Source: Flavobacterium supellecticarium (GTDB taxonomy: Bacteria; Bacteroidota; Bacteroidia; Flavobacteriales; Flavobacteriaceae). Taken from it: a DNA stretch of 64,000 bases. The notes under the pieces are model-generated. The model did not search any database and was not told the origin of the DNA. It saw only the letters and a program-made list of their open reading frames with translations. Positions 1 to 64,000 of this stretch are shown one piece after another (the stretch's first letter is position 1; every line of letters begins with the position of its first letter). The stretch covers positions 682,001 through 746,000 of the forward strand of contig NZ_SSNZ01000002.1 of the NCBI RefSeq assembly GCF_004801375.1, in the 5' to 3' direction. Made by a program: the position numbers and the translations under genes.

Positions 1-438
1 TCTTTAGGACGTGGTGGAAATGTAAAGTATAGAAGAGTCTTGACGCTTAATTATAAATATTATGCAAAAAGACCGTTTGTTAACTTGCAAAATGTTACAA
101 AAGTATATTACAGTAATGAAGTGTCGCTAACTGTTTCAGGAGGAATCAGAGGACGTAACGCTAAGGGAGATAGTCTGCAAAACTGGGATGTAGATAAGCA
201 ATCAGTTGTTTTTCCGAATCCTGTTGCAACAGTTTTAAGTGTGAGTAATATTTTTGAAGCATCTAAATCTATTGTTACTATTATAGATGAAACAGGAAGA
301 GAGATAGCAATTGATAATAATGTGGAGAAAAATGAAGATATGCTTTCTATTAATGTAAGCAAGTTGCCAAAAGGGGTATATTTTCTTAAAATAGAAAATA
401 ATGCTGATATAGTTTTTAAGAAATTTATTAAAGAATAA
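1..438 (+). CDS. T9SS type A sorting domain protein, C-terminal fragment (5' end outside window)
   Basis: The reading frame is open from the first base, so this is the C-terminal part of a larger secreted protein. The last ~75 residues form a type A T9SS C-terminal domain: a PNPV motif opens it, a KGVYFLKI strand follows, and it ends KKFIKE, the usual Lys-rich terminus. In this family the domain directs the cargo through the outer membrane by the type IX secretion system and is then removed. What remains of the passenger part is too short to assign. A TTG at 40 is an internal codon and not a start. A hairpin terminator follows at 517. Confidence 0.85.
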   Translation, partial: SLGRGGNVKYRRVLTLNYKYYAKRPFVNLQNVTKVYYSNEVSLTVSGGIRGRNAKGDSLQNWDVDKQSVVFPNPVATVLSVSNIFEASKSIVTIIDETGREIAIDNNVEKNEDMLSINVSKLPKGVYFLKIENNADIVFKKFIKE

Positions 439-516
439 TAAAAGGAACCTTTTTTTTGTTTTAGGAGTGTGTTTTTAGGGGTGTTTGTGTTTGTTAAAAG
501 ATATTTATTTTTAAAT

Positions 517-551
517 ATACCCCTAAAAAAATAGGGGTATTTTGTTTTTGG
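517..551 (+). terminator. Intrinsic terminator after the T9SS cargo gene
   Basis: An 8-bp perfect stem (ATACCCCT at 517-524 with AGGGGTAT at 533-540) encloses an A-rich 8-nt loop and is followed by a T-rich run. It lies about 80 nt after the stop codon and overlaps the glnN promoter region. Confidence 0.75.
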
Positions 552-573
552 ATTAAAAAATAATATAAATTTG
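541..573 (+). promoter_or_regulatory. Predicted glnN promoter
   Basis: TTTG at 541-544, a 21-nt spacer and TAAATTTG at 566-573 match the Bacteroidota sigma-ABfrA consensus TTTG-N(17-23)-TAnnTTTG. Predicted transcription start is near 580, about 35 nt before the ATG. Confidence 0.65.
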
Positions 574-613
574 CAGGGTCAAACAACGGATACAAATAAA
601 CAACACAACTTTT

Positions 614-2803
614 ATGTCAACATTTCGTTTTCAGGCTCTAAAAGAGGCCAGCAGTAGAAAACCGGTAGCGGTAGAAGAACTGGATAAAAAATCACTGATT
701 TTTGGAAGTAATGTATTTAATGATAAGGCGATGCGTCAGTTTCTGACCAGCGAAGCGTATCAGGCGGTAAAAAATGCAGTTCAGCACGGAACAAAAATCG
801 ACAGAAGACTGGCCGATTATATCGCATTGGGAATGAAAGAGTGGGCGTTATCTAAAGGAGTAACACACTACACGCACTGGTTTCAGCCGTTAACAGGAAC
901 GACCGCCGAAAAACACGATGCTTTTTTCGAAACGTCATTTGACGGAAGCGACCCGGTAGAAAAATTCGGAGGAAGCCAGTTGGTACAACAGGAACCGGAT
1001 GCGTCCAGTTTCCCGAACGGAGGAATCCGAAATACTTTTGAAGCCAGAGGATATACCGCCTGGGATCCAACATCACCGGCTTTTATCTTCGGAACAACAC
1101 TATGTATTCCAACCGTATTTATTTCGTATACCGGAGAAGCGCTGGATTATAAGACACCTTTATTACGGGCCTTACATGCTATTGATCAGGCGGCTACCGA
1201 TGTGGCGCGTTATTTCGATAAAAACGTTAAAAAAGTAACGCCAACCTTGGGTTGGGAACAGGAATATTTTTTGGTTGACAGTGCTTTGGCGGCTTCAAGA
1301 CCCGACATTCTGGCAACCGGAAGAACTTTATTAGGCCATACATCGGCCAAAGGACAACAATTGGAAGACCATTACTTCGGATCGATTCCAACCCGCGTAT
1401 TGAACTATATGAGGGATTTGGAAAACGAATGTATGTTATTGGGAATCCCGGTAAAAACACGTCACAACGAAGTGGCTCCCAACCAGTTTGAGCTGGCGCC
1501 GATTTTTGAGGAAACCAATTTAGCAGTTGATCATAACTCCTTATTGATGGATGTGATGCAAAAAGTAGCAGAGCGTCATTATTTTAAAGTGCTATTCCAC
1601 GAAAAACCATTTAAAGGTGTAAACGGATCCGGAAAACACAACAACTGGTCTTTGGCAACCGATACCGGAGTGAATCTGTTAAGTCCGAGCAAAACGCCAA
1701 TGAGCAATTTACAATTCCTGACCTTCTTTATCAATACCATCAAAGCGGTTTATAATAATGAAGAATTGGTACGGGCTTCGATTGCTTCTGCAAGCAATGA
1801 TCATCGTTTAGGTGCGAATGAAGCGCCACCGGCTATTATTTCGGTATTTATCGGTCAGCAATTGACAAAAGTATTGGAAGAGTTGGAAGGTGTTTCAAAA
1901 GGGAAATTATCACCGGAAGAAAAAACCGATCTTAAATTAAACGTAGTTGGAAAATTACCGGATGTATTTTTGGATAATACCGACCGAAACAGAACCTCAC
2001 CGTTTGCGTTTACCGGAAACAAATTTGAGTTCCGTGCGGTAGGATCATCGGCAAACTGTGCTAATTCGATGACGATTTTAAACACTATCGTAGCCAAACA
2101 GTTAAAAGACTTTAAAATCGAGGTGGATAACCTGATCGAAACTAAAGACATGAAAAAAGATGATGCGATCTTCAACGTATTGAGAGAGTACATCAAACAA
2201 TTTAAAACAATCCTTTTCGAAGGTGACGGTTATAGCGAAGCCTGGGAACAGGAAGCAGCCAAAAGAGGATTAAGCAATCATAAAACCACTCCAAAAGCCT
2301 TAAAAGCGAAAGTGTCGAAACAGGCATTGGCGTTGTTTGAAGAGATGGGCGTTATGAATCATGTGGAAATGGAAGCCCGTTATGAAATCGAATTGGAAGA
2401 ATATGTAAAAAAGATCCAGATCGAAGGACGTGTTTTAGGTGATATTGCCCGTAACCACGTAATCCCTACAGCAATCCGTTATCAGAACACTTTAATCGAA
2501 AACGTAAAAGGATTAAAAGAGATTTTCGGAAAAGAATTTGAAACTATCGGACGCGAGCAAATTGGTTTGATCAAAGAAATTTCAGAGCACATTGCAGCCA
2601 TCAATGCCAAAGTGGAAGAAATGACCGAAGAGCGTAAAAATGCCAACGAACTGTTGGAAATAGAAAAACAGGCAGAGGCCTATTGCGAAAAAGTAAAACC
2701 ATACTTTGATGTGATCCGTTATCACAGTGACAAACTAGAACTTTTGGTAGACAATGAGATCTGGACCCTAACCAAATATAGGGAGTTGCTTTTCACCAAA
2801 TAA
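614..2803 (+). CDS. glnN: Glutamine synthetase type III
   Basis: ATP-dependent synthesis of glutamine from glutamate and ammonia in the cytoplasm. The 729-residue length is typical of GSIII, which is much longer than GSI. Visible catalytic-domain motifs are GWEQEYFLVD (~213), NQFELAPIFEE (~291), GSGKHNNWS (~338) and the RTSPFAFTGNKFEFRAVGSS stretch (~460-480), all characteristic of GSIII. The C-terminal region (~600-729) is a long charged helix-rich extension, also typical of the type. The ATG at 614 follows a good promoter and starts the conserved MSTFRFQAL N-terminus. The gene stands alone, with a strong terminator after it. Regulation by nitrogen status is usual for the family but I see no operator. 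Confidence 0.97.
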   Translation: MSTFRFQALKEASSRKPVAVEELDKKSLIFGSNVFNDKAMRQFLTSEAYQAVKNAVQHGTKIDRRLADYIALGMKEWALSKGVTHYTHWFQPLTGTTAEKHDAFFETSFDGSDPVEKFGGSQLVQQEPDASSFPNGGIRNTFEARGYTAWDPTSPAFIFGTTLCIPTVFISYTGEALDYKTPLLRALHAIDQAATDVARYFDKNVKKVTPTLGWEQEYFLVDSALAASRPDILATGRTLLGHTSAKGQQLEDHYFGSIPTRVLNYMRDLENECMLLGIPVKTRHNEVAPNQFELAPIFEETNLAVDHNSLLMDVMQKVAERHYFKVLFHEKPFKGVNGSGKHNNWSLATDTGVNLLSPSKTPMSNLQFLTFFINTIKAVYNNEELVRASIASASNDHRLGANEAPPAIISVFIGQQLTKVLEELEGVSKGKLSPEEKTDLKLNVVGKLPDVFLDNTDRNRTSPFAFTGNKFEFRAVGSSANCANSMTILNTIVAKQLKDFKIEVDNLIETKDMKKDDAIFNVLREYIKQFKTILFEGDGYSEAWEQEAAKRGLSNHKTTPKALKAKVSKQALALFEEMGVMNHVEMEARYEIELEEYVKKIQIEGRVLGDIARNHVIPTAIRYQNTLIENVKGLKEIFGKEFETIGREQIGLIKEISEHIAAINAKVEEMTEERKNANELLEIEKQAEAYCEKVKPYFDVIRYHSDKLELLVDNEIWTLTKYRELLFTK

Positions 2804-2828
2804 GGTTAGAAATCAATAGATTAATAAA

Positions 2829-2860
2829 AATAAGCCTCCGGAAACGGAGGCTTATTTTGT
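2829..2860 (+). terminator. Intrinsic terminator after glnN
   Basis: A 12-bp perfect stem (2829-2840 with 2845-2856) closes a GAAA tetraloop and is followed by TTTTGTT. It is 26 nt past the stop codon. Confidence 0.9.
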
Positions 2861-2942
2861 TAAAAAACAATGCTTTTCATCTGATTTTTTATTCATCTTA
2901 TAGAAAATTGGCTGTTTTTTTGAATAAAGTCAAATGCCTGTC

Positions 2943-2972
2943 TTTTAGCGAAATATAAAATGGCTATCTTTG
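2943..2972 (+). promoter_or_regulatory. Predicted promoter of the curli-like operon
   Basis: TATCTTTG at 2965-2972 is a perfect -7 box, and TTTT at 2943-2946 sits 18 nt upstream as a weak -33. The implied leader to the first gene is about 130 nt, unusually long for this genome. The 2804-3109 gap otherwise holds only the glnN terminator. Confidence 0.55.
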
Positions 2973-3109
2973 AAAAGGAAAATAACCACAATTTTCCGGA
3001 CTTTCAAAACAACATTTCCACCATGTCGCAACCGACATAAAGGATACCCACGAATCGTATTGCTTCCTCATAATAGAAATGAAATTTTAACCAATTAAAT
3101 ATTTTTATT

Positions 3110-3928
3110 ATGAAAAAAGTGATTTTTGGCATCTCCGCGATGCTGTTAACCGCAGGGGCATTTGCCCAATTTAATTTAAGTACTGTAAGCCAGACCGGAA
3201 TTGGGAACATGTCGAATGTAAACCAGGCAGGATTTTTAAATATTTCCGATGTTGATCAGCTAGGATTTTTCAATAATTCTGATGTGGATCAATTGGGAAT
3301 TTTAAATGGTTCTGATGTCGATCAGGTAGGATGGGGAAATGATGCCAGTGTAGCACAATGGGGCATTTTCAACCAATCATCCGTGTATCAGTTGGGCGCT
3401 TTTAACGATGCCAGCGTAACACAGATCGGTATTGCCAACAGTTCCGATATCCAACAAATCGGAATTGGAAACGATGCTTCCGTACTACAAGTAGGAACGC
3501 TTAATGATGCCAATGTATTACAGGTAGGAGCTGGAAACGATGCTGCTGTGATTCAGGTAGGTACTGCAAACGTAGCCGATCAGACTCAGTATGGAGTGGA
3601 CAATACGGCTTTGGCAGTACAAGCTGGAACCGGTAACTATTCCATGCAAATGCAAGTGGGTGAAGACAACACTGCGATGGCTTTCCAAACCGGAACCGGT
3701 AACCAATCCTACCAATTCCAGTTAGGTGAAGATAACATGGCGGTTCACACTCAGGACGGATTCTATAATACCGCAATTACAACTCAGGCCGGCGACGCAA
3801 ACCTTTCGTTAATTAATCAGGATGGTGCGTTAAACTTTGCCTGGACCAACCAAACTGGTTTAGGACAAATGAGTTTTGTAAACCAGGCTGGTATTGCTAA
3901 CGTATCTTTAGTAAACCAATCAAATTAA
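3110..3928 (+). CDS. csgA: Major curlin-like amyloid subunit (23 x 11-residue repeats)
   Basis: Extracellular amyloid fibre subunit. A signal peptide (1-19, ending GAFA) is followed by 253 residues that divide exactly into 23 units of 11 residues with consensus xxNxSxVxQxG (for example IGNMSNVNQAG, FFNNSDVDQLG, IGNDASVLQVG). This matches the curlin core motif Q-x-G-x-G-N-x-A-x3-Q, in which Asn and Gln ladders stack along a cross-beta solenoid. E. coli CsgA has five longer repeats, so this subunit is several times larger in repeat number. There is no C-terminal extension, because the last unit ends at the stop codon. Downstream genes encode CsgE, CsgF and CsgG homologues, which supports the call. 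The split between CsgA and CsgB roles with the next gene is inferred from size and regularity. Confidence 0.9.
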   Translation: MKKVIFGISAMLLTAGAFAQFNLSTVSQTGIGNMSNVNQAGFLNISDVDQLGFFNNSDVDQLGILNGSDVDQVGWGNDASVAQWGIFNQSSVYQLGAFNDASVTQIGIANSSDIQQIGIGNDASVLQVGTLNDANVLQVGAGNDAAVIQVGTANVADQTQYGVDNTALAVQAGTGNYSMQMQVGEDNTAMAFQTGTGNQSYQFQLGEDNMAVHTQDGFYNTAITTQAGDANLSLINQDGALNFAWTNQTGLGQMSFVNQAGIANVSLVNQSN

Positions 3929-3938
3929 TCCCATAGAA

Positions 3939-3976
3939 AAGAGGAGAGGTAACTGTAAAGCGATCTCTCCTTTTTC
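3939..3976 (+). terminator. Hairpin between the two curlin genes, possible attenuator
   Basis: AAGAGGAGAG at 3939-3948 pairs with CTCTCCTTTT at 3965-3974 around a 16-nt loop, and a T-tract follows. It sits 10 nt after the csgA stop, inside the operon, where partial termination would give more of the major subunit than of the export proteins. Confidence 0.6.
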
Positions 3977-3994
3977 CTCCTAAATAACAATGCC

Positions 3995-4477
3995 ATGAAA
4001 AGGACGGTAACATTCGGATTACTGATGGTTTTGTTTTCCTGGAACCTTCAGGCACAGGACGAGCAGGATTTTAAACAATTCGGACTGCAAAAGCAGCAGG
4101 AGGCCATGCAAAAGGCTCAAAAAGAAAAAACCTTTTCAGGAAATAACAATGTTACGATTCAGCAGGTTGGTTATCAGAATTATACCAATATCGCCGTAAA
4201 AGCCCAACAATCCAACATCGATGTAAAACAGTTGGGAAACCAAAATAGCCTGGAGCTGTATAAAAATGCCAGGGAGATCAATCAGTCATTGATTCAGAGA
4301 GGAAACAACAACAACATCAATGACTTTTCCGCCAATCCGTATAGCGCGAGTAACAATCAGATACTCCAGTACGGAAACAATTTGAATTATACCAGTTACG
4401 GATCGAATTCGATATCCGATGACATGAAAATCATCCAAAGAGGGAATTCCGGATCCCTACTTATCTTAAACCGATAA
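3995..4477 (+). CDS. csgB: Curlin-like minor subunit / nucleator candidate
   Basis: A 160-residue secreted protein with a signal peptide ending in LQAQ (~21). After a Gln/Lys-rich segment (~25-46) come degenerate curlin-type units with NNNVTIQQVGYQN, VKQLGNQNS, LIQRGNNNN, ILQYGNN and IIQRGNSG. The repeats are irregular and interrupted, unlike those of the preceding gene. In enterobacteria the minor subunit CsgB nucleates CsgA polymerisation and is attached to the cell. The position after csgA and the weaker repeats make that role likely here, but it is inferred. It is 10 nt ahead of the CsgE gene. Confidence 0.75.
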   Translation: MKRTVTFGLLMVLFSWNLQAQDEQDFKQFGLQKQQEAMQKAQKEKTFSGNNNVTIQQVGYQNYTNIAVKAQQSNIDVKQLGNQNSLELYKNAREINQSLIQRGNNNNINDFSANPYSASNNQILQYGNNLNYTSYGSNSISDDMKIIQRGNSGSLLILNR

Positions 4478-4487
4478 CAGCGCCATC

Positions 4488-5204
4488 ATGAAACCAATCT
4501 ACCCACTTTTAGTACTACTGCTTGCCTTTTCATTTTCCGGTTATACTCAGATTATGAACAAAGAGGTTAAAGCCAAAATTGAAACGACAGAAATCGAAAA
4601 CATGCTATCGGTTACCGGAACGGCCGAAAATGTAACGGAAATACACAAAAGTTTGCGTTACAAACTAACGGTCATCAAAAAAAACAAAAGAAGTAAAAAC
4701 CTTTCAAACAACTCGCAGGACGGCCGGTTTACATTGGCGCCAAACGAAAAAAAAGTGCTGTCCAAAACCCAGGTGAACATTTCCAAAGAAGACGAAACCA
4801 TTCTGTTGTTACTCATTTACGACGAAGATGATAAAATTATCGGAAAAGACCGTATCGTGGTAGGCGAAAATGATAAAGCCGAACAACCTGCCGACGGACT
4901 GGAACTAATGGGAATTGTATCGGACGAAACCAAGACCAAGTTCGGAAAGGAATTCTACGACTATTTCTACGGTAAATATCAGGAAAAAAAACTCAATGCC
5001 CGTAAAATCGTAAAAATAGAAGAAGAGCTCAGTTTTGGTCGTACTACCCGAATCCGGGTGGTCATTGATAATGATTTGATAAACGAATTTGTTTCGCGAC
5101 CCGATGAGGATTTCCTGCTTTATATGGCTGAGGATTCCATCGCAAAATTGATCAAATATTTTCAGGACGTCGAAAAACAAAAAAACTATATAACACAGTA
5201 TTAA
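4488..5204 (+). CDS. csgE: CsgE-like curli transport protein with an N-terminal CsgH-like domain
   Basis: Periplasmic accessory of the curli secretion channel. A signal peptide (1-20) is followed by two domains. Residues ~22-125 look like a CsgH-type beta-sandwich: a core with SVTGTAENV, a central NSQDGRFTLAPNEKKVLSK stretch and IYDEDDKIIGKD, matching the QSG-F-LAAGE pattern of CsgH. Residues ~135-238 match CsgE, with DETKTKFGKEFYDYFYGKY, a central ELSFGRTTRIRVVID and a helical C-terminus. CsgE caps the CsgG pore and selects substrates, and CsgH of alphaproteobacteria prevents premature CsgA fibrillation. Joining both in one chain would combine export gating and anti-amyloid chaperoning. The CsgE part is fairly certain; the CsgH part rests on motif similarity. 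Confidence 0.8.
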   Translation: MKPIYPLLVLLLAFSFSGYTQIMNKEVKAKIETTEIENMLSVTGTAENVTEIHKSLRYKLTVIKKNKRSKNLSNNSQDGRFTLAPNEKKVLSKTQVNISKEDETILLLLIYDEDDKIIGKDRIVVGENDKAEQPADGLELMGIVSDETKTKFGKEFYDYFYGKYQEKKLNARKIVKIEEELSFGRTTRIRVVIDNDLINEFVSRPDEDFLLYMAEDSIAKLIKYFQDVEKQKNYITQY

Positions 5205-5220
5205 TGCCAGCTTTTGCCTT

Positions 5221-5673
5221 ATGAAAACAATCGTTTTTTTAGTGATGATGACGCTTTCCGGAGTGTATGCAATGGCACAGGATTTGGTTTACAAACCGAT
5301 AAATCCGGCCTTTGGAGGCGACACCTTTAATTACCAGTGGTTACTCAATTCTGCCGATTCGCAGAACAAGTTTAAAGAACCGACAAGCGATTTGTACAAA
5401 CCGCAGACAGAATTGGAACGATTTAAAGAAAATTTAAACAACCAGTTGTTAAACTATATATCGCGTTCACTATTTCAGCAACAATACGGCGACGGTACTG
5501 CAACAGGAGGTACCGGCACAGGCACGGGCACGGGTACCGGTGGACTTCAGCAGGGAACCTATGTTTTTGGAAGCCTTTCGGTCGAAATATACCCGTCCAA
5601 TCTCGGTGTCGTTGTAAACATACTCGATATCACAACCGGAGAACAAACACAAGTCATCATTCCAGGGAATTAA
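5221..5673 (+). CDS. csgF: CsgF-like curli assembly protein
   Basis: Secreted assembly factor that in E. coli binds the outer face of the CsgG pore and links it to the nucleator. A signal peptide ending AMAQ (~20) precedes the diagnostic CsgF start: DLVYKPINPAFGGDTFNYQW then LLNSADSQNKFK, close to the E. coli FRNPNFGGNP and LLNSAQAQN segments. The central helix is ERFKENLNNQLLNYISRSLF. Then comes a Gly-Thr run (~94-108) absent from the E. coli protein, and a C-terminal beta region ending in GEQTQVIIPGN, like the E. coli TGQTSTIQV strand. The stop codon is 1 nt from the csgG start. Confidence 0.9.
   Translation: MKTIVFLVMMTLSGVYAMAQDLVYKPINPAFGGDTFNYQWLLNSADSQNKFKEPTSDLYKPQTELERFKENLNNQLLNYISRSLFQQQYGDGTATGGTGTGTGTGTGGLQQGTYVFGSLSVEIYPSNLGVVVNILDITTGEQTQVIIPGN
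5506..5543 (+). repeat. Short tandem GGnACn repeat inside csgF
   Basis: About six imperfect 6-bp units encode a Gly-Thr run in CsgF. In-frame length variation by slippage is possible, since each unit is two codons. Confidence 0.6.
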
Positions 5674-5674
5674 T

Positions 5675-7111
5675 ATGAAAAGAGCACCATTACTTTCGTT
5701 ATTACTGGTACTGACCTTATCGGGTTGCGGCGCTTATTTTAACCAACCGGTAGGCGTCGAAAAAGCTGCCATCGGTGAGCCAACCCCGTCAACCAGTGCC
5801 TTAAAATCGCTACCGCCTCCTAAGGAACCGGTGGTGATCGGAGTCTATAAATTCAGAGATCAAACCGGACAATACAAACCCACCGAAACGGGAAGTACTT
5901 TTAGTACGGCCGTTACGCAGGGTGCGACCTCTATCCTGATAAAAGCATTGGAAGATTCCAAATGGTTTACGCCCATTGAAAGGGAAAACCTGGCAAACCT
6001 GATGAACGAACGCAATATTATCCGTTCTACCCGACAGGAATACAATAAAGATCAGAATGCGCCCGAAATGCAATTGGCGCCCTTGCTCTATGCCGGTGTA
6101 TTGTTGGAAGGTGGCGTGATTTCATACGATTCAAATATCATTACCGGTGGCTATGGCGCACGTTATTTTGGCGCAGGCGGATCGACCCGTTACAAACAGG
6201 ATCGGATTACGATTTATCTACGTCTGGTGTCGACTTCAAACGGGAAAATATTGAAAACGATTTATGTTTCGAAAACAATTTTGTCGCAATCGGTTGATGC
6301 GAGCCTGTTTCGCTATGTCGATTTTAAACGATTGTTGGAAGTGGAAACCGGATTTACAAAAAACGAACCCATTCAGATGGCGATTACCGAGGCTATCGAA
6401 AAAGGAGTGGAAGGGCTTATTATTGAAGGAATCCGCGATAATATCTGGGAGGCCAAAGCACCCATTGCGAAGTTAACAGAATTGATCAACAATTATGATG
6501 CGGAAAAACAGGATGCCGATGTCTCCGGATTATACGGTCGGCATTTCACCGAACGCCGGGCGCGTTATGGTATTGAAATCGGAGGCGGAACAACATTAAT
6601 CAATGGTGATTATCCGAATGCCGAATTAAAACCGATGATCCGCGGTGGATTAAAATATTTTTTCTGGCCCAATTTTAACATGACCGCTTCGTTAAGTCCG
6701 TCGTGGTTTGGGAATAAAAATTACCTCGATGTGGGCTATCTCATTGGCGATTTGAATTTCGAATTACTGGTTTTACCCTACGATCGGTGTACGCCTTATA
6801 TCTACGGTGGTGGCGGATTGGGAATTAACAGCGCCTATGAAAATTTGCATACGAAAATACAGTTTGGTTTGGGCGTGGAATATCTGCTGACGGATAACTT
6901 CGGTATAAAACTCTACGGCGAAAACAATATTACCTTTTCGGATAAAGTCGATTATCTGGTGATGGGGAAAAGAGACGATTATTATTGGCGTTTTGGAGCC
7001 GGGATTACCTATTATTTTCCAAAACAAAAGTATCCCAATAAAGCAATGAAAAAACATGTGGAAGAAAGTAAACGCGGTACAGGTTATACCAACGGCTTTC
7101 CGGAAAACTAA
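5675..7111 (+). CDS. csgG: CsgG-like curli secretion channel with a C-terminal beta-barrel extension
   Basis: Outer-membrane lipoprotein that forms the curli export pore. The lipobox is LTLSGC, with Cys18. Residues ~50-280 match CsgG: VVIGVYKFRDQTGQYKPT, a TAVTQGATSILIKAL stretch, then WFTPIERENLANLMNERNII and the transmembrane hairpin region around ISYDSNIITGGYGARYFG. E. coli CsgG ends after ~277 residues. Here residues ~290-460 add an alternating beta pattern (RYGIEIGGGT, GGLKYFFWPNFNMTASLSP, YIYGGGGLGINS, FGAGITYYFP) typical of small OmpA/OmpW-like barrels. The pore and a second barrel would thus be one polypeptide. It is 12 nt before the next gene, in the same operon. Confidence 0.88.
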   Translation: MKRAPLLSLLLVLTLSGCGAYFNQPVGVEKAAIGEPTPSTSALKSLPPPKEPVVIGVYKFRDQTGQYKPTETGSTFSTAVTQGATSILIKALEDSKWFTPIERENLANLMNERNIIRSTRQEYNKDQNAPEMQLAPLLYAGVLLEGGVISYDSNIITGGYGARYFGAGGSTRYKQDRITIYLRLVSTSNGKILKTIYVSKTILSQSVDASLFRYVDFKRLLEVETGFTKNEPIQMAITEAIEKGVEGLIIEGIRDNIWEAKAPIAKLTELINNYDAEKQDADVSGLYGRHFTERRARYGIEIGGGTTLINGDYPNAELKPMIRGGLKYFFWPNFNMTASLSPSWFGNKNYLDVGYLIGDLNFELLVLPYDRCTPYIYGGGGLGINSAYENLHTKIQFGLGVEYLLTDNFGIKLYGENNITFSDKVDYLVMGKRDDYYWRFGAGITYYFPKQKYPNKAMKKHVEESKRGTGYTNGFPEN

Positions 7112-7122
7112 AAGAAAGGGAT

Positions 7123-8610
7123 ATGAAAATAGTAATCAGAATAGGACTGTTGCTAACGCTTTTGGGTATCGCATGGTCTTGCAGTCAGGAAGAATTTATT
7201 GAAAAAGGCCAGGGAATCGTTAAGGGAAGAGTCGTCGAATCGGAAACGTTTACACCCATTGCCAACGCCCGGGTATCGTCCAGTCCAAGTACTAGTACGG
7301 TTTTTACCGATTCGTCGGGTTATTATACCGTGACTCAGGTGAACGAAGGCGATTATTCGTTCGAAGCCCGAAAAGACGGTTATATCGCCAAATTCGAGGC
7401 GGTACACGTAAACACCGGCGGAACGACCGAAATGGTTTTTGAACTGGTGAAACAACAACAAAATAATTTGCCGCCAACGGTTCCGGTGTTGACCACGCCA
7501 ACCGATAATGCGTTGGATCAGTCGCTGGAAGTAACCCTTAAATGGACGTGTACCGATCCGGAACAGGATGCACTTACCTATAAGGTTACGCTACGAAACG
7601 ATACGAGCAATAGTGTCGTGACCTATGATGCTATTACGACGACCAGCTTTACGCTGACGAATCTGAATTATAGCACCAAATATTATTGGCAGGTTACGGC
7701 GAACGACGGCATTAATGCAGATGTGAACAGTCTTACGAGTTCGTTCCGAACGCTGATGTTTCCGAATGCCCGGTATCTTTTTGTTCGGAAAGCCGGTGAC
7801 AACAATGTGATTTTTACCGCCGATGATGCCGGAAATGAATTGCAGATCACCTCAGATGCAACCAATAGCTTCCGACCGCGCAAAAACACCCAGGCCAACA
7901 AAATTGCGTTTATCAGAACTACTGGCGGACAAGGGCATATTTACACGATGCGTCCCGACGGTTCCAGCGAATTTAAAGTGACAAGCAATGTTCCGGTGGC
8001 TGGGTTTAATCTGGATTATTACAATTACTGTTGGCGCGCCAATGGTAGTCAGCTGATTTATTCCAATTTCGATAAACTCTACCGAATTAATGCCGATGGT
8101 AGTGGCTTAATCCAATTGTACCAAACACCAAATGGGAAATTTATATCGGAATGCGACTGGAGTTACGACGGCAATCGTATTGCGCTTAAAGTGAATGATC
8201 TTAGCGGTTATAATGTTGAAATTTATGTGATTGATATGTCCGGAAATGTCGTTGCAAATGTGTTATCCGGCTTTAATGGTGCCGCCGGAGGCTTACATTT
8301 GTCTGTAAATAATACCAAACTGGTATTTACCCGAGACGTTTCCGGTTACCAAAGTAGCGATTACCGTCAGTTGGACAACCGCATATTTATGTACGATTTT
8401 ACAAACAGTACAACAACCGAAGTCGCGGTGCAACGTCCGGCCGGATACAACGATCTGGATGTACGCTTTTCACCAAATGAAGCCGAACTGATCTTTGTGA
8501 GTACGTCCAACGATGGCGTATCGCCGCGAACGATAACAAAATATACGATGGGAACATCGAATTCCCGGACAGCACTGTTTAGCAACGGTGTGATGCCCGA
8601 CTGGAAATAA
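7123..8610 (+). CDS. Lipoprotein: carboxypeptidase-regulatory-like, FnIII-like and TolB-like propeller domains
   Basis: Lipoprotein of 495 residues with lipobox GIAWSC (Cys20). Domain order from the sequence: a carboxypeptidase regulatory-like beta-sandwich (~32-112, with GRVVESETFTPIANARV), an FnIII/Ig-like segment (~115-212, with TLKWTCTDPEQDALTYKV and YYWQVTANDG) and a TolB/WD40-like propeller (~216-495) with repeated blades such as IYTMRPDGSSEFKVT, LYRINADGSGLIQL and IYVIDMSGNVVAN. No enzyme motif is visible. It is 11 nt after csgG and before a terminator, so it belongs to the curli-like operon. A cell-surface or periplasmic scaffold for fibres is a guess from context. Confidence 0.75.
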   Translation: MKIVIRIGLLLTLLGIAWSCSQEEFIEKGQGIVKGRVVESETFTPIANARVSSSPSTSTVFTDSSGYYTVTQVNEGDYSFEARKDGYIAKFEAVHVNTGGTTEMVFELVKQQQNNLPPTVPVLTTPTDNALDQSLEVTLKWTCTDPEQDALTYKVTLRNDTSNSVVTYDAITTTSFTLTNLNYSTKYYWQVTANDGINADVNSLTSSFRTLMFPNARYLFVRKAGDNNVIFTADDAGNELQITSDATNSFRPRKNTQANKIAFIRTTGGQGHIYTMRPDGSSEFKVTSNVPVAGFNLDYYNYCWRANGSQLIYSNFDKLYRINADGSGLIQLYQTPNGKFISECDWSYDGNRIALKVNDLSGYNVEIYVIDMSGNVVANVLSGFNGAAGGLHLSVNNTKLVFTRDVSGYQSSDYRQLDNRIFMYDFTNSTTTEVAVQRPAGYNDLDVRFSPNEAELIFVSTSNDGVSPRTITKYTMGTSNSRTALFSNGVMPDWK

Positions 8611-8631
8611 ACGTCCACCTCTTTCTTTTGG

Positions 8632-8675
8632 TAAAGGTGTGTCTCTTGAACATTAGGGGCGCACCTTTATTATTT
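8632..8675 (+). terminator. Terminator after the curli-like operon lipoprotein gene
   Basis: TAAAGGTG at 8632-8639 pairs with CACCTTTA at 8662-8669 (stem extended by two pairs), with a 20-nt loop and a T-rich tail. Confidence 0.65.
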
Positions 8676-8747
8676 TCGCGAATAAAACGCCGGAATACTT
8701 TTAAAATTCACCGGAATATCGTTAATTCGTTACTGTAAACTACTGAA

Positions 8748-9575
8748 ATGAGATCGTTTTTAGCCCTTTTTCTGTTCCTTGCGGCCGCGTTTAACGCATC
8801 GGCACAGGAATCATTTGTTGTCTATTTCGAAAGCAACAAACACGAACCAAATAAAAAAGAAATGCTCCGACTGGAAAGCTGGATGCAACAAAATGCCACA
8901 TCCAAAATCGTCGCGATTAACGGCTTTACCGACGAAGATGGAACCACGGCCTATAACGATACGCTGGCTCAGAAACGGGTGTCCTTTATTTATGATCTGG
9001 TAAAAGAAAAAGTAAAAACCCGTGACGATTTTAAAACGCGCAGTTTCGGGGAAAGTCATAAACAATCTAAAATCAAAGCCGAAAACCGGAAAGTAACCAT
9101 CCATTATATTTTGGCGAAAGACCTGTCGCGGGAAAATGAAATATTAGGAATTAAACCGGTTACCGAGGTCAAACGAGTGGAATTACCGCTTGATGCTTCA
9201 TTGACCATGCGCGTGGAAAACGCCCGGGTTGGGGACAAACTAAAACTCGAGAATCTTAATTTTTACGAAAATACCTTTGCTATTTTACCCGAATCCCGAC
9301 CGAAAATGTTTGAATTACTGGAGATCATGAAAAAGAATCCGAAACTAAAAATCCAGATTCAGGGACATATCTGCTGTATGCCAAACGATCGGGCCGATTT
9401 GTCGACCAAACGCGCCAAAGCCATCCGAATGTTTTTGGAAGCACACGGAATCGATAAAAGCCGGGCGACCTTTAAAGGATTCGGAAGTACACAACCGATC
9501 AATCCGCTACCGGAGAAAAATGAAGAAGAGCGCGCGGCCAACAGAAGAGTGGAAATTGAAATCATAGAAAACTAA
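8748..9575 (+). CDS. Tandem OmpA-domain peptidoglycan-binding protein
   Basis: Secreted 275-residue protein with signal peptide ending NASAQ (~20). It holds two OmpA C-terminal domains. The first (~22-120) has VYFESNKHEPNKKEMLRLES and INGFTDEDGTTAYNDTLAQKR. The second (~165-272) has IQIQGHICCMPNDRADLSTK and GFGSTQPINPLPEKNEEERA then NRRVEIEI. OmpA domains bind the diaminopimelate of peptidoglycan. The second domain keeps the NRRVEI signature and an Asp-Arg pair; the first is more divergent. It lies 137 nt past the propeller lipoprotein, across a hairpin, so it may be a separate unit or read-through from the curli-like operon. An anchoring role for the amyloid apparatus is inferred only from position. 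Confidence 0.82.
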   Translation: MRSFLALFLFLAAAFNASAQESFVVYFESNKHEPNKKEMLRLESWMQQNATSKIVAINGFTDEDGTTAYNDTLAQKRVSFIYDLVKEKVKTRDDFKTRSFGESHKQSKIKAENRKVTIHYILAKDLSRENEILGIKPVTEVKRVELPLDASLTMRVENARVGDKLKLENLNFYENTFAILPESRPKMFELLEIMKKNPKLKIQIQGHICCMPNDRADLSTKRAKAIRMFLEAHGIDKSRATFKGFGSTQPINPLPEKNEEERAANRRVEIEIIEN

Positions 9576-9604
9576 GCGGAATATTTTCAAATCCGCATTT
9601 TTTT
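9576..9604 (+). terminator. Terminator after the OmpA-domain gene
   Basis: GCGGA at 9576-9580 pairs with TCCGC at 9592-9596, followed by A and eight or so T residues. The stem is short. Confidence 0.5.
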
Positions 9605-9631
9605 CAAATTCCACATTTTAGAGTATCTTTG
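9601..9631 (+). promoter_or_regulatory. Predicted promoter of the purM-like gene
   Basis: TATCTTTG at 9624-9631 is a perfect -7 box; a TTTT run at 9601-9604, 19 nt upstream, serves as a weak -33. Confidence 0.6.
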
Positions 9632-9656
9632 CGGGACAACAACACACACAAAATAC

Positions 9657-10835
9657 ATGAGTTCTGATACGAGTAAACGTTACAGTTTAAGAGGCGTTTC
9701 TGCCGCCAAAGAAGATGTGCATAACGCCATTAAAAACATAGACAAAGGGCTTTTTCCAAAAGCATTCTGCAAAATAGTACCCGATTACCTGACCAATGAC
9801 GCCGATTATTGCTTGATCATGCATGCCGATGGTGCTGGTACAAAATCCTCATTAGCGTATTTATACTGGAAAGAAACCGGCGATATGTCCGTTTGGAAAG
9901 GCATTGCACAAGACGCTTTGATTATGAATATCGACGACCTGTTATGTGTGGGAGCGGTCGATAACATTATGCTGTCGTCTACCATCGGACGAAACAAAAA
10001 CCTGATTCCGGGTGAGGTAATTTCGGCCATCATTAACGGAACTGAAGAACTGATCGCCGAATTAAAATCGTTTGGCGTAACCATTCATTCCACCGGAGGC
10101 GAAACGGCCGATGTGGGTGATTTGGTACGTACCCTGATTGTCGATTCGACCGTAACGGCACGAATGAAACGCGCTGATGTGATCGATAATGCCAATATTA
10201 AAGCCGGTGACGTAATTGTCGGTTTGGCTTCTTTCGGACAGGCAACGTACGAAACCGAATACAATGGCGGAATGGGAAGTAACGGACTAACATCGGCACG
10301 TCATGATGTATTTCATAACTACCTGGCGCAAAAATACCCGGAAAGTTTTGATGCTTCCGTACCGGCAGATTTGGTGTATTCCGGAAATGTAAAACTAACG
10401 GATGCGGTCGAAAACGCACCGATCGATGCCGGAAAACTGGTATTGTCGCCTACGCGGACGTATGCACCGGTGATCAAAAAAATACTGGAAAAATACAACG
10501 CTACTCAAATCCATGGAATGGTACATTGTAGTGGTGGGGCGCAAACTAAAATCCTACATTTTGTAGAAAACCTACATATCATAAAAGACAATTTATTTCC
10601 GGTGCCTCCTTTATTTCAATTGATTCAGGAGCAATCCAAAACCGATTGGAAAGAAATGTATCAGGTGTTTAATTGTGGTCATCGTATGGAATTGTACGTG
10701 CCGGCCGAAATTGCAGCAGACATTATTGCGATTTCAAAATCGTTTAATATCGAGGCACAAATCGTAGGACGCGTAGCAGCAGCCGAAACAAAAAAGCTCA
10801 CGATAAACAGCGAATACGGACAATTCGAATATTAA
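9657..10835 (+). CDS. purM: Phosphoribosylformylglycinamidine cyclo-ligase (AIR synthase)
   Basis: Fifth step of purine biosynthesis: ATP-dependent ring closure of FGAM to aminoimidazole ribotide, cytosolic. The AIR synthase N-terminal domain shows HADGAGTKSSLAYLY (~57) and MNIDDLLCVGAVDNIM (~93); the glycine-rich HSTGGETADVGDLVRT (~143) is the phosphate-binding stretch. The C-terminal half (~185-390) has VGLASFGQATYETEYNGGMG and MVHCSGGAQTKIL. At 392 residues it is ~45 longer than the E. coli enzyme, as is usual in Bacteroidota. The start follows a good promoter and the gene is monocistronic, with its own terminator. Confidence 0.93.
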   Translation: MSSDTSKRYSLRGVSAAKEDVHNAIKNIDKGLFPKAFCKIVPDYLTNDADYCLIMHADGAGTKSSLAYLYWKETGDMSVWKGIAQDALIMNIDDLLCVGAVDNIMLSSTIGRNKNLIPGEVISAIINGTEELIAELKSFGVTIHSTGGETADVGDLVRTLIVDSTVTARMKRADVIDNANIKAGDVIVGLASFGQATYETEYNGGMGSNGLTSARHDVFHNYLAQKYPESFDASVPADLVYSGNVKLTDAVENAPIDAGKLVLSPTRTYAPVIKKILEKYNATQIHGMVHCSGGAQTKILHFVENLHIIKDNLFPVPPLFQLIQEQSKTDWKEMYQVFNCGHRMELYVPAEIAADIIAISKSFNIEAQIVGRVAAAETKKLTINSEYGQFEY

Positions 10836-10848
10836 TAAAATACCAAAA

Positions 10849-10876
10849 AATCCCTCAAATGAGGGATTTTTTTTAT
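10849..10876 (+). terminator. Intrinsic terminator after purM
   Basis: AAATCCCTC at 10849-10857 pairs with GAGGGATTT at 10861-10869 (short A-rich loop), followed by a T-run. Confidence 0.85.
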
Positions 10877-10905
10877 AAGGAATACCACTAAAAGAAATAT
10901 CTTTG
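10867..10905 (+). promoter_or_regulatory. Predicted promoter before the 146-residue gene
   Basis: TATCTTTG at 10898-10905 is a perfect -7 box, 17 nt before the ATG at 10923. A T-run at 10867-10874 lies about 23 nt upstream. Confidence 0.5.
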
Positions 10906-10922
10906 AAGGAAACAAATTGACT

Positions 10923-11363
10923 ATGAAAATCAACTTAAAAACAGGAATAGCCGAACTGGTTTTCGGAATGAAACAGCAGGATGTGGAAGGGGTTTATGGC
11001 AAACCGGACCGTCAGTATAAAGATGATGATAACAACATCATTTACCTGTATAACGACAAGTATTTACGCCTTACGTTTTATGAAGATGAAGATATGAAAT
11101 TGGGCTATATTATCGGTTCGCATCCCGAATTGGAATTATTTGACGTCAAACTGATCGGTAAGGATATTAAAACGGTACAGGAAGCGATTTTAGCAAAAGG
11201 AATCAAAGACTGGGAAACCGAAACATTCGATACGGTGGATAACGTATTCAACGAAAGCAACTGGCTGATTTTACAATCGGAATTTGGAAAAATCATCCGT
11301 GTTGAGGTTGGTGCGATTATCAACGATAAGGACGAATTCGACTGGAAATTCAAATCAAAATAG
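10923..11363 (+). CDS. Hypothetical cytosolic protein
   Basis: Unrecognised 146-residue protein without signal peptide or membrane segment. It opens with LKTGIAELVFGMKQQDVEGV then YGKPDRQY, a pattern seen in small proteins where a short 'GMTxxxVxxLLGxP' motif begins an alpha/beta fold. The rest alternates charged strands and helices (LRLTFYEDEDMKLGYI, NWLILQSEFGKIIRVEVGAI). An in-frame TTG at 10917 is possible, but ATG at 10923 is better placed relative to the promoter. The stop is 3 nt before the Crp/Fnr gene, so the two are probably cotranscribed. Confidence 0.75.
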   Translation: MKINLKTGIAELVFGMKQQDVEGVYGKPDRQYKDDDNNIIYLYNDKYLRLTFYEDEDMKLGYIIGSHPELELFDVKLIGKDIKTVQEAILAKGIKDWETETFDTVDNVFNESNWLILQSEFGKIIRVEVGAIINDKDEFDWKFKSK

Positions 11364-11366
11364 GCG

Positions 11367-11930
11367 ATGACAGCCACAGAGATTGTACAATCCATCCAGC
11401 CATTGCCGGAAAAATCCCTGCAAAAAATCCTTGATAAACTGTCGGAAGTGGCCTATCCCAAAGGCCATCATCTGATTGAAAGCAATAAAATCGAAAACGA
11501 TATTTATTTTATCAAAAAAGGAATGGCAAGGGCATTTTGTTATACCAGTGATACCGAAGTAACCTTTTGGTTTGGTCGGGAAGGAGGGGTTGTACTGTCA
11601 TTTAACAGCTATATCTTTGGGAAAACAGGATACGAAACAATAGAACTGCTCGAAAATGCCGAATTATACCATATTAAGGCATCCGAGTTAAAAGCGTTGT
11701 ACGAAGAAGATATCCATATCGCCAATTGGGGGCGAAAACTCAGTGAATACGAACTGGTCAAAACGGAAGAACGACTCATTTCTCGTCAGTTTAAATCGGC
11801 TTTAGAACGCTATGAAGAATTGATAAAAGGCGATCCGGAGTTATTAAATCGGGTATCGTTGGGACATATTGCGTCCTATTTGGGCGTTACTCAGGTCACT
11901 TTAAGTCGGATTCGAGCCGAAATTCGCTAG
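11367..11930 (+). CDS. Crp/Fnr family transcriptional regulator
   Basis: 187 residues. An N-terminal cyclic-nucleotide-binding-like beta-roll (~20-115: VAYPKGHHLIESNKIENDIY then FIKKGMARAF) is followed by a dimer helix and a C-terminal winged helix (~140-187) ending NRVSLGHIASYLGVTQVTLS then RIRAEIR, the recognition-helix pattern of this family. The N-terminal domain lacks the conserved Arg/Ser phosphate cassette of true cAMP receptors, so the ligand is unknown. It overlaps no neighbour; an SMR exporter gene starts 62 nt downstream on the same strand and is a plausible target. Confidence 0.9.
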   Translation: MTATEIVQSIQPLPEKSLQKILDKLSEVAYPKGHHLIESNKIENDIYFIKKGMARAFCYTSDTEVTFWFGREGGVVLSFNSYIFGKTGYETIELLENAELYHIKASELKALYEEDIHIANWGRKLSEYELVKTEERLISRQFKSALERYEELIKGDPELLNRVSLGHIASYLGVTQVTLSRIRAEIR

Positions 11931-11992
11931 CTTTTTTATCATTTGTTAAAAAATAACCGATTAAAAAAACGGAATTTTGCAGTCTAAAATAA

Positions 11993-12325
11993 ATGCAAAT
12001 GAACTGGATTTTAATTGTTATCGCCGGACTGTTTGAAGTAGGATTCGCTTCTTGTCTTGGAAAAGCCAAAGATACCACCGGAAATGAATCCGTTATGTGG
12101 TATTCCGGATTTTTTATCTGTCTAACCATTAGTATGTTGTTATTGATCAAAGCAACACAAACCTTACCAATTGGTACAGCTTATGCGGTGTGGACCGGAA
12201 TAGGTGCAGTAGGTACCGTATTGGTCGGCATTATTTTCTTTAAAGAACCGGCCGATTTCTGGCGATTGTTCTTTATTGTGACCCTGATTGCCTCAATCAT
12301 CGGATTAAAATACGTATCCCACTAA
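11993..12325 (+). CDS. Small multidrug resistance (SMR) transporter, SugE/Gdx-like
   Basis: Four-helix inner-membrane exporter of 110 residues that works as a dual-topology dimer. The first helix holds the essential glutamate in IVIAGLFEVGFASCLGKAK (Glu ~16). Helices 2-4 follow at ~33-52, ~58-78 and ~85-105, with the family motif PIGTAYAVWTGIGAVGTVLV. The Gly-Leu-Phe-Glu-Val start and WTGIGAVG fit the SugE/Gdx (guanidinium exporter) branch more than EmrE, but the substrate cannot be fixed from sequence. The start may be Met1 or Met3. Confidence 0.9.
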   Translation: MQMNWILIVIAGLFEVGFASCLGKAKDTTGNESVMWYSGFFICLTISMLLLIKATQTLPIGTAYAVWTGIGAVGTVLVGIIFFKEPADFWRLFFIVTLIASIIGLKYVSH

Positions 12326-12385
12326 GAGCAAAAACTTTAAGAAATATTTAAAGCCGTCTTCCGTTTAATTTTACATTGTTGGAAG

Positions 12386-12393
12386 TAACTTTG
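12386..12393 (+). promoter_or_regulatory. Predicted -7 box before the methyltransferase gene
   Basis: TAACTTTG matches TAnnTTTG exactly; the -33 region is weak. Predicted start of transcription is near 12400, which favours the ATG at 12431. Confidence 0.5.
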
Positions 12394-12430
12394 TATAGCA
12401 TTAGGTTTTATAGTGCTTAACAAAGAAAAG

Positions 12431-13174
12431 ATGAAAGACAATTTTTCAAAAATAGCATCGGAATACGCTGTTTTCAGACCGGGATATCCACAGGAAATTA
12501 TCGACTATATAGTAGCGTTGGCGCCACGTACGGAACAGGCGTTGGACATGGCTACGGGAAACGGTCAGTTGGCCCGGAAGTTAGCTTTATATTTTGATCA
12601 GGTGTATGCGACCGATATCAGTGCTCAGCAAATTGAAAATGCCGAAAAAGCAGCCAATATCACCTATAGCCTGCAACCGTCTGAAAAAACCGATTTTACC
12701 GACAAACAATTTGACCTGATTGCGGTAGCGCAGGCGATACACTGGTTTGATTTTAATACGTTTAACAAGGAGATTTACAGAATTCTGAAAAATGATGGGA
12801 TTTTTGTGGTATTGGGTTACGGATTGCTAAAAACAAACCCGAAAACCGATGTCATTATTAAAAAACTATATAAAGAAATTTTAGGTGACTATTGGGATAA
12901 GGAACGGCGGTATATCGACGAGAATTATAAAACGATTCCATTCCCGTACGAAGAAATCAAAACCAGATCGTTCGAAAACCATTACGAATGGGATTACGAA
13001 CAATTGTTAGGCTATCTGGGAACCTGGTCGGCCGTACAACATTATAAAAAGCAAAATCAAACCGACCCGTTGGAACTTATCCGGAAAGAACTGAAAACAT
13101 CCTGGAAAGAAAGCGATAAAAAAGTAACATTTCCACTACTTTTGCGGATAGGAAAATTACAGAAAACACTTTAA
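12431..13174 (+). CDS. Class I SAM-dependent methyltransferase
   Basis: 247 residues from the ATG at 12431 (an in-frame GTG at 12413 would add six residues but sits very close to the predicted transcription start). The SAM-binding glycine motif is ALDMATGNGQLARKLA (~38-53), with YATDIS (motif II acidic residue) and FDLIAVAQAIHWFDFNTF (motif IV/post-II) after it. This pattern matches methyltransferase family 11 enzymes related to yeast trans-aconitate methyltransferase-like proteins. The substrate is unknown. It lies 9 nt before ruvX and is likely cotranscribed. Confidence 0.88.
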   Translation: MKDNFSKIASEYAVFRPGYPQEIIDYIVALAPRTEQALDMATGNGQLARKLALYFDQVYATDISAQQIENAEKAANITYSLQPSEKTDFTDKQFDLIAVAQAIHWFDFNTFNKEIYRILKNDGIFVVLGYGLLKTNPKTDVIIKKLYKEILGDYWDKERRYIDENYKTIPFPYEEIKTRSFENHYEWDYEQLLGYLGTWSAVQHYKKQNQTDPLELIRKELKTSWKESDKKVTFPLLLRIGKLQKTL

Positions 13175-13183
13175 CGACTAGTT

Positions 13184-13600
13184 ATGCCGAGAATAGTAGC
13201 CATAGATTACGGACAAAAGCGAACCGGAATAGCGGTAACCGACGAATTGCAGATTATCGCATCGGGACTTACAACCGTTCCTTCCGAAGAGGTAATCGCG
13301 TTTTTAAAAACATATTTTGAAAAAGAAGACGTAATAAAAGTACTGATTGGAGAACCCTTACAAATGAACGGTCAGCCGTCTGAAAGCACTCCGGTAATCG
13401 AAGCTTTTGTAACCCGGTTTAAAGCGGCTTTTCCCGACATGAAAGTGGAGCGTGTAGACGAACGTTTTACATCAAAAATGGCTTTTCAGACCATGATCGA
13501 TAGTGGATTAAAAAAGAAACAACGACAAAATAAAGCCCTTATTGATGAGATTTCTGCAACAATTATGCTTCGGGATTATTTAACTCGAAAAATGATTTAG
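13184..13600 (+). CDS. ruvX: Putative pre-16S rRNA nuclease / Holliday junction resolvase YqgF
   Basis: RNase H-fold nuclease of 138 residues, the usual length. Asp7 in VAIDYGQKRTGIAVTD, the GEPLQMNGQPSE loop, VDERFTS and the C-terminal ALIDEISATIMLRDYL with its Asp are the four conserved family motifs. The family (YqgF/RuvX) processes the 5' end of 16S rRNA in E. coli and may cut Holliday junctions. Here it follows the methyltransferase gene by 9 nt. Confidence 0.94.
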   Translation: MPRIVAIDYGQKRTGIAVTDELQIIASGLTTVPSEEVIAFLKTYFEKEDVIKVLIGEPLQMNGQPSESTPVIEAFVTRFKAAFPDMKVERVDERFTSKMAFQTMIDSGLKKKQRQNKALIDEISATIMLRDYLTRKMI

Positions 13601-13681
13601 AAAAAAACTATAATTTACTAAAAGTGCGTTTTGCATTGTAAAGGTTGGAAAAAAGTGATAGTTTTTTCAAACTTTCTAAAG

Positions 13682-13689
13682 TAACTTTG
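13682..13689 (+). promoter_or_regulatory. Predicted mqo -7 box
   Basis: TAACTTTG, perfect -7 match, with a T-run at 13662-13667 upstream. It is 17 nt before the start codon. Confidence 0.55.
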
Positions 13690-13706
13690 CACTTTAAAAT
13701 ACTGCG

Positions 13707-15203
13707 ATGACTACTACAATACAAAAAACTGAGGCCGATGTGGTCTTAATTGGAGCAGGAATAATGAGCGCAACATTAGGACTACTACTAAAAGAACTAC
13801 AACCAAACTTAAAAATTGAAATCTTTGAACGTTTAGATGTTGCGGCTGCCGAAAGTTCGGATGCCTGGAACAATGCCGGAACAGGGCACTCAGCGTTTTG
13901 TGAATTGAACTACACTCCGGAACTGGAAGACGGTTCCGTAGAAACCAAAAAAGCCGTAAAAATCGTGGAATCCTTTGAAGTTTCCCGTCAATTCTGGGCC
14001 TATCTGGTAGAACAGGGATTGTTGGATAATCCGGAAAGTTTTATCAGAAGCGTACCGCATATGAGCTTTGTTTGGGGCGAAAAAAATGTAAAGTACCTTA
14101 AAAAACGATTTGAGGAACTACAAAAATACCATCTTTTTAAAGGGATGGAATATACAGAAGACCCGAACCGGATTCGCGAATGGGCTCCTTTGATCATGGA
14201 AGGCCGTAAAGGAACCAAAAAACTCGCGGCTACCTCGATGAAAATCGGTACCGATGTGAACTTTGGAGCGTTGACCCGTAGTATTTTTAATCACCTGCAA
14301 AAACAGGACGGTGTAAAAATGCACTTTAATCACGAGGTAAAAGATCTTAAAAAATACGAAGACGGAAGCTGGAAAGTAAAAGTAAAAGACGAAACCAACG
14401 GACAGAAAAAAAGAGTAAAAGCGAAATTCGTTTTTATCGGAGCCGGTGGCGGATCCTTATTATTACTGGAAAAAGCGAATATCCCGGAAGGAAACGGTTT
14501 TGGTGGGTTCCCGGTAAGCGGACAATGGCTAAAATGTGTGAATTCGGAAATCATCGAAAAACACCAGGCCAAAGTATACGGAAAAGCATCGGTTGGCGCG
14601 CCACCAATGTCGGTTCCGCATATCGATACGCGTATGATCGATGGAAACAAGGCTTTATTATTCGGACCGTATGCCGGATTTTCGACCAAGTTTTTGAAAA
14701 ATGGATCGTATTTCGATTTGGCACAATCCATCAAATTAAACAATATCAAACCGATGCTTTCTGCCGGTATTAAAAATATTCCGTTGACGAAATATTTAAT
14801 TGATCAGGTATTTCAGTCCTCGGAAGATCGTTTAAAAGCCTTAAAAGAATATTTACCGGATGCGAAAAAAGAAGACTGGGTATTGGAAAATGCTGGTCAG
14901 CGTGTACAGGTAATTAAAAAAGACAAAGAAGGAAGAGGTGTTTTGGAATTCGGAACTGAAGTAGTGAATGCAGCCGATGGTTCACTGGCGGTATTACTGG
15001 GCGCTTCTCCGGGTGCTTCGACTACCGTTTCGATCATGTTGGATTTGTTGGGACGTTGTTTCCCGGAACAATTGGCAACTCCGGAATGGCAATCCAAACT
15101 AAAAGAAATGATCCCTTCTTACGGTACTTTACTGAATGATCAACCTGAATTGGCGGATTCATTACGCGCCCATACGGCTAAAGTATTAAAACTGGAAAAT
15201 TAG
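13707..15203 (+). CDS. mqo: Malate:quinone oxidoreductase
   Basis: FAD-dependent peripheral membrane enzyme oxidising L-malate to oxaloacetate and passing electrons to menaquinone. The dinucleotide fold begins at VVLIGAGIMSATLG (GAGIMS at 16-21). Family motifs include ERLDVAAAESSDAWNNAGTG (~41-60), HSAFCELNYTP and the C-terminal AADGSLAVLLGASPGASTTV (~425-444). The 498-residue length fits the Bacteroidota form, a little shorter than E. coli Mqo. It is monocistronic. Confidence 0.96.
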   Translation: MTTTIQKTEADVVLIGAGIMSATLGLLLKELQPNLKIEIFERLDVAAAESSDAWNNAGTGHSAFCELNYTPELEDGSVETKKAVKIVESFEVSRQFWAYLVEQGLLDNPESFIRSVPHMSFVWGEKNVKYLKKRFEELQKYHLFKGMEYTEDPNRIREWAPLIMEGRKGTKKLAATSMKIGTDVNFGALTRSIFNHLQKQDGVKMHFNHEVKDLKKYEDGSWKVKVKDETNGQKKRVKAKFVFIGAGGGSLLLLEKANIPEGNGFGGFPVSGQWLKCVNSEIIEKHQAKVYGKASVGAPPMSVPHIDTRMIDGNKALLFGPYAGFSTKFLKNGSYFDLAQSIKLNNIKPMLSAGIKNIPLTKYLIDQVFQSSEDRLKALKEYLPDAKKEDWVLENAGQRVQVIKKDKEGRGVLEFGTEVVNAADGSLAVLLGASPGASTTVSIMLDLLGRCFPEQLATPEWQSKLKEMIPSYGTLLNDQPELADSLRAHTAKVLKLEN

Positions 15204-15226
15204 AGTATAGTTTAAAATAAACGAAT

Positions 15227-15262
15227 AAAAACCGGCACTGTTATAATAGTACCGGTTTTTTG
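15227..15262 (+). terminator. Terminator after mqo
   Basis: An AAAACCGG-type stem (12 bp, one mismatch) at 15228-15239 and 15245-15256 is followed by TTTTG. Confidence 0.75.
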
Positions 15263-15266
15263 TTTT

Positions 15267-15299
15267 ATACCCGACAGGTTTTTAAAACCTGTCAGGTAT
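15267..15299. repeat. 33-bp intergenic palindrome, copy 1
   Basis: 15-nt arms around a 3-nt spacer; right arm AAACCTGTCAGGTAT, left arm complementary with one mismatch. It lies between the convergent ends of mqo and the FUSC gene. Copies 2 and 3 are at 21165 and 55123. Confidence 0.9.
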
Positions 15300-15308
15300 G
15301 GATAAACG

Positions 15309-17525
15309 TTATTCCGCATTTTTATTTTTTAGTGCGATAGTAGCTTTTAAAATATTTTCCGAAAGGTTGGTCAGCCAGATTAATTGTTCGATAACCAATT
15401 GCGCTTCTTCCAGTTTTAGTTTAAAGTCGACATCATTTTCCAGATCTTCGTGAAGCTCTTTCGCCCGAATGCTTTTTAATTCCGAAAAACTGACTTCCAG
15501 TTTGGTGCGTTCTTCTTCCGAAAGCAAATCACTTTTCGTATTATTCAATACGGCAATCGCCTGATCAAGATTTCGAACCACGGTATTGACCACAATATTA
15601 AAAGCCTCCGAAGCCTTAGTGGTTTTATGGGACTGCACATAAGTACCTATCGATGCCAGCGACGACAATAAGGTATGATTAAGTACGGCCAGTTTAAAAA
15701 CCTGCGACTTCTGACGCTGTTTGGATTTCGGTTCCTGAATCATACGCTGAAACGAAGCCATCAGGTTTCCGATTTCAATAAAAGCATGCTTTCGCGCCAG
15801 TTTATACGACGTGGTTACATCGCCTTTTTTATTGTAAAAAGCACTGATTTCCAATAAGTATTCCCGGTTGGCGGCGATCGCTTTTTCCAGAAAAGTCTGT
15901 ACATTCAGGAATTCCCAGGACGGCCATAGCAGGTAACTAGCGGTAAAGGATAGCACCGCACCTACAAACGTATCGAGAATACGGTATTGAATTACTTCGT
16001 TTACATTTGGAGTTAATATGCCGTAAATAAAAATCACATAAATCGTCACAAAAGTCGCTCCGATTTTATAATTGGTATTCGAAAACGTAAAACCCAAAAG
16101 CATCGAAATCACACACAAAACGCCTAATATCGTATGATTGTTGGTGATATATAGGAAACCGAAAGCGATAATACCACCTAAAACAGTTCCCAATATCCGT
16201 TCGATGGAACGCTGTTTCGTAAGCCCATAACCCGGACGCATGATCACCACAATCGTTAACAGGATCCAATACGGGTTTTGAAACGGTAAAAACTGTCCGA
16301 TGATATAACCCAGTAACAACGTGATTGTCATCCGTAGGGAATGGCGGAAAAACGTAGAGGAAAAACTCAGGTTTTCGACCAATGTATTCCAACGGTAATT
16401 TTGGGGTGTCAGGAATTTTTCAATGTCCTTGTTTCGGTTTTTATAATCCTGAAGGTTGATGGAATCGGAAAAAACGCGTTCCAGTACCTTGATTTTTTCA
16501 ATCTGACGTTCGGCATAATGCAACATATTGTTAAGCATCAATACGCCTTCATAAGCTTCGGCTTTACCCACGTTTTGTTCGTAAGCTGCGATAACTTTTT
16601 GCAACGCCTCCAAATCTTCCAATAGCGAATGCCGGGACGTATATTTGGTGCCTTTTTCGATGCTTCGGGCAATTTTCTTCAGACTGGCGGCAAGGTTATA
16701 CGCCAGATTCTGATAGGTTGCCAATACTTTCTGATGCTCGGCAAACTTTTTATGTAATTTATCGTAATCGAATGCTGTGGATAAAGCGAGTTCCAAAATA
16801 TCGACCATCGTGGTAAACACGATCAGCATCTTACGGTTATGATTCGAGTTGGACGAGCTGTTGTTTCGGATTAAAAACTCGCGTAGATTCTCGTGAATTG
16901 TATTGATTTCAACCTGTAAGTGCAATTGCTTTTCGATGATTTTAGATTTATTGGCATCGATATTCCAGAGATCACCTCTCAATTTCAGATATTTTGAAGT
17001 CAATCGGATACAATCTACGGTGAGCAGTTCTACATAGCGTTTCGGTCGGATAAAATAGAAAAGCAATGAAATCAGAATATAAAAAAGACCACCAACGGCA
17101 ATCCAAATACTGTGCATGATCAAGTCCCATCCTTTATAATCGTGACTGAAAGCCAGTGCAATAGCGATAAGTCCTGAAAAAGCCACCAGATTCGCCCGTT
17201 GCCCATAGGCCGACAACATCGAAAGGAAAAACAGCGTAATCCCCATCACCGGATACAAAACCCAGGGATTGTGACTGCAAGCGCTGATCAACAAAGTACA
17301 ACCGGCACCGAGAAAAACCGCCACCAGCAAACCGTTTATTTTGTGTTTCAGATTCCCATGGATATCACTCGGAAACGCCATAATCGTTCCCAACGCAACG
17401 GTAAAACCAATATTGGAATAATCCAGTTGGGCAAAAGCGATAAATGGAATTACAGCGGCAAGGGTTACTTTAAAAGCATTCGTGAAGTTGGTACTGTCGA
17501 TGAATTTTCTAATTTGATATAGCAT
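15309..17525 (-). CDS. FUSC/YccS-like inner-membrane transporter family protein
   Basis: 738 residues. Two hydrophobic blocks, each of several transmembrane helices (~15-165 and ~385-520), are separated by soluble helical regions, the layout of the YccS/YhfK and aromatic-acid exporter (FUSC) families. The second block contains ILLTIVVIMRPGYGLTKQRS then IERILGTVLGG, the FUSC family signature (RPGYGxTxxRxxxRxxGTxxG). I take the ATG at 17525 as start because MLYQIRKFIDSTNF begins a typical N-terminus; an in-frame ATG at 17573 lies in sequence like intergenic DNA. The substrate is unknown. Confidence 0.9.
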   Translation of the reverse strand: MLYQIRKFIDSTNFTNAFKVTLAAVIPFIAFAQLDYSNIGFTVALGTIMAFPSDIHGNLKHKINGLLVAVFLGAGCTLLISACSHNPWVLYPVMGITLFFLSMLSAYGQRANLVAFSGLIAIALAFSHDYKGWDLIMHSIWIAVGGLFYILISLLFYFIRPKRYVELLTVDCIRLTSKYLKLRGDLWNIDANKSKIIEKQLHLQVEINTIHENLREFLIRNNSSSNSNHNRKMLIVFTTMVDILELALSTAFDYDKLHKKFAEHQKVLATYQNLAYNLAASLKKIARSIEKGTKYTSRHSLLEDLEALQKVIAAYEQNVGKAEAYEGVLMLNNMLHYAERQIEKIKVLERVFSDSINLQDYKNRNKDIEKFLTPQNYRWNTLVENLSFSSTFFRHSLRMTITLLLGYIIGQFLPFQNPYWILLTIVVIMRPGYGLTKQRSIERILGTVLGGIIAFGFLYITNNHTILGVLCVISMLLGFTFSNTNYKIGATFVTIYVIFIYGILTPNVNEVIQYRILDTFVGAVLSFTASYLLWPSWEFLNVQTFLEKAIAANREYLLEISAFYNKKGDVTTSYKLARKHAFIEIGNLMASFQRMIQEPKSKQRQKSQVFKLAVLNHTLLSSLASIGTYVQSHKTTKASEAFNIVVNTVVRNLDQAIAVLNNTKSDLLSEEERTKLEVSFSELKSIRAKELHEDLENDVDFKLKLEEAQLVIEQLIWLTNLSENILKATIALKNKNAE

Positions 17526-17654
17526 TGTCACAGTGTTAAAAGCAAAGGTAGAAAATGTAAAAAAAGTAAGCATAAAATTAAGAATGATTTTGCATAAAAA
17601 TGTTTAAAAAAAGTCAAATCCGGAGAATCGATATCGGAATCTGTAAAAAATCAT

Positions 17655-17662
17655 TACTTTTG
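17655..17662 (+). promoter_or_regulatory. Predicted def -7 box
   Basis: TACTTTTG matches TAnnTTTG. It supports the downstream ATG at 17724 as the start of def. Confidence 0.5.
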
Positions 17663-17723
17663 CGCACGGATTAAGGGTATGATTTTTGCTTTTAATTCAC
17701 GTAAATCCTTTAAAATAAGAATA

Positions 17724-18311
17724 ATGATTTTACCTATTATCGGATATGGTGATCCCGTACTGCGCAAAGTATGTGAAGAAGTGACGCAGGATTACCCTAA
17801 GTTAAAAGAAACGATAGCAAACATGTACGATACGATGTATAATGCCTATGGCGTTGGCTTGGCCGCACCGCAGGTAGGAATGTCAATACGTATTTTTATC
17901 ATCGATTGTGAGCCGTTTAGCGATAGTGAAGATCTGACACAGGAAGAACAGGAGCTGTTAAAAAACTTCCGCAAAACGTTTATCAATGCCAAAATTCTAA
18001 AAGAAGAAGGCGAAGAGTGGGGATTCAACGAAGGTTGTTTGAGTATTCCGGATGTCCGGGAAGATGTATTCCGTAAAGAAAAGATCACCATCGAATATTA
18101 CGACGAAGACTTTAACAAGCATACCGACGTGTACGACGGATTGATTGCCCGGGTAATCCAACACGAATACGATCATATCGAAGGAATATTGTTTACCGAC
18201 AAAATTTCATCGTTGAAAAAAAGATTAATTTCAAAAAAATTACAAAACATCATGGAAGGCAAAACGCGTCCGGATTATAAAATGAAATTTATTGCCAAAA
18301 AAGGGCGATAA
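17724..18311 (+). CDS. def: Peptide deformylase
   Basis: Metalloenzyme (Fe2+) removing the N-formyl group from nascent proteins. All three motifs are present: GVGLAAPQVG (motif 1), EGCLSIP with the metal Cys (motif 2) and QHEYDHIEG with the two metal His and the catalytic Glu (motif 3). 195 residues from the ATG at 17724, giving MILPIIGYGDPVLRKV, the family N-terminus; an upstream in-frame ATG at 17679 would add residues not seen in the family. An insert of acidic residues (~65-85) is typical of Bacteroidota enzymes. Next gene is DUF5606, 56 nt away. Confidence 0.96.
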   Translation: MILPIIGYGDPVLRKVCEEVTQDYPKLKETIANMYDTMYNAYGVGLAAPQVGMSIRIFIIDCEPFSDSEDLTQEEQELLKNFRKTFINAKILKEEGEEWGFNEGCLSIPDVREDVFRKEKITIEYYDEDFNKHTDVYDGLIARVIQHEYDHIEGILFTDKISSLKKRLISKKLQNIMEGKTRPDYKMKFIAKKGR

Positions 18312-18367
18312 TTTTTGTTTTTCAATTCAAAGATTAGATATTTGTCATCCTTTAAAAAAATAGAAAA

Positions 18368-18796
18368 ATGAGCATCGAAAGAATATTAGCAATTTCAGGA
18401 AAACCAGGTTTATACGCATTAAAATTACAAACCAGAACCGGATTTGTAGCCGAATCATTATTAGACGGTAAAAAAATCACGGTTGGTTTGCGTAGTAATG
18501 TAAGTTTACTGTCTGAAATTTCAATCTATACCTATGATGGAGAAATCCGTTTGGCAGAAGTTTTCAGAGCAATTGCTGAAAAAGAAGACAACGGACCTGC
18601 AATTTCACACAAAGAAGATAACGCAACATTGGAATCTTATTTCAGAGAAGTATTACCGGAATTTGACGAAGACAGAGTATATGCTTCCGATATTAAAAAA
18701 GTATTGAACTGGTACAATATGTTACAAGCAAATGGATTGGTGTCGAAAGAAGCACCGGCCGAAGCTGCAGAAACAGAAACTGCTACTGAAGAATAA
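18368..18796 (+). CDS. DUF5606 domain-containing protein
   Basis: 142-residue cytosolic protein of unknown function restricted mainly to Flavobacteriia-type Bacteroidota. The conserved N-terminus is MSIERILAISGKPGLYALKL followed by LLDGKKITVGLRSNVSLLSE and SIYTYDGEIRLAEVF. The C-terminal ~20 residues are an Ala/Glu/Thr tail of low complexity. It sits between def and mazG, a neighbourhood I recall as conserved in flavobacteria. No catalytic motif visible. Confidence 0.9.
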   Translation: MSIERILAISGKPGLYALKLQTRTGFVAESLLDGKKITVGLRSNVSLLSEISIYTYDGEIRLAEVFRAIAEKEDNGPAISHKEDNATLESYFREVLPEFDEDRVYASDIKKVLNWYNMLQANGLVSKEAPAEAAETETATEE

Positions 18797-18817
18797 TTGC
18801 GGAAACAGCTATAAAAT

Positions 18818-18840
18818 AATCCTGCCTTCGGGCGGGATTT
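18818..18840 (+). terminator. Hairpin between the DUF5606 gene and mazG
   Basis: AATCCTGCC and GGCGGGATT form a stem with one G-T pair around a TTCG tetraloop. A T-rich but broken tail follows; it may terminate only partly. Confidence 0.6.
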
Positions 18841-18866
18841 CTTATTTTTACACAAATTCTGAACCT

Positions 18867-19640
18867 ATGAACACACGGCAGCAGCAACTGGACGCTTTTA
18901 ATCGTTTACTCGATATTATGGAAGACCTACGGGCAAAATGTCCCTGGGATAAAAAGCAAACGCTGGAAAGCCTTCGGCATCTTACAATTGAAGAAGTTTA
19001 TGAACTGGGCGATGCGATTCTGGACAACGATCTGGACGAAATCAAAAAAGAACTGGGTGATGTGTTGTTGCACATTGTTTTCTATGCTAAAATCGGAAGC
19101 GAAAAAGAGGCGTTCGATATCGGCGATGTAGCCAATTCGATCTGTGACAAGCTCATTGACAGACATCCGCATATCTATGGCGATACGGTCGTAGAAAACG
19201 AAGAACAGGTTAAACAGAATTGGGAAAAATTAAAACTCAAAGAAGGTAAGAAATCCGTTTTGGAGGGTGTACCTAAAAGTCTGCCGGCACTGGTAAAAGC
19301 CAGTCGGATTCAGGATAAGGTAAAAGGTGTCGGTTTCGACTGGGAAGAACCGCATCAGGTATGGGATAAGGTTCAGGAGGAACTGGAAGAATTACAGGTT
19401 GAAGTGAAGAAAGGGGATCAGGATAAGGTGGAAGCCGAGTTTGGGGACGTGTTGTTCTCGATGATTAATTATGCTCGTTTTCTAAATGTAAACCCGGAAG
19501 ATGCCTTGGAGCGTACGAATAAAAAGTTTATCAAACGTTTCCAGTATCTCGAAAGTAAAGCCGCCGAAATGGGGAAACCATTAGCCGATATGACATTGGC
19601 CGAAATGGATGTTTTCTGGGAAGAAGCTAAAAAACACTAA
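18867..19640 (+). CDS. mazG: Nucleoside triphosphate pyrophosphohydrolase
   Basis: Hydrolyses NTPs or dNTPs to the monophosphate and pyrophosphate; in E. coli it also affects ppGpp levels. Two MazG helical repeats are visible: LRAKCPWDKKQTLESLRHLT with EEVYELGDAI then EIKKELGDVLLHIVF (~10-90), and a second with EELEELQVEVKKGDQDKVEA then EFGDVLFSMINYARF (~170-215). The EExxE/ExxD metal-binding pattern is present in both. 257 residues, close to E. coli MazG (263). The start at 18867 is the first ATG after the hairpin. Confidence 0.94.
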   Translation: MNTRQQQLDAFNRLLDIMEDLRAKCPWDKKQTLESLRHLTIEEVYELGDAILDNDLDEIKKELGDVLLHIVFYAKIGSEKEAFDIGDVANSICDKLIDRHPHIYGDTVVENEEQVKQNWEKLKLKEGKKSVLEGVPKSLPALVKASRIQDKVKGVGFDWEEPHQVWDKVQEELEELQVEVKKGDQDKVEAEFGDVLFSMINYARFLNVNPEDALERTNKKFIKRFQYLESKAAEMGKPLADMTLAEMDVFWEEAKKH

Positions 19641-19641
19641 A

Positions 19642-19959
19642 ATGATCGCACAAACACCGGAACCACCGTATTATGCGGTGATTTTTACATCCGAACGAAC
19701 GGAAATTGACGATAATTATGGTGTGACAGCCGATCGTATGGTCGAACTTGCCAAACAGCAACCCGGTTTTCTAGGAGTGGAATCGGCACGGAATGCGATT
19801 GGTATTACGGTTTCCTATTGGGCCGATTTGGAAGCGATTACCCATTGGAGAAAAGACATTGAACATACTATTGCCCGCGAAAAAGGGCGTGCCGACTGGT
19901 ATCGTGTTTTTAAAGTGCGTATTGCCAAAGTGGAACGTGATTATGGTTTTGAAAAATAA
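19642..19959 (+). CDS. Antibiotic biosynthesis monooxygenase-domain protein
   Basis: Small ferredoxin-like dimeric alpha/beta-barrel (ABM) protein of 105 residues. The pattern is YYAVIFTSERTE (strand), MVELAKQQPGFLGVESARN (helix-strand), ITVSYWADLEAITHWRKDIE and HTIAREKGRADWYRVF. Relatives include quinone monooxygenases and heme-degrading proteins, but no substrate residues are diagnostic. The start codon is 1 nt after the mazG stop, so translation is probably coupled. Confidence 0.86.
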   Translation: MIAQTPEPPYYAVIFTSERTEIDDNYGVTADRMVELAKQQPGFLGVESARNAIGITVSYWADLEAITHWRKDIEHTIAREKGRADWYRVFKVRIAKVERDYGFEK

Positions 19960-19977
19960 AAGATAACAAATTAAAAC

Positions 19978-21114
19978 ATGAATAAAATTACTCTACTGTT
20001 TTTATTGACAGTTAACGTTCTTTTTGCACAAAAAAATATAACCGTAGCCGAAATCGCTTTACAGGTAAAACCCGGCACAACGGAAGAATTGGTTTACGGT
20101 TTTGCCGAAGGCGATCAGATTTTGCTCACTTTTGAAGAGGAAAACGGAAAAAAGTTAAACGAAGTGTCGGTTTCGGAATTTCCGGACATCCTGAAATTTA
20201 AAGTGATGGATGTCAAAAAAGTAAAAAAGCAGACCGTTGTGGTAAATCATAAAGCGGTTTATAAATTCCTGTTTAAAAATACCGATAAGGAGCCGAAGCA
20301 GCTTTCGGTACTGATACAGCGTACACCGGCAACTGAAGAAAACCGGAATTTTAATACGACGGTCAAATGGGTAACAGAACAGGACACGACCTGGAATTCG
20401 TTTACCAAAGAAGTTGTGGTGGGTTATGATACGTTATATGTTCGTAAAACCCGAAAGGTAGTTACTTTCGAAAAGAAATATGAGGAAATGGTAGTGGACA
20501 AAAGTCAGCGGGTGAGTGCCAAAACGAGTCTGGATCCGAGTCAATCGGGGATCTTTTTTGCACTACCGGGGAATTCCATCACAGCAGACGAAAGCAAAAA
20601 AGTAGTGGCCTGGGCGTATTGGGTTGGCGTTGGAAAAGAAAGCAATGATTATTGGCAACAAAACCGTAAGGTCATTGTAGGTGCTGTTCAGGGCGCAACA
20701 ACGATTTTTACCAGTCCGTTAGGTGGACTAGCGGCCGGAGCGGTGACCAATCTGGCATTGCCGTCTATTGGTGAAGATGTGGAATATGCATTGGTAAACG
20801 AAGAAAACAAAAAGTTATACCTTCAGGGGAAACCGATTAAATCCTACGATTTCGGAAAAGGAATTGCTACCTCGAAACGCTTTACCGAACCGGGAATGTT
20901 ACAGGGGAAATTTTATGTGATGCTGAAAAATGACAACTACGTACAGCCTATCGATGTGAATGTAAAAGTGTCGGCTATTGTAGAACACAAAAAGTTTAAA
21001 GAGGAGACCTATATGGACAAACAGATCAGTCCGAAATATGAAAAAAAGATATTGTCCGAACCGAATATCGTAACCCGGAAATTCCCGGCAACGTTCGATT
21101 ATAAACGGAAATAG
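19978..21114 (+). CDS. Secreted protein of unknown function
   Basis: 378 residues with a signal peptide (1-18, ending VLFAQ). I do not recognise the family. The mature N-terminal half is beta-rich (ITVAEIALQVKPGTTEELVY, HKAVYKFLFKNTDKEPKQLS). The middle has a Gly/Ala-rich hydrophobic helix, KVIVGAVQGATTIFTSPLGG then LAAGAVTNLAL (~235-265), with VAWAYWVGVGKES shortly before. There is no lipobox and no T9SS tail, so a periplasmic or outer-membrane-inserted protein is most likely. It starts 18 nt after the monooxygenase stop and is followed by a terminator. Confidence 0.75.
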   Translation: MNKITLLFLLTVNVLFAQKNITVAEIALQVKPGTTEELVYGFAEGDQILLTFEEENGKKLNEVSVSEFPDILKFKVMDVKKVKKQTVVVNHKAVYKFLFKNTDKEPKQLSVLIQRTPATEENRNFNTTVKWVTEQDTTWNSFTKEVVVGYDTLYVRKTRKVVTFEKKYEEMVVDKSQRVSAKTSLDPSQSGIFFALPGNSITADESKKVVAWAYWVGVGKESNDYWQQNRKVIVGAVQGATTIFTSPLGGLAAGAVTNLALPSIGEDVEYALVNEENKKLYLQGKPIKSYDFGKGIATSKRFTEPGMLQGKFYVMLKNDNYVQPIDVNVKVSAIVEHKKFKEETYMDKQISPKYEKKILSEPNIVTRKFPATFDYKRK

Positions 21115-21130
21115 GAAGAGAATAAAGAGA

Positions 21131-21161
21131 AAAGAAGCAGGAATTTCCTGCCTCTTTTTGT
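21131..21161 (+). terminator. Terminator after the secreted-protein gene
   Basis: GCAGGA at 21138-21143 pairs with TCCTGC at 21147-21152 around a short loop, flanked upstream by an A/G-rich run and downstream by CTCTTTTTG. Confidence 0.75.
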
Positions 21162-21164
21162 TTT

Positions 21165-21197
21165 ACACCTGACAGGTTTCAAAAACGGGTCAGGTGT
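21165..21197. repeat. 33-bp intergenic palindrome, copy 2
   Basis: Left arm ACACCTGACAGGTTT at 21165-21179, spacer of 3 nt, right arm at 21183-21197 with two mismatches. It lies between convergent genes. Confidence 0.85.
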
Positions 21198-21208
21198 GAA
21201 AAATAAGA

Positions 21209-22447
21209 TTATATCTTTTTAAAGATCACAATTCCATTATGACCACCAAAACCGAATGCATTACTCATCGCAACATCCACTTTTTTCTCAAGTGCCTGAT
21301 TCGCTACGATATGAATACCTTCCGGTATATTTGGATCAACGTCATCTAAATTGATCGTTGGCGGAATAATACCGTGATTAATTGCTTTAATCGACAATAT
21401 GGCCTCGATCGCACCGGCCGCTCCTAACAAGTGTCCGGTCATCGATTTGGTTGCACTTACACTAAGATTCGGACTATCGGCAAATACTTTTTTAACAGCG
21501 GTTAACTCGCTCACATCACCAACAGGAGTGGAAGTCGCGTGCATGTTTAGATAATCCACCTGATCCGGAGTCAATTGTGCTTCTTCAAGAGCCAGTTGCA
21601 TTGCTTTAGCCGCACCGATTCCTTCCGGATGCGGTGATGTCATATGATACGCATCGGCTGTCATTGAAGCACCTACGATTTCCGCATACATTTTAGCCCC
21701 TCTTTTTACCGCATGATCATAATCTTCAAGGATTAAAGCTCCGGCACCTTCACCCATTACAAAACCGTCGCGATTCATGTCAAAAGGACGACTCGCCGCT
21801 GCCGGATCGTCATTGCGGGTCGACATGGCTTTAAGGGCGGCAAAACCACCCATCGAAGCCGGTGTAATTGGTGCTTCCGAACCACCAGTGACAAACACTT
21901 TGGCTTTGCCCAGTTTGATATAATTATAGGCATCCATGATGGCCGTATTAGACGTCGCACAAGCCGAAACCGTCGTATAATTAATGCCGCGCAATCCGTA
22001 TTTCATTGAGATCATTCCTGATGCCATATTGATAATCAACTTAGGAACAAAAAACGGACTAAAGCGAGGTGTTCCGTCACCTAAAGTATAGTCGCGTACT
22101 TCATTTTCGAATGTCTCCATTCCACCTTGTCCAACACCCCAGATTACACCGATATCAAACGGATCGATTGTTGTTAAATCCAATCCCGAATCTTCCATCG
22201 CCTCAGCGGCACTATATAAGGCATACTGTGTAAACAAGTCACTACGCTTGATTTCATTATGGGTAAGATAATTCGATGGTGTAAAATCCTTTACCTCACA
22301 GGCAATCTGCGATTTGAATTTCGAAGCGTCGAAACGTGTTATTTTGGAGGCTCCGCTAATTCCTTTGATACTGTTGTTCCAGAATTCGGTGACCGTATTT
22401 CCAATTGGGGTAAGCGCCCCAAGTCCTGTAATTACAACTCTTTTCAT
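21209..22447 (-). CDS. fabF: Beta-ketoacyl-ACP synthase II (FabF-like)
   Basis: Condensing enzyme of fatty acid elongation, 412 residues, full length. The thiolase-fold signatures are the catalytic Cys in TVSACATSNTAIMDAYNYI (~162), the first His in LNMHATSTPVGD (~303) and the second in SMTGHLLGAAGAIEA (~340). The N-terminus MKRVVITGLGALTPIGN is canonical. It follows a TetR gene by 37 nt on the same strand rather than sitting beside acpP, which suggests a second, specialised copy tied to the acyl-CoA genes upstream. Whether this is the only FabF of the genome cannot be told here. Confidence 0.92.
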   Translation of the reverse strand: MKRVVITGLGALTPIGNTVTEFWNNSIKGISGASKITRFDASKFKSQIACEVKDFTPSNYLTHNEIKRSDLFTQYALYSAAEAMEDSGLDLTTIDPFDIGVIWGVGQGGMETFENEVRDYTLGDGTPRFSPFFVPKLIINMASGMISMKYGLRGINYTTVSACATSNTAIMDAYNYIKLGKAKVFVTGGSEAPITPASMGGFAALKAMSTRNDDPAAASRPFDMNRDGFVMGEGAGALILEDYDHAVKRGAKMYAEIVGASMTADAYHMTSPHPEGIGAAKAMQLALEEAQLTPDQVDYLNMHATSTPVGDVSELTAVKKVFADSPNLSVSATKSMTGHLLGAAGAIEAILSIKAINHGIIPPTINLDDVDPNIPEGIHIVANQALEKKVDVAMSNAFGFGGHNGIVIFKKI

Positions 22448-22484
22448 TATTAATGGTTTTCTACTGATAAGTATGTTTAAAAAT

Positions 22485-23030
22485 CTACGTTTCCTGAATA
22501 TTTTGCTGAATCACCTGGCAAACATCGTTTTGCAATACCTTGTTTAAAAGCAAAGAAGCCAATAACGACGACTGGATGCAATAGGCTTTTGCTTTTGGAG
22601 TTTCCGTAAAATGAAAACTACCATCGGCTTTTCCTTTTTCCAGTAAACCGGTGAGCCATTGAAGGATACTTTCGGCCATTTCTTTTAGCTTTTGCTGCAT
22701 TTCGGGCGATAAGGTATCGTGTACCGGAGACAAAGCGCCCATAAGGCATACCCAACGATTCTCACGGGTTTTATTATGCATACAGGTATACTGATGCAAT
22801 TGCGTCTCATACGGTAATGCTTCCCATGCGGCAATAGTTTCCTTAAATCGTTCCGTTGTATGATCAATAACAGCTGCGCCCAAATCCGATTTGGAGGGGA
22901 AATAGTAGTGTATGGCCGCGTTTTTAATGTTCAGTTCTTTGGAAATATCCGCATAACTAAATGCATTATAGCCTTTTGACCGGATCAATTCGTCGGCAAG
23001 CCGGATAATATGGGATCGGGTATCCTTCAT
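22485..23030 (-). CDS. TetR/AcrR family regulator (upstream of fabF-like gene)
   Basis: 181 residues. The N-terminal helix-turn-helix is ADELIRSKGYNAFSYADISK and ELNIKNAAIHYYFPSKSDLG (~12-50), the classic TetR DNA-binding domain. The C-terminal ligand domain contains several Cys (~80, ~95, ~150) and is otherwise featureless. A predicted -7 box (CAAAGATA on the plus strand, 23036-23043) lies only 6 nt before the start codon, so the mRNA may be nearly leaderless. An imperfect palindrome just upstream is a likely self-operator. Confidence 0.92.
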   Translation of the reverse strand: MKDTRSHIIRLADELIRSKGYNAFSYADISKELNIKNAAIHYYFPSKSDLGAAVIDHTTERFKETIAAWEALPYETQLHQYTCMHNKTRENRWVCLMGALSPVHDTLSPEMQQKLKEMAESILQWLTGLLEKGKADGSFHFTETPKAKAYCIQSSLLASLLLNKVLQNDVCQVIQQNIQET

Positions 23031-23035
23031 CGGGA

Positions 23036-23066
23036 CAAAGATATAAATTTTACTTATTAGTAAGTA
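23036..23066 (-). promoter_or_regulatory. Promoter -7 box and palindromic operator of TetR-1
   Basis: Minus-strand TATCTTTG at 23043-23036; just upstream a 16-bp imperfect palindrome at 23051-23066 with 6-nt arms TACTTA and TAAGTA. The palindrome falls between the -33 and -7 positions, a typical repressor site. Confidence 0.6.
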
Positions 23067-23077
23067 AGTATTGTAAT

Positions 23078-23512
23078 TTATTTTATATCGGTGCGCAACA
23101 AGTTGGTATAACCTTTTGCTAATAAGCGGGTTTTATCGTGATTCCAGATTTCGCATTGGGCATTTACGATTTGTTTTCCTTTTTTGTTGATGGCGGTTTC
23201 GGCAATGATCACATCGTTTTCGCGTGCCGATGCAAAATAATCGATCACATTATTAATTGTCGGATAAAAATAAGGCTCATTATAGGAAATCAGCGTCGCA
23301 CCGATTGCATCGTCGATCATGGCAGCGATAATGCCACCGTGTAGTGTGCGATACGGATTTGTCATTTCGTGACGTATGGTATATTGGAAAACCAGTTTGC
23401 CTTCTTCCACTTTCAACATGGTTGGTCGAAGCCAATTCATAAAAGGCGAGGGTGAAGTACTGACTTCCTTGCCAATATGTTGTTTTAAAAAATCAAAAGC
23501 GTCGTTTTTCAT
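23078..23512 (-). CDS. PaaI-type hotdog-fold thioesterase
   Basis: 144 residues. The hotdog-fold signature is NPYRTLHGGIIAAMIDDAIG (~52-71): the HGG followed by an acidic residue is the active site of PaaI/YigI-type thioesterases, which hydrolyse acyl-CoA. The remaining strands (TINNVIDYFASARENDVIIA, IVNAQCEIWNHD) fit the fold. It starts 14 nt after the thiolase stop and is likely cotranscribed with it. Confidence 0.9.
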   Translation of the reverse strand: MKNDAFDFLKQHIGKEVSTSPSPFMNWLRPTMLKVEEGKLVFQYTIRHEMTNPYRTLHGGIIAAMIDDAIGATLISYNEPYFYPTINNVIDYFASARENDVIIAETAINKKGKQIVNAQCEIWNHDKTRLLAKGYTNLLRTDIK

Positions 23513-23526
23513 AAGATAAAATACGA

Positions 23527-24699
23527 TTACAATTTTTCAAGAACTACTGCCGATGCACCGCCACCGCCATTACAGATAGCCGCTACACCATAGCGACCGT
23601 TTTCCTGTTCCAATACGGATAATAAGGTTGTGATGATTCGGGCGCCGGAAACCCCGATAGGATGACCCATTGCCACCGCGCCACCGTATACGTTTACCTT
23701 TTCGGGCGAAAGACCAAGAATTTGCTGATTAGCAAGAATCACAGCCGAATACGCTTCGTTGATTTCAAAATAATCGATTGCATTCAAGGATAGCTTTGCC
23801 TGTTCCAAGGCCTTTGGAATTGCAAGCGAAGGCGCAGTGGTAAACCATTCCGGGGCTTGCGCTGCATCGGCATAACCGATAATTCGGGCAACGGGTTTTA
23901 GATCGTATTGCGCTACCGCTTCGTCGGATGCCAGCAAAATAGCGCAGGCAGCGTCGTTTAGGTTACTCGCATTGGCCGCGGTTATCGTACCGTTTTCTTC
24001 AAATGACGGCGCCAGTTTTGCAATTTTTTCCGGGATGATTTTATAAATATCCTCATCGTCAGAAATGATCCGGGTTTCCTTTTTGTCTTGTATGGTGATC
24101 GGAATGATTTCGTTTTTGAATTTACCCGATTGGGTCGCTTCGGTGGCTTTGCGATAGGATTCCAACGCATATTCATCCTGTGCTTCCCGACTGATATTGA
24201 ATTTTCGGGCGCAGATTTCGGCGGCATTTCCCATATGAAAATGGTGGTACGGATCGGTTAGTCCGTCTTTTAAAAGTCCGTCGGTTACCGTATCATGTCC
24301 CATTTTGGTTCCTTTTCGATGTTGGATATAATGCGGAACATTACTCATGCTTTCAAAACCTCCGGCCAATACGATTTGATCAATGCCTAATTGAATTTGT
24401 TGTGCGCCCAACATAACCGCTTTCATACCGGAAGAGCAAACCTTATTGATCGTTGTACAATCTGTTTTGTCCGGAATTCCGGCGGTTAATGCAGCTTGTC
24501 TGGCTGGCGATTGTCCGAGATTGGCCGAAAGGACATTCCCCAAATAAACGGAATCAATAGCAGTTGGCGGTACTCCGCTTTGTTCTAAAAGCCCGGTTAT
24601 GGCGATATTACCCAATTCGGTCGCACTTAGTGACGATAAACTACCCATAAACCCTCCAATAGGAGTACGTCGGGCTAAGATGATGTTTACATTTTTCAT
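23527..24699 (-). CDS. Acetyl-CoA C-acyltransferase (thiolase)
   Basis: 390 residues. Thiolase active-site residues: the acyl-carrying Cys in INKVCSSGMKAVMLGAQQI (~88), His in GGAVAMGHPIGVSGAR (~347) and the second Cys in VAAICNGGGGASAVV (~377). Both degradative and biosynthetic (AtoB/PhaA) thiolases share these; the context with a thioesterase, a TetR and a ketoacyl synthase fits either short-chain acyl-CoA turnover or a dedicated acyl pathway. A palindromic operator lies 12 nt upstream of the start codon. Confidence 0.93.
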   Translation of the reverse strand: MKNVNIILARRTPIGGFMGSLSSLSATELGNIAITGLLEQSGVPPTAIDSVYLGNVLSANLGQSPARQAALTAGIPDKTDCTTINKVCSSGMKAVMLGAQQIQLGIDQIVLAGGFESMSNVPHYIQHRKGTKMGHDTVTDGLLKDGLTDPYHHFHMGNAAEICARKFNISREAQDEYALESYRKATEATQSGKFKNEIIPITIQDKKETRIISDDEDIYKIIPEKIAKLAPSFEENGTITAANASNLNDAACAILLASDEAVAQYDLKPVARIIGYADAAQAPEWFTTAPSLAIPKALEQAKLSLNAIDYFEINEAYSAVILANQQILGLSPEKVNVYGGAVAMGHPIGVSGARIITTLLSVLEQENGRYGVAAICNGGGGASAVVLEKL

Positions 24700-24710
24700 A
24701 AAATAATTTT

Positions 24711-24724
24711 ATACCGATCGGTAT
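24711..24724. promoter_or_regulatory. Operator for TetR-2, thiolase promoter site
   Basis: Perfect 14-bp palindrome ATACCGATCGGTAT between the thiolase start and the TetR-2 stop. A nearly identical site occurs before the TetR-2 gene. Confidence 0.75.
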
Positions 24725-24742
24725 ATTTTTGGTTAAAAAAAA

Positions 24743-25327
24743 TCAGAGTTCTACAATCAGTTTTCGAAGCGTCTGCATGATGGAACGGTTATGGTTTAGT
24801 TTTCCAGTTAGTTTGATCATCATACGCGAACCTTCGATCAACGCAATAATTGCCAATGCATTTTCTTCGGCATCGGTTTCGGGTTTAAATTCCCCTTTTT
24901 CTTTTCCTTTGTTAATAAGATACGTCAGGGAATCTTTCCAATATAATAAGGCCTTTTTGGCGGTCTCTTTTAACGGCGGATGCGTATCGTCTGCTTCGAT
25001 AGCAGTATTCAGAATCGGACAACCGCCAGCCGGGAAATCGTGCTTAGCGAAATCTTCGTATAAATCCGGATAGCATAACAATTTGTCCCGATAGCTCTTT
25101 TTTTCGGCAATGGCGCGGATCACAAGACTACTTACTTTATTCAGATTGTGTTCCAAAACAGCCAACGCAACCTCGTCTTTATTTTTAAAATTCCCGTAAA
25201 TGCTCCCTTTGGTCAAACCGGTTGCATAAGTAAGATCCTGTAAAGAAGTACCCCAAAATCCTTTGGAATTAAAGACCGGAGCGGTTTTTTCGATAATAAA
25301 TTGCCTGGTTTTTTCAGCTTTGCCCAT
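24743..25327 (-). CDS. TetR/AcrR family regulator (upstream of thiolase)
   Basis: 194 residues. Helix-turn-helix region: APVFNSKGFWGTSLQDLTYA and TGLTKGSIYGNFKNKDEVAL (~12-52), matching TetR. The C-terminal domain has CYPDLYEDFAKHDFPAGGCP then ILNTAIEADDTHP, seen in TetR proteins of the AcuR/YxaF type with the TetR_C_13-like domain. The gene is flanked by two copies of the ATACCGAT-type palindrome, one before its own start and one before the thiolase gene, so it probably represses itself and the acyl-CoA genes. Confidence 0.93.
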   Translation of the reverse strand: MGKAEKTRQFIIEKTAPVFNSKGFWGTSLQDLTYATGLTKGSIYGNFKNKDEVALAVLEHNLNKVSSLVIRAIAEKKSYRDKLLCYPDLYEDFAKHDFPAGGCPILNTAIEADDTHPPLKETAKKALLYWKDSLTYLINKGKEKGEFKPETDAEENALAIIALIEGSRMMIKLTGKLNHNRSIMQTLRKLIVEL

Positions 25328-25350
25328 TCGTACGGATAAAAAACAAATAT

Positions 25351-25364
25351 ATACCGATTGGTAT
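25351..25364. promoter_or_regulatory. Operator for TetR-2, own promoter
   Basis: ATACCGATTGGTAT, the same palindrome as at 24711 with one substitution, 24 nt upstream of the TetR-2 start codon. Confidence 0.75.
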
Positions 25365-25483
25365 TATTTTGCAATACTTTTAATTTAAAATTAGTATTTA
25401 AAATGGTGTTTCGCCTATTTTGGTACTGATAAAACCGCAAAAGACCATGAAATTATCCGATTATATCATTAATAGACAAGCAA

Positions 25484-26656
25484 TCAGGTTAATTGTGATC
25501 GTTTTCGCAATAGCATATAAACTAAAGCAAAAACCGACATAACAGCGGTGGTATACATAATAATAGGGATTTTGGCGATAACATCCTGATAATACCATCC
25601 GGCACAAAGCGCGCCAAGACCAATACCGGCTTCCAATGCGATATACATCGTAGCCATGGCTTTTCCACGATGATCCACATGACTCATATCGACAGTCCAG
25701 GCGTTTAAAGCCGGAGATAAAATACCGGTTGCGATACCATAAATAGAAGAACCGATCATCAATCCGGTAAACGTATCGGCATAACCGATGACCGCCAACG
25801 AAACGAACAATAAAACCAGTCCAATATTGATCACGCGGATGCGTCCGTATTGATCGGAAGCTTTACCGGCTATAAATCGGATCACTAAAGAGGCGATCGT
25901 ATACACCATAAAAAACAAACCTTTATTCTCAATTCCCATATGCTGACTCCAATCCGGGATAAGCGTCAGGATCGCGCCATAGGCAATATAAGACAGAAAA
26001 GTAACAATAGCGGCCGGAAGTACTTCGACGGCTATGATATCCTTTCGGGAGATTTTTAAAATGGAAAAACGAAAACGTTCTTTGTCCTTAAGCGTCTCTT
26101 TCATGTTCAGTAAAATCAAAATCGACAACAGCGCAAACAGGGAAGAGGCATAAAACAGTATATTCATTGAAAAATAGAGCTTTATCGAACTCCCGATTGC
26201 CGGTCCGATTGCCATTCCGGTACTAAAACAAAGTCCGTGTAATCCAAGTGCTTCGCCCCAACGTTCTCTCGGAATAATATCGGCCACATAGGCAGCCGTA
26301 GCGGTAGGCTTAAAACCGGTTGAAAAACCATGTAGTAATCGCAGAAATAAAAAGCCGGAAACCGTACTTAAAACCGGATATAGGAAACCACATACAAAGC
26401 AAACGATAGAACCGGTAGCCATAACGGGAACGCGTCCCATCGTATCGGTAAGTCGGCCGCTAAAAGGCCGTGAAATACCGGCAGTAAGTGTAAATAAAGC
26501 TATGATCAAGCCTTTATATTCCGCACCGCCCATACTACTCAGATATTCCGGTAGTTCGGGGATAAGCATATTAAAACTGGCTGAAAATAGTAAAGAACTC
26601 AGGCATACCAAGCCGAAGTGAATATTGTAAATAGGATGGGAGGGCTTAGTAATCAT
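25484..26656 (-). CDS. MFS transporter
   Basis: 390-residue inner-membrane protein with about 12 hydrophobic helices. The loop 2-3 motif appears as SRPFSGRLTDTMGRVPVMATG (~62) and a second copy in the C-terminal half as RFIAGKASDQYGRIRVINIG (~255). The motif-C-like GFSTGFKPTATAAYVADIIP region with RERWGEALGL is typical of drug/metabolite antiporters of the staphyloferrin or arabinose-efflux type. Substrate unknown. No operon partner is obvious; the closest gene downstream is TetR-2, 157 nt away. Confidence 0.9.
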   Translation of the reverse strand: MITKPSHPIYNIHFGLVCLSSLLFSASFNMLIPELPEYLSSMGGAEYKGLIIALFTLTAGISRPFSGRLTDTMGRVPVMATGSIVCFVCGFLYPVLSTVSGFLFLRLLHGFSTGFKPTATAAYVADIIPRERWGEALGLHGLCFSTGMAIGPAIGSSIKLYFSMNILFYASSLFALLSILILLNMKETLKDKERFRFSILKISRKDIIAVEVLPAAIVTFLSYIAYGAILTLIPDWSQHMGIENKGLFFMVYTIASLVIRFIAGKASDQYGRIRVINIGLVLLFVSLAVIGYADTFTGLMIGSSIYGIATGILSPALNAWTVDMSHVDHRGKAMATMYIALEAGIGLGALCAGWYYQDVIAKIPIIMYTTAVMSVFALVYMLLRKRSQLT

Positions 26657-26933
26657 TTCCGATAAAGATTTTAAGCACGCAAAAATACGAACTAAATACG
26701 AGACCGGAAAAAATAGTCCGACCTATTTGGAGGCACGACCGACCAGTTTTCGATTGTTCCGTTTGTTAAAAAAATGAATTGAGATGTGTTTTAGGTCGTT
26801 GATCTGTATTTTTTGTAAGGTGATTTTGGTTATGTTTTGTTTTTGTAAAACTTTTTTAGTTAAAAAAATAGCGGAGTTAATTATTTTTTTTTATACTTTT
26901 AGGAGTAAGTTTCAACCATTAAAATTATAACTA
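26657..26933. other. Intergenic region between divergent MFS and lipoprotein genes
   Basis: 277 nt, very AT-rich towards the plus-strand gene. TACTTTTA at 26894-26901 is a near-consensus -7 box for the lipoprotein gene. I see no hairpin or repeat beyond poly-A/T runs. Confidence 0.5.
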
Positions 26934-27341
26934 ATGAAAAAGTTAACGTTAACCCTTGCTGTATGCGGAATGTTATTCGCAACATCGTGTAAAAAAGAAA
27001 CACCAAAACCGGAAGAAGAAACAATGGAAGTAGCGCCACCACCGGCACCTGCTGAAATGGAAGCTGACACCAATTCGGATATGGCGAAATTGGAAGCTGA
27101 CGTAAAAGCGGCTGAAAAATCGTTAGAAGAAGCGAAAGCTAAAGGTGACAAAGCGGCTGAAAAACTAGCTCAGGAAGCTGTAGACAAAGCGAAAGCGGCT
27201 TGGGAAACAGCAAAAACCAAAACTGTTGAAGCAGCTCAGGACGTAAAAGATGCGGCCAACAAAGCAGCTGAAGACGTTAAAGCGGGAACTGAAAAAGCGA
27301 AAGAAGACGCTAAAAACGCTATGGATAAGTTGAAAAAATAA
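26934..27341 (+). CDS. Ala/Lys/Glu-rich helical lipoprotein
   Basis: 135 residues. Signal peptide with lipobox LFATSC (Cys19) followed by a Pro/Glu-rich linker (~22-43). Residues ~50-135 form one long amphipathic helix built from roughly 11-residue units rich in Ala, Lys, Glu and Asp (DVKAAEKSLEEAKAKGDKAA, EDVKAGTEKAKEDAKNAM), resembling LEA or apolipoprotein repeats. No enzyme motif. Such proteins often protect membranes or proteins under stress, but function here is unknown. It has its own terminator and high codon regularity, which suggests good expression. Confidence 0.8.
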   Translation: MKKLTLTLAVCGMLFATSCKKETPKPEEETMEVAPPPAPAEMEADTNSDMAKLEADVKAAEKSLEEAKAKGDKAAEKLAQEAVDKAKAAWETAKTKTVEAAQDVKDAANKAAEDVKAGTEKAKEDAKNAMDKLKK

Positions 27342-27361
27342 TTCAGAATAAACCAAAAATG

Positions 27362-27391
27362 AAAACCGGGATGTGAATCCCGGTTTTTTTA
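27362..27391 (+). terminator. Terminator after the helical lipoprotein gene
   Basis: 11-bp perfect stem (AAAACCGGGAT with ATCCCGGTTTT), GTGA loop, then T-run. Confidence 0.9.
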
Positions 27392-27441
27392 TAGTTTTAA
27401 TTTTAAGGTGTTGATATATAGTGTTTTGTTGAATATTTTTT

Positions 27442-27449
27442 TAAATTTG
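27442..27449 (+). promoter_or_regulatory. Predicted -7 box before the PrcB-like lipoprotein gene
   Basis: TAAATTTG, exact TAnnTTTG match; no well-spaced -33 is visible. Confidence 0.4.
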
Positions 27450-27498
27450 AAAAGACTAAGGCGATAGCGCCAATGTCTAATTGTAACCTTATAAACGA

Positions 27499-27969
27499 AT
27501 GATCATGAAAAAAATACTACTTCTTTTTACAGGTTTACTTCTTGTGGCCTGTAGTGACGATGCGACTACGGTTGCAAGTGCTCCACAGGATCAGAATGTC
27601 AATTTCCAGTTGGTTGGAAAAGGAAACCTTTATGGCGGCAGTTCTGAAAATATTAGCCAGCAAAATTTAGTGATCAATTCACAAACGGAATGGGATGCCT
27701 TAAAAGCAGCGATGGATGCCGTTAATAATACGACCTATCAGTTTACACAAACGGATGTTGATTTTGAGCACTATCAGGTATTGGCTATTTTTGACGAAGT
27801 TAAAATGAGCGGCGGATGGACGATTGACATCACCGATATAGCCGAAAATCAACAAAACCTGTTGGTCAATCTGGACAATATCAAAACAGGCGATGCGACT
27901 ACCGTGATTACACAACCCTTTGAAATTGTCAAAATCAAACGAACCGGGAAACCAATCGTATTTGAGTAA
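27499..27969 (+). CDS. Lipoprotein with PrcB C-terminal-like domain
   Basis: 156 residues; lipobox LLLVAC. Residues ~35-155 fit the PrcB_C pattern: LVGKGNLYGGSSENISQQNL, a VINSQTEWDALKAAM segment, then DVDFEHYQVLAIFDEVKMSG and GWTIDITDIAEN, ending with PFEIVKIKRTGKPIVFE. In Treponema PrcB is a subunit of a surface protease complex, but the domain is common alone in Bacteroidota. Start is ATG at 27499 or ATG at 27505; the latter gives a cleaner MKKILLLF signal peptide. Confidence 0.78.
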   Translation: MIMKKILLLFTGLLLVACSDDATTVASAPQDQNVNFQLVGKGNLYGGSSENISQQNLVINSQTEWDALKAAMDAVNNTTYQFTQTDVDFEHYQVLAIFDEVKMSGGWTIDITDIAENQQNLLVNLDNIKTGDATTVITQPFEIVKIKRTGKPIVFE

Positions 27970-27998
27970 TAAAAATCCGGAATAGCAATACAAACAGT

Positions 27999-28026
27999 AT
28001 GAACCATTATGGCTCATTTTTGTTTT
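27999..28026 (+). terminator. Possible terminator after the PrcB-like gene
   Basis: ATGAACC and GGCTCAT pair with one internal mismatch around ATTAT, followed by TTTTTG. Confidence 0.5.
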
Positions 28027-28134
28027 AAGATAATTACAAATACAATCGTTATTGTGTTATTATTGGAAACATAATGGTGAAAATTTGCGTATTCCGTCGT
28101 AAATAATGATTTTAGCGAGGCCAAACCAACACAC

Positions 28135-29784
28135 ATGAAAAACATTGCACTCGCTTTTTCCGGAGGCGGATTCCGGGCAGCGGCCTATAGTTTGGGATGT
28201 CTGTCGTATTTAAACAGAATCCAATACGAAGGGAAACCGTTGTTGCATAATGTCCGTTATATTTCGTCGACTTCCGGTGGTAGTATCACCAATTTGTCCT
28301 ATAGCACTTTTCTATTTGAAGGGAAAACCTTTGAGGAATTTTACACCTTTTTAAACCAACAACTCACAGGCGAACAACTGTTGGGAGATGCCATCCGAAC
28401 ATTGGATAACGCAGCTTCGTGGAAAGGCCGACCGCAAAAGAGTCGGAATTTGATCAACGCTTTTAGTTTGGTTTACGACAAAATGTTTTCCGGAAAAACC
28501 TTTGGTATGTTTTCGAAATCGGAACGACCGGTACACTTGGAGGAAATCTGCGTCAATGCGACCGAGTTTTCAAATGGATTGCCCTTTCGTTTCCAATCGC
28601 AAAAAGGCGGTAAAAAAGGATCGGGTGGAAAGATTGGAAACCGCTATATCTATTTTACGCCAAAAGGAAAAACCGTAGCCGATCAGCTTAGATTGGCCGA
28701 TATTTTAGCTTGTTCGTCGTGTTTTCCGTCCGGTTTTGAACCCATGTTGTTCCCGGAAGACTTTACAGGTCCGAATCTGACTAAAGAAGCGTTGGAAAAT
28801 GCCATTGCCTATGAAGAAAACGAATATACGCTGTCGGATTACAACCGGGTAGATTTCCTGAAAAATAAAAATTTCGAACAAAAACAATTCGGAATCATGG
28901 ACGGCGGAATTACCGATAATCAGGGAATCGGGTCTTTTTTAAAAGCGGATGAACGCCGGAAAAAAGCCGATAAATTCGATTTGTTTATCAGTTGTGATGT
29001 AAGTAGTTATCTAATGGACGGTTATACCTTACCGGTTTATAAAAACCGTTGGTATAATGGTTTTTCGCTTCGCAGCATCGGAACGCTGCTTTTTCTGCTG
29101 GCATGCGTACTTCCTTTGCTATTGGTTTTGATTGACGATTGGAAACCGTGGCACTATATCGTGGGAACGCTGACCGGAATTTTTTCGACCGTAGTGATCG
29201 GATGTATGGTTTCAAAAATGATAAAAGCGATCCGAAAGCCTTCCGAAACCGGATCCTGGAATACCGTGTTTAAAAAATACAGCAATGTATTGTACCGACT
29301 GCGGTTTGATATTTTAAAGCATATGTTATTGTCAAGAGCCAAATCGGTCTTTATTTTGGCCAATGATGTTTATCTGAAACAAATCCGACGGATGTATTAC
29401 GATCGTTTGTTTACGGATAAAAAATACCGCAATAAGGTCATTCAGAATACGATTTACGATCTGAGCCGAACCAAATTTAATCCCGAAGATGTTTCCATCG
29501 ATCCGTTATATCCGTCGCAAAAACTAATTGCAACAGCCGAAAAAGCCAGAACAATGAGTACAACCTTATGGTTTGATTCCCGTCATCAGTCCGAGAAAGT
29601 AAAGGAAAGCATTATTGCTACCGGACAGTTTACCACTTGTTATAACCTGTTGCAATACCTGAAAAAAATAAAAGAAACGGATAGAACGCCGGAAATTATC
29701 GAATTGGAAGCCGAGTTAAAATCCGATTTTGATGCCTTTAATACGAACCCGTTTTTTATGATCGCGGCTACGGCAACTTCATAA
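28135..29784 (+). CDS. Patatin-like phospholipase with membrane segments
   Basis: 549 residues. The oxyanion hole is FSGGGFRAAAYSLG (~8-21), the nucleophile region is YISSTSGGSITNLSY (Ser ~46) and the catalytic Asp lies in GIMDGGITDNQGIG (~262). The nucleophile elbow reads S-x-S-x-G rather than the usual G-x-S-x-G. Two hydrophobic helices at ~318-334 (LLFLLACVLPLLLVLI) and ~345-360 place the C-terminal region at a membrane. Such enzymes hydrolyse acyl chains from phospholipids. Its 3' end overlaps the convergent esterase gene by 17 nt. Confidence 0.85.
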   Translation: MKNIALAFSGGGFRAAAYSLGCLSYLNRIQYEGKPLLHNVRYISSTSGGSITNLSYSTFLFEGKTFEEFYTFLNQQLTGEQLLGDAIRTLDNAASWKGRPQKSRNLINAFSLVYDKMFSGKTFGMFSKSERPVHLEEICVNATEFSNGLPFRFQSQKGGKKGSGGKIGNRYIYFTPKGKTVADQLRLADILACSSCFPSGFEPMLFPEDFTGPNLTKEALENAIAYEENEYTLSDYNRVDFLKNKNFEQKQFGIMDGGITDNQGIGSFLKADERRKKADKFDLFISCDVSSYLMDGYTLPVYKNRWYNGFSLRSIGTLLFLLACVLPLLLVLIDDWKPWHYIVGTLTGIFSTVVIGCMVSKMIKAIRKPSETGSWNTVFKKYSNVLYRLRFDILKHMLLSRAKSVFILANDVYLKQIRRMYYDRLFTDKKYRNKVIQNTIYDLSRTKFNPEDVSIDPLYPSQKLIATAEKARTMSTTLWFDSRHQSEKVKESIIATGQFTTCYNLLQYLKKIKETDRTPEIIELEAELKSDFDAFNTNPFFMIAATATS

Positions 29785-30757
29785 TAAACTGAACAGAACG
29801 TTGTAAAGCGGTAGTTCCGGCTTTATGGTCGAGATCAAACTGGTATTCATGCGGTAGTTTCGGAGTATAGGCATTCGGAAAAAACAAGGTATCGACCGGA
29901 ACGCTCAAATCAGCTAGATGTCGGGCCAATACCTGCGATTGAAACAATAAATCATCTCCGTTTCCGGCCGAAATAAAAGCGGGTGGGAAATGTTTTGTGA
30001 GGTATTGATTTACCGAAGCGGTTTTAAAATAAGCATCCGTTAGAAAATCTTTTGTACCGCTATACGACCATAATATTGGTCGGGCGAGTCCTTTAAATCC
30101 GGTTTCCACATCGGTTTTGCCAATGTCGTATGGCCCACAATACAGAACCAGTCCGGCAATGCGACAAACCGGGGTTTTCGGAACAATCCCCAGTAGTTTC
30201 GCATATTCCGGGGACGTAAGTAAAGCAGCGGTTTGTGCTGCAATTTGCGCTCCGGCCGAATCGCCTGCCAAAATCATTTTCGCAGTGCAGATATGCAATC
30301 GTTGTTGGTTTTGTATCAGATAATCCAAAGCTGTATTCAATTGGCGTACCGGACCGGGGTAGACTACAGATGGTGCCAGTGCATAGTCAATACTAACCAC
30401 CGAAAAGCCTTTTGAGGCCAATATTTTACCATAATTGGCCACCTGTTTTTTATTTCCGGAAAGCCATCCGCCACCGTGAACCCAGATTATGGATGCCGTT
30501 ATAATTTGGTTTTCGGGATAATATACGTCCAGAAGCGCCTCTGTATCGGTCGAATCATAACATTGATCCTGTATTACGGTAATATGATCCGGAACGTGTT
30601 TTTCTAAAGCCTCCGACTTTTTATCGGCACCGTAATCAAACGCATACCGGAGTAAAAGCGCCGTAGGCCACGGACTAATTTTAGAAGTAGCATAGCCGGC
30701 AATACCTAAAACCAACAGGGTTCCCAACAATCCTAAAATGATCTTTTTAATTTTCAT
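29768..30757 (-). CDS. Alpha/beta hydrolase (hormone-sensitive lipase-like esterase)
   Basis: 329 residues from the ATG at 30757, which gives MKIKKIILGLLGTLLVLG, a membrane-anchoring or signal segment; an upstream in-frame ATG would lie at the predicted promoter. The HSL-family oxyanion motif is IIWVHGGGWLSG (~105), the nucleophile motif is LAGDSAGAQIAAQT (~190), an Asp lies near DDLL (~280) and the catalytic His is probably in PNAYTPKLPHEYQF near the C-terminus. Substrate unknown; carboxylesterase activity is typical. Predicted -7 box: CAAATATA on the plus strand at 30806-30813. Confidence 0.87.
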   Translation of the reverse strand: MKIKKIILGLLGTLLVLGIAGYATSKISPWPTALLLRYAFDYGADKKSEALEKHVPDHITVIQDQCYDSTDTEALLDVYYPENQIITASIIWVHGGGWLSGNKKQVANYGKILASKGFSVVSIDYALAPSVVYPGPVRQLNTALDYLIQNQQRLHICTAKMILAGDSAGAQIAAQTAALLTSPEYAKLLGIVPKTPVCRIAGLVLYCGPYDIGKTDVETGFKGLARPILWSYSGTKDFLTDAYFKTASVNQYLTKHFPPAFISAGNGDDLLFQSQVLARHLADLSVPVDTLFFPNAYTPKLPHEYQFDLDHKAGTTALQRSVQFIMKLP

Positions 30758-30805
30758 AACGAAGTATTGGTTAAGCATTTTTTTGATCCATATTGCGAGG
30801 TCATA

Positions 30806-30813
30806 CAAATATA
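30806..30813 (-). promoter_or_regulatory. Predicted -7 box of the esterase gene
   Basis: Minus-strand TATATTTG. It lies inside the longer possible ORF, which supports the downstream start at 30757. Confidence 0.45.
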
Positions 30814-30887
30814 ACACTTCTGTTTTTCCTGTTAAAATTTGTTACTGTAACGAAAACAAGGTACATTTAAGGTAAAATCTGGCTTTC

Positions 30888-32363
30888 ATGACTCTGGAAG
30901 AATTGATCAATCAGTGGAGCACCTTATTTTTAGCAATTTATTACCTGATCGTAATAGCGGTTTGTTGTATCGTTATTTACAATACCAAATCACCTGCCAA
31001 AGCATCAGCCTACCTGCTTTTGGTTACTTTCCTTCCGATAGCGGGTATTTTTGTTTACTTTTCTTTTGGATTCAATTACCGGAAACGGGAAATCTATTCC
31101 AAAAAAATCATAAAAGACGATAATTTACTGGCGCAGGTAATTCGGGCGGTCAACGATAATTCCCGGAAGATACTGCAAAACAAACCGGAAGTTTTCGGCA
31201 ATTTTGACAGTGTAGCGAAGATGGTTTTAAAAAATGAAAACAGTCTGATTTCCGATACCAATCGTGTTGATTTACTGATTAACGGGGAACAAAAGTTTCC
31301 AAGATTACTGGAGGATATGGAGGCGGCCGAAAAAAATATTCATCTCGAATATTATATCTACGAAGACGATGAAACCGGAAATGCGATTGCCAACCTGCTT
31401 ATCCGAAAAGCCAGAGAAGGTGTAGCGGTACGTTTTGTTTATGACGCTTTTGGGAGTTCCGGGATCAAAAAACTGGCGCGTCGGCTACGGGAAAACGGTG
31501 TGGAAGTCTATCCGTTTTATAAAATCATTTTTTCATTGTTTGCCAACCGTGTCAACAACCGGAATCACCGTAAAATAGTGGTGATAGATGGTAAAATTGG
31601 CTATGTAGGTGGCATTAATGTAAGCGATCGCTATATAAACGACTCCCGGTTTGAAAACGACTATTATTGGCGGGATGCCAGTATTCGTATCGCGGGAACA
31701 GGCGTATACAATCTGCAATATACGTTTCTGAGTGATTGGAATTTTGCCTCCGGACAAACCCTACAACCGGAAGAATGCTTTTTTCCGTCCGGATTAAACC
31801 GCGAAAAGGCAGGAAATACTATTGTGCAGACGGTTGTTAGTGGAGCCGATTCAAAGATACCGTCCATTATGTTATCGATGGCACAAAGCATCGCGGTATC
31901 GCGTAAGGAAGTATTGCTCACCTCACCATATTTTATTCCGGACGAAACCCTGTTGAACGCGATTAAAGTTGTCGCGTTAAGCGGTATTGTGGTTAAAGTA
32001 CTGGTTCCAGGTATTTCCGATTCGAAAATAGTAAATGCGGTATCGGCTTCGTATTATAAAGAATTGATGGAAGCGGGAGTTGCGGTATATCGTTACCGAA
32101 AAGGATTTGTTCATGCCAAGACTATGGTTTGCGACGGACAATTTAGTATGGTAGGTTCGGCCAATATGGATTACAGGAGTTTTGATCTGAATTTTGAAGC
32201 CAATGCGATTATTTACGATACGGCAATTGCAGAAGCCCTGCGTGTTCAGTTTTATAAAGATCTGGATGATTCTGAACAGATTGATCCGGTACAATGGCGA
32301 AAACGATCCCGGATGCAAAAATTTAAAGAGCGACTGGTACGTTTGGCAGCTCCGTTAATGTAA
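30888..32363 (+). CDS. cls: Cardiolipin synthase (phospholipase D family)
   Basis: Joins two phosphatidylglycerol molecules to cardiolipin and glycerol at the inner membrane. 491 residues: two N-terminal transmembrane helices (~13-32, ~42-60), then two PLD domains with HKD motifs in NRNHRKIVVIDGKIGYVGG (~222) and VHAKTMVCDGQFSMVGSANM (~407). Spacing and length match bacterial Cls. It is transcribed divergently from the esterase gene. Confidence 0.95.
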   Translation: MTLEELINQWSTLFLAIYYLIVIAVCCIVIYNTKSPAKASAYLLLVTFLPIAGIFVYFSFGFNYRKREIYSKKIIKDDNLLAQVIRAVNDNSRKILQNKPEVFGNFDSVAKMVLKNENSLISDTNRVDLLINGEQKFPRLLEDMEAAEKNIHLEYYIYEDDETGNAIANLLIRKAREGVAVRFVYDAFGSSGIKKLARRLRENGVEVYPFYKIIFSLFANRVNNRNHRKIVVIDGKIGYVGGINVSDRYINDSRFENDYYWRDASIRIAGTGVYNLQYTFLSDWNFASGQTLQPEECFFPSGLNREKAGNTIVQTVVSGADSKIPSIMLSMAQSIAVSRKEVLLTSPYFIPDETLLNAIKVVALSGIVVKVLVPGISDSKIVNAVSASYYKELMEAGVAVYRYRKGFVHAKTMVCDGQFSMVGSANMDYRSFDLNFEANAIIYDTAIAEALRVQFYKDLDDSEQIDPVQWRKRSRMQKFKERLVRLAAPLM

Positions 32364-32396
32364 CTGATCGTGATAAAAAGGGGAGTCATCGGAAAA

Positions 32397-32429
32397 TTTG
32401 TATCAAAATTGACAAATGCCGTACCTTTG
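32397..32429 (+). promoter_or_regulatory. Predicted promoter of the metallophosphoesterase gene
   Basis: TTTG at 32397-32400, 21-nt spacer, TACCTTTG at 32422-32429; both boxes are perfect. Confidence 0.7.
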
Positions 32430-32446
32430 TAACAAACCCCAAGCCT

Positions 32447-33193
32447 ATGAGTCGAATAGCTATTTTTAGTGATGTACATGGAAACCTTCCGGCTTTAAAA
32501 ACCATTTTAGCTGATTTGGATGTACGAAAACCCGATCAGGTATATTGTCTGGGCGATCTGGTCGATTTTGCGCCCTGGCCGAATGAAGTGATCGAATTAT
32601 TGCGAAGTTCCCGTATACCTTGTATCATGGGAAATCATGATGAACGTATTGCTTTTAATCACCCGGTGATTCCGTTGAAAAAACATTCCGAGGATGAAAC
32701 CCGCGCGCGGATTCAGGCTGTTGATCATACGCGTGATACCATTACGCCCGGAAACAAAGACTTTTTAAGCAAACTGCCGCAAAAAATCAGGCTTACTTTT
32801 ACGCAACAGGAACGCGAGCTGGCACTATTACTGGTACATGGCAGTACGAGAAGTAACGAAGAATATATTTATGAAAACCATAACGAGGCCGATCTGTACG
32901 ACATGATGGAACAGGAAAATGCCGATATTTTGGTTATGGGACATACGCACCAATCGTATATCCGAAACATAAAAACAGGTGAAGCCAGCGTAAAACTGGC
33001 CTTGAATTGCGGTTCGGTGGGACGTTCCAAAGAAGGGGAATCGATGGCTACCTATTTACTGTTGGATATCGGAACAACAACATTAACTGTCGAAATCATT
33101 AAATTACCTTATCCGGTAGAAGAAACGGCTGAGGCTATTATGACAAGCGGAATTCCCGATTTTTACGCCAATTTCCTGTTGTTACAACGTTAG
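32447..33193 (+). CDS. YfcE/MJ0936-like metallophosphoesterase
   Basis: 248 residues. The five metal-binding blocks are in order: IFSDVHGNLPAL (~5), YCLGDLVDFAPWP (~34), IMGNHDER (~60), a His in LLVHGSTRS (~125) and VMGHTHQSY (~163). This matches calcineurin-like phosphodiesterases of the YfcE group, which act on cyclic or aryl phosphodiesters. Physiological substrate unknown. Monocistronic with a strong promoter; it ends 8 nt from the convergent SnoaL-like gene. Confidence 0.9.
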   Translation: MSRIAIFSDVHGNLPALKTILADLDVRKPDQVYCLGDLVDFAPWPNEVIELLRSSRIPCIMGNHDERIAFNHPVIPLKKHSEDETRARIQAVDHTRDTITPGNKDFLSKLPQKIRLTFTQQERELALLLVHGSTRSNEEYIYENHNEADLYDMMEQENADILVMGHTHQSYIRNIKTGEASVKLALNCGSVGRSKEGESMATYLLLDIGTTTLTVEIIKLPYPVEETAEAIMTSGIPDFYANFLLLQR

Positions 33194-33200
33194 GAACGGG

Positions 33201-33647
33201 TTATTCGAAATTATCGTAATACGTAAAATCTTTAGTGATCATTCCATTTTCAATTGTGAAAATAGTACAGATCGGCAGCAGGAACCGGGACTTATCCGGT
33301 GCTGTACCACTTGACGTAAACTCGACTACTACATGATGTTCTCCAGCCAGATAAATCGTCGAAACGGTATCCTTAAGATCGGGAAACAGCTGCGCCAATT
33401 CCGTATATTTTTTAATGATCTGATAGCGGGATTGCTTGACCACTTCCGGACCGAGTGACGGATCCCGGAATTCGGCGGTTTCGGTATACATTTCAGACAG
33501 TTTTACCCAATCGTGCTTGTTAAAATAGTCGAAATACTGTTGGATCAGTTTTTCGTTTTGGTGTAACGTTTCTTTTCGATCTGTTTTTTTATCGGAACAA
33601 GACACCATTACCGCTAAGGCGAACAAGGCTAAGACAAAATTTTTCAT
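33201..33647 (-). CDS. SnoaL-like (NTF2 fold) lipoprotein
   Basis: 148 residues with lipobox AVMVSC (Cys17). The rest is a nuclear transport factor 2-like cone: IQQYFDYFNKHDWVKLSEMY then TAEFRDPSLG (~35-68), then alternating strands (HHVVVEFTSSGTA, ICTIFTIENGMITKDFTYYD). Members include cyclases and isomerases, but as exported lipoproteins in Bacteroidota they are uncharacterised. No neighbour suggests a role. Confidence 0.85.
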   Translation of the reverse strand: MKNFVLALFALAVMVSCSDKKTDRKETLHQNEKLIQQYFDYFNKHDWVKLSEMYTETAEFRDPSLGPEVVKQSRYQIIKKYTELAQLFPDLKDTVSTIYLAGEHHVVVEFTSSGTAPDKSRFLLPICTIFTIENGMITKDFTYYDNFE

Positions 33648-33791
33648 AAGCGTATCAATTAGATATAATTGTAAAAGTCACAGAAATTTAGTAATTTAAA
33701 ACCAAATAGTAGTTTCTTCTGACAGGAAATTTTGAATTTGGACAGGTAAAAGAAGAAATAAGAAGCTGTATTCACTTTTAAATCGATCGAT

Positions 33792-34376
33792 ATGGAAAAA
33801 CAATTGTTCAAAAACATTAAAAATGCTGTAAAACATTGGTATTTATCGCTTATTGTAGGTGTTCTCTTTCTTTTATTCGGATTCTGGATTTTAAAAACAC
33901 CATTAGAGTCCTATGTAACGCTGGCACTTTTGTTTGGTGTTGTTTTTTTAGTAAACGGGATTTTCGAAATTATTTTTTCAATTAGCAATCGAAAAGAAAT
34001 CGATAACTGGGGTTGGATATTGGCCGGTGGGATTATCGATTTGCTGTTCGGAATTGTATTGGCATCCAACGTGGGATTGTCGATGGCAGTATTGCCGTTT
34101 TATGTCGGTTTTATGTTATTGTTCCGTTCGGTTGCAGCCATAGGCTATGCTTTCGATCTGAAAGGCTTTGGCATTCGTGACTGGTATTGGCTGTTGCTAC
34201 TGGGAATTTTGGGATTACTTTTTTCGTTTATTATGATCTGGAATCCGGTTTTTGGCGGAATGACCATCATCATCTGGACGGCACTGGCTTTTATCACCTA
34301 TGGTATTTTTAGGATTATCCTGGCTTTTAAACTACGCCGATTGCATACATTCAGTAAAAAGCATTTTGAAGACTAA
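33792..34376 (+). CDS. HdeD/DUF308 family membrane protein (copy 1)
   Basis: 194 residues with six hydrophobic helices, arranged as three repeated hairpins (for example LIVGVLFLLFGFWILKTPLE and LAGGIIDLLFGIVLASN). This matches HdeD, which in E. coli is an acid-resistance membrane protein of unknown mechanism. A paralogue of the same layout is encoded at 49309-49842 on the other strand. Confidence 0.88.
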   Translation: MEKQLFKNIKNAVKHWYLSLIVGVLFLLFGFWILKTPLESYVTLALLFGVVFLVNGIFEIIFSISNRKEIDNWGWILAGGIIDLLFGIVLASNVGLSMAVLPFYVGFMLLFRSVAAIGYAFDLKGFGIRDWYWLLLLGILGLLFSFIMIWNPVFGGMTIIIWTALAFITYGIFRIILAFKLRRLHTFSKKHFED

Positions 34377-34437
34377 TGTTTTTAAAATCTGTTGATTATA
34401 AGTGCTTTGGACTGTTAAATATAAACGAAGAAAAAAG

Positions 34438-34466
34438 AAATCCTTTTTACCGGAAAGGATTTTTTC
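34438..34466 (+). terminator. Hairpin between HdeD-like and hydrolase genes
   Basis: AAATCCTTT pairs with AAAGGATTT around a 7-nt loop, followed by a T-run: intrinsic terminator 60 nt after the HdeD-like gene. Confidence 0.8.
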
Positions 34467-34500
34467 GTAATTTTAAGAGGCTAAATTTAAAAAGAAAGTT

Positions 34501-35196
34501 ATGTCTGATAAACTCAATATAGTACTGGTTCACGGTGCATGGGGTGACGGTTCGCATTGGAAAAATGTGATTCCGGAACTCGCAATGGCAGGACATATAG
34601 TAGTGGCGGTACAAAATCCGCTAACAGCATTGGCGGATGATGTGGAAACGGTTAAGCGACTGGTTGAATCTTTGGAAGGTCCTACACTTTTGGTTGGGCA
34701 TTCGTATGGAGGAGTAGTTATTACAGATGCCGCGGCAAAATGTCCGGATGTAGTAGGACTAGTCTATATCGCTGCTTTTGCGCCCGATGAAACTGAAAAC
34801 CTAAAAACCCTGCTGACCAAGGATGCTATTCCGGCCGGAGGTGCTCATATTTATCCGGATGCTTATGGGAATTTCTGGATCAAAAGAGACAAATTCAGAG
34901 AAAGTTTTGCCCACGATTGTAGCGAAGCTGAAGCGCTGGTTATGGCAGCAACCCATAAACCCACTTCGGGAAGGTGCTTTGAAGACAAGCCCACAACCGT
35001 AGGCTGGAAGCGATTACCGGTTTGGTATCAGATTTCGGAAAGCGACCAGATGTTACCACCGGTAACGCAACATTTTTTTGCTGAAAGAATGAATGCCAAA
35101 ACCTTGTCGCTCGATGCGAGTCACGCGTCAATGGTTTCACATCCGCATGAAATTGCAAAACTGATATTGCATGCGGTTAAAGAATTGGAAAAATAA
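34501..35196 (+). CDS. Alpha/beta hydrolase, methylesterase-like
   Basis: 231 residues. IVLVHGAWGDGSHWKNVIPE (~6) contains the oxyanion HGAW motif, LLVGHSYGGVVITDAA (~67) the nucleophile Ser, and LDASHASMVSHP near the C-terminus the catalytic His. This pattern matches the salicylate/methyl-ester hydrolase-like branch of the fold and is widespread as a stand-alone enzyme. Substrate unknown. Closed by a strong terminator. Confidence 0.88.
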   Translation: MSDKLNIVLVHGAWGDGSHWKNVIPELAMAGHIVVAVQNPLTALADDVETVKRLVESLEGPTLLVGHSYGGVVITDAAAKCPDVVGLVYIAAFAPDETENLKTLLTKDAIPAGGAHIYPDAYGNFWIKRDKFRESFAHDCSEAEALVMAATHKPTSGRCFEDKPTTVGWKRLPVWYQISESDQMLPPVTQHFFAERMNAKTLSLDASHASMVSHPHEIAKLILHAVKELEK

Positions 35197-35210
35197 GACC
35201 AAAACAAAAT

Positions 35211-35241
35211 AAAACACCCGGATTTCCGGGTGTTTTATTTT
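35211..35241 (+). terminator. Bidirectional terminator after the hydrolase gene
   Basis: 12-bp perfect stem (35211-35222 with 35225-35236), A-run on one side and TTTTATTTT on the other. It sits between convergent genes. Confidence 0.9.
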
Positions 35242-35245
35242 AGTA

Positions 35246-36020
35246 TTAATGGTGTAAATAATTACTAGGGCCACCGGTACCTTCGATCGATTCCGGCAAT
35301 ATGCCGTAACGATTTCGTAAATCGACCTTGCCTAGTTTTTCACCGGTCTTTACATCGACTACTGTAATTGTACCGGAATTTAAGTTCGGTAGATTTAGCA
35401 GGTTGTTTTGAACCGCAACCACATCCCTTCCGGATTTGGTTTTTAAAGAAAACCATATGATGCGCCCCTTCATCTGCGTCCAAAGTTCGTAACAATCGTA
35501 ACGTAGGCAATTCGCTGATATCGAACACCAGTACTTTTCCGGGCACTCCGAAACTAACGTAAAGCTGTTTGTTGTTGTCCATATACATTTCCAAAGCCCA
35601 TCCCAATCCCATAGTCGAACCGTCGAATGTCTTTGTAAAAGCATCGTATTTGCCGGTATTGATAGACGTGGCGCTAACCAATGTAGGCTGTCCATTAACA
35701 TCTTCCATCGTACGGATCTGATAGCGATAACTGCTGCCTAAAGCTGTAGTATAGCGCTTTTGAACAAAATAATCGTAATAAATATAATGGGGAAGTACAC
35801 CAACACCCAATTCCAAGCGACTGCTAATATTTCCAAAATTAGGCGATTCAGGATCGAGTTCGATCACCGCCATGCCATCCGAACCACCGTTCAGATCCCG
35901 ATAATCGATAAAAAACATCGAATCATGCGAAGTACCAACCGGATTGTCGTCGTGATCATTACAACCGGAAAGAAGTGTCAAAAAAAGGCATCCGGAAAAG
36001 AAAAGTAATTTTTTTGCCAT
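35246..36020 (-). pseudogene. Frameshifted lipoprotein gene, SBP56/propeller-like
   Basis: The frame from the ATG at 36020 encodes a lipoprotein (lipobox LTLLSGC, Cys20) with propeller-like blades (GMAVIELDPESPNFGNISSR, YVSFGVPGKVLVFDISELP) up to GAHHMVFFK. There it changes frame: after the T-run at 35440-35444 (five A on the coding strand) the original frame becomes Lys/Gly/Cys nonsense. The +1 frame continues as TKSGRDVVAVQNNLLNLPNL then NSGTITVVDVKTGEKLGKVD and ends with YLHH at 35246. Removing one base from the run restores one 257-residue protein. Either a real mutation or a homopolymer read error. The short length compared with SBP56-type propellers (~450) suggests an internal deletion as well. 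Confidence 0.75.
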
Positions 36021-36428
36021 AACAGTATTGATTTTTGGGATTAATTCTAAAAACTAAAACACGCAAAATGTGATTTATTTTAAAATAAATATAAAAAATA
36101 ATGGTTCTTTTTGAGAATATTTTATATTTTTAAATTCACTAAAGCTAATTCCTTTTATTACAGTATTTTATGGTATTTGTTGAAATTACTGCTGTTATCA
36201 ATAGCATTCGGTATAAATACGTGAATTGATAAACGGGTATTTGTACTTGGTGATTAAGGGTTTGTATTTGTGATATTTATAGTTTATTAAATTGAAAGTG
36301 AAGGTGTTGAACATTCACTGTCGAATAATGAGAATTACTAGATTTTGAATACATAAAAATATTCTCATTTTGAGAATAAAAAAATACCTCAAATCGTTCA
36401 TTAACGTAATTATTTAACTTGTTATAAT
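36021..36428. promoter_or_regulatory. AT-rich control region upstream of the vioB-like/ebo operon
   Basis: 408 nt without a credible ORF. It has an 8-nt-arm palindrome at 36360-36378 (TATTCTCA, TTT, TGAGAATA) about 50 nt before the first gene, and two further TGAGAAT half-sites at 36113-36119 and 36329-36335. No perfect TAnnTTTG box is visible near the start, so the promoter may need an activator or an alternative sigma factor. Transcription from this region would drive the whole operon. Confidence 0.55.
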
Positions 36429-38237
36429 ATGGCTTATTTAAATTCACCAAGACTAACCTTTTCGGGGAAGTTTCAGGCAGATCCTTCCACGGTAAACAAT
36501 GATGTGAATCATTACAACAATGCGACCTTCCAACCCAGCTATCAGGAATACGGGGAAGGAGGAACGAATGGTTGGTGGAATCCGGACGGAACCGGAAACT
36601 GGCGTTTGATAGACTGCGTCATTACCAGTGTGACCTATATGGACGGCACTACAACCAGTGATCCTGGCAAAGACCCGATTATCGGGATGAGTATTATGGA
36701 TGCTAACAGTCGGGTAGCCGGAAAAATTGTGGATCTGGATCCGCAACAACAATCGGTTTCCCAGATTTGGGGGATGATTGTTCGGATTGGACAAGGCGAA
36801 ACCGATTTTGTAAAAGGAAATTTTGAACCAATTGCCTTTAACGACATCTGGTGGAATCGTTCAACGACTCAAAAAGGATCCGGTGGCGCATCGGCTAGCT
36901 ATCAGTCGGTAGTTACAGACCTCCAATGGTCGGAAGTAGAAAGTAAGTCCCGTTATCTTGAGGAATTACGAAAAGAAAGCCCGGATCGCTTATCGATGAA
37001 ATTCAATGTGGATATGTTTAACCAGCAACACGATTCTGCCCATTTTACAATTGGCCGAATAGTGGGAAGTATCGGACCATCGCGTATGGACGAACCGAAA
37101 CACTTTATAATGGGTAGACAATTCGTTTCCGATCTTACCTGTAACCAAGGAATGTATATGCCGTTGAGCACCTCCGTATATGTGGCCAATGGACTACTAC
37201 AGGAAGAAACCAAACAATTTATTCTGGATCTTGGAAATTTTCTGCAAACAGCAGGTCCGGAAGGAGCCATTGCAGAATCACGCACATTGGTTCTAGCTGC
37301 AAACGTTGGAGGTGAAGCATATGTTCCGCTGGGAGAACTCAACTTTAAACTACCAAAATGGTATGAAAACAGAGGTGGTTTGGTTAAGATCAGGCTAACT
37401 GACGAGCAGGTGGATATGGTGAGAAATTGCCCATTGGCCATCATGAACCAGCAATCGGACGGAAGCTTATCGCCTTTAGTTAAAGAACTTACCCATTATG
37501 TAAGAGCCGACCAGTTTGTATTCCGGATGAATTCGGGAGAAGAAAGTAACATCGATTTCTACGCAACCTATTTAGGGAAACCGATGGTAAATCAGGCTAT
37601 TGTTTGTCAGTTTCAAGATAGTTTGATCAATATTATGGGACAAGGAGACGGAACGCCGGCCACTTCCACACCAAATATTCTGGCTTTCGAGCCCGGTGTA
37701 GTAACCGATACTAATGGAAAAGCGACACTAACAGTAAAAGCATCCAATCCGCAAAATCCAAGAGGATTTATCGATGGTCAGGTTTATGCACTATGGTATT
37801 ACCTGGAAGGATATCCAACGGTCGATTTCACTTTTACAATAAAAGATGGAAATCCGGTTGTATTACCAGCCGCATTATCGGGGATCGATCCGACGAACTT
37901 TATCAGTATTCTGGTTTTCGATTCCGTTAAGCCGGAAGTCATTGCAAAACCAGATTGGGACAAAGACGTGCAACCGGTAATGCAGCAATATGCCAATTTG
38001 TACCCGCTAATGTCCAAAGGCATTTTTAATCTTGCCAATAGAGAAGTGGTCGATAATAACGCCAAACTACTGCGCTTTGTTTTCGATCTGCCAAGAGAAG
38101 ATCCGAACCATATGCCGGTTACCCGTGACCTTTCGAGAGACAAAAAACAGATGATACTGAATTATTTGGACCGTGCCATAAAAGAAAATGCATTGGCCGA
38201 TTTATCAACAGCAGAACGTATCATCCAAAGCACCTAA
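36429..38237 (+). CDS. VioB/RebD-like protein, N-terminal half
   Basis: 602 residues. The start, MAYLNSPRLTFSGKFQADPS then TVNND, aligns with the beginning of VioB (LDFPRIHFRGWARVNAPTAN then RD), and the end aligns with the VioB segment before its ferritin-like domain: LYPLMSKGIFNLANREV (~523) and MPVTRDLSRDKKQMILNYL (~561) correspond to VYPFMSDKVFSLADR and MPSTRELSAPKARLFLKYL. VioB, RebD and StaD are ~1000-residue enzymes that couple two oxidised aromatic amino acid units. Here the chain stops where the ferritin-like half would begin, and that half is the next gene, 36 nt on. No signal peptide, so cytosolic. Similarity was recognised from memory, without an alignment. Confidence 0.78.
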   Translation: MAYLNSPRLTFSGKFQADPSTVNNDVNHYNNATFQPSYQEYGEGGTNGWWNPDGTGNWRLIDCVITSVTYMDGTTTSDPGKDPIIGMSIMDANSRVAGKIVDLDPQQQSVSQIWGMIVRIGQGETDFVKGNFEPIAFNDIWWNRSTTQKGSGGASASYQSVVTDLQWSEVESKSRYLEELRKESPDRLSMKFNVDMFNQQHDSAHFTIGRIVGSIGPSRMDEPKHFIMGRQFVSDLTCNQGMYMPLSTSVYVANGLLQEETKQFILDLGNFLQTAGPEGAIAESRTLVLAANVGGEAYVPLGELNFKLPKWYENRGGLVKIRLTDEQVDMVRNCPLAIMNQQSDGSLSPLVKELTHYVRADQFVFRMNSGEESNIDFYATYLGKPMVNQAIVCQFQDSLINIMGQGDGTPATSTPNILAFEPGVVTDTNGKATLTVKASNPQNPRGFIDGQVYALWYYLEGYPTVDFTFTIKDGNPVVLPAALSGIDPTNFISILVFDSVKPEVIAKPDWDKDVQPVMQQYANLYPLMSKGIFNLANREVVDNNAKLLRFVFDLPREDPNHMPVTRDLSRDKKQMILNYLDRAIKENALADLSTAERIIQST

Positions 38238-38273
38238 AAACAAACAACAAAACAAAAACAAAACCAACTACTC

Positions 38274-39395
38274 ATGATTTATCTTAAAAATATACAAATA
38301 GAAACGATTGAAGATGTCAGAAAGGCACTTCAAACGGCAATTGAGCTGGAACACTCGACGATTCCACCTTACCTGACTGCGATGTTTACCCTGTTTGAAA
38401 CCGGGAATAATGAAATTTCAAAATTAATCGGATCCGTTGTAGTAGAAGAAATGCTGCATTTATCCATCGCATGTAATTTAATGAACGCTATTGGAGGAAA
38501 ACCGGTACTAAACCAACCGGGTTTTATCCCAACGTATCCGGGGCCACTTCCGGGCGGCGTGGATTCCGGTTTGATTGTACCGATCGCAAAATTTACAAAA
38601 GACCTGATGAAAGACGTTTTTATGGCGATTGAAGAACCGGAAGATCCGATCAAAATAAAAAGTTTTATGATGATGAAAGGAGCAGAAGACAAACTGACCA
38701 TCGGAATGTTTTACGATAAAATTGCCAAACAGCTTACCTTTTTGGAAGCAGAAGCAAAATTAAAAGGTAAAACCATTTTTACAGGCGATTCGACGTATCA
38801 GATGACCAATGAAAAATGGTTTCCGGCCAAAGAATTATTCCCGATCAAGGATTTGATTACTGCATTAAAAGGGATCAATATTATAGTGGATCAGGGAGAA
38901 GGAACCAGTACCGATCCTTTTATAAGTGAAAAAGATTTAGGGCCGGGTGAAGCAACAGAACCGGCACATTACTATCGTTTTGAGGAAATCTATAAAGGTC
39001 GAAAACTGGTTAAAGATCCGAATGCCGAAAGTGGGTATTCGTACTCCGGAGATCCTATTCCGTGTGACGAATCAAAAATCCCGAATATGGCCAAAAACCC
39101 TAAAATGAGCGATTACCCTGTAGATTCTCCAGCTTATGTAAACAGCAAGTTTTTTAATTACACCTATACCAACCTGTTAAACAGTTTGCATATCACATTT
39201 AACGGAGCACCGGAAAAAATCGACACGGCAATGGGGTTGATGTATTCGTTGCGATTATACGCTTTACGACTATTAAAGCTGCCTAGTCCGAACCAACCGG
39301 GATATACCGCCGGACCTAGCTATGAATATATCACAAACGATAATCTAACGCCAAGTGAAAAAGATCAGTACATGGAAAACAAAGTAAATGTTTAA
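38274..39395 (+). CDS. Ferritin-like iminophenylpyruvate dimer synthase domain protein (VioB C-terminal half)
   Basis: 373 residues. The first helix has Glu26 in AIELEHSTIPPYLTAMF and the next pair is VVVEEMLHLSIACNLMNAIGG (Glu58, Glu59, His62), equivalent to VioB LELSVMLQYLYAAYS and HEEMIHYLVVNNLLMALG. Then NQPGFIPTYPGPLPGG and a C-terminal helix pair. This is the VioB/RebD ferritin-like domain (Pfam 'Ferritin-like', iminophenyl-pyruvate dimer synthase). Together with the preceding gene the total length (975) is close to that of VioB (~998). It is 17 nt before eboA. The expected substrate is an imine made by an amino acid oxidase, which is not encoded here. Confidence 0.85.
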   Translation: MIYLKNIQIETIEDVRKALQTAIELEHSTIPPYLTAMFTLFETGNNEISKLIGSVVVEEMLHLSIACNLMNAIGGKPVLNQPGFIPTYPGPLPGGVDSGLIVPIAKFTKDLMKDVFMAIEEPEDPIKIKSFMMMKGAEDKLTIGMFYDKIAKQLTFLEAEAKLKGKTIFTGDSTYQMTNEKWFPAKELFPIKDLITALKGINIIVDQGEGTSTDPFISEKDLGPGEATEPAHYYRFEEIYKGRKLVKDPNAESGYSYSGDPIPCDESKIPNMAKNPKMSDYPVDSPAYVNSKFFNYTYTNLLNSLHITFNGAPEKIDTAMGLMYSLRLYALRLLKLPSPNQPGYTAGPSYEYITNDNLTPSEKDQYMENKVNV

Positions 39396-39412
39396 TATAA
39401 AACACCGGACAG

Positions 39413-40240
39413 ATGTATAAAACGGCAGAAATTACAGCACACCAGGTACTACTGGAATTGTTGCAGGACAGCTTACCGGAAGTCCAACGCAGCTGGTTCG
39501 ACGCCAACATAGGTTCTAAAAATAGAGATGAACTGGGAAACCAGTTCATTTCCTTATTTAGTTTGATTCCGCGTCATATCACGCCGGATTTACCGGAATA
39601 CAAACCGGAAACCCTAAGCCGACTGGAAAAATTGTATCCCGGATTTGCGGCTTCAGAATGGAACAACCAACAATTGAGCCGGGTATTTTTAATGGTTAAC
39701 CTACCGTTGGAAAGAAATGAAAACCTACTGAAACTGATCTTTGAAACTGCCGATATAAAAGAGCTGATAACCCTTTACAAAGGCTTGTATTTTCTGGATA
39801 ATGCAGAAGATTTCACCTTGCGGATGCAGGAAGGTGTGCGCACCAATATGACCGATGTTTTCGAAGCCATAGCGCTGCACAACCCGTATGCTTATTTGTA
39901 TTTACCCGAAGATGCCTGGAACCAATTGGTTTTAAAAGCCGTTTTTACCGCACGACCTTTATTCCGTATTTATGGTTTGGATTTGCGGGCCAACGAAAAA
40001 CTGGCTTTTATGCTCCACGGATACATCCACGAACGCTGGTCGGCGGGAAGAGCCGTAACCCCGGAAATATGGAGGGGAATTGAAGGTTTTGTCGATGAGG
40101 TAATCGAAACCGATCTGTATAAAGTCATGCAAACCGGTACGCCGCTCGAACAAGAAGTGGCCGCCAAAGTTTTGGAGTCCAACGGCAGAGGTTGGAACGA
40201 AATAGGAGCCGATTATGAGGCGCTGATCAAAAACACATAA
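39413..40240 (+). CDS. eboA: EboA family protein
   Basis: 275 residues, mostly helical, no signal peptide. It starts the canonical ebo gene order; no enzymatic activity is known for the family. Characteristic segments here are QRSWFDANIGSKNRDELGNQ, SLIPRHITPDLPEYKPE and MLHGYIHERWSAGRAVTPEI. In cyanobacteria EboA is part of a set of proteins needed to move a scytonemin precursor from cytosol to periplasm. It lies 17 nt after the ferritin-like gene and 31 nt before eboB. Confidence 0.85.
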   Translation: MYKTAEITAHQVLLELLQDSLPEVQRSWFDANIGSKNRDELGNQFISLFSLIPRHITPDLPEYKPETLSRLEKLYPGFAASEWNNQQLSRVFLMVNLPLERNENLLKLIFETADIKELITLYKGLYFLDNAEDFTLRMQEGVRTNMTDVFEAIALHNPYAYLYLPEDAWNQLVLKAVFTARPLFRIYGLDLRANEKLAFMLHGYIHERWSAGRAVTPEIWRGIEGFVDEVIETDLYKVMQTGTPLEQEVAAKVLESNGRGWNEIGADYEALIKNT

Positions 40241-40271
40241 CACTATTACAAATTATTAAAAAAGAAACACG

Positions 40272-41177
40272 ATGTATTTTATAGACCCACATATTCACAT
40301 GGTATCCAGAACAACTGATGATTACCAAGCCATGCGCGCCGCCGGAATTGTAGCCGTAATTGAACCCGCTTTTTGGTTGGGACAACCCCGCACCGAAGCC
40401 GGATCGTTTAAAGATTATTTCAGTACGCTAATCGGTTGGGAACGCTTCCGTGCTTCCCAATTTGGAATCAAGCATTATTGTACGATGGGACTTAACTCCA
40501 AAGAAGCGAATAACGAAGCACTGGCAGAACAGGTAATGGAATTATTACCCTTATTTGCCGGAAAAGAAGGCGTCGTGGCCATTGGCGAAATTGGTTATGA
40601 TGATCAAACAGCTGCGGAAGACAAATATTTCAGATTACAAATAGAACTGGCGTTGCAGTTTAACCTTCCGGTGATGGTACATACGCCACATCGCGATAAA
40701 ATCAACGGAACCATCCGAAGTATGGATGTGCTCGAAGAACACGGTATTCCGCCTCATATGGTTGTGATTGATCACAACAACGAAGAAACCGTAAAACACG
40801 TATTGGACAGAGGCTATTGGACCGCATTTACCATTTATCCGAATACCAAAATGGGGAACGAACGAATGGTTGAAATTGTCAAAAAATACGGCTCTGAAAG
40901 AATTATTGTCGACAGTTCAGCCGATTGGGGTGTAAGTGATCCGTTATCCGTACCCAAAACAGCCGCTTTAATGCTGGAAAGAGGTATTGCTAAAGAAGAC
41001 GTACACCTGACTTGTTATAAAAATGCCTTAACCGCCTATTCGCAAAGTGGACAGATGAAAGAAGACGACTGGAAAAAAGAAATGATCGTAGAGCAGTCGG
41101 CTTTGTATGACGGTAGCGGAGTCCTGAGAGGACAAGAAGCCCAAGTAGTATCGTTTTCGAATATCGTTGATAATTAA
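40272..41177 (+). CDS. eboB: EboB, TatD-like metal-dependent hydrolase
   Basis: 301 residues, amidohydrolase TIM barrel. Metal ligands: His7 and His9 in IDPHIHM, a Glu in VVAIGEIGYDDQ (~106), His in MVHTPHRDK (~138), His in VVIDHNNEE (~166) and Asp in IVDSSADWGVSD (~215). The layout is TatD-like, but several loop segments (PAFWLGQPRTEAGSFKDYF) are those of the ebo-type branch rather than of TatD DNases. Substrate unknown. It is 8 nt before eboC. Confidence 0.88.
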   Translation: MYFIDPHIHMVSRTTDDYQAMRAAGIVAVIEPAFWLGQPRTEAGSFKDYFSTLIGWERFRASQFGIKHYCTMGLNSKEANNEALAEQVMELLPLFAGKEGVVAIGEIGYDDQTAAEDKYFRLQIELALQFNLPVMVHTPHRDKINGTIRSMDVLEEHGIPPHMVVIDHNNEETVKHVLDRGYWTAFTIYPNTKMGNERMVEIVKKYGSERIIVDSSADWGVSDPLSVPKTAALMLERGIAKEDVHLTCYKNALTAYSQSGQMKEDDWKKEMIVEQSALYDGSGVLRGQEAQVVSFSNIVDN

Positions 41178-41185
41178 CCGATATT

Positions 41186-42076
41186 ATGAAATTATATTAT
41201 TATCTGACGTTAATGCGACCGGCCAATATCATGACGGCTTTATCCGACATTTTGGGTGGTGTAGCGATTTCCGGTTTCCTTATCGCAACCGATTGGGACA
41301 CAACGTCGTGGAGTAGTGTCGGATGGTTATTGCTTGCTACCATTGGTCTTTATGCCGGAGGAATCGTTTTTAACGACGTTTTCGACCTTAAAGAAGACCG
41401 TGTCAATCGTCCGGAAAGAATTTTACCCAGTGGAAAAGTCTCCGTTACGGAAGCATCGGTACTCGGAATTGTACTTTTCGTTATGGGGATTGTATCCGCT
41501 TTTATGGTGTCCAAAATCAGTGGCATTTTGGCCCTGATTATTATGGTATTGGCTTTAACCTACGATAAAATCGGGAAACACCATTCGTTTCTGGGGCCCT
41601 TAAATATGGGACTTTGTCGTGGCGGTAATTTATTACTCGGCATGAGTATCATCCCCGAAAACATATTCCGTGACGGGTATATGGTGATCATCCCGGTGTT
41701 GTTTATTGCCGCGATAACCTTAACCGGACAAAAAGAAGTAAGCGGCAACAACAAAACATCCATTTTGCTAGCCATGCTTTTGGATGCCATAGTCGTAATT
41801 CTATTTATCGGGATTAGTCAATACGGCAACCTTAATTTAAAAATTGCCGCACCGTTTCTGGTACTTTGGTATGGTGTTAACTTTTTAGCCAAGTACAAAG
41901 CCTATAAAAACAACCAACCCGATTGGATCAAAAAAGCCGTAAAAACAGGCGTGTTGTCGCTAATACTACTCAATGCCTGTTATATCGCCGGATTTGCAAA
42001 CTGGAATTATGCCCTTCCGGTTTTAATCTTATTGCCATTATCCGTTTTACTGGCTCGAAAATTTGCAGTAACCTGA
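41186..42076 (+). CDS. eboC: EboC, UbiA-like prenyltransferase family membrane protein
   Basis: 296 residues with about eight transmembrane helices. The first UbiA motif, normally NDxxDxxxDxxNRPxRP, reads NDVFDLKEDRVNRPERILPS then GKV (~67). The second region reads DKIGKHHSFLGPLNMGLCRG (~130), where true prenyltransferases have a second Asp-rich loop with DxxxD; here only the first Asp remains. This fits EboC, the UbiA-like member of ebo clusters, which may handle a lipid or isoprenoid carrier at the inner membrane. It is 23 nt before eboD. Confidence 0.87.
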   Translation: MKLYYYLTLMRPANIMTALSDILGGVAISGFLIATDWDTTSWSSVGWLLLATIGLYAGGIVFNDVFDLKEDRVNRPERILPSGKVSVTEASVLGIVLFVMGIVSAFMVSKISGILALIIMVLALTYDKIGKHHSFLGPLNMGLCRGGNLLLGMSIIPENIFRDGYMVIIPVLFIAAITLTGQKEVSGNNKTSILLAMLLDAIVVILFIGISQYGNLNLKIAAPFLVLWYGVNFLAKYKAYKNNQPDWIKKAVKTGVLSLILLNACYIAGFANWNYALPVLILLPLSVLLARKFAVT

Positions 42077-42099
42077 TTTATAATTTAATACGATAAATT

Positions 42100-43260
42100 A
42101 TGTATAAAGCCCAAAATATCCGTCAGCATTTTCAGGTAGACTATCATTACGATGTTGTTTTTACCCGTAATGTCTTTAAAACCGACAATAAAGAACTTAT
42201 AAACATCATTAAAACCGAAAATTCCAAAATAGTGGTGGTGATCGAACGAGATATCGCGGTTTATCATCCCAACATCATTAACGATATATCCGATTATTTT
42301 GAATTACATACAGTTGACAGCAGTATCTTGATTGTAAGAGGCGGCGAAAACATTAAAAATGATGATCATACTATTGAAGAAATATTACAACTCATTCACA
42401 ACAACCGCATCGACAGACATTCCTATTTAATCGCCATTGGAGGAGGCGCCGTACTCGATGCCGCAGGATATGCCGCCGCTATTGCTCACCGCGGGATTCG
42501 TTTGATTCGCGTTCCGACAACGGTATTGTCGCAAAACGATTCGGGAGTAGGCGTAAAAACCAGTATTAATTACTTTGGAAAAAAGAACTTTCTGGGAACC
42601 TTTTCGCCACCATATGCCGTTATCAACGATTCCTGTTTTTTGGAAACGCTCGACGATAGAAACTGGCGTTCGGGAATTTCAGAGGCGATAAAAGTAGCGT
42701 TGATCAAAGATGCTGCTTTTTTTAACTGGATCGCCCAAAATACCGAAGCACTAAACGAACGGAATATGGCGGTTATGGAACAATTGATTTTCCGTTGTGC
42801 CCAATTGCATATCGAACATATAGGAACCGCAGGTGATCCGTTTGAAAAAGGCTCGTCACGACCATTGGATTTCGGACACTGGGCTGCGCATAAACTCGAA
42901 TATTTGTCCGGATACGAAGTGCTTCACGGTGAAGCCGTTGCTATTGGAATAGCACTGGATTCGGTATATTCATACAAAACCGGACGATTGGATGAAGAAG
43001 CGTTACAGCGCATTCTGACCTGTTTAACCGATTTAGGCTTTGAAATTTTTCACATTTTATTATCGGATAAAACCCAATCGGAAGTCAATCCGCTATTGTA
43101 TAAAGGACTTGAAGAATTCAGAGAACATCTGGGAGGAGAACTCACTGTCATGTTGTTAAAAGGTATCGGAACTGGTGAGGAAGTACACCATATCGAAAAA
43201 ACGATCCTTTCGCAGGCAGTTCAATATCTGATAAAATCGAATGTTCTAATTCAGGAATAA
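42100..43260 (+). CDS. eboD: EboD, 3-dehydroquinate synthase-like protein
   Basis: 386 residues. The fold of AroB is clear: NAD-binding AIGGGAVLDAAGYAAAIAHR (~112), then TTVLSQNDSGVGVKTSINYF and SGISEAIKVALIKD with the metal Glu, and the metal His residues in DFGHWAAHKLEYLSGY and VLHGEAVAIG. The sequence departs from AroB at DSSVGGKTG (here DSGVGVKTS) and NLGHT (here DFGHW), as in other EboD proteins. It sits within the ebo operon and is not beside shikimate genes, so a shikimate role is unlikely. The stop is followed 1 nt later by eboE. Confidence 0.88.
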   Translation: MYKAQNIRQHFQVDYHYDVVFTRNVFKTDNKELINIIKTENSKIVVVIERDIAVYHPNIINDISDYFELHTVDSSILIVRGGENIKNDDHTIEEILQLIHNNRIDRHSYLIAIGGGAVLDAAGYAAAIAHRGIRLIRVPTTVLSQNDSGVGVKTSINYFGKKNFLGTFSPPYAVINDSCFLETLDDRNWRSGISEAIKVALIKDAAFFNWIAQNTEALNERNMAVMEQLIFRCAQLHIEHIGTAGDPFEKGSSRPLDFGHWAAHKLEYLSGYEVLHGEAVAIGIALDSVYSYKTGRLDEEALQRILTCLTDLGFEIFHILLSDKTQSEVNPLLYKGLEEFREHLGGELTVMLLKGIGTGEEVHHIEKTILSQAVQYLIKSNVLIQE

Positions 43261-43261
43261 A

Positions 43262-44557
43262 ATGAAAATCAGGAACAACGCCCATTTAAGTTATTGTACG
43301 AACATTCATTCCGGGGAAACCTGGGAGGAAGTGTTTACAAATTTAAAACGCTACACACTCGATGTAAAGTCGAAAATGGCCGAAGGGAAACCTTTTGGAA
43401 TCGGATTGCGATTATCCAATGAAAGCGCGTTGGCATTACAACAGGAAGAAAATCTGACCGTATTCCAGCACTGGCTAACGGAAAACGATGTTTACGTATT
43501 TACAATTAACGGTTTTCCGTATGGCAATTTCCACAAAGAGGAAGTAAAAGATCGTGTGCATTCGCCCGACTGGTTAAGTCAGGAACGGGTGGATTATACG
43601 CGTTTATTGTTTGATCTGTTGGCACAATTAGTACCCAAAGAAATTGACGGAGGCATATCCACTTCGCCACTTTCGTATAAATATTGGTTTGCCAATGAAG
43701 CGGAAAGGGAAGACGCTAAAAGGAAAAGTTGTCTTCAGATGATCGATATCGTAATACATCTGATCGGTTTAAAACAAACAACCGGAAAGAAAATGCACCT
43801 CGATATCGAACCGGAACCGGATGGATTACTTGAAAATACCGATGATTTTATTGATTTTTTCCAGAACTACCTCTTAAAAGAAGGCGCGAACGAACTGATC
43901 AAAAAAATAAAATGTAGTGGAGCAGAAGCGCGCAATTATATCCGCGAACACATCCAATTGTGTTATGACGTTTGTCATTTTGCGGTTGCTTTCGAAAAAC
44001 CGGAAGAAGTAATCCGCATCATGGAACTCAACAGGATAAAAATCGGAAAGATACAAATCAGTGCTGCTTTAAAATGCACTATAGTATCCGAATCAGACAA
44101 GGAAGCGCTTTCCGGACGCTTACAACAATTTGATGAACCGATTTATTTGCATCAGGCGGTAATTAGAACGAAATCCGGCGCTTTACTAAAGTTTCCCGAT
44201 CTAAAGCAAGGTATCACAAACATGATGGAATGCGATTCTGAAGAACTTCGAACCCATTTTCATGTGCCGATATTCCTGTCGGATTATCAAGGCTTACTGT
44301 CAACGCAGGAGGACATTATCAAGGCGTTGCAACTTTGGTCGAAAAAACCATATTCGACCCATCTGGAAGTCGAAACCTATACCTGGGACGTATTGCCATC
44401 GCAACTGCAAATGCATTTGACCGATGCGATACACCGGGAATTATCATGGGTGCAAATGCAGCTGGAAAAAGAACATTCAACCGTAACAAAAGCAGTAAAA
44501 AATGCAGCAAACAGCAGTCATAAACATAGTAGGGCTTACGTCCGGTTTACTCGATAA
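43262..44557 (+). CDS. eboE: EboE, xylose isomerase-like TIM-barrel metabolite traffic protein
   Basis: 431 residues. Motifs of the EboE family are NAHLSYCTNIHSGETWEEVF (~6), a central VFTINGFPYGNFHKEEVKDR (~80) and HLDIEPEPDGLLENT (~180), followed by CYDVCHFAVAFEKPEEV (~237) and HLEVETYTWDVLP near the C-terminus. These preserve Glu/His/Asp metal ligands of the sugar isomerase TIM barrel. No substrate is known. It overlaps eboF by 56 nt, an unusually long overlap. Confidence 0.9.
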   Translation: MKIRNNAHLSYCTNIHSGETWEEVFTNLKRYTLDVKSKMAEGKPFGIGLRLSNESALALQQEENLTVFQHWLTENDVYVFTINGFPYGNFHKEEVKDRVHSPDWLSQERVDYTRLLFDLLAQLVPKEIDGGISTSPLSYKYWFANEAEREDAKRKSCLQMIDIVIHLIGLKQTTGKKMHLDIEPEPDGLLENTDDFIDFFQNYLLKEGANELIKKIKCSGAEARNYIREHIQLCYDVCHFAVAFEKPEEVIRIMELNRIKIGKIQISAALKCTIVSESDKEALSGRLQQFDEPIYLHQAVIRTKSGALLKFPDLKQGITNMMECDSEELRTHFHVPIFLSDYQGLLSTQEDIIKALQLWSKKPYSTHLEVETYTWDVLPSQLQMHLTDAIHRELSWVQMQLEKEHSTVTKAVKNAANSSHKHSRAYVRFTR

Positions 44558-45926
44558 CGAAACACTTTTCCTAAGCCGATGGATAAAGAAAAAAGCGGCT
44601 AAAAGTCTTATAGAACCCGTTTTTCCGGCGTTAACCTGTTCGGCACAAGCGACCTATTTAACCGGGAAATGGCCTTCGGAGCATGGGATAGTAGGGAACG
44701 GATGGTATTTTCGGGACGAAGCCGAAGTCAAATTATGGCGGCAATCCAATAAATTGGTTCAGGCACCCAAAATCTGGGACATGGCCAAAGCGATCAATCC
44801 TGAATTTACCTGTGCCAATATGTTTTGGTGGTACAATATGTATTCCGATGCTGATTTTTCGGTGACACCACGGCCGCAATATTGGGCAGACGGACAGAAA
44901 AAACCGGATTGCTACAGTCAGCCGGCTGGCCTTCGCGATCGGTTACAACAAACCTTGGGCACTTTTCCGCTTTTTGATTTCTGGGGACCGAAAACATCCG
45001 TAAAGTCCAGTAAATGGATCGCCGATGCTTCCAAATTGGTACACGAATGGCATGATCCGACATTAATGTTGATTTATCTTCCGCATTTGGATTATTGTTG
45101 TCAGAAATTCAAACAAGGAACGCCAGAAATCACCAAAGACCTAAAAGAAATTGATGCCATTTGTGAAGACTTGATCCTGTTTTTTGAAGCAAAAGGAGTG
45201 AACCCGATTATTGTATCGGAATATGGGATTACCAATGTCAGTAACCCGATTGCGATCAATAGGACACTACGCGATAATGGACATATTGCAATCCGGGAAG
45301 AAAGAGGACTCGAACTGTTGGACGCCGGACAATCATCGGCATTCGCTTTGGCCGATCATCAGATTGCCCATGTTTATGTCAAAGATTCATCGCAGATTGC
45401 CGCAGTAAAAGCCCTGTTAGAAACCATTCCGGGAATAGAACGGGTATTGGATGAAAAAGGTAAAAAAGAATACCATATCAACCATGAAAGAGCCGGAGAG
45501 TTGGTTTGTATCGCCGATAAAAACAGTTGGTTTACCTATTATTACTGGGAAGACGATCGTCGCGCGCCGGATTTTGCCCGAACGGTCGACATTCATAAAA
45601 AACCGGGTTACGATCCGGCGGAAATGTTTTTTGATCGGAAAAAGAAAATGCTCTTTCCGCGAATAGTGATAAAATTACTTCGCAAAAAACTTGGATTCCG
45701 AACCGTAATGGACTTGATTTCTCTGGATTCCGGATTGGTAAAAGGTTCGCATGGACGAATTGACACAGATGATGTGGATAAACCGGTTTTTATCAGTACA
45801 TCCGCCATTAAGGAAAAGATAAGCGCTATAGACGTTTGTCCGCTTGTACTGAATGCGATCTTTGGAGAAGATGCCCGGAAAATACAACAAACCGACCGGA
45901 TTACAGAAAAAGAACTAACCGATTAA
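44502..45926 (+). CDS. eboF: EboF, nucleotide pyrophosphatase/phosphodiesterase-like protein
   Basis: 474 residues of the alkaline phosphatase superfamily. The nucleophile Thr is in FPALTCSAQATYLTGKWPSE (~47) with HGIVGNGWYFRD after it. Then WRQSNKLVQAPKIWDMAK, a cluster FWWYNMYSDADFSVTPRPQY, LIYLPHLDYCCQ, a metal Asp/His region in ALADHQIAHVYV and YYYWEDDRRAPDFARTVDIH. These are hallmark segments of the EboF branch. No signal peptide. Its start lies within eboE. The VOC gene begins 11 nt after the stop. Confidence 0.88.
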   Translation: MQQTAVINIVGLTSGLLDNETLFLSRWIKKKAAKSLIEPVFPALTCSAQATYLTGKWPSEHGIVGNGWYFRDEAEVKLWRQSNKLVQAPKIWDMAKAINPEFTCANMFWWYNMYSDADFSVTPRPQYWADGQKKPDCYSQPAGLRDRLQQTLGTFPLFDFWGPKTSVKSSKWIADASKLVHEWHDPTLMLIYLPHLDYCCQKFKQGTPEITKDLKEIDAICEDLILFFEAKGVNPIIVSEYGITNVSNPIAINRTLRDNGHIAIREERGLELLDAGQSSAFALADHQIAHVYVKDSSQIAAVKALLETIPGIERVLDEKGKKEYHINHERAGELVCIADKNSWFTYYYWEDDRRAPDFARTVDIHKKPGYDPAEMFFDRKKKMLFPRIVIKLLRKKLGFRTVMDLISLDSGLVKGSHGRIDTDDVDKPVFISTSAIKEKISAIDVCPLVLNAIFGEDARKIQQTDRITEKELTD

Positions 45927-45937
45927 AAACGAATACC

Positions 45938-46360
45938 ATGATTTTTAAAGCAATAAAGCAACAACAACAAATGGTGATCAAACTATCTGTGAGCAATATG
46001 CCGGTTTCCGAAAAATTCTATACCGAAAAGTTAGGATTTAAAGTACAGTCGGATTACACGATCAACAATGGCGGGACGTTTGAAAAGGACTCCTATGTAC
46101 AACTGTTACACGATGCTATGGACACCATAGCTATCGGCTTGTTTAAAGATATTGACAAACCGTTAGAGCCCGAAGAAACGGGAACCGCGCCCACTTTTAT
46201 GGTGAGTGATATTATAAAAACAAGAGAACATTTAATCGCGGAAGGTATAGAAGTAAGCGAAATTGTTGAAAATACATCTGACAAAGGATATATTGATCAT
46301 TTCGCATTTTTTTCCGATCCGGATAATAATACGCTGGCCATCCGTCAGAATATGAATTAA
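45938..46360 (+). CDS. VOC family (glyoxalase/bleomycin resistance-like) protein
   Basis: 140 residues from ATG 45938. Two beta-alpha-beta-beta-beta modules: VIKLSVSNMPVSEKFYTEKL then GFKVQSDY (~13-40) and FMVSDIIKTREHLIAEGIEV then DHFAFFSDPDNNTLAIRQN (~85-138). The PDNN-LAIRQ end is typical of VOC metal sites. It is 11 nt after eboF, so it may belong to the same transcript and act on the same metabolite, or be an unrelated passenger. A hairpin follows. Confidence 0.85.
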   Translation: MIFKAIKQQQQMVIKLSVSNMPVSEKFYTEKLGFKVQSDYTINNGGTFEKDSYVQLLHDAMDTIAIGLFKDIDKPLEPEETGTAPTFMVSDIIKTREHLIAEGIEVSEIVENTSDKGYIDHFAFFSDPDNNTLAIRQNMN

Positions 46361-46385
46361 TAGAATGGATTAAAAACGATTGATT

Positions 46386-46415
46386 GGGCCTCCTTTTGGG
46401 GGCTTTATCTTTTTA
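46386..46415 (+). terminator. Terminator after the VOC gene (end of ebo operon)
   Basis: GGCCTCC-type stem with GGGGGCT around TTTT (contains G-T pairs), followed by TTTATCTTTTT. Confidence 0.7.
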
Positions 46416-46494
46416 GAGCCATGCGATTTTATTTTAAGTAATATTTAACACCAATTTTAAGAGTAATATTATTTTTATTTAGTCTAAATAGTGG

Positions 46495-46502
46495 TAATTT
46501 TG
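46495..46502 (+). promoter_or_regulatory. Predicted -7 box of the outer-membrane receptor gene
   Basis: TAATTTTG, exact TAnnTTTG match, 20 nt before the GTG start; a T-rich -33 lies about 17 nt upstream. Confidence 0.6.
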
Positions 46503-46522
46503 GCCGCAATAAAGACAAAACC

Positions 46523-48955
46523 GTGAGACAATTTTACCTACTAATGCTGGTCGTATGGAGCCAGTGTGTCGTATACGCCCAGGAAACTGCAACAACCCTA
46601 ACCGGAAAGATCGTTAGCGGAGCCGTACCGATGGAATTTGTAAACATCGTGTTACTCGATTGGGAAACCAAAAAAATAGTAACCGGAGCCGTAACCGATG
46701 CGGACGGAGCTTTTTCATTTGCGATCGCACCGGGAACCTATGCGGTTAAAGCCAGCTTTTTAGGATACCAAAACTACGAATCGGATGCTATAAAAGTGGG
46801 TAGTGATACCATGCAGACTATACCTTTGATCAATCTAAAACAGGACGGCAAGTTGCTCAACGAAGTCGTGGTGGAAGCCACAACCAAAAAACCGTTAATC
46901 CAGTTGCAATCCGATAAAATCGTGATGAATGTTGAAAACAGTGTACTATCGGAAGGGAACACCGCATTGGAATTATTAGAAAAAGCACCCGGCGTTATGG
47001 TCGACAATGATGGAAATATAAGCCTGAGAGGAAAACAGGGTGTTACAATTATGATCAACGATAAAAAGACCTACTTGTCACAACAACAACTCACCAACCT
47101 GCTAAAAGGAACATCCTCCTCGTCGATCAGCGCGGTAGAAGTCATCACCAACCCTTCGGCTAAATACGATGCCGCAGGAAATGCCGGAGTGATCAATATT
47201 AAACTTAAAAAAAATGCCCGCAACGGATTCAACGGATCGGTTAATGCCAACTATGGACGCGGTTGTAAAAACCGTTTCGGAAGCGGATTGAATCTGAATT
47301 ATAAAACCGGGAAATACAATTTTTATGGAAGTTATGATCAATACTATCGTGGCGAAAGTGAAACCTTTACGTTCGACCGGAATTTTTATACCGATGCCAC
47401 GCGACAAACCCTTGACAAATTTTCGAACCAATATAGCGTGACGGACGAACCGTTAAAAACCAACAATTTTAAAGCCGGACTGGAATACGATCTTTCCGAA
47501 AACACATTTGTGGGCTTTAAAGTGAGCGGCGATATCGGTAGTTATACCAACAACAGCATGTCGGAAAACAAAGTCCGTTCGGCCGATACGAGTCTTTTAT
47601 CGGACGCTTTGACCAATAATCACAACCATTCCAAATGGAATAGTATGAGCTATAATGGAAGTTTTTTACACAAATTTGACAGTGCCAAACAGGAAATCAG
47701 CGCCGATGTCGATTATACCCATTCCCGTTTTCGGGACAATGCACTATTGGCGACACAATTTAATCCGACACCGGTGCAACAAGCCTACGAATCGACCCGC
47801 CGCGGAATGACGCCGTCCAGCACCTCGATTTTTGTAGCAAAAGCCGATTATGTATATCGGGTCAAAGAAAAACTTTCGTTTGAAGCCGGTTGGAAAAGCA
47901 GCTTTGTAAAATCGGATAACGATGTACGTTACGATACGATTTCCGGTGGTAACTGGACGATTGATCAAGGAACGACCAACCATTTTATTTATAAAGAACA
48001 GATCCATGCCGGTTATATCAACTACAAACAAAACTTTGGATTTATCGATGTTCAGGCCGGATTACGCGCCGAACATACCATCGCAGAAGGCAATCAGGTT
48101 ACGATGCAATCTACGGTAAAAAGAAACTACACGCAGTTGTTCCCAAGTTTGTTTCTAAAAAAGAACCTCGGCGAGGCGCATACCGTGCAACTATCATATA
48201 GCAGACGAATCGACCGACCGGATTATTACGATCTGAACCCGTTCCGTTTTTTTAGAGACCCGTTTATTTTTTATGAAGGAAATCCGTATTTACAACCGGA
48301 ACTAACGCATTCGATAGAATGGGGCTATTCGTTTCGAAGTAAACATATGATCAACTTTTTTTACAGTACAACCAGTGATGTTATTGTCGATGCGATCACG
48401 CAGATTGACAATACCAATACCACGATATTGCGTTCTGAGAACTTGAGTACACGGAAAAATTACGGGCTAAGTCTTACGTCTTCTATAAAACTAACCCGTT
48501 GGTGGGATTCGAGCAATTTTCTAAATCTATACCGAAATGAATTTAGCGGTGAACAAAACGAAACCGATGTTGCGACCGGAATTTGGAGTTATACGATTAA
48601 TTCGCAAAACAGTTTAAAACTTACAAAAGGATTGTCTTCGGAATTTAGTTTCCAGTACAACTCCCGATCGATATACAGCACGTTCGAACGTAAGGACTTC
48701 TTTGTCGTTTCGGCCGGGATTCAGAAAAAACTGTTTTCGGATAAAGCAACGGTAAAACTGGCGGTCAATGATATTTTTAAAAGTCGACGCTTTTATCGAA
48801 ACATGCAGTTTAACAACATCAACATGAAAGAAAACATCAACCTCGACAGTCGTATTTTGAACGTTTCTTTTACCTATAATTTTGGTGATCAAAGCCAGTC
48901 GGCCCGGAAAATAAACATCGAGGACGACGAAACCAAAAAACGAATGAAAAATTAA
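46523..48955 (+). CDS. TonB-dependent receptor-like outer-membrane beta-barrel protein
   Basis: 810 residues starting at GTG, the only codon that gives the full signal peptide (MRQFYLLMLVVWSQCVVYAQ). Domain order: carboxypeptidase-D regulatory-like domain (~25-110), TonB plug-like domain (~120-235, with LLEKAPGVMVDNDGNISLRG and the NPSAKYDAAGNAGVINIKLK signature), and a beta-barrel (~245-800) ending in a C-terminal strand before a Lys/Asp tail. It matches the OMP_b-brl_3 receptor family. No clear TonB box. It is the next gene after the ebo operon but has its own promoter; uptake or export of the ebo-linked product is only a possibility. Confidence 0.88.
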   Translation: MRQFYLLMLVVWSQCVVYAQETATTLTGKIVSGAVPMEFVNIVLLDWETKKIVTGAVTDADGAFSFAIAPGTYAVKASFLGYQNYESDAIKVGSDTMQTIPLINLKQDGKLLNEVVVEATTKKPLIQLQSDKIVMNVENSVLSEGNTALELLEKAPGVMVDNDGNISLRGKQGVTIMINDKKTYLSQQQLTNLLKGTSSSSISAVEVITNPSAKYDAAGNAGVINIKLKKNARNGFNGSVNANYGRGCKNRFGSGLNLNYKTGKYNFYGSYDQYYRGESETFTFDRNFYTDATRQTLDKFSNQYSVTDEPLKTNNFKAGLEYDLSENTFVGFKVSGDIGSYTNNSMSENKVRSADTSLLSDALTNNHNHSKWNSMSYNGSFLHKFDSAKQEISADVDYTHSRFRDNALLATQFNPTPVQQAYESTRRGMTPSSTSIFVAKADYVYRVKEKLSFEAGWKSSFVKSDNDVRYDTISGGNWTIDQGTTNHFIYKEQIHAGYINYKQNFGFIDVQAGLRAEHTIAEGNQVTMQSTVKRNYTQLFPSLFLKKNLGEAHTVQLSYSRRIDRPDYYDLNPFRFFRDPFIFYEGNPYLQPELTHSIEWGYSFRSKHMINFFYSTTSDVIVDAITQIDNTNTTILRSENLSTRKNYGLSLTSSIKLTRWWDSSNFLNLYRNEFSGEQNETDVATGIWSYTINSQNSLKLTKGLSSEFSFQYNSRSIYSTFERKDFFVVSAGIQKKLFSDKATVKLAVNDIFKSRRFYRNMQFNNINMKENINLDSRILNVSFTYNFGDQSQSARKINIEDDETKKRMKN

Positions 48956-48974
48956 AAAAGAGACTACCTTCGGG

Positions 48975-49014
48975 AAAGCCGCTGTTTCGAATGAAATGGC
49001 GGTTTTCTTTTTTA
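48975..49014 (+). terminator. Terminator after the receptor gene
   Basis: Stem CCGC-nn-TTTC with GAAA-nn-GCGG around GAAT, extended by A-T pairs, then TTTTCTTTTTT. Confidence 0.75.
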
Positions 49015-49086
49015 GAAAAACAGGTTGTATTGTTTTATAATTTGCTACATTGTAGTGGATTAACCGATTAAAAAAAAACGAAAATT

Positions 49087-49314
49087 ATGCGTTTCTTCAC
49101 TCTTAAAACCACCTGGACCAATGCGGAATTTATTCCGTTAAAACTATGTATTGCCTCGGCCTACGTTATAATTGGAACCTGTTTTCATTCTTTTTTTGAA
49201 AAGTATTACATGCTCTTATTTATCCTGTTTGGTATTACTGTAATTTGGTGCGTAAGGTTATGGTTACGAAAAATGAAACAGGAAAACCCATCGGGCGGAA
49301 AAAATGAATTATAG
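49087..49314 (+). CDS. Small two-helix membrane protein
   Basis: 75 residues, unrecognised. Two hydrophobic helices, LKLCIASAYVIIGTCFHSFF (~19-38) and YMLLFILFGITVIWCVRLWL (~42-61), then a basic, soluble tail. This is the pattern of many small flavobacterial membrane proteins without assigned function. It converges with the HdeD-like gene and overlaps its 3' end by 6 nt. Confidence 0.6.
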   Translation: MRFFTLKTTWTNAEFIPLKLCIASAYVIIGTCFHSFFEKYYMLLFILFGITVIWCVRLWLRKMKQENPSGGKNEL

Positions 49315-49842
49315 AATAGGCTGTATATTTTGCGGATAAAGCATGATATATAGAATTTTAGAAATTCCGATAGTAATAAAACTAAGTGAAGTCCAGGTAA
49401 TTATGGTAATCGCTGCAAAAAGTGGATTCAGAATCAGGAAAAGAGAGAACAGAAAACCGAAAGCACCGAACAACATATACCAGCCCCAATTGTGTCGTTT
49501 TAGCGAAAGGAGCTCGAAACCTAAAGCGAATATGGTTGACGAACGAAATAAAAGCATAAAACCGATAAAATAGGGAAGTACGATTTCGGAGAGTTCCGGA
49601 TTGGCCAACAGGCATATTCCTAATACCAGATCGAGTATACCGGCAGAAACGCCCCATCCATAGCCATATACTTTTTCTTTTTGGGTGATATAATAACCCA
49701 GTTCCAAAAGACCATTTACAAGGAAAGTAATACTAAATAAGGTGGCCAGTACGGCATATGAAGTTAACGGTGTGCAAAACACTTTTATTCCAACTCCGAT
49801 AAAAAGTAAACCGAGTACCAGAAAAATAAGCTTGTTATTCAT
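49309..49842 (-). CDS. HdeD/DUF308 family membrane protein (copy 2)
   Basis: 177 residues with six hydrophobic helices in the same three-hairpin plan as the protein at 33792 (here FLVLGLLFIGVGIKVFCTPL, SAGILDLVLGICLLANPELS, YFIGFMLLFRSS). The segments PFYVGFMLLFRS in copy 1 and PYFIGFMLLFRS here are nearly the same, so the two are paralogues. Function unknown beyond acid-stress association of HdeD. Confidence 0.88.
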   Translation of the reverse strand: MNNKLIFLVLGLLFIGVGIKVFCTPLTSYAVLATLFSITFLVNGLLELGYYITQKEKVYGYGWGVSAGILDLVLGICLLANPELSEIVLPYFIGFMLLFRSSTIFALGFELLSLKRHNWGWYMLFGAFGFLFSLFLILNPLFAAITIITWTSLSFITIGISKILYIMLYPQNIQPIL

Positions 49843-50179
49843 AATTTTCTAAGCAATTAAATTAAATCGTATTCTAAAAACGATCGGAATCGCCTTCGTT
49901 TTTTGTAAGTCCGAAATCACAATAAATATACTATTTTAATCTTAAAACCAGTATAGTATTGATATAAAAAATAAGATTAGGTTGAAGTAAAACAAGAGCA
50001 GTTGGCATTCTATTGCTCTTTGTGTTGGTAATTCAATTTATAATCTGAAGAAAAAACAATCCGTGATCGATCTAAATCTTCCAAAAAAACAAAACTGTGT
50101 CCTATAAAAATAAAGAAATTGTATCTGTGTACAGTAGTGTCTTTTTGCGAAATTTGTGGGTACAAAATAATTTACACAA
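49843..50179. other. Intergenic region between divergent HdeD-like and GNAT genes
   Basis: 337 nt, AT-rich. It contains an inverted repeat, ATACTAT at 49928-49934 with ATAGTAT at 49953-49959, separated by 18 nt. GAAATTTG near 50150 is a one-mismatch -7 box for the GNAT gene. No ORF with coding character. Confidence 0.5.
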
Positions 50180-50647
50180 ATGATCACTATAGAAAAATAC
50201 AAACCGGAATACCAATGCTATTTCGAAGCATTTAACAAAGCCTGGCTTGAAAAATACTTTGTAGTTGAAGCAATAGATGAATATGTATTGACGCATCCGG
50301 AAGAAGCAATTTTAAACGATGGCGGGCAGATTTTATTTGCCGTTTATCAGAACGAGGTCATTGGTACGGTGGCGTTGCGAAAAGTAGCCGATGGTGTAAT
50401 GGAATTTACCAAAATGGCGGTTGATGAAAAATACCAGGGATTGGGCGCCGGAAAGCTATTGTGTGAAGCGGCAATAACACTGGCACGTGATCTGAAACTT
50501 CAAAAATTGGTTTTATATTCCCAAACACAATTGGAAACAGCAGTTGGAATATACCAGAAATATGGCTTTATACATAAGCCAATTGACCGCTCAAAATACA
50601 AAAGAGCCGATGTATATATGGAAATGGACTTGTTGTACGAATCGTAA
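50180..50647 (+). CDS. GNAT family N-acetyltransferase
   Basis: 155 residues. Acetyl-CoA-binding motif A is KMAVDEKYQGLGAGKLLCEA (~79), preceded by the strand GTVALRKVADGVMEFT and followed by LVLYSQTQLETAVGIYQKYGF (motif B). Acceptor unknown. A drug/metabolite transporter gene follows 30 nt later on the same strand. Confidence 0.92.
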   Translation: MITIEKYKPEYQCYFEAFNKAWLEKYFVVEAIDEYVLTHPEEAILNDGGQILFAVYQNEVIGTVALRKVADGVMEFTKMAVDEKYQGLGAGKLLCEAAITLARDLKLQKLVLYSQTQLETAVGIYQKYGFIHKPIDRSKYKRADVYMEMDLLYES

Positions 50648-50677
50648 TGCAGCATAAAAAATAAACTCAAAAAGCGA

Positions 50678-51529
50678 ATGTTCCGGAATAAAAAAATGGC
50701 CCTACCAGCCCTACCGGCAGTTCTTTTATCGATGATCAGTATACAATCCGGTGCTTCACTGGCCAAACAATTATTTCCGGTTTTAGGAATTAGCGGTGTG
50801 GCAACCCTTCGGATAGGTATTTCGGCCATGGTATTGTATGGGTTTTTCCGACCGGATTTCCGAAAACGAACACGAAAAGAATTACTACTAGGTCTGCTAT
50901 ACGGATTATGCCTCGGAGCCATGAACCTGATCTTTTATTTTGCGATCCAACGTATTCCGTTAGGATTGGGCGTAACCTTGGAATTTTTAGGACCATTGGT
51001 ATTGGCATTGGCCGGATCGCACAAGCTACTGGATTGGATTTGGGCGTTATTGGCCGGGCTGGGAATTTTCCTTATAGCTCCATGGAATGAAGACACTGTA
51101 GACGTATTGGGAATTATACTGGCGATACTTGCCGGTGCCTTTTGGGCGGGTTATATCGTGATAGGTGGAAAGATTTCAAAAATGATGAAAAGCGGCGATG
51201 CCGTAACACTTGGTATGTTATTTGCGTCTCTGTTTGTGATTCCATTTGGGGTTTTTAGTGGCGATCTGAATGTATTGAACGGTAATTTACTACTATTAGG
51301 ATTGGCAGTTGCTTTACTTACCAGTGCAATTCCATTTAGTCTCGATATGGGTGCTTTGCGACAATTGCCCTCCAAAACATTTAGCATTTTGATGAGCTTG
51401 CATCCGGCATTTGCAGCTTTATCCGGTTTACTCTTTTTAAACGAACAATTAAGCCTTATACAGGCAATCGCTATAACCTGTGTCATTGCAGCCAGTATAG
51501 GCGCTACCCTAACAATTAAGAAGAAATAA
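50678..51529 (+). CDS. EamA family transporter, RhtA-like
   Basis: 283 residues with ten hydrophobic helices in two EamA repeats. The first ends with LGLLYGLCLGAMNLIFYFAI and FLGPLVLALAGS (~105); the second has ILAILAGAFWAGYIVIGGKI and LMSLHPAFAALSGLLFLNEQ (~238). The pattern GVTLEFLGPL and ALLTSAIPFSLDMGALRQLP matches the threonine/homoserine exporter RhtA group. Start is ATG 50678 or ATG 50696. It may be cotranscribed with the GNAT gene. Confidence 0.9.
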   Translation: MFRNKKMALPALPAVLLSMISIQSGASLAKQLFPVLGISGVATLRIGISAMVLYGFFRPDFRKRTRKELLLGLLYGLCLGAMNLIFYFAIQRIPLGLGVTLEFLGPLVLALAGSHKLLDWIWALLAGLGIFLIAPWNEDTVDVLGIILAILAGAFWAGYIVIGGKISKMMKSGDAVTLGMLFASLFVIPFGVFSGDLNVLNGNLLLLGLAVALLTSAIPFSLDMGALRQLPSKTFSILMSLHPAFAALSGLLFLNEQLSLIQAIAITCVIAASIGATLTIKKK

Positions 51530-51647
51530 AGTATCGGTTTTTAATATGAAAAATGTATTTAAAATCGTGGTATTTTGTGTTAATGATTTATTTTTTGGTT
51601 AAAATGATGAATATTTTTATAAATTCGTTATTCTAACCAAAACTACT

Positions 51648-53345
51648 ATGCCAAAAATTACACTACTGATTGCATTATTTTTCTTTCAAATGACCGGCGC
51701 TCAAACACCCGATTGGGAATGGGTCAGGAGTATGGACGGAAATCTTAATAATTGGGCACGCTGCGTGACTGTTGATAATAATGGTGATGTTATTGTTGTT
51801 ATCGATTTTGTAGGATCTTCCATATCATTTGGAGATATAACACTGACAAGTGATAATCCTTCTCATTATTATAGCGAGATTGCAATTATAAAATACGATA
51901 ATCAGGGAAATGTGTTATGGGCTAAAAATTATGGCGGACCCAAAGCGGATATTCCATCTGCAGTGACGACAGATAATAATGGAAATATTTATCTGATAGG
52001 GCGATTTGAGGATGCTATTACGTTTGGTTCTTTTACATTAAATGCTACAGGGAAAAGCGCATTTATAACAAAGCTGGACGCTACCGGGAACACTATTTTT
52101 GCCCGGAAAATTATACAGGAAGATGCTTTTACGTTTTATGCGGCTATAAAAACCGATACTTCCGGGAATGTTTATCTGACCGGTTCTTTTAATACAGCGA
52201 CAGCCACATTTGGAACAATTAGTTTTAATAACGAAGGTTGGACAGCGAATGCGCCTTGGGCTCAACGACCTTATGTGGCAAAAATGGATAGTGAAGGGAA
52301 TTATATTTGGGTGAAAGTCCCGAGAAGTCCGAATGCTGAAACGAAAACAGTTGTAGCCTACAGTCTTGATATTGACGCTGAAGGGAATGTGTATTCGGGT
52401 GGATATTTTGCCTGTAATACGCTTCAGTTCGGGACAATCGTATTAAATAAAACGACCAATGGACCGGATGATAAAAATATATACCTGGTTAAATATGATC
52501 CTAACGGTAATGAGCTATGGGCGCGTAATGCAGGAAGTAGCTCCGAAAATAAAAGTGCTCACCTTTGGTCGGTAAAAGCCGATTTGGACAATAACGTATA
52601 CGCAGCCGGTCATTTTGCGAATGACATACGTTTTGACAATATAACCTTGCAACCTCCTGGTCAGGCGGGACAACTATTTGTTGTTAAGTATGATGTAAAT
52701 GGCAATGTACTTTGGGCGAAAACAGCGATCAACGAATCGGGAATCAATCAGATACAAGGTTTGGCTATTGATGAAGCAAATAATCTGTATGCCGCCGGAA
52801 TCTTTTCAAATATTCCGCAAATCGATTTTGGAAATGAAGTCGTACTAACAAACCCGACATCGTTCGAAGGAGCGCTTTTTCTGGTAAAATTTACACCGGA
52901 AGGTGAAGCGGTTTGGGGACGAAAAGCATTGCCGTTTAATGGAAATTGCCTGGTGGATATCTATTGTAAATCGGAAAATGAAATCTATTTGTCCGGTTCT
53001 TATGCTTATGCGATGACTTTTGGAAATCATGCAGTGGAAAAACTGGATGGGATTTACGATCAGTTTCTGGCAAAGTTGTCTTTCGATCCATTAAGCACCA
53101 CCAACTGGAATGCGCATACGATTAAAGTATATCCAAACCCTGTCAAAGATCAATTGTTTATCAACCAACCGGAAGCTTACACCAACTATTCGGTATATAA
53201 TGTTTTCGGAGCTAAAATAACAAGCGGGATGATCCGTCCCGAAACCGGACCGATTAATGTTGGTTTCCTTTCGAAAGGTGTTTATCTGTTGCAATTATCA
53301 AATAGCGAATCAAAAACCGAAACGATCAAAATCATAAAAGAATAA
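51648..53345 (+). CDS. T9SS-secreted SBBP beta-propeller protein (tandem copy 1)
   Basis: 565 residues. Signal peptide (1-18, ends TGAQ). The body is a series of blades with the pattern DNNGNIYLIGRFEDAITFGS, YDNQGNVLWAKNYGG and DTSGNVYLTGSFNTATATFG, the SBBP (seven-bladed repeat) type. The C-terminal ~75 residues form a type A T9SS sorting domain with VYPNPVKDQLFINQ and KGVYLLQLSN, ending in TIKIIKE. Exported across the outer membrane, role unknown. A paralogue starts 55 nt downstream. Confidence 0.9.
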   Translation: MPKITLLIALFFFQMTGAQTPDWEWVRSMDGNLNNWARCVTVDNNGDVIVVIDFVGSSISFGDITLTSDNPSHYYSEIAIIKYDNQGNVLWAKNYGGPKADIPSAVTTDNNGNIYLIGRFEDAITFGSFTLNATGKSAFITKLDATGNTIFARKIIQEDAFTFYAAIKTDTSGNVYLTGSFNTATATFGTISFNNEGWTANAPWAQRPYVAKMDSEGNYIWVKVPRSPNAETKTVVAYSLDIDAEGNVYSGGYFACNTLQFGTIVLNKTTNGPDDKNIYLVKYDPNGNELWARNAGSSSENKSAHLWSVKADLDNNVYAAGHFANDIRFDNITLQPPGQAGQLFVVKYDVNGNVLWAKTAINESGINQIQGLAIDEANNLYAAGIFSNIPQIDFGNEVVLTNPTSFEGALFLVKFTPEGEAVWGRKALPFNGNCLVDIYCKSENEIYLSGSYAYAMTFGNHAVEKLDGIYDQFLAKLSFDPLSTTNWNAHTIKVYPNPVKDQLFINQPEAYTNYSVYNVFGAKITSGMIRPETGPINVGFLSKGVYLLQLSNSESKTETIKIIKE

Positions 53346-53400
53346 CAAGCCGGATCGGACTATAGAAGTCTGATCGTTATAATCATAATTAGAAGCTGCA

Positions 53401-55104
53401 ATGCAAAAAATGATCCTTTTAATAGCTTTTTTTGGTGTGCAAATTGCCTTTTCACAGATTCCCGACTGGCATTGGGCTCGTAGTATGGGCATACATTATA
53501 ATAGCGTAAAACAATTTACTGCAGTCGATCCTAATGGAAACAGTATTGTGATTACCGATTTTATAACACCATCGATAACCTTCGGAAACATAACCGTATA
53601 CAACGATAGTCCATCCTATTATTATTCGGATATTGCTATTGTAAAATACGACAATCAAGGGAATGTGGTATGGGCCAAAGCCTATGGCGGTCCGAGAGTG
53701 GATCAGGCCACCGCGATTACAACCGATACAGCGGGCAATTTCTATATAGCCGGTGGATTTTTAGATACGATTACCTTCGATTCCGTTACTTTAACTGCCG
53801 ACCCATCCGGAGTAGCCGGAAATTTTATCGCAAAATTCGACACGAATGGAAACCTTATTTTCGCCAAAAAAGTTACCAACGATTCTTCAGGAACGGTAAT
53901 TCGTATGATTAAAACAGATAATGCTGAAAATATTTATCTCACGGGATTTTTTAATACCCCTTCGATACAGATGGGAGCGATCACATTAAATTATGAAGAC
54001 TATAACAGTGCGGGTTCGGGCTCATCGTATAGAACATATGTTGCCAAAATGAATAGTCAGGGGAACTACCTTTGGGCGAAAGCGTCTCAAAGTAATGAGG
54101 CGCATTACACGGGAATCATACCCTTTGGGCTTGATGTAGATACGAATGGTAATGTATATGCCGGAGGTCATTTTGGATGTAATACCATTCGTTTTGGAAC
54201 CATAACATTGACAAAGACCACAACCTATAATTATAATTTCAACATGTATCTGGTGAAATACGACAGCAACGGAAACGAAATCTGGGCTCGTAATGCCGGC
54301 AGCAGTTACGATAACGGCACCTGTACGCTGGCTGTAAAAACCGATTTAAACAACAATATATATGCGGCCGGTTATTTTTCGAATACAGTAAGTTTTGGAA
54401 GTGCAATATTGAGTGCAAGTGGTGGCTCCCAACAATTTCTTGTAAAATATGATACAAATGGAAATGTACTTTGGGCTAAAGCTGCCAATTCCGGTTCGGG
54501 TTATAATGCGATTCATTCGATGGATATTGATGGAAATAATAACGTGTATACAGCGGGAACCTTTGGTAATGCCCAGTTAAATTTTGGAAACGGAGTACAA
54601 CTGACAAACGCTGTTGTTCCGGATGGAGCTGTTTTTGTTGTAAAATATACACCCGGAGGCGATGCTGTTTGGGCCAGAAAAGCCGCTTCGCTTAATATAA
54701 ATAATACGTTGAATCTTGTTTGTAAATCGCAAAACGAGTTGTATATCTGTGGTACGTTTAATAATCCGACGATGACTTTTGGAAACCAGACGGTGACAAA
54801 ATCGGAAAATAATTACGATTTGTACCTGGCGAAATTGTATTACGAACCATTAAGTACGACCGACTGGAATGCGAATAAAGTTCAGGTGTATCCAAACCCT
54901 GTCAAAGATCAATTGTTTATCAACCAACCGGAAGCTTACACCAGCTATACAGTATATAATGTTTTGGGAGCTAAAATAACAAGTGGAATGATCCGACCTG
55001 AAACCGGATCGATTGATGTTAGTGAGCTTACAAAAGGCATTTATATACTACAGCTATCGGATAACGAATCAAAAACGGCTGTGATAAAAATTATAAAAGA
55101 ATAG
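53401..55104 (+). CDS. T9SS-secreted SBBP beta-propeller protein (tandem copy 2)
   Basis: 567 residues, same architecture as its upstream neighbour: signal peptide ending FSQ (~19), blades such as DTAGNFYIAGGFLDTITFDS, YDSNGNEIWARNAGSSYDNG and a T9SS type A domain with VYPNPVKDQLFINQPEAYTS and a terminal IKIIKE. Along the chain the two differ at many positions, but the start of the sorting domain is identical in DNA over 55 nt. The pair arose by tandem duplication. A 33-bp palindrome follows the stop. Confidence 0.9.
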   Translation: MQKMILLIAFFGVQIAFSQIPDWHWARSMGIHYNSVKQFTAVDPNGNSIVITDFITPSITFGNITVYNDSPSYYYSDIAIVKYDNQGNVVWAKAYGGPRVDQATAITTDTAGNFYIAGGFLDTITFDSVTLTADPSGVAGNFIAKFDTNGNLIFAKKVTNDSSGTVIRMIKTDNAENIYLTGFFNTPSIQMGAITLNYEDYNSAGSGSSYRTYVAKMNSQGNYLWAKASQSNEAHYTGIIPFGLDVDTNGNVYAGGHFGCNTIRFGTITLTKTTTYNYNFNMYLVKYDSNGNEIWARNAGSSYDNGTCTLAVKTDLNNNIYAAGYFSNTVSFGSAILSASGGSQQFLVKYDTNGNVLWAKAANSGSGYNAIHSMDIDGNNNVYTAGTFGNAQLNFGNGVQLTNAVVPDGAVFVVKYTPGGDAVWARKAASLNINNTLNLVCKSQNELYICGTFNNPTMTFGNQTVTKSENNYDLYLAKLYYEPLSTTDWNANKVQVYPNPVKDQLFINQPEAYTSYTVYNVLGAKITSGMIRPETGSIDVSELTKGIYILQLSDNESKTAVIKIIKE

Positions 55105-55122
55105 CAAGCCCCGACAGATCCT

Positions 55123-55155
55123 ACACCTGACAGGTTTTAAAAACCTGTCAGGTGT
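55123..55155. repeat. 33-bp intergenic palindrome, copy 3 (perfect)
   Basis: Arms ACACCTGACAGGTTT and AAACCTGTCAGGTGT are perfectly complementary around TAA. Located between convergent genes, 18 nt after the upstream stop and just before the end of the minus-strand lipoprotein gene. Confidence 0.92.
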
Positions 55156-55162
55156 GAATAAG

Positions 55163-55366
55163 TTATTTCTGGGGAATAGGAATTGTATCGTTTTGAATAG
55201 GGACTTTACTATAATAAAGAGGGGTATTAATAAGTTGATAATAAACAGGGCTGCTATCCAATATTTTACTAAGATCGATATCTTTTCTGATATAAGGAAT
55301 ATCTTTATGGATCATACAAGAAGAGAATAAAGCAATGATAATTAGAACTAAATACTTCATCTTCAT
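55163..55366 (-). CDS. Small lipoprotein, unknown
   Basis: 67 residues. Lipobox ALFSSC (Cys17) after a hydrophobic segment; the mature ~50 residues (MIHKDIPYIRKDIDLSKILD...) have no recognised motif. Its ATG directly abuts the stop codon of the 131-residue gene upstream, so the two form a translationally coupled pair. Function unknown. Confidence 0.6.
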   Translation of the reverse strand: MKMKYLVLIIIALFSSCMIHKDIPYIRKDIDLSKILDSSPVYYQLINTPLYYSKVPIQNDTIPIPQK

Positions 55367-55762
55367 TTATTTTGCATATAGGCCGCCAAAGCATTTGTTG
55401 TTAAGAACTTGTGTAGCCGGACTTGCGGGAGTGAAATTGTTGTGGATATCATAATATCCATAGATCCAACAGCCTCCATTGTATTTCTGTTGCAACTTAT
55501 ATCCGGATCTTGATGGAAATTTTTTTCGGGAAGAAGGATTAAGTAGGCTTTGACGATACATTTTTTTTATAATAATTTCGGTGTATTGATTTGTATCTGT
55601 ATTAAGAGCCTTGACTACGTCATATAATTTAGATTCTATAACTAGTGGTGCAGTAGAAATGATTTTTACAGCACAAAGAATAGAATTTTCTTTTGAATTG
55701 TTTCCCAAAGAGGTATTGTCATGAGTACTACAACTAATAGTTGTAAGTAACAAACATAGCAT
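55367..55762 (-). CDS. Small lipoprotein, unknown, with a doubtful N-terminus
   Basis: 131 residues from ATG 55762, with lipobox TTISC. C-terminal part Gly/Tyr-rich (NGGCWIYGYYDIHNNF). Reading upstream in the same frame there is no ATG, but an ATG at 55793 lies one frame off. If the T-run at 55784-55788 had four bases rather than five, the chain would begin MSKLPFYFFCMLCLLL and have a typical lipoprotein signal. So either a frameshift (mutation or read error) or a start at 55762. Family unknown; coupled to the next gene. Confidence 0.6.
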   Translation of the reverse strand: MLCLLLTTISCSTHDNTSLGNNSKENSILCAVKIISTAPLVIESKLYDVVKALNTDTNQYTEIIIKKMYRQSLLNPSSRKKFPSRSGYKLQQKYNGGCWIYGYYDIHNNFTPASPATQVLNNKCFGGLYAK

Positions 55763-55925
55763 ACAAAAGAAATAAAAAGGTAATTTTTGACATAAGGATA
55801 AGTTTTAAATGACAGGCAGATGCCAACGTTTGCATAAAAGCAGAAATAAAAAATCCCTCTGACATAAAATTGCCGAGAGGGATTGTTTTATAAAGTTAGC
55901 CAAATCAGGAATAAAATCAAAAGGG

Positions 55926-56822
55926 CTACTTTAGAAAATCAGGGTCAATATAGGACGGATTAGGGTATTTATAAAACCCTTCACCGGTGGCGACACCCAG
56001 TTTTCCAGTATCGATAAAATGGGTTTTCAGATAGTCCACCACTTTTTGTTCGTGGCCGTTTTTGGTCTTTTCGGCTGCAATTTTATTAATATTATAGGCC
56101 GTAGTGATTCCTACGACATCCAATATACCAAAAGGACCAACAGGCGCACCGGTTGCCACCATCCAGGTTTTATCGATGGTTTCCACATCGGCGACACCTC
56201 TTACCAAAAGTCCGAGTCCGGCACCCAACAAAGGTACCAGTAAAGAGTTCACAATATAACCCGGTTGTTCTTTATGTAAAGGTAAAGCCACCATTCCGAT
56301 CGATTTAGCAAAAGCGACAACTGTATCAAAAACCTGAGAACTGGTTCCCGGATGTCCCATGATTTCAGCAGTATTGTGTTTCCATATTTCATTGGCAAAA
56401 TGTAATGCTAAAAAACGTTCCGGCCGGCCGGTAGCAGCTGCAAACTGACTTGGTAATAAGGTGGACGAGTTTGACGCAAAAATGGTCTTTTGAGGCGCTA
56501 CGGTAGCCAGTTTTTGATAGAAATCAATTTTGATTTCCGGATTTTCAGGAACGGCTTCAATGAGCAGATCACTGTCGGCAACTGCCTTACCTAAATCGGA
56601 AAAATAACGAATGTTTCCAATAGCTTTTTGAATTTGATCTGACGTTGCTTTCAGATCTTGCTTATAGGCTTCTCCCAGTTTTTGAAACGTTACTTTGGCT
56701 TTCTCCAGTAGTGCCTCGCTGATGTCATAAACATTTACGGTATAGCCGTGGAATGCTGTTTGAAACGCGATTTGCGCTCCCAAAACACCACTTCCGGCTA
56801 CAGTTACAATTTGAATCGGCAT
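55926..56822 (-). CDS. 3-hydroxyacyl-CoA dehydrogenase
   Basis: 298 residues. NAD-binding Rossmann motif VTVAGSGVLGAQIAFQTAFH (GxGxxG, residues ~10-15). The catalytic pair lies in LALHFANEIWKHNTAEIMGH (His ~138, Glu ~150), and the C-terminal domain contains PGYIVNSLLVPLLG and GPFGILDVVGITTAYNI, the family signature PGF-x-NR and GP-x-D-x-G. Matches 3-hydroxybutyryl-CoA dehydrogenases (fadB/hbd type), here in the single-function form. It acts on acyl-CoA in beta-oxidation or in reverse for butyryl-CoA chemistry. Monocistronic. Confidence 0.92.
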   Translation of the reverse strand: MPIQIVTVAGSGVLGAQIAFQTAFHGYTVNVYDISEALLEKAKVTFQKLGEAYKQDLKATSDQIQKAIGNIRYFSDLGKAVADSDLLIEAVPENPEIKIDFYQKLATVAPQKTIFASNSSTLLPSQFAAATGRPERFLALHFANEIWKHNTAEIMGHPGTSSQVFDTVVAFAKSIGMVALPLHKEQPGYIVNSLLVPLLGAGLGLLVRGVADVETIDKTWMVATGAPVGPFGILDVVGITTAYNINKIAAEKTKNGHEQKVVDYLKTHFIDTGKLGVATGEGFYKYPNPSYIDPDFLK

Positions 56823-57024
56823 GATGAATATTTTTTAGTTATATCGAGTTTTATGCAGTATTGATTTTTATGATTTCCGGGATAGCAATTGGAAATTATA
56901 TCAAGTTAAAATTACATAATTTGGATCAAAAACCGAAAACAGAATATGTGTTTTAAAAATAAAAAGTTGCTTTTTTAATGAGGATACGACTGCTGTAAAA
57001 ACCGTAACTTTAAAAGAAAAAACG

Positions 57025-57825
57025 ATGAAAATAAAAGTGTGTATAGCCGGTGCCACCGGATGGGCAGGTTCAGCGTTGAGCCGTGGCGTGGCAACCGATC
57101 CGGAATTGGAATTGGTTGCCGGAATTTCAAGAAAAGCAAAAGGGCAGAATCTTTCGGAGCTATTAGGATTGGAAACGGCTCCAGTTCCGGTATATGAAAC
57201 CGCTTCGGAGGCATTGAATGCTGTAAACTGTGATGTTTTCGTCGAATTTACCCAACCCGATAGTGCCAAAACAAATGTTATAACAGCTATTCGTAAAGGT
57301 GTTCATGTTGTAATCGGAACTTCTGGTCTAACCGATGCGGATTATAATGAGATAGCAGCACTGGCGGATGAACATAAGGTGGCGGTACTTGCAGTGGGAA
57401 ATTTTGCGATTACTGCGGTCTTACTACAGAAATTTTCGGAGATGGCAGCAAAGTATATTCCGAATTTTGAAGTGATCGATTATGCCGATGATCGAAAAGT
57501 GGATGCGCCAAGCGGTACGGTACGCGAACTGGTAAAAAGACTGTCGGAAGTACAGGTTCCGAATGAAACAGTTGCTGAAGCCGATCGGGTAGGACCACCG
57601 GAAGTTTGGGGTGCCAAAATGAATGGTGTACGCGTACATGCATTACGTTTGCCCAGTTATACCATTTCGGTCGAAACCATTTTCGGACTTACAGACGAAC
57701 GACTTACGATCCGTCATGATTCCGGAACCGGAGCCGAACCTTATGTAAAAGGCGGTATACTGGCGATTAAAAAAGTAAGTAGCTTTACCGGTTTTAAAAG
57801 GGGATTGGATAGCGTAATGGATTGA
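57025..57825 (+). CDS. dapB: DapB-like 4-hydroxy-tetrahydrodipicolinate reductase, altered active site
   Basis: 266 residues. NAD(P)-binding start KVCIAGATGWAGSALSRGVA (~4), VVIGTSGL (~93) and the substrate-binding VDAPSGTVRELVKRL (~159-173) are all present. The motif before it, usually EHHxxK with two histidines, reads EVIDYADDRKVDAPSG: A154-D155 replace the His-His pair, while the Lys (158) is kept. The C-terminal strand is GRTSF-like (GGILAIKKVSSFTGFKRGLD). DapB reduces dihydrodipicolinate in lysine and peptidoglycan precursor synthesis. It may be a divergent working form or a paralogue with another substrate. Near-consensus -7 box TAACTTTA at 57005. Confidence 0.8.
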   Translation: MKIKVCIAGATGWAGSALSRGVATDPELELVAGISRKAKGQNLSELLGLETAPVPVYETASEALNAVNCDVFVEFTQPDSAKTNVITAIRKGVHVVIGTSGLTDADYNEIAALADEHKVAVLAVGNFAITAVLLQKFSEMAAKYIPNFEVIDYADDRKVDAPSGTVRELVKRLSEVQVPNETVAEADRVGPPEVWGAKMNGVRVHALRLPSYTISVETIFGLTDERLTIRHDSGTGAEPYVKGGILAIKKVSSFTGFKRGLDSVMD

Positions 57826-57831
57826 TAAAAG

Positions 57832-57860
57832 TAGCCCTGATCGGTTACCGATCAGGGCTA
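57832..57860. terminator. Hairpin between dapB-like and aldo/keto reductase genes
   Basis: 13-bp perfect stem (TAGCCCTGATCGG with its complement) and a TTA loop, between convergent genes. No long T-run, but it can serve both directions. Confidence 0.7.
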
Positions 57861-57867
57861 TAGTTAG

Positions 57868-58719
57868 CTAGAAAGCCACTTCGTCGGGAAGCAAGCCCGA
57901 TCCGCCAATATAGGGCAGGGCATCGATACGTTTCATATCGCTTTCCGAAATTTCGAAATGGTATACGTTTAGATTTTGTTTGATTCGCTCCGGAGTAACC
58001 GATTTCGGTAATGGCAGGGTTCCGTTTTGTAAGCACCAGCGGATACACAATTGTGCCACCGAAACATTGTAATTTGATGCGATTTCCAATAAAGTAGGAT
58101 CGTTAAGCATTTTTCCGGTTCCCAGTGGCGACCAGGCTTCGATCAAAATGTCGTTTGCTTTACAAAATGCCACAACTTCCATCTGTAAATAACCCGGATG
58201 GTATTCGATTTGGTTGATCACCGGTTTCACGGTAGCTGTTTCCAATAAGGCTTCCAGATGATGTACCATAAAATTACTCAATCCGATCGCTTTGATTTTT
58301 CCGTCCTGATATAATGTTTCGAAAGCACGCCAGGTATCGGCATTTTTTTGCTTCCAGTCGGAAAATTGTTTGGCATTTGCCGGCCAGTGAATCAGGTATA
58401 AATCCAGGTAATCCGTTTGTAAGTCGCTTAATGTCTTTTCAAAAGCCTTTAAAGTACTTTCATAACCACGCTCGGAATTCCAAAGCTTACTGGTAATAAA
58501 CAATTCTTTACGGTCGATTCCTGAATCTGCAATCGCCTGACCAATACTTTTTTCGTTTCCGTAGATCGCAGCGGTATCGATATGACGATAACCGTTTTCC
58601 AAAGCCGATTGTACAGCCAGTACTGCGGTCGCTCCGTCGGGAGTTTGCCAGGTTCCGAAACCAATTTCCGGAATGGTAACACCGTTGTTAAGGGTATAAT
58701 CTGGGATGCTTTTATGCAT
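57868..58719 (-). CDS. Aldo/keto reductase
   Basis: 283 residues. Catalytic tetrad: Asp and Tyr in HIDTAAIYGNE (~47-57), Lys in FITSKLWNSE (~79), His in LYLIHWPANAKQ (~112). The C-terminal NADPH-binding part has LPKSVTPERIKQNLNVYHFE (~235). Belongs to the 2,5-diketo-D-gluconate reductase-like AKR5 group, which reduces small aldehydes and ketones. Substrate unknown. Confidence 0.94.
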   Translation of the reverse strand: MHKSIPDYTLNNGVTIPEIGFGTWQTPDGATAVLAVQSALENGYRHIDTAAIYGNEKSIGQAIADSGIDRKELFITSKLWNSERGYESTLKAFEKTLSDLQTDYLDLYLIHWPANAKQFSDWKQKNADTWRAFETLYQDGKIKAIGLSNFMVHHLEALLETATVKPVINQIEYHPGYLQMEVVAFCKANDILIEAWSPLGTGKMLNDPTLLEIASNYNVSVAQLCIRWCLQNGTLPLPKSVTPERIKQNLNVYHFEISESDMKRIDALPYIGGSGLLPDEVAF

Positions 58720-58797
58720 GATTGTTGTGATTTATAGATTTATGATCAATTCAAATGTACCAATTCAAAGGTAAAGAGATGTTAAATTCGTGTTGTA

Positions 58798-59184
58798 TTA
58801 TACCTTTAATCCTCCAAAAATGCTGGTCATAATAATACTGAGAACGATTAAAGTAATGACGATATACATTTTGTCTTTTTCAAGAATAAAAGCAAATAGT
58901 GAGAGTACCACGCGCAGGATTGGTGTTGCAATCAATGCCAAAACGCCAAACTGTATGATCTCGGTAGGATTTAATGCCATGGCACCTTTAAGAATCCCTT
59001 CGAAAGTGGTATATGCTGCACCTTCTCCCTGAAAAGTATGATAGGAAGGAACAGCCGATCCGCCATGATGTGCCAGATAAGCGACCCCGCCGGCAATCGC
59101 CAGAAAACAGGCTGTTAAAACGCCATAACGCAACACTTTTCCCACCAGTTGCTGTACATCGGTATCTGAAATATGTTTTTTCAT
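58798..59184 (-). CDS. DUF1634 membrane protein
   Basis: 128 residues with three hydrophobic helices (VLTACFLAIAGGVAYLAHHG, IIQFGVLALIATPILRVVLS, MYIVITLIVLSIIMTSIFGG). It matches DUF1634, a family almost always found next to TauE/SafE permeases, as here 12 nt after the TauE gene. Probably a partner subunit of that transporter. Confidence 0.86.
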   Translation of the reverse strand: MKKHISDTDVQQLVGKVLRYGVLTACFLAIAGGVAYLAHHGGSAVPSYHTFQGEGAAYTTFEGILKGAMALNPTEIIQFGVLALIATPILRVVLSLFAFILEKDKMYIVITLIVLSIIMTSIFGGLKV

Positions 59185-59196
59185 AAGGCGTCGTTT

Positions 59197-60030
59197 TTAA
59201 AATTTATGATGATAACCGTTATAAATCATTTCCAATGCGACAAAAGTGATCGCCACACAGAAAATAATTCGCAATACTTTCGGATCCATTCGGGTGAGGA
59301 GTTTTGAACCCGTAAAAGCACCGGCCAATACACCGATGATCACCGGAAAAGCAATTCCCGGATCCATATAACCGCGTTGTAAGTAAACAACAGCACTCGC
59401 TGCGGCCGTAACACCAATCATAAAGTTACTCGTGGTCGTACTCACTTTAAATGGGATATGCATGGTCGCATCCATCGCTAATACTTTTAAAGCGCCGGAA
59501 CCAATTCCCAGTAAACCCGAAAGTACACCGGCTACGGTCATAATTGAAAAACCGGCTCCGATATTTTTGAGTTTATACGGAACTTCTCCGTTTGGAGTGG
59601 GATAGGTACTGTTTAATTTCAATTTATAAGAAAGCGGACTACCTTCAGTCAAAGCGGATTGATTTTTTTTTCGCAACGTCATCGCAGCGGAGAAAATCAG
59701 GACGCATCCAAATAAAATGGCAATCGTATTGGTAGGCGTATACACGGCTATCAATGCCCCGATAACGGCTCCAATGGTGGTAGCAATTTCGAGAAACATA
59801 CCCAGTCGGATATTGGTAATTCCTTCTTTTACATACGCACTGGCCGATCCCGATGAGGTAGCGATTGAAGCCAATAAAGCCGCTCCGATAGCATAACGGA
59901 TATCCACACCAAAAGCCAGTGTTAATAGGGGAATAACGACAACACCACCGCCCAAACCGGTTAGCGATCCCAAAAGACCAGCCAGATAGGCTCCCAATAA
60001 AAGGATTAGGGTAAAGGTTAGTACAGACAT
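59197..60030 (-). CDS. TauE/SafE family sulfite/anion exporter
   Basis: 277 residues, about eight transmembrane helices. Family motif GSLTGLGGGVVVIPLLTLAF (~21) near the start and its repeat LSGLLGIGSGALKVLAMDAT (~165). A hydrophilic loop between the halves (~120-150). Such permeases move sulfite, sulfoacetate or related anions; the substrate is not given by sequence. A -7 box and a GntR operator are upstream, so it is probably controlled by the neighbouring GntR protein. Confidence 0.9.
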   Translation of the reverse strand: MSVLTFTLILLLGAYLAGLLGSLTGLGGGVVVIPLLTLAFGVDIRYAIGAALLASIATSSGSASAYVKEGITNIRLGMFLEIATTIGAVIGALIAVYTPTNTIAILFGCVLIFSAAMTLRKKNQSALTEGSPLSYKLKLNSTYPTPNGEVPYKLKNIGAGFSIMTVAGVLSGLLGIGSGALKVLAMDATMHIPFKVSTTTSNFMIGVTAAASAVVYLQRGYMDPGIAFPVIIGVLAGAFTGSKLLTRMDPKVLRIIFCVAITFVALEMIYNGYHHKF

Positions 60031-60070
60031 AATATAGCGGTTTTTAATTTGTAATCGTGCTAATTCAATA

Positions 60071-60106
60071 CAAACATACGCTCTTTTATTTAAACATATG
60101 ATGTTT
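60071..60106 (-). promoter_or_regulatory. tauE promoter with GntR operator
   Basis: Minus-strand TATGTTTG -7 box at 60078-60071; upstream, around the -33 position, palindrome AAACATATGATGTTT at 60092-60106. The same palindrome, with one base changed in the 3-nt spacer, occurs at the GntR promoter. Confidence 0.7.
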
Positions 60107-60139
60107 TGGAATTTTTTGCACTAATTTTAACACCGGAGT

Positions 60140-60781
60140 TTACGGATTCTGATTCAGTATTTTTCGGAGTGTAGCGATTCCGGCGGCTTCCTGTTGTGAT
60201 TTTAGTGCTTCCAGCAACTGTTCGTGCAGGTGATGGTTCATCGCAAACTGACTGATTCCTTTCGGCTCGCGGGCAGCAAAGAAATTGCGCAGAATCACGG
60301 TAAAGCCATAGTATAATTCGGCGAGTACCTTATTTCCGGAGGCAAAAGCAATCGCCATATGAAAATCGATATCGGCATTGGCACATTCCTCTGGGTTTTC
60401 GGCGAGTATGGCTGTTTTCCGACGTTCCAGACAGTGTGTGATTTCGACCAATTGTGTGTCTGTCCGGTTGGCAGTTGCGAGGCGTATGATTTCTTCTTCC
60501 AACAGTTTTCGAACGGCATTGACATCTTTAAAATCAGCCCGTTGCAAGCGTTGTTCCATATTTAGTTCCTGGTAATTGCTAGTTACCGTAGTACCGGAAC
60601 CTTGTTTGACTTTAAGGATTCCCGAGATGGCCAGTGTTTTAATGGCTTCCCGTATGGTGGAGCGACCTACACCATATTTTTGCATTAATTCCGGTTCGGC
60701 AGGAATTTTTTCACCGGGTTGGTAAACTCCGTTGGCAATATCTTCTTTAATACTGTTGACAATCCTGGTATACAGTTTCAT
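60140..60781 (-). CDS. FadR/GntR family transcriptional regulator
   Basis: 213 residues from ATG 60781. The winged helix is YQPGEKIPAEPELMQKYGVG then RSTIREAIKTLAISG (~20-55) and the ligand domain (~75-205) is the all-helical FCD type with ANADIDFHMAIAFASGNKVL (metal His). FadR-type regulators respond to organic acids. An upstream in-frame ATG at 60799 overlaps its own predicted -7 box and operator, so the shorter start is preferred. It very likely represses the tauE-DUF1634 unit and itself. Confidence 0.92.
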   Translation of the reverse strand: MKLYTRIVNSIKEDIANGVYQPGEKIPAEPELMQKYGVGRSTIREAIKTLAISGILKVKQGSGTTVTSNYQELNMEQRLQRADFKDVNAVRKLLEEEIIRLATANRTDTQLVEITHCLERRKTAILAENPEECANADIDFHMAIAFASGNKVLAELYYGFTVILRNFFAAREPKGISQFAMNHHLHEQLLEALKSQQEAAGIATLRKILNQNP

Positions 60782-60796
60782 AAGCCTTATTTTATG

Positions 60797-60812
60797 CAAA
60801 CATAAGATGTTT
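60797..60812 (-). promoter_or_regulatory. gntR promoter with GntR operator
   Basis: Minus-strand TATGTTTG -7 box at 60804-60797 overlaps the palindrome AAACATAAGATGTTT at 60798-60812: a layout for autorepression. Confidence 0.7.
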
Positions 60813-60860
60813 TAGCGATAAGACGGATGTTTTTAGGAGGGATTTATGAAAGAGTACTAA

Positions 60861-60894
60861 AAAAGGACTTTATTAATGCTAATAAAGTCCTTTT
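60861..60894 (-). terminator. Terminator after nrdA
   Basis: 15-bp perfect stem (60861-60875 with 60880-60894) around a 4-nt loop, with a T-run on the minus strand after it. Confidence 0.9.
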
Positions 60895-60926
60895 AAATTA
60901 AAACCGTATTGGTTTTTTATCTGTTT

Positions 60927-62627
60927 TTACGATTCGCAGCTACTGCAACTCACCAGATTGGTGATAAATTCTTTGGAAACACTTTGACTGCGTTGGTAAT
61001 ATAAGGTTTTAACGCCCAGTTTCCAGGCTTCAATCAGCAGGCTATTGACCTCTTTGATAGGCAATTCCGAGGGAATATTCAGGTTTAGACTTTGCGCCTG
61101 GTCCACAAACTTCTGACGGATAGCCGCTTGTTGAACAATCTCCAACTGACTGATTTCTTTAAAGGTTTTAAAAACATCCTTTTCCTGTTGTGACAACTCT
61201 GTAATGTGTTGCACACTACCACCATTTAGCATAATACCACGCCATATTTCTTCGTTATCCAGCCCTTTTTCCTCCAATAGTTTTTTAAGGTATTTATTTT
61301 TACGCATAAAATTCCCTTTGGAAAGTCCGGCTTTATAATAGTTACTGCTAAACGGTTCAATTCCAGGAGAGGTTTGTCCCAAAATGGCCGAAGAGGATGT
61401 GGTAGGAGCAATAGCTAACGTAGTGGTATTACGACGACCGTATCCTTTTAGCAATTCCGGTTCACCGTAAATACGTGCCAGCTCCTGAGTTGCCTTATCG
61501 GCTTTATCACTGATATGTTTGAAAATTTCGGTGGTTTTCATTTTGGCTTCCATACCTTCAAACGGAATCATGTTCTTTTGCAGGTATGAATGCCATCCTA
61601 GTACACCTAGTCCTAGAGCACGGTGTCTTTTCGCGAATTTGTTTGCAGCGGTCAGGTAATAATTTCCTTCCGTTTTTTCGATAAACTCCTGTAATACGGC
61701 ATCCAGGAAAAAGATAGCCAGTTTAACGGCTTCGGTATCTTTCCATTCCTCATATAATTCCAGATTCATCGATGACAAGCAGCAGATAAACGATTCATCC
61801 TTTGTAGATGGCAACATGATCTCGCTACACAGATTACTGGCATTGATACGCATGTTGAGATCTTTATAGACCTGCGGTTTATTTTTATTCACATTATCGG
61901 AAAAGAAAATATACGGAAGTCCTTTTTGCTGACGGCTTTCGAGTACTTTGGCCCAAACATGGCGTTTTTCGGTATCACCGTCAATCATTTCCTGCATCCA
62001 GTAATCCGGTACGCAAACTCCGGTAAACAGGTTTTGAATTGGATTTCCAATGTTTTTAATTTTTAAAAACTCTTCGATATCTGGATGATCAATATCAAGA
62101 TAAGCAGCAAAGGCACCCCGGCGAACCCCGCCCTGAGAAATGGTATCCATAGCAGTGTCGAATAGTTTCATAAAACTAACAGACCCGCTACTTTTCCCGT
62201 TGTCGGTTACGGCACTGCCGCGTTCGCGTAACTCTCCGAAATAACCCGAAGTACCGCCTCCGATTTTGGTTTGCATGATCACTTCGCCCAATTTATGGGT
62301 AATTCCTTCGATATGATCGGGAACGTGTACGTTAAAACAGGAGATCGGCAACCCTCTTTCGGTTCCCATATTGGCCCAAACCGGTGAACTGATACTCATC
62401 CAACCGCGTTCGATCATTTCCTGAAACGATTCTTTTAGTTCCGGGCGGAACAAACGACGTGCCGCAGCGCTACAAATCCGGTCAATGGCACCTTCTACGG
62501 TTTCTCCTTTTAAAAGGTAACCCCGGTTTAAAATTTGTTCACTTTCTGAATTTTTCCACCATAATTTTGGTAAGGGCGCATTGTCGGTTGCGATTTCGTT
62601 ATTGGTTTGTGGGATATCTTGCAGCAT
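60927..62627 (-). CDS. nrdA: Ribonucleoside-diphosphate reductase, large subunit (no ATP cone)
   Basis: 566 residues. Reduces ribonucleotides to deoxyribonucleotides with the small subunit. Catalytic residues visible: Cys97 in LPISCFNVHV, N265/C267/E269 in INASNLCSEIMLP, a Cys pair at 282-283 (FICCLSSMNL), Tyr543-Tyr544 in LYYQRSQS and the redox-active tail Cys561/Cys564 (SCSSCES). The chain starts directly with LPKLWWKNSESEQILNRGYL; the ~90-residue N-terminal ATP cone of E. coli NrdA is absent, so overall allosteric activity control by dATP is probably missing. Upstream nrdB is 15 nt away. Confidence 0.95.
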   Translation of the reverse strand: MLQDIPQTNNEIATDNAPLPKLWWKNSESEQILNRGYLLKGETVEGAIDRICSAAARRLFRPELKESFQEMIERGWMSISSPVWANMGTERGLPISCFNVHVPDHIEGITHKLGEVIMQTKIGGGTSGYFGELRERGSAVTDNGKSSGSVSFMKLFDTAMDTISQGGVRRGAFAAYLDIDHPDIEEFLKIKNIGNPIQNLFTGVCVPDYWMQEMIDGDTEKRHVWAKVLESRQQKGLPYIFFSDNVNKNKPQVYKDLNMRINASNLCSEIMLPSTKDESFICCLSSMNLELYEEWKDTEAVKLAIFFLDAVLQEFIEKTEGNYYLTAANKFAKRHRALGLGVLGWHSYLQKNMIPFEGMEAKMKTTEIFKHISDKADKATQELARIYGEPELLKGYGRRNTTTLAIAPTTSSSAILGQTSPGIEPFSSNYYKAGLSKGNFMRKNKYLKKLLEEKGLDNEEIWRGIMLNGGSVQHITELSQQEKDVFKTFKEISQLEIVQQAAIRQKFVDQAQSLNLNIPSELPIKEVNSLLIEAWKLGVKTLYYQRSQSVSKEFITNLVSCSSCES

Positions 62628-62642
62628 GTTTAAAAACTCAAA

Positions 62643-63617
62643 TTAAAATAAATCGTTAGCGGTAATACTTTTGTCATGTTTGGTATAGTCAACCGGACGT
62701 TTAGCGAAGAAATCATCCAAACTATTCGCGAATACTTCTTCTTCAAACCATGCCATAGCCTGATAGTCTTCCGGAGACACATAGAATACTTTCTCTATGC
62801 CAATCTGACTAAGACTTTCATCGATACGGAACTTCATAAAATTCACCAAATCGTGTTTTTTAATGATTTCAATTTCACCTTCTTCAAAGATCCAGTCCAG
62901 TATATCCGATTCAACGTTGATGGAATCTTTAACACTTTCGCGAATCAGGTCGATGGTTTCCGCGTCAAAATATTCCGGATGTTCTTCGCGAATTTTGTTT
63001 ACGATATAAATACCGGCATTAGCATGAACCTGTTCGTCAACTGAAGTCCAGGCAATAATGTTGCTTACGTTTTTCATATAGCCTTTAAAACGGGTAAAGG
63101 CAAGAATAATCGCAAACTGACTAAATAACGATACATTTTCGATCAGGATACTAAACAAAATCAATGCCACGACATATTTTTTATTGTCTTCTGAACGGGT
63201 GTCCTGCAATACTTTCGACAAATAGTTTACCCGTTGCATGATTACGGGAATGTCCAGTAATTTTTCGAATTCGTCGTTATAGCCCAACACTTCCAATAAA
63301 CGGGAATACGCTTCCGAATGGCGAAACTCACATTCGGCAAAGGTGCTACCCAATCCGTTGAATTCCGGTTTCGGGAAATGTTCATAAATATTGCCCCAAA
63401 AACTTTTTACGGCCACTTCAATTTGTGCAATAGCCAGTAAACTATGTTTGATTGCCGTTTTTTCGGATGAACTCAGATGCGAGTGAAAATCCTGCGTGTC
63501 GGCTGTAAAATCAACCTCACTGTGTACCCAGTACGATTTGTTGATAGCTTCTGTAAATTGTAGTACTTCCGGGTACTCAAATGGTTTATAGTTGATTCGT
63601 TTATCGAAAATTGACAT
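62643..63617 (-). CDS. nrdB: Ribonucleoside-diphosphate reductase, small subunit
   Basis: 324 residues. Di-iron/tyrosyl radical subunit. Ligands by position: Glu67 (AQIEVAV, where E. coli has Asp84), Glu97 and His100 with the radical Tyr104 in CEFRHSEAYSRLLEV, Glu160 in ILIENVSLF, Glu195 and His198 in SVDEQVHANAG. The Tyr is kept, so this is not a Tyr-less class Ic enzyme. Genes run nrdB-nrdA with 15 nt between. A strong promoter and DnaA-box-like motifs are upstream. Confidence 0.95.
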   Translation of the reverse strand: MSIFDKRINYKPFEYPEVLQFTEAINKSYWVHSEVDFTADTQDFHSHLSSSEKTAIKHSLLAIAQIEVAVKSFWGNIYEHFPKPEFNGLGSTFAECEFRHSEAYSRLLEVLGYNDEFEKLLDIPVIMQRVNYLSKVLQDTRSEDNKKYVVALILFSILIENVSLFSQFAIILAFTRFKGYMKNVSNIIAWTSVDEQVHANAGIYIVNKIREEHPEYFDAETIDLIRESVKDSINVESDILDWIFEEGEIEIIKKHDLVNFMKFRIDESLSQIGIEKVFYVSPEDYQAMAWFEEEVFANSLDDFFAKRPVDYTKHDKSITANDLF

Positions 63618-63702
63618 ATATATAGAATTAAAATTGAACCTGATTTGGGGAGGTAGGGTCGGGCTTTTTTTCGATCGGAAATAAGCTTGTCCGGTATTTT
63701 TT

Positions 63703-63734
63703 CAAAGGTACGACAAGCCTGATTTTTGGTCAAA
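63703..63734 (-). promoter_or_regulatory. Predicted nrdBA promoter
   Basis: On the minus strand, TTTG (63734-63731), 20-nt spacer, TACCTTTG (63710-63703). Both boxes are perfect. Predicted leader ~80 nt. Confidence 0.75.
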
Positions 63735-64000
63735 AGATTTAAGAAAGAAATCCGGATGTTTTATTAACAGCCTGTATGGAACGTGTAAAAAAGAGTTATC
63801 AACAGCAGATAATTTTACGGAAAGTAGTAGGATTGTGGCAGCTTATCCGGTATCGGAAAAAAGTTATAAACAGATTTTTCCTTGATTCGTTTTTACCTTT
63901 TAAAACGACTTATCAACAGTTTGTATCCGGAGCTATTTTGTTCCAATATAAAATAGAAGTCAGATAAGACGATTTTATCTAAAATGATTTTAAATAAGTG
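63735..64000. promoter_or_regulatory. Region upstream of nrdBA with DnaA-box-like motifs
   Basis: Plus-strand TTATCAACAG at 63796-63805, TTATAAACAG at 63864-63873 and TTATCAACAG at 63910-63919. TTATCAACA differs by one base from the DnaA box TTATCCACA. A 63-codon frame at 63776-63967 covers the motifs but shows no recognisable protein. No dnaA gene is seen. Confidence 0.45.

Follow-up and report, generated by a model that had tools for sequence, protein, structure and literature searches.

The locus raises the question of how a curlin subunit that consists of short, regular repeats and has no N-terminal targeting segment would be secreted and assembled, and whether the number of its repeats is of consequence. 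We examined this for a gene in the window (a 64,000-nucleotide stretch of the Flavobacterium supellecticarium genome) and for related loci in other genomes.

A regular curlin in a flavobacterial curli operon

The genes of the locus stand in the order csgA, csgB-like, CsgC/H-like–csgE, csgF, csgG and a lipoprotein gene, and constitute a flavobacterial curli operon. Downstream of csgA, on the same strand (4488–7111), CsgE, CsgF and CsgG all score above their Pfam cut-offs. The features are as follows.

3110–3928, + strand: csgA, encoding the major curlin subunit of 272 aa (a signal peptide, then 23 units of 11)
3110–3166, + strand: csgA signal peptide, 19 residues, cleavage assumed between A and Q (A/Q) from the sequence and from relatives
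3167–3925, + strand: csgA repeat array, 23 units of 11 residues, spacing regular throughout
3860–3925, + strand: last two csgA units, LGQMSFVNQAG and IANVSLVNQSN, counterparts of the conserved C-terminal end of relatives
3995–4477, + strand: degenerate curlin-like protein, candidate nucleator (csgB-like); NCBIfam CsgA model at 18.4 bits, far under its cut-off
4488–5204, + strand: CsgC/CsgH-like domain (about residues 25–126) fused to a CsgE domain (residues 140–233)
5221–5673, + strand: csgF (PF10614, 122.9 bits)
5675–7111, + strand: csgG with about 200 extra C-terminal residues (PF03783, 213.3 bits, residues 46–260 of 478)
7123–8610, + strand: lipoprotein-like gene, kept beside csgG in relatives

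Behind MKKVIFGISAMLLTAGAFA, the mature CsgA protein comprises 253 residues, which is 23 × 11 with remainder 0, a count that depends on cleavage after residue 19 as assigned by the A/Q rule. The putative Sec signal peptide looks typical by eye, and relatives back the cleavage site, as repeats start at such sites in the survey of curlin open reading frames described below. Asn occupies position 3 in 22 of the 23 units, Gln position 9 in all 23 and Gly position 11 in 22; Asn and Gln are in phase in 22 units, compared with 5 in the best of 10,000 residue shuffles. Self-identity is 0.43 at a lag of 11 residues and 0.48 at a lag of 22, and does not exceed 0.12 at any lag from 1 to 66 that is not a multiple of 11. 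The periodicity is not due to chance, and the phase, shuffle and lag tests agree in confirming the earlier note on this DNA, which had described a signal peptide of 19 residues followed by exactly 23 units of 11. The final two units depart from the pattern: Gln replaces Asn in the one before last, and the last closes with Ser-Asn instead of x-Gly.

The identification of the product as a curlin subunit also holds. Its units are tandem curlin repeats of the form N-x5-Q-x-G. PF07012 (Curlin_rpt) matches CsgA at 4.9 × 10−25 over ten stretches (87.6 bits against a cut-off of 20.7), and its two matches in the 3.85 Mb genome both lie inside csgA; csg genes follow downstream; and a phmmer comparison with solved proteins gives the curlin R15.5 (8C50) at 7.8 × 10−26 and the E. 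coli CsgA fibril (8ENQ) at 4 × 10−5. A Flavobacterium luminosum protein has 51% identity to CsgA in its best segment, with query residues 1–272 matched. Because the known curlin repeat has 22 residues and two strands, CsgA corresponds to 11.5 repeats and would form a solenoid of 11.5 turns. The repeats of E. coli CsgA had been called longer, which does not stand, as each repeat of ~22 residues holds two such strands.

Several properties are shared with many curlins. These proteins hold 4 to 62 repeats of ~23 residues with two strands each, they end in full or half repeats, and regular examples have already been described (Sleutel et al. 2023, PMC10192328); a 2025 review gives 3 to 52 repeats (PMC12822426). 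A segment like N22, the targeting segment of E. coli CsgA, is an exception among curlins, and its absence is usual (PMC10192328). Regularity, repeat number and the missing targeting segment are therefore known for the class (PMC10192328, PMC3521004, PMC12822426). The earlier reading of the gene thus turns out half right: the targeting segment is indeed absent, as the first repeat begins at the assumed cleavage site, and the question of how CsgG recognizes the protein for export is a fair one, but in the available text of PMC10192328 the lack of N22 is no peculiarity, and the proposed clean model amyloid is not new, since the longer, regular R15.5 with 31 strands already has a cryo-EM entry (8C50). 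The repeat array is genuine, and the protein adds an ordinary example to the regular curlins.

The other operon products have features of their own. The 3995–4477 product has no Pfam match over cut-off. In CsgF, a Gly/Thr-rich insert splits the Pfam match, which is also split in seven other genomes of the genus. The ~200 extra C-terminal residues of CsgG bear a weak likeness to outer-membrane barrels (PagL 0.019, OMP_b-brl 0.12, PorG 0.00055), and the CsgG open reading frame has 446–515 residues in 140 of the 141 found. CarboxypepD_reg and fn3 domains and a weak TolB match occur in the lipoprotein-like product, whose gene lies at most 300 bases after csgG on the same strand in 136 of the 141 csgG loci; the contig ends first in two of the remaining five. 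Among 60 genomes, including the window's own, CsgE occurs in 10, and exactly these have a full-length match to this product, two others having partial matches only; the gene is a possible unnamed curli component. An OmpA-family gene downstream of the operon (8748–9575) has similar counterparts in only 3 of 61 other loci (L003, L044 and L048).

Odd strand numbers among relatives

At genus level, 72 of 299 genomes have a CsgF match; at family level the figure is 68 of 299 and at class level 12 of 395, and all three include the window's own genome. Of the 146 other genomes, 140 contributed one region apiece; with the window and locus L003 this gave 142 loci, 138 of which contain a total of 172 distinct curlin open reading frames. 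For the 164 curlins with an A/Q site, the first repeat lies within −1 to 2 residues of the site in 110, is preceded by 3–14 residues in 24 and by at least 15 in 29, and falls outside these bins in one. Seventy-six curlins are solenoids from cleavage site to C end; strand parity was scored in 48 of these, the other 28 having longer inserts, and the csgB-like gene, which would pass as perfect with a single unit, was left out of the counts.

All 24 curlins without irregular spacing have an odd number of strands: 17 (one protein), 19 (eight), 21 (one), 23 (eleven), 25 (one), 29 (one) and 47 (one). The same is true of 35 of 35 curlins when inserts of up to 4 residues are allowed (17 to 47 strands) and of 43 of 48 with inserts of up to 10. 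Two of the five scored as even (L163 and L164) contain a 10-residue stretch that, on inspection by eye, we take for a strand lacking one residue; three stay even, namely one copy each in L070 and L088, plus L074. Two to four tandem curlin genes occur at L069, L073, L083, L088 and other loci, and the even-stranded curlins of L070 and L088 are copies in such tandems.

The 35 regular curlins come from 34 loci, and on a quick tree of CsgE, CsgF and CsgG from these loci the number of strands changes at least 11 times (10 is the fewest possible, given 11 values), and 11 even steps would arise with a chance of ~1 in 2,000 if odd and even steps were equally likely, in a subset that was chosen for regularity. 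In the group near the window in the FastTree phylogeny of 72 loci described below, L003, L044, L149 and L159 also have 23 strands, L116 has 21 and L048 is irregular.

A possible structural reason is available. With an odd strand number both end strands lie on one sheet, which leaves a half turn between subunits as the only way to join them head to tail, and the half turn requires similar inward-facing residues in both sheets, as is stated for odd curlins in PMC10192328. The same paper reports that R15.5, with 31 strands, stacks head to tail with a half turn, and it defines a class, termed centrosymmetric, in which the two strands have similar inward residues. The odd number in regular curlins, a modest new regularity in these sequences, fits this known stacking; neither the available text of PMC10192328 nor a literature search yielded a rule of this kind.

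The strand number may instead be without function, a view to which we give somewhat less than an even chance: genes would change in steps of 66 bp (22 residues), as units two apart are more alike, and an odd ancestor would remain odd. Identity at a lag of 66 exceeds that at 33 in the DNA of 20 of the 24 perfect genes (means 0.547 and 0.513), identity at a lag of 22 exceeds that at 11 in 23 of the 24 proteins, and outer-face residues alternate in sign with a period of two in 33 of the 35 regular curlins tested singly. The DNA difference is small, however, so that slips of 33 bp would be expected too, yet none is fixed among the 35, an absence that fits selection against sheet swapping as well as it fits a mutation bias. 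Steps of 66 bp explain the parity nearly as well as function does.

We also compared odd and even interior units of the 35 regular curlins, pooled, using 500 permutations, with a significance that is overstated because the species are related. Outward positions 1, 2, 4, 8 and 10 differ (0–1 of 500 permutations as high), as do inward positions 3 and 7 (12 and 0 of 500), whereas inward positions 5 and 9 do not. In the pooled set the cores of the two sheets are thus not fully alike, as positions 3 and 7 alternate. Taken by itself, the window CsgA shows no significant difference between odd and even units (P = 0.13 for eight non-anchor positions, P = 0.15 for six outward positions). From these sequence comparisons, the evolving unit seems to be a 22-residue turn with two different outer faces, in which case a change by one strand would swap the faces of everything behind it.

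Proposed secretion, fold and stacking of CsgA

To the observed gene, operon, repeat structure, odd strand number and likeness to 8C50, known relatives add by analogy a secretion route, a fold, fibre formation and screw stacking. The reading that we favour, with a probability of about 0.9, is that the gene is the csgA of a flavobacterial curli operon and that its product is exported by CsgG, forms a 23-strand β-solenoid and stacks head to tail in a screw. The precursor would be passed to Sec and remain unfolded in the periplasm; it would then exit through CsgG and fold outside the cell into a β-solenoid with 23 strands in two sheets and 11.5 turns, and subunits would stack head to tail, each turned by half a rotation relative to the last (2_1 screw), in the way that others demonstrated for R15.5. 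The similar inward residues that a half turn needs in both sheets are largely present in CsgA. An AlphaFold2 model of CsgA from the single sequence is poor (mean pLDDT of 52), and its best Foldseek match, 8C50 (E value of 0.16), is given no weight here.

The closest solved counterpart, R15.5, is the CsgA of Pontibacter korlensis (A0A0E3UX01, PDB 8C50) and resembles the window protein in its regular repeats, odd strand number and half-repeat ending, with 31 strands compared with 23. E. coli CsgA (PDB 8ENQ) has curlin repeats, csg genes and CsgG export in common with the window system; it has five full repeats, unlike sheet cores and N22, whereas the window CsgA has 11.5 repeats and no N22.

It is improbable that the gene encodes a CsgB-type nucleator or a non-amyloid surface adhesin rather than the major subunit. 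The NCBIfam CsgB model does outscore the CsgA model on the 3110–3928 product (152.8 bits with a cut-off of 165, and 84.1 with a cut-off of 160), but both remain below cut-off, the shorter degenerate curlin-like gene directly after csgA is the better nucleator candidate, and the best solved match is the curlin R15.5. Even less credible is a division by 11 that is perfect only by coincidence of where the signal peptide was cut, for although the site comes from the A/Q rule, 24 of the 164 A/Q-site curlins have no irregular spacing, with repeats that begin precisely at the site and stop no more than one residue from the C end.

Conserved end units

Among the 94 curlins whose repeats reach the C end, the penultimate unit has His for Asn in 63 and the C end is Ser-Asn in 54. 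Before the last two units His replaces Asn in just 55 of 2,145 units, 16 of which are fourth from the end. The window CsgA has Gln at the penultimate His/Asn position and shares the Ser-Asn end; at the corresponding place near the C end R15.5 has Asn and many relatives have His, and the last repeats of R15.5 align with similar ones in a relative (L076). When the set is thinned to 22 sequences, outward positions have an identity of 0.30 in the first unit and 0.26 in the last, compared with 0.10 for random interior pairs, a contrast that is partly an artefact, because end units are aligned to their true counterparts and interior units of proteins of differing lengths are not. First-unit identity also owes part to the fixed Gln behind the cleavage site. 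Conserved end units are a modest new regularity and are candidates for interfaces or recognition.

A CsgC/CsgH-like domain fused to CsgE

The domain preceding CsgE in the window csgE product matches CsgH at 1.5 × 10−8 (34.6 bits, cut-off 35) and CsgC at 0.0077. Across 57 of the 62 fused CsgE proteins found, 43 match CsgH, 11 CsgC and 56 the NCBIfam CsgE model at E ≤ 0.01; with Pfam at E ≤ 0.1, CsgE is matched in all 57, CsgC in 11 and CsgH in 2. A profile of the 57 finds CsgE 2na4 at 9.1 × 10−10 and two CsgC sequences at ~0.005.

The predicted model of the csgE product has a mean pLDDT of 56 and is fair only in the N-terminal domain (59–89 by block over residues 21–130), where it has seven strands. 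Foldseek places CsgC 2xsk first (1.1 × 10−5) and CsgH 2n59 second (5.3 × 10−5) among PDB entries, with unrelated Ig-like domains close behind from 1.4 × 10−4, and VIA-align gives a Z score of 11.7 for 2xsk, tied with domains of unrelated enzymes. The domain is accordingly modelled as a seven-stranded sandwich, like CsgC and CsgH (PDB 2XSK and 2N59; PMC4838910). It differs from both in being fused to CsgE and free of cysteine: CsgC has a CxC motif and CsgH a distant cysteine pair (PMC4838910), and residues 1–135 of the csgE product contain neither. For want of these marks we call the domain CsgC/H-like and not a member of CsgC or CsgH.

Curli are known in Bacteroidetes, from which csgC was reported absent (Dueholm et al. 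2012, PMC3521004), and the window csgE carries a CsgC/CsgH-like domain despite that report. CsgH-like sequences have been noted in Bacteroidetes (Taylor et al. 2016, PMC4838910); the available text of PMC4838910 and PMC5135000, and a literature search, gave no mention of a fusion of such a domain to CsgE.

Two ideas about the domain were set aside. Charge attraction, published for CsgC and CsgA, was not confirmed: curlins are acidic (net charge of −21 for the window CsgA; 4 of 164 positive), but a basic character is not general among the CsgC/H-like domains (+3 in the window, mean of −0.7 for the 57, compared with a mean of +2.9 for the CsgE domain). Nor does the one-frame csgE fusion explain loss of N22, as there is no clear correlation. 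Curlins start at the cleavage site in 86 of 127 cases at loci with the fused form (34 have an extension of at least 3 residues), in 20 of 39 at loci of the ‘short’ class, which includes 8 loci from other families of the class (18 with an extension), and in 4 of 6 at loci without a CsgE open reading frame of 60 aa (one with an extension). Regular solenoids account for 35 of the 127 curlins in one-frame csgE loci and none of the 45 in others, an association that follows clades and so permits no causal conclusion.

Two-frame csgE genes in relatives

Both the CsgC/H-like and CsgE domains were located in 136 of the 142 loci, and the CsgE domain alone in six. The two share a frame in 100 loci, including the window, and occupy two frames of one gene in 34; at L168 and L171 the matches are ~5 kb apart. 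In all 34 two-frame loci, which fall between L105 and L147 (for example, L107:7359–8089), the junction is exactly ten A residues followed by G, preceded by G in 30 and C in 4, and it is the −1 frame that encodes the CsgE domain. This A10-G run is absent from the csgE gene of the window. In 28 of the 34 the CsgE domain begins at residue 1 to 11 of its open reading frame, which leaves no room for a signal peptide; in the other six no CsgE open reading frame of at least 60 aa was found.

The Lys codon that closes the run is AAG in 34 of 34 loci, in domains in which AAA makes up 82% of Lys codons. Neither domain looks decayed, as both change mostly at third codon positions of their own frames. One run length found 34 times should not come from random length change or from sequencing error; six of the genomes are in one contig (L107, L118, L122, L134, L135 and L137). 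A FastTree phylogeny of 72 loci requires four changes to account for the split form. A run of 9 to 11 A close to the junction is also present in 7 of 72 one-frame loci. The 61 genus loci L104–L164 contain 56 runs of exactly ten A or T, of which 34 or more are at the csgE junction. RNA structure downstream of the run is suggestive (mean z score of −1.5, with 8 of 34 below −2), and Shine–Dalgarno-like 4-mers lie upstream in 6 of 34. A frame-0 stop close to the run was rejected as a sign of recoding, because loci without the run have stops at a similar distance in the other frame.

Recoding at A runs of the dnaX and mxiE type allows one gene to give two products. The csgE genes of the 34 relatives may behave likewise, and the run looks like a site of programmed slippage, by RNA polymerase or ribosome, that would yield the chaperone-like domain alone as well as the CsgE fusion; the window csgE has no such run. 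We found no prior report of slippage at a csgE A run in the literature search.

Implications

For recognition by CsgG and CsgE there are two candidates, the conserved end units and the CsgC/H-like domain joined to CsgE. We tentatively suggest, at somewhat less than even odds, that in curli of the Flavobacterium type a chaperone–adaptor, the CsgC/H-like–CsgE fusion, holds odd-stranded curlins without N22 in an unfolded state and passes them to CsgG, reading the repeats or end units in place of N22, and that A10-G slippage in many sister species sets the ratio of free chaperone to fusion, both being made from one gene, the window genome making the fusion only. The fused csgE bears on how a secretion channel handles an amyloid without a targeting segment, and slippage, if true, would be a recoding event that sets chaperone dose. 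These side findings on csgE may matter more than the curlin itself, and the fused and two-frame gene merits its own study. For the curlins, parity ties the structure of the gene to the symmetry of the fibre in a simple way that can be tested: were the odd number under selection, a gain or loss of one strand should spoil assembly, whereas a gain or loss of two should not.
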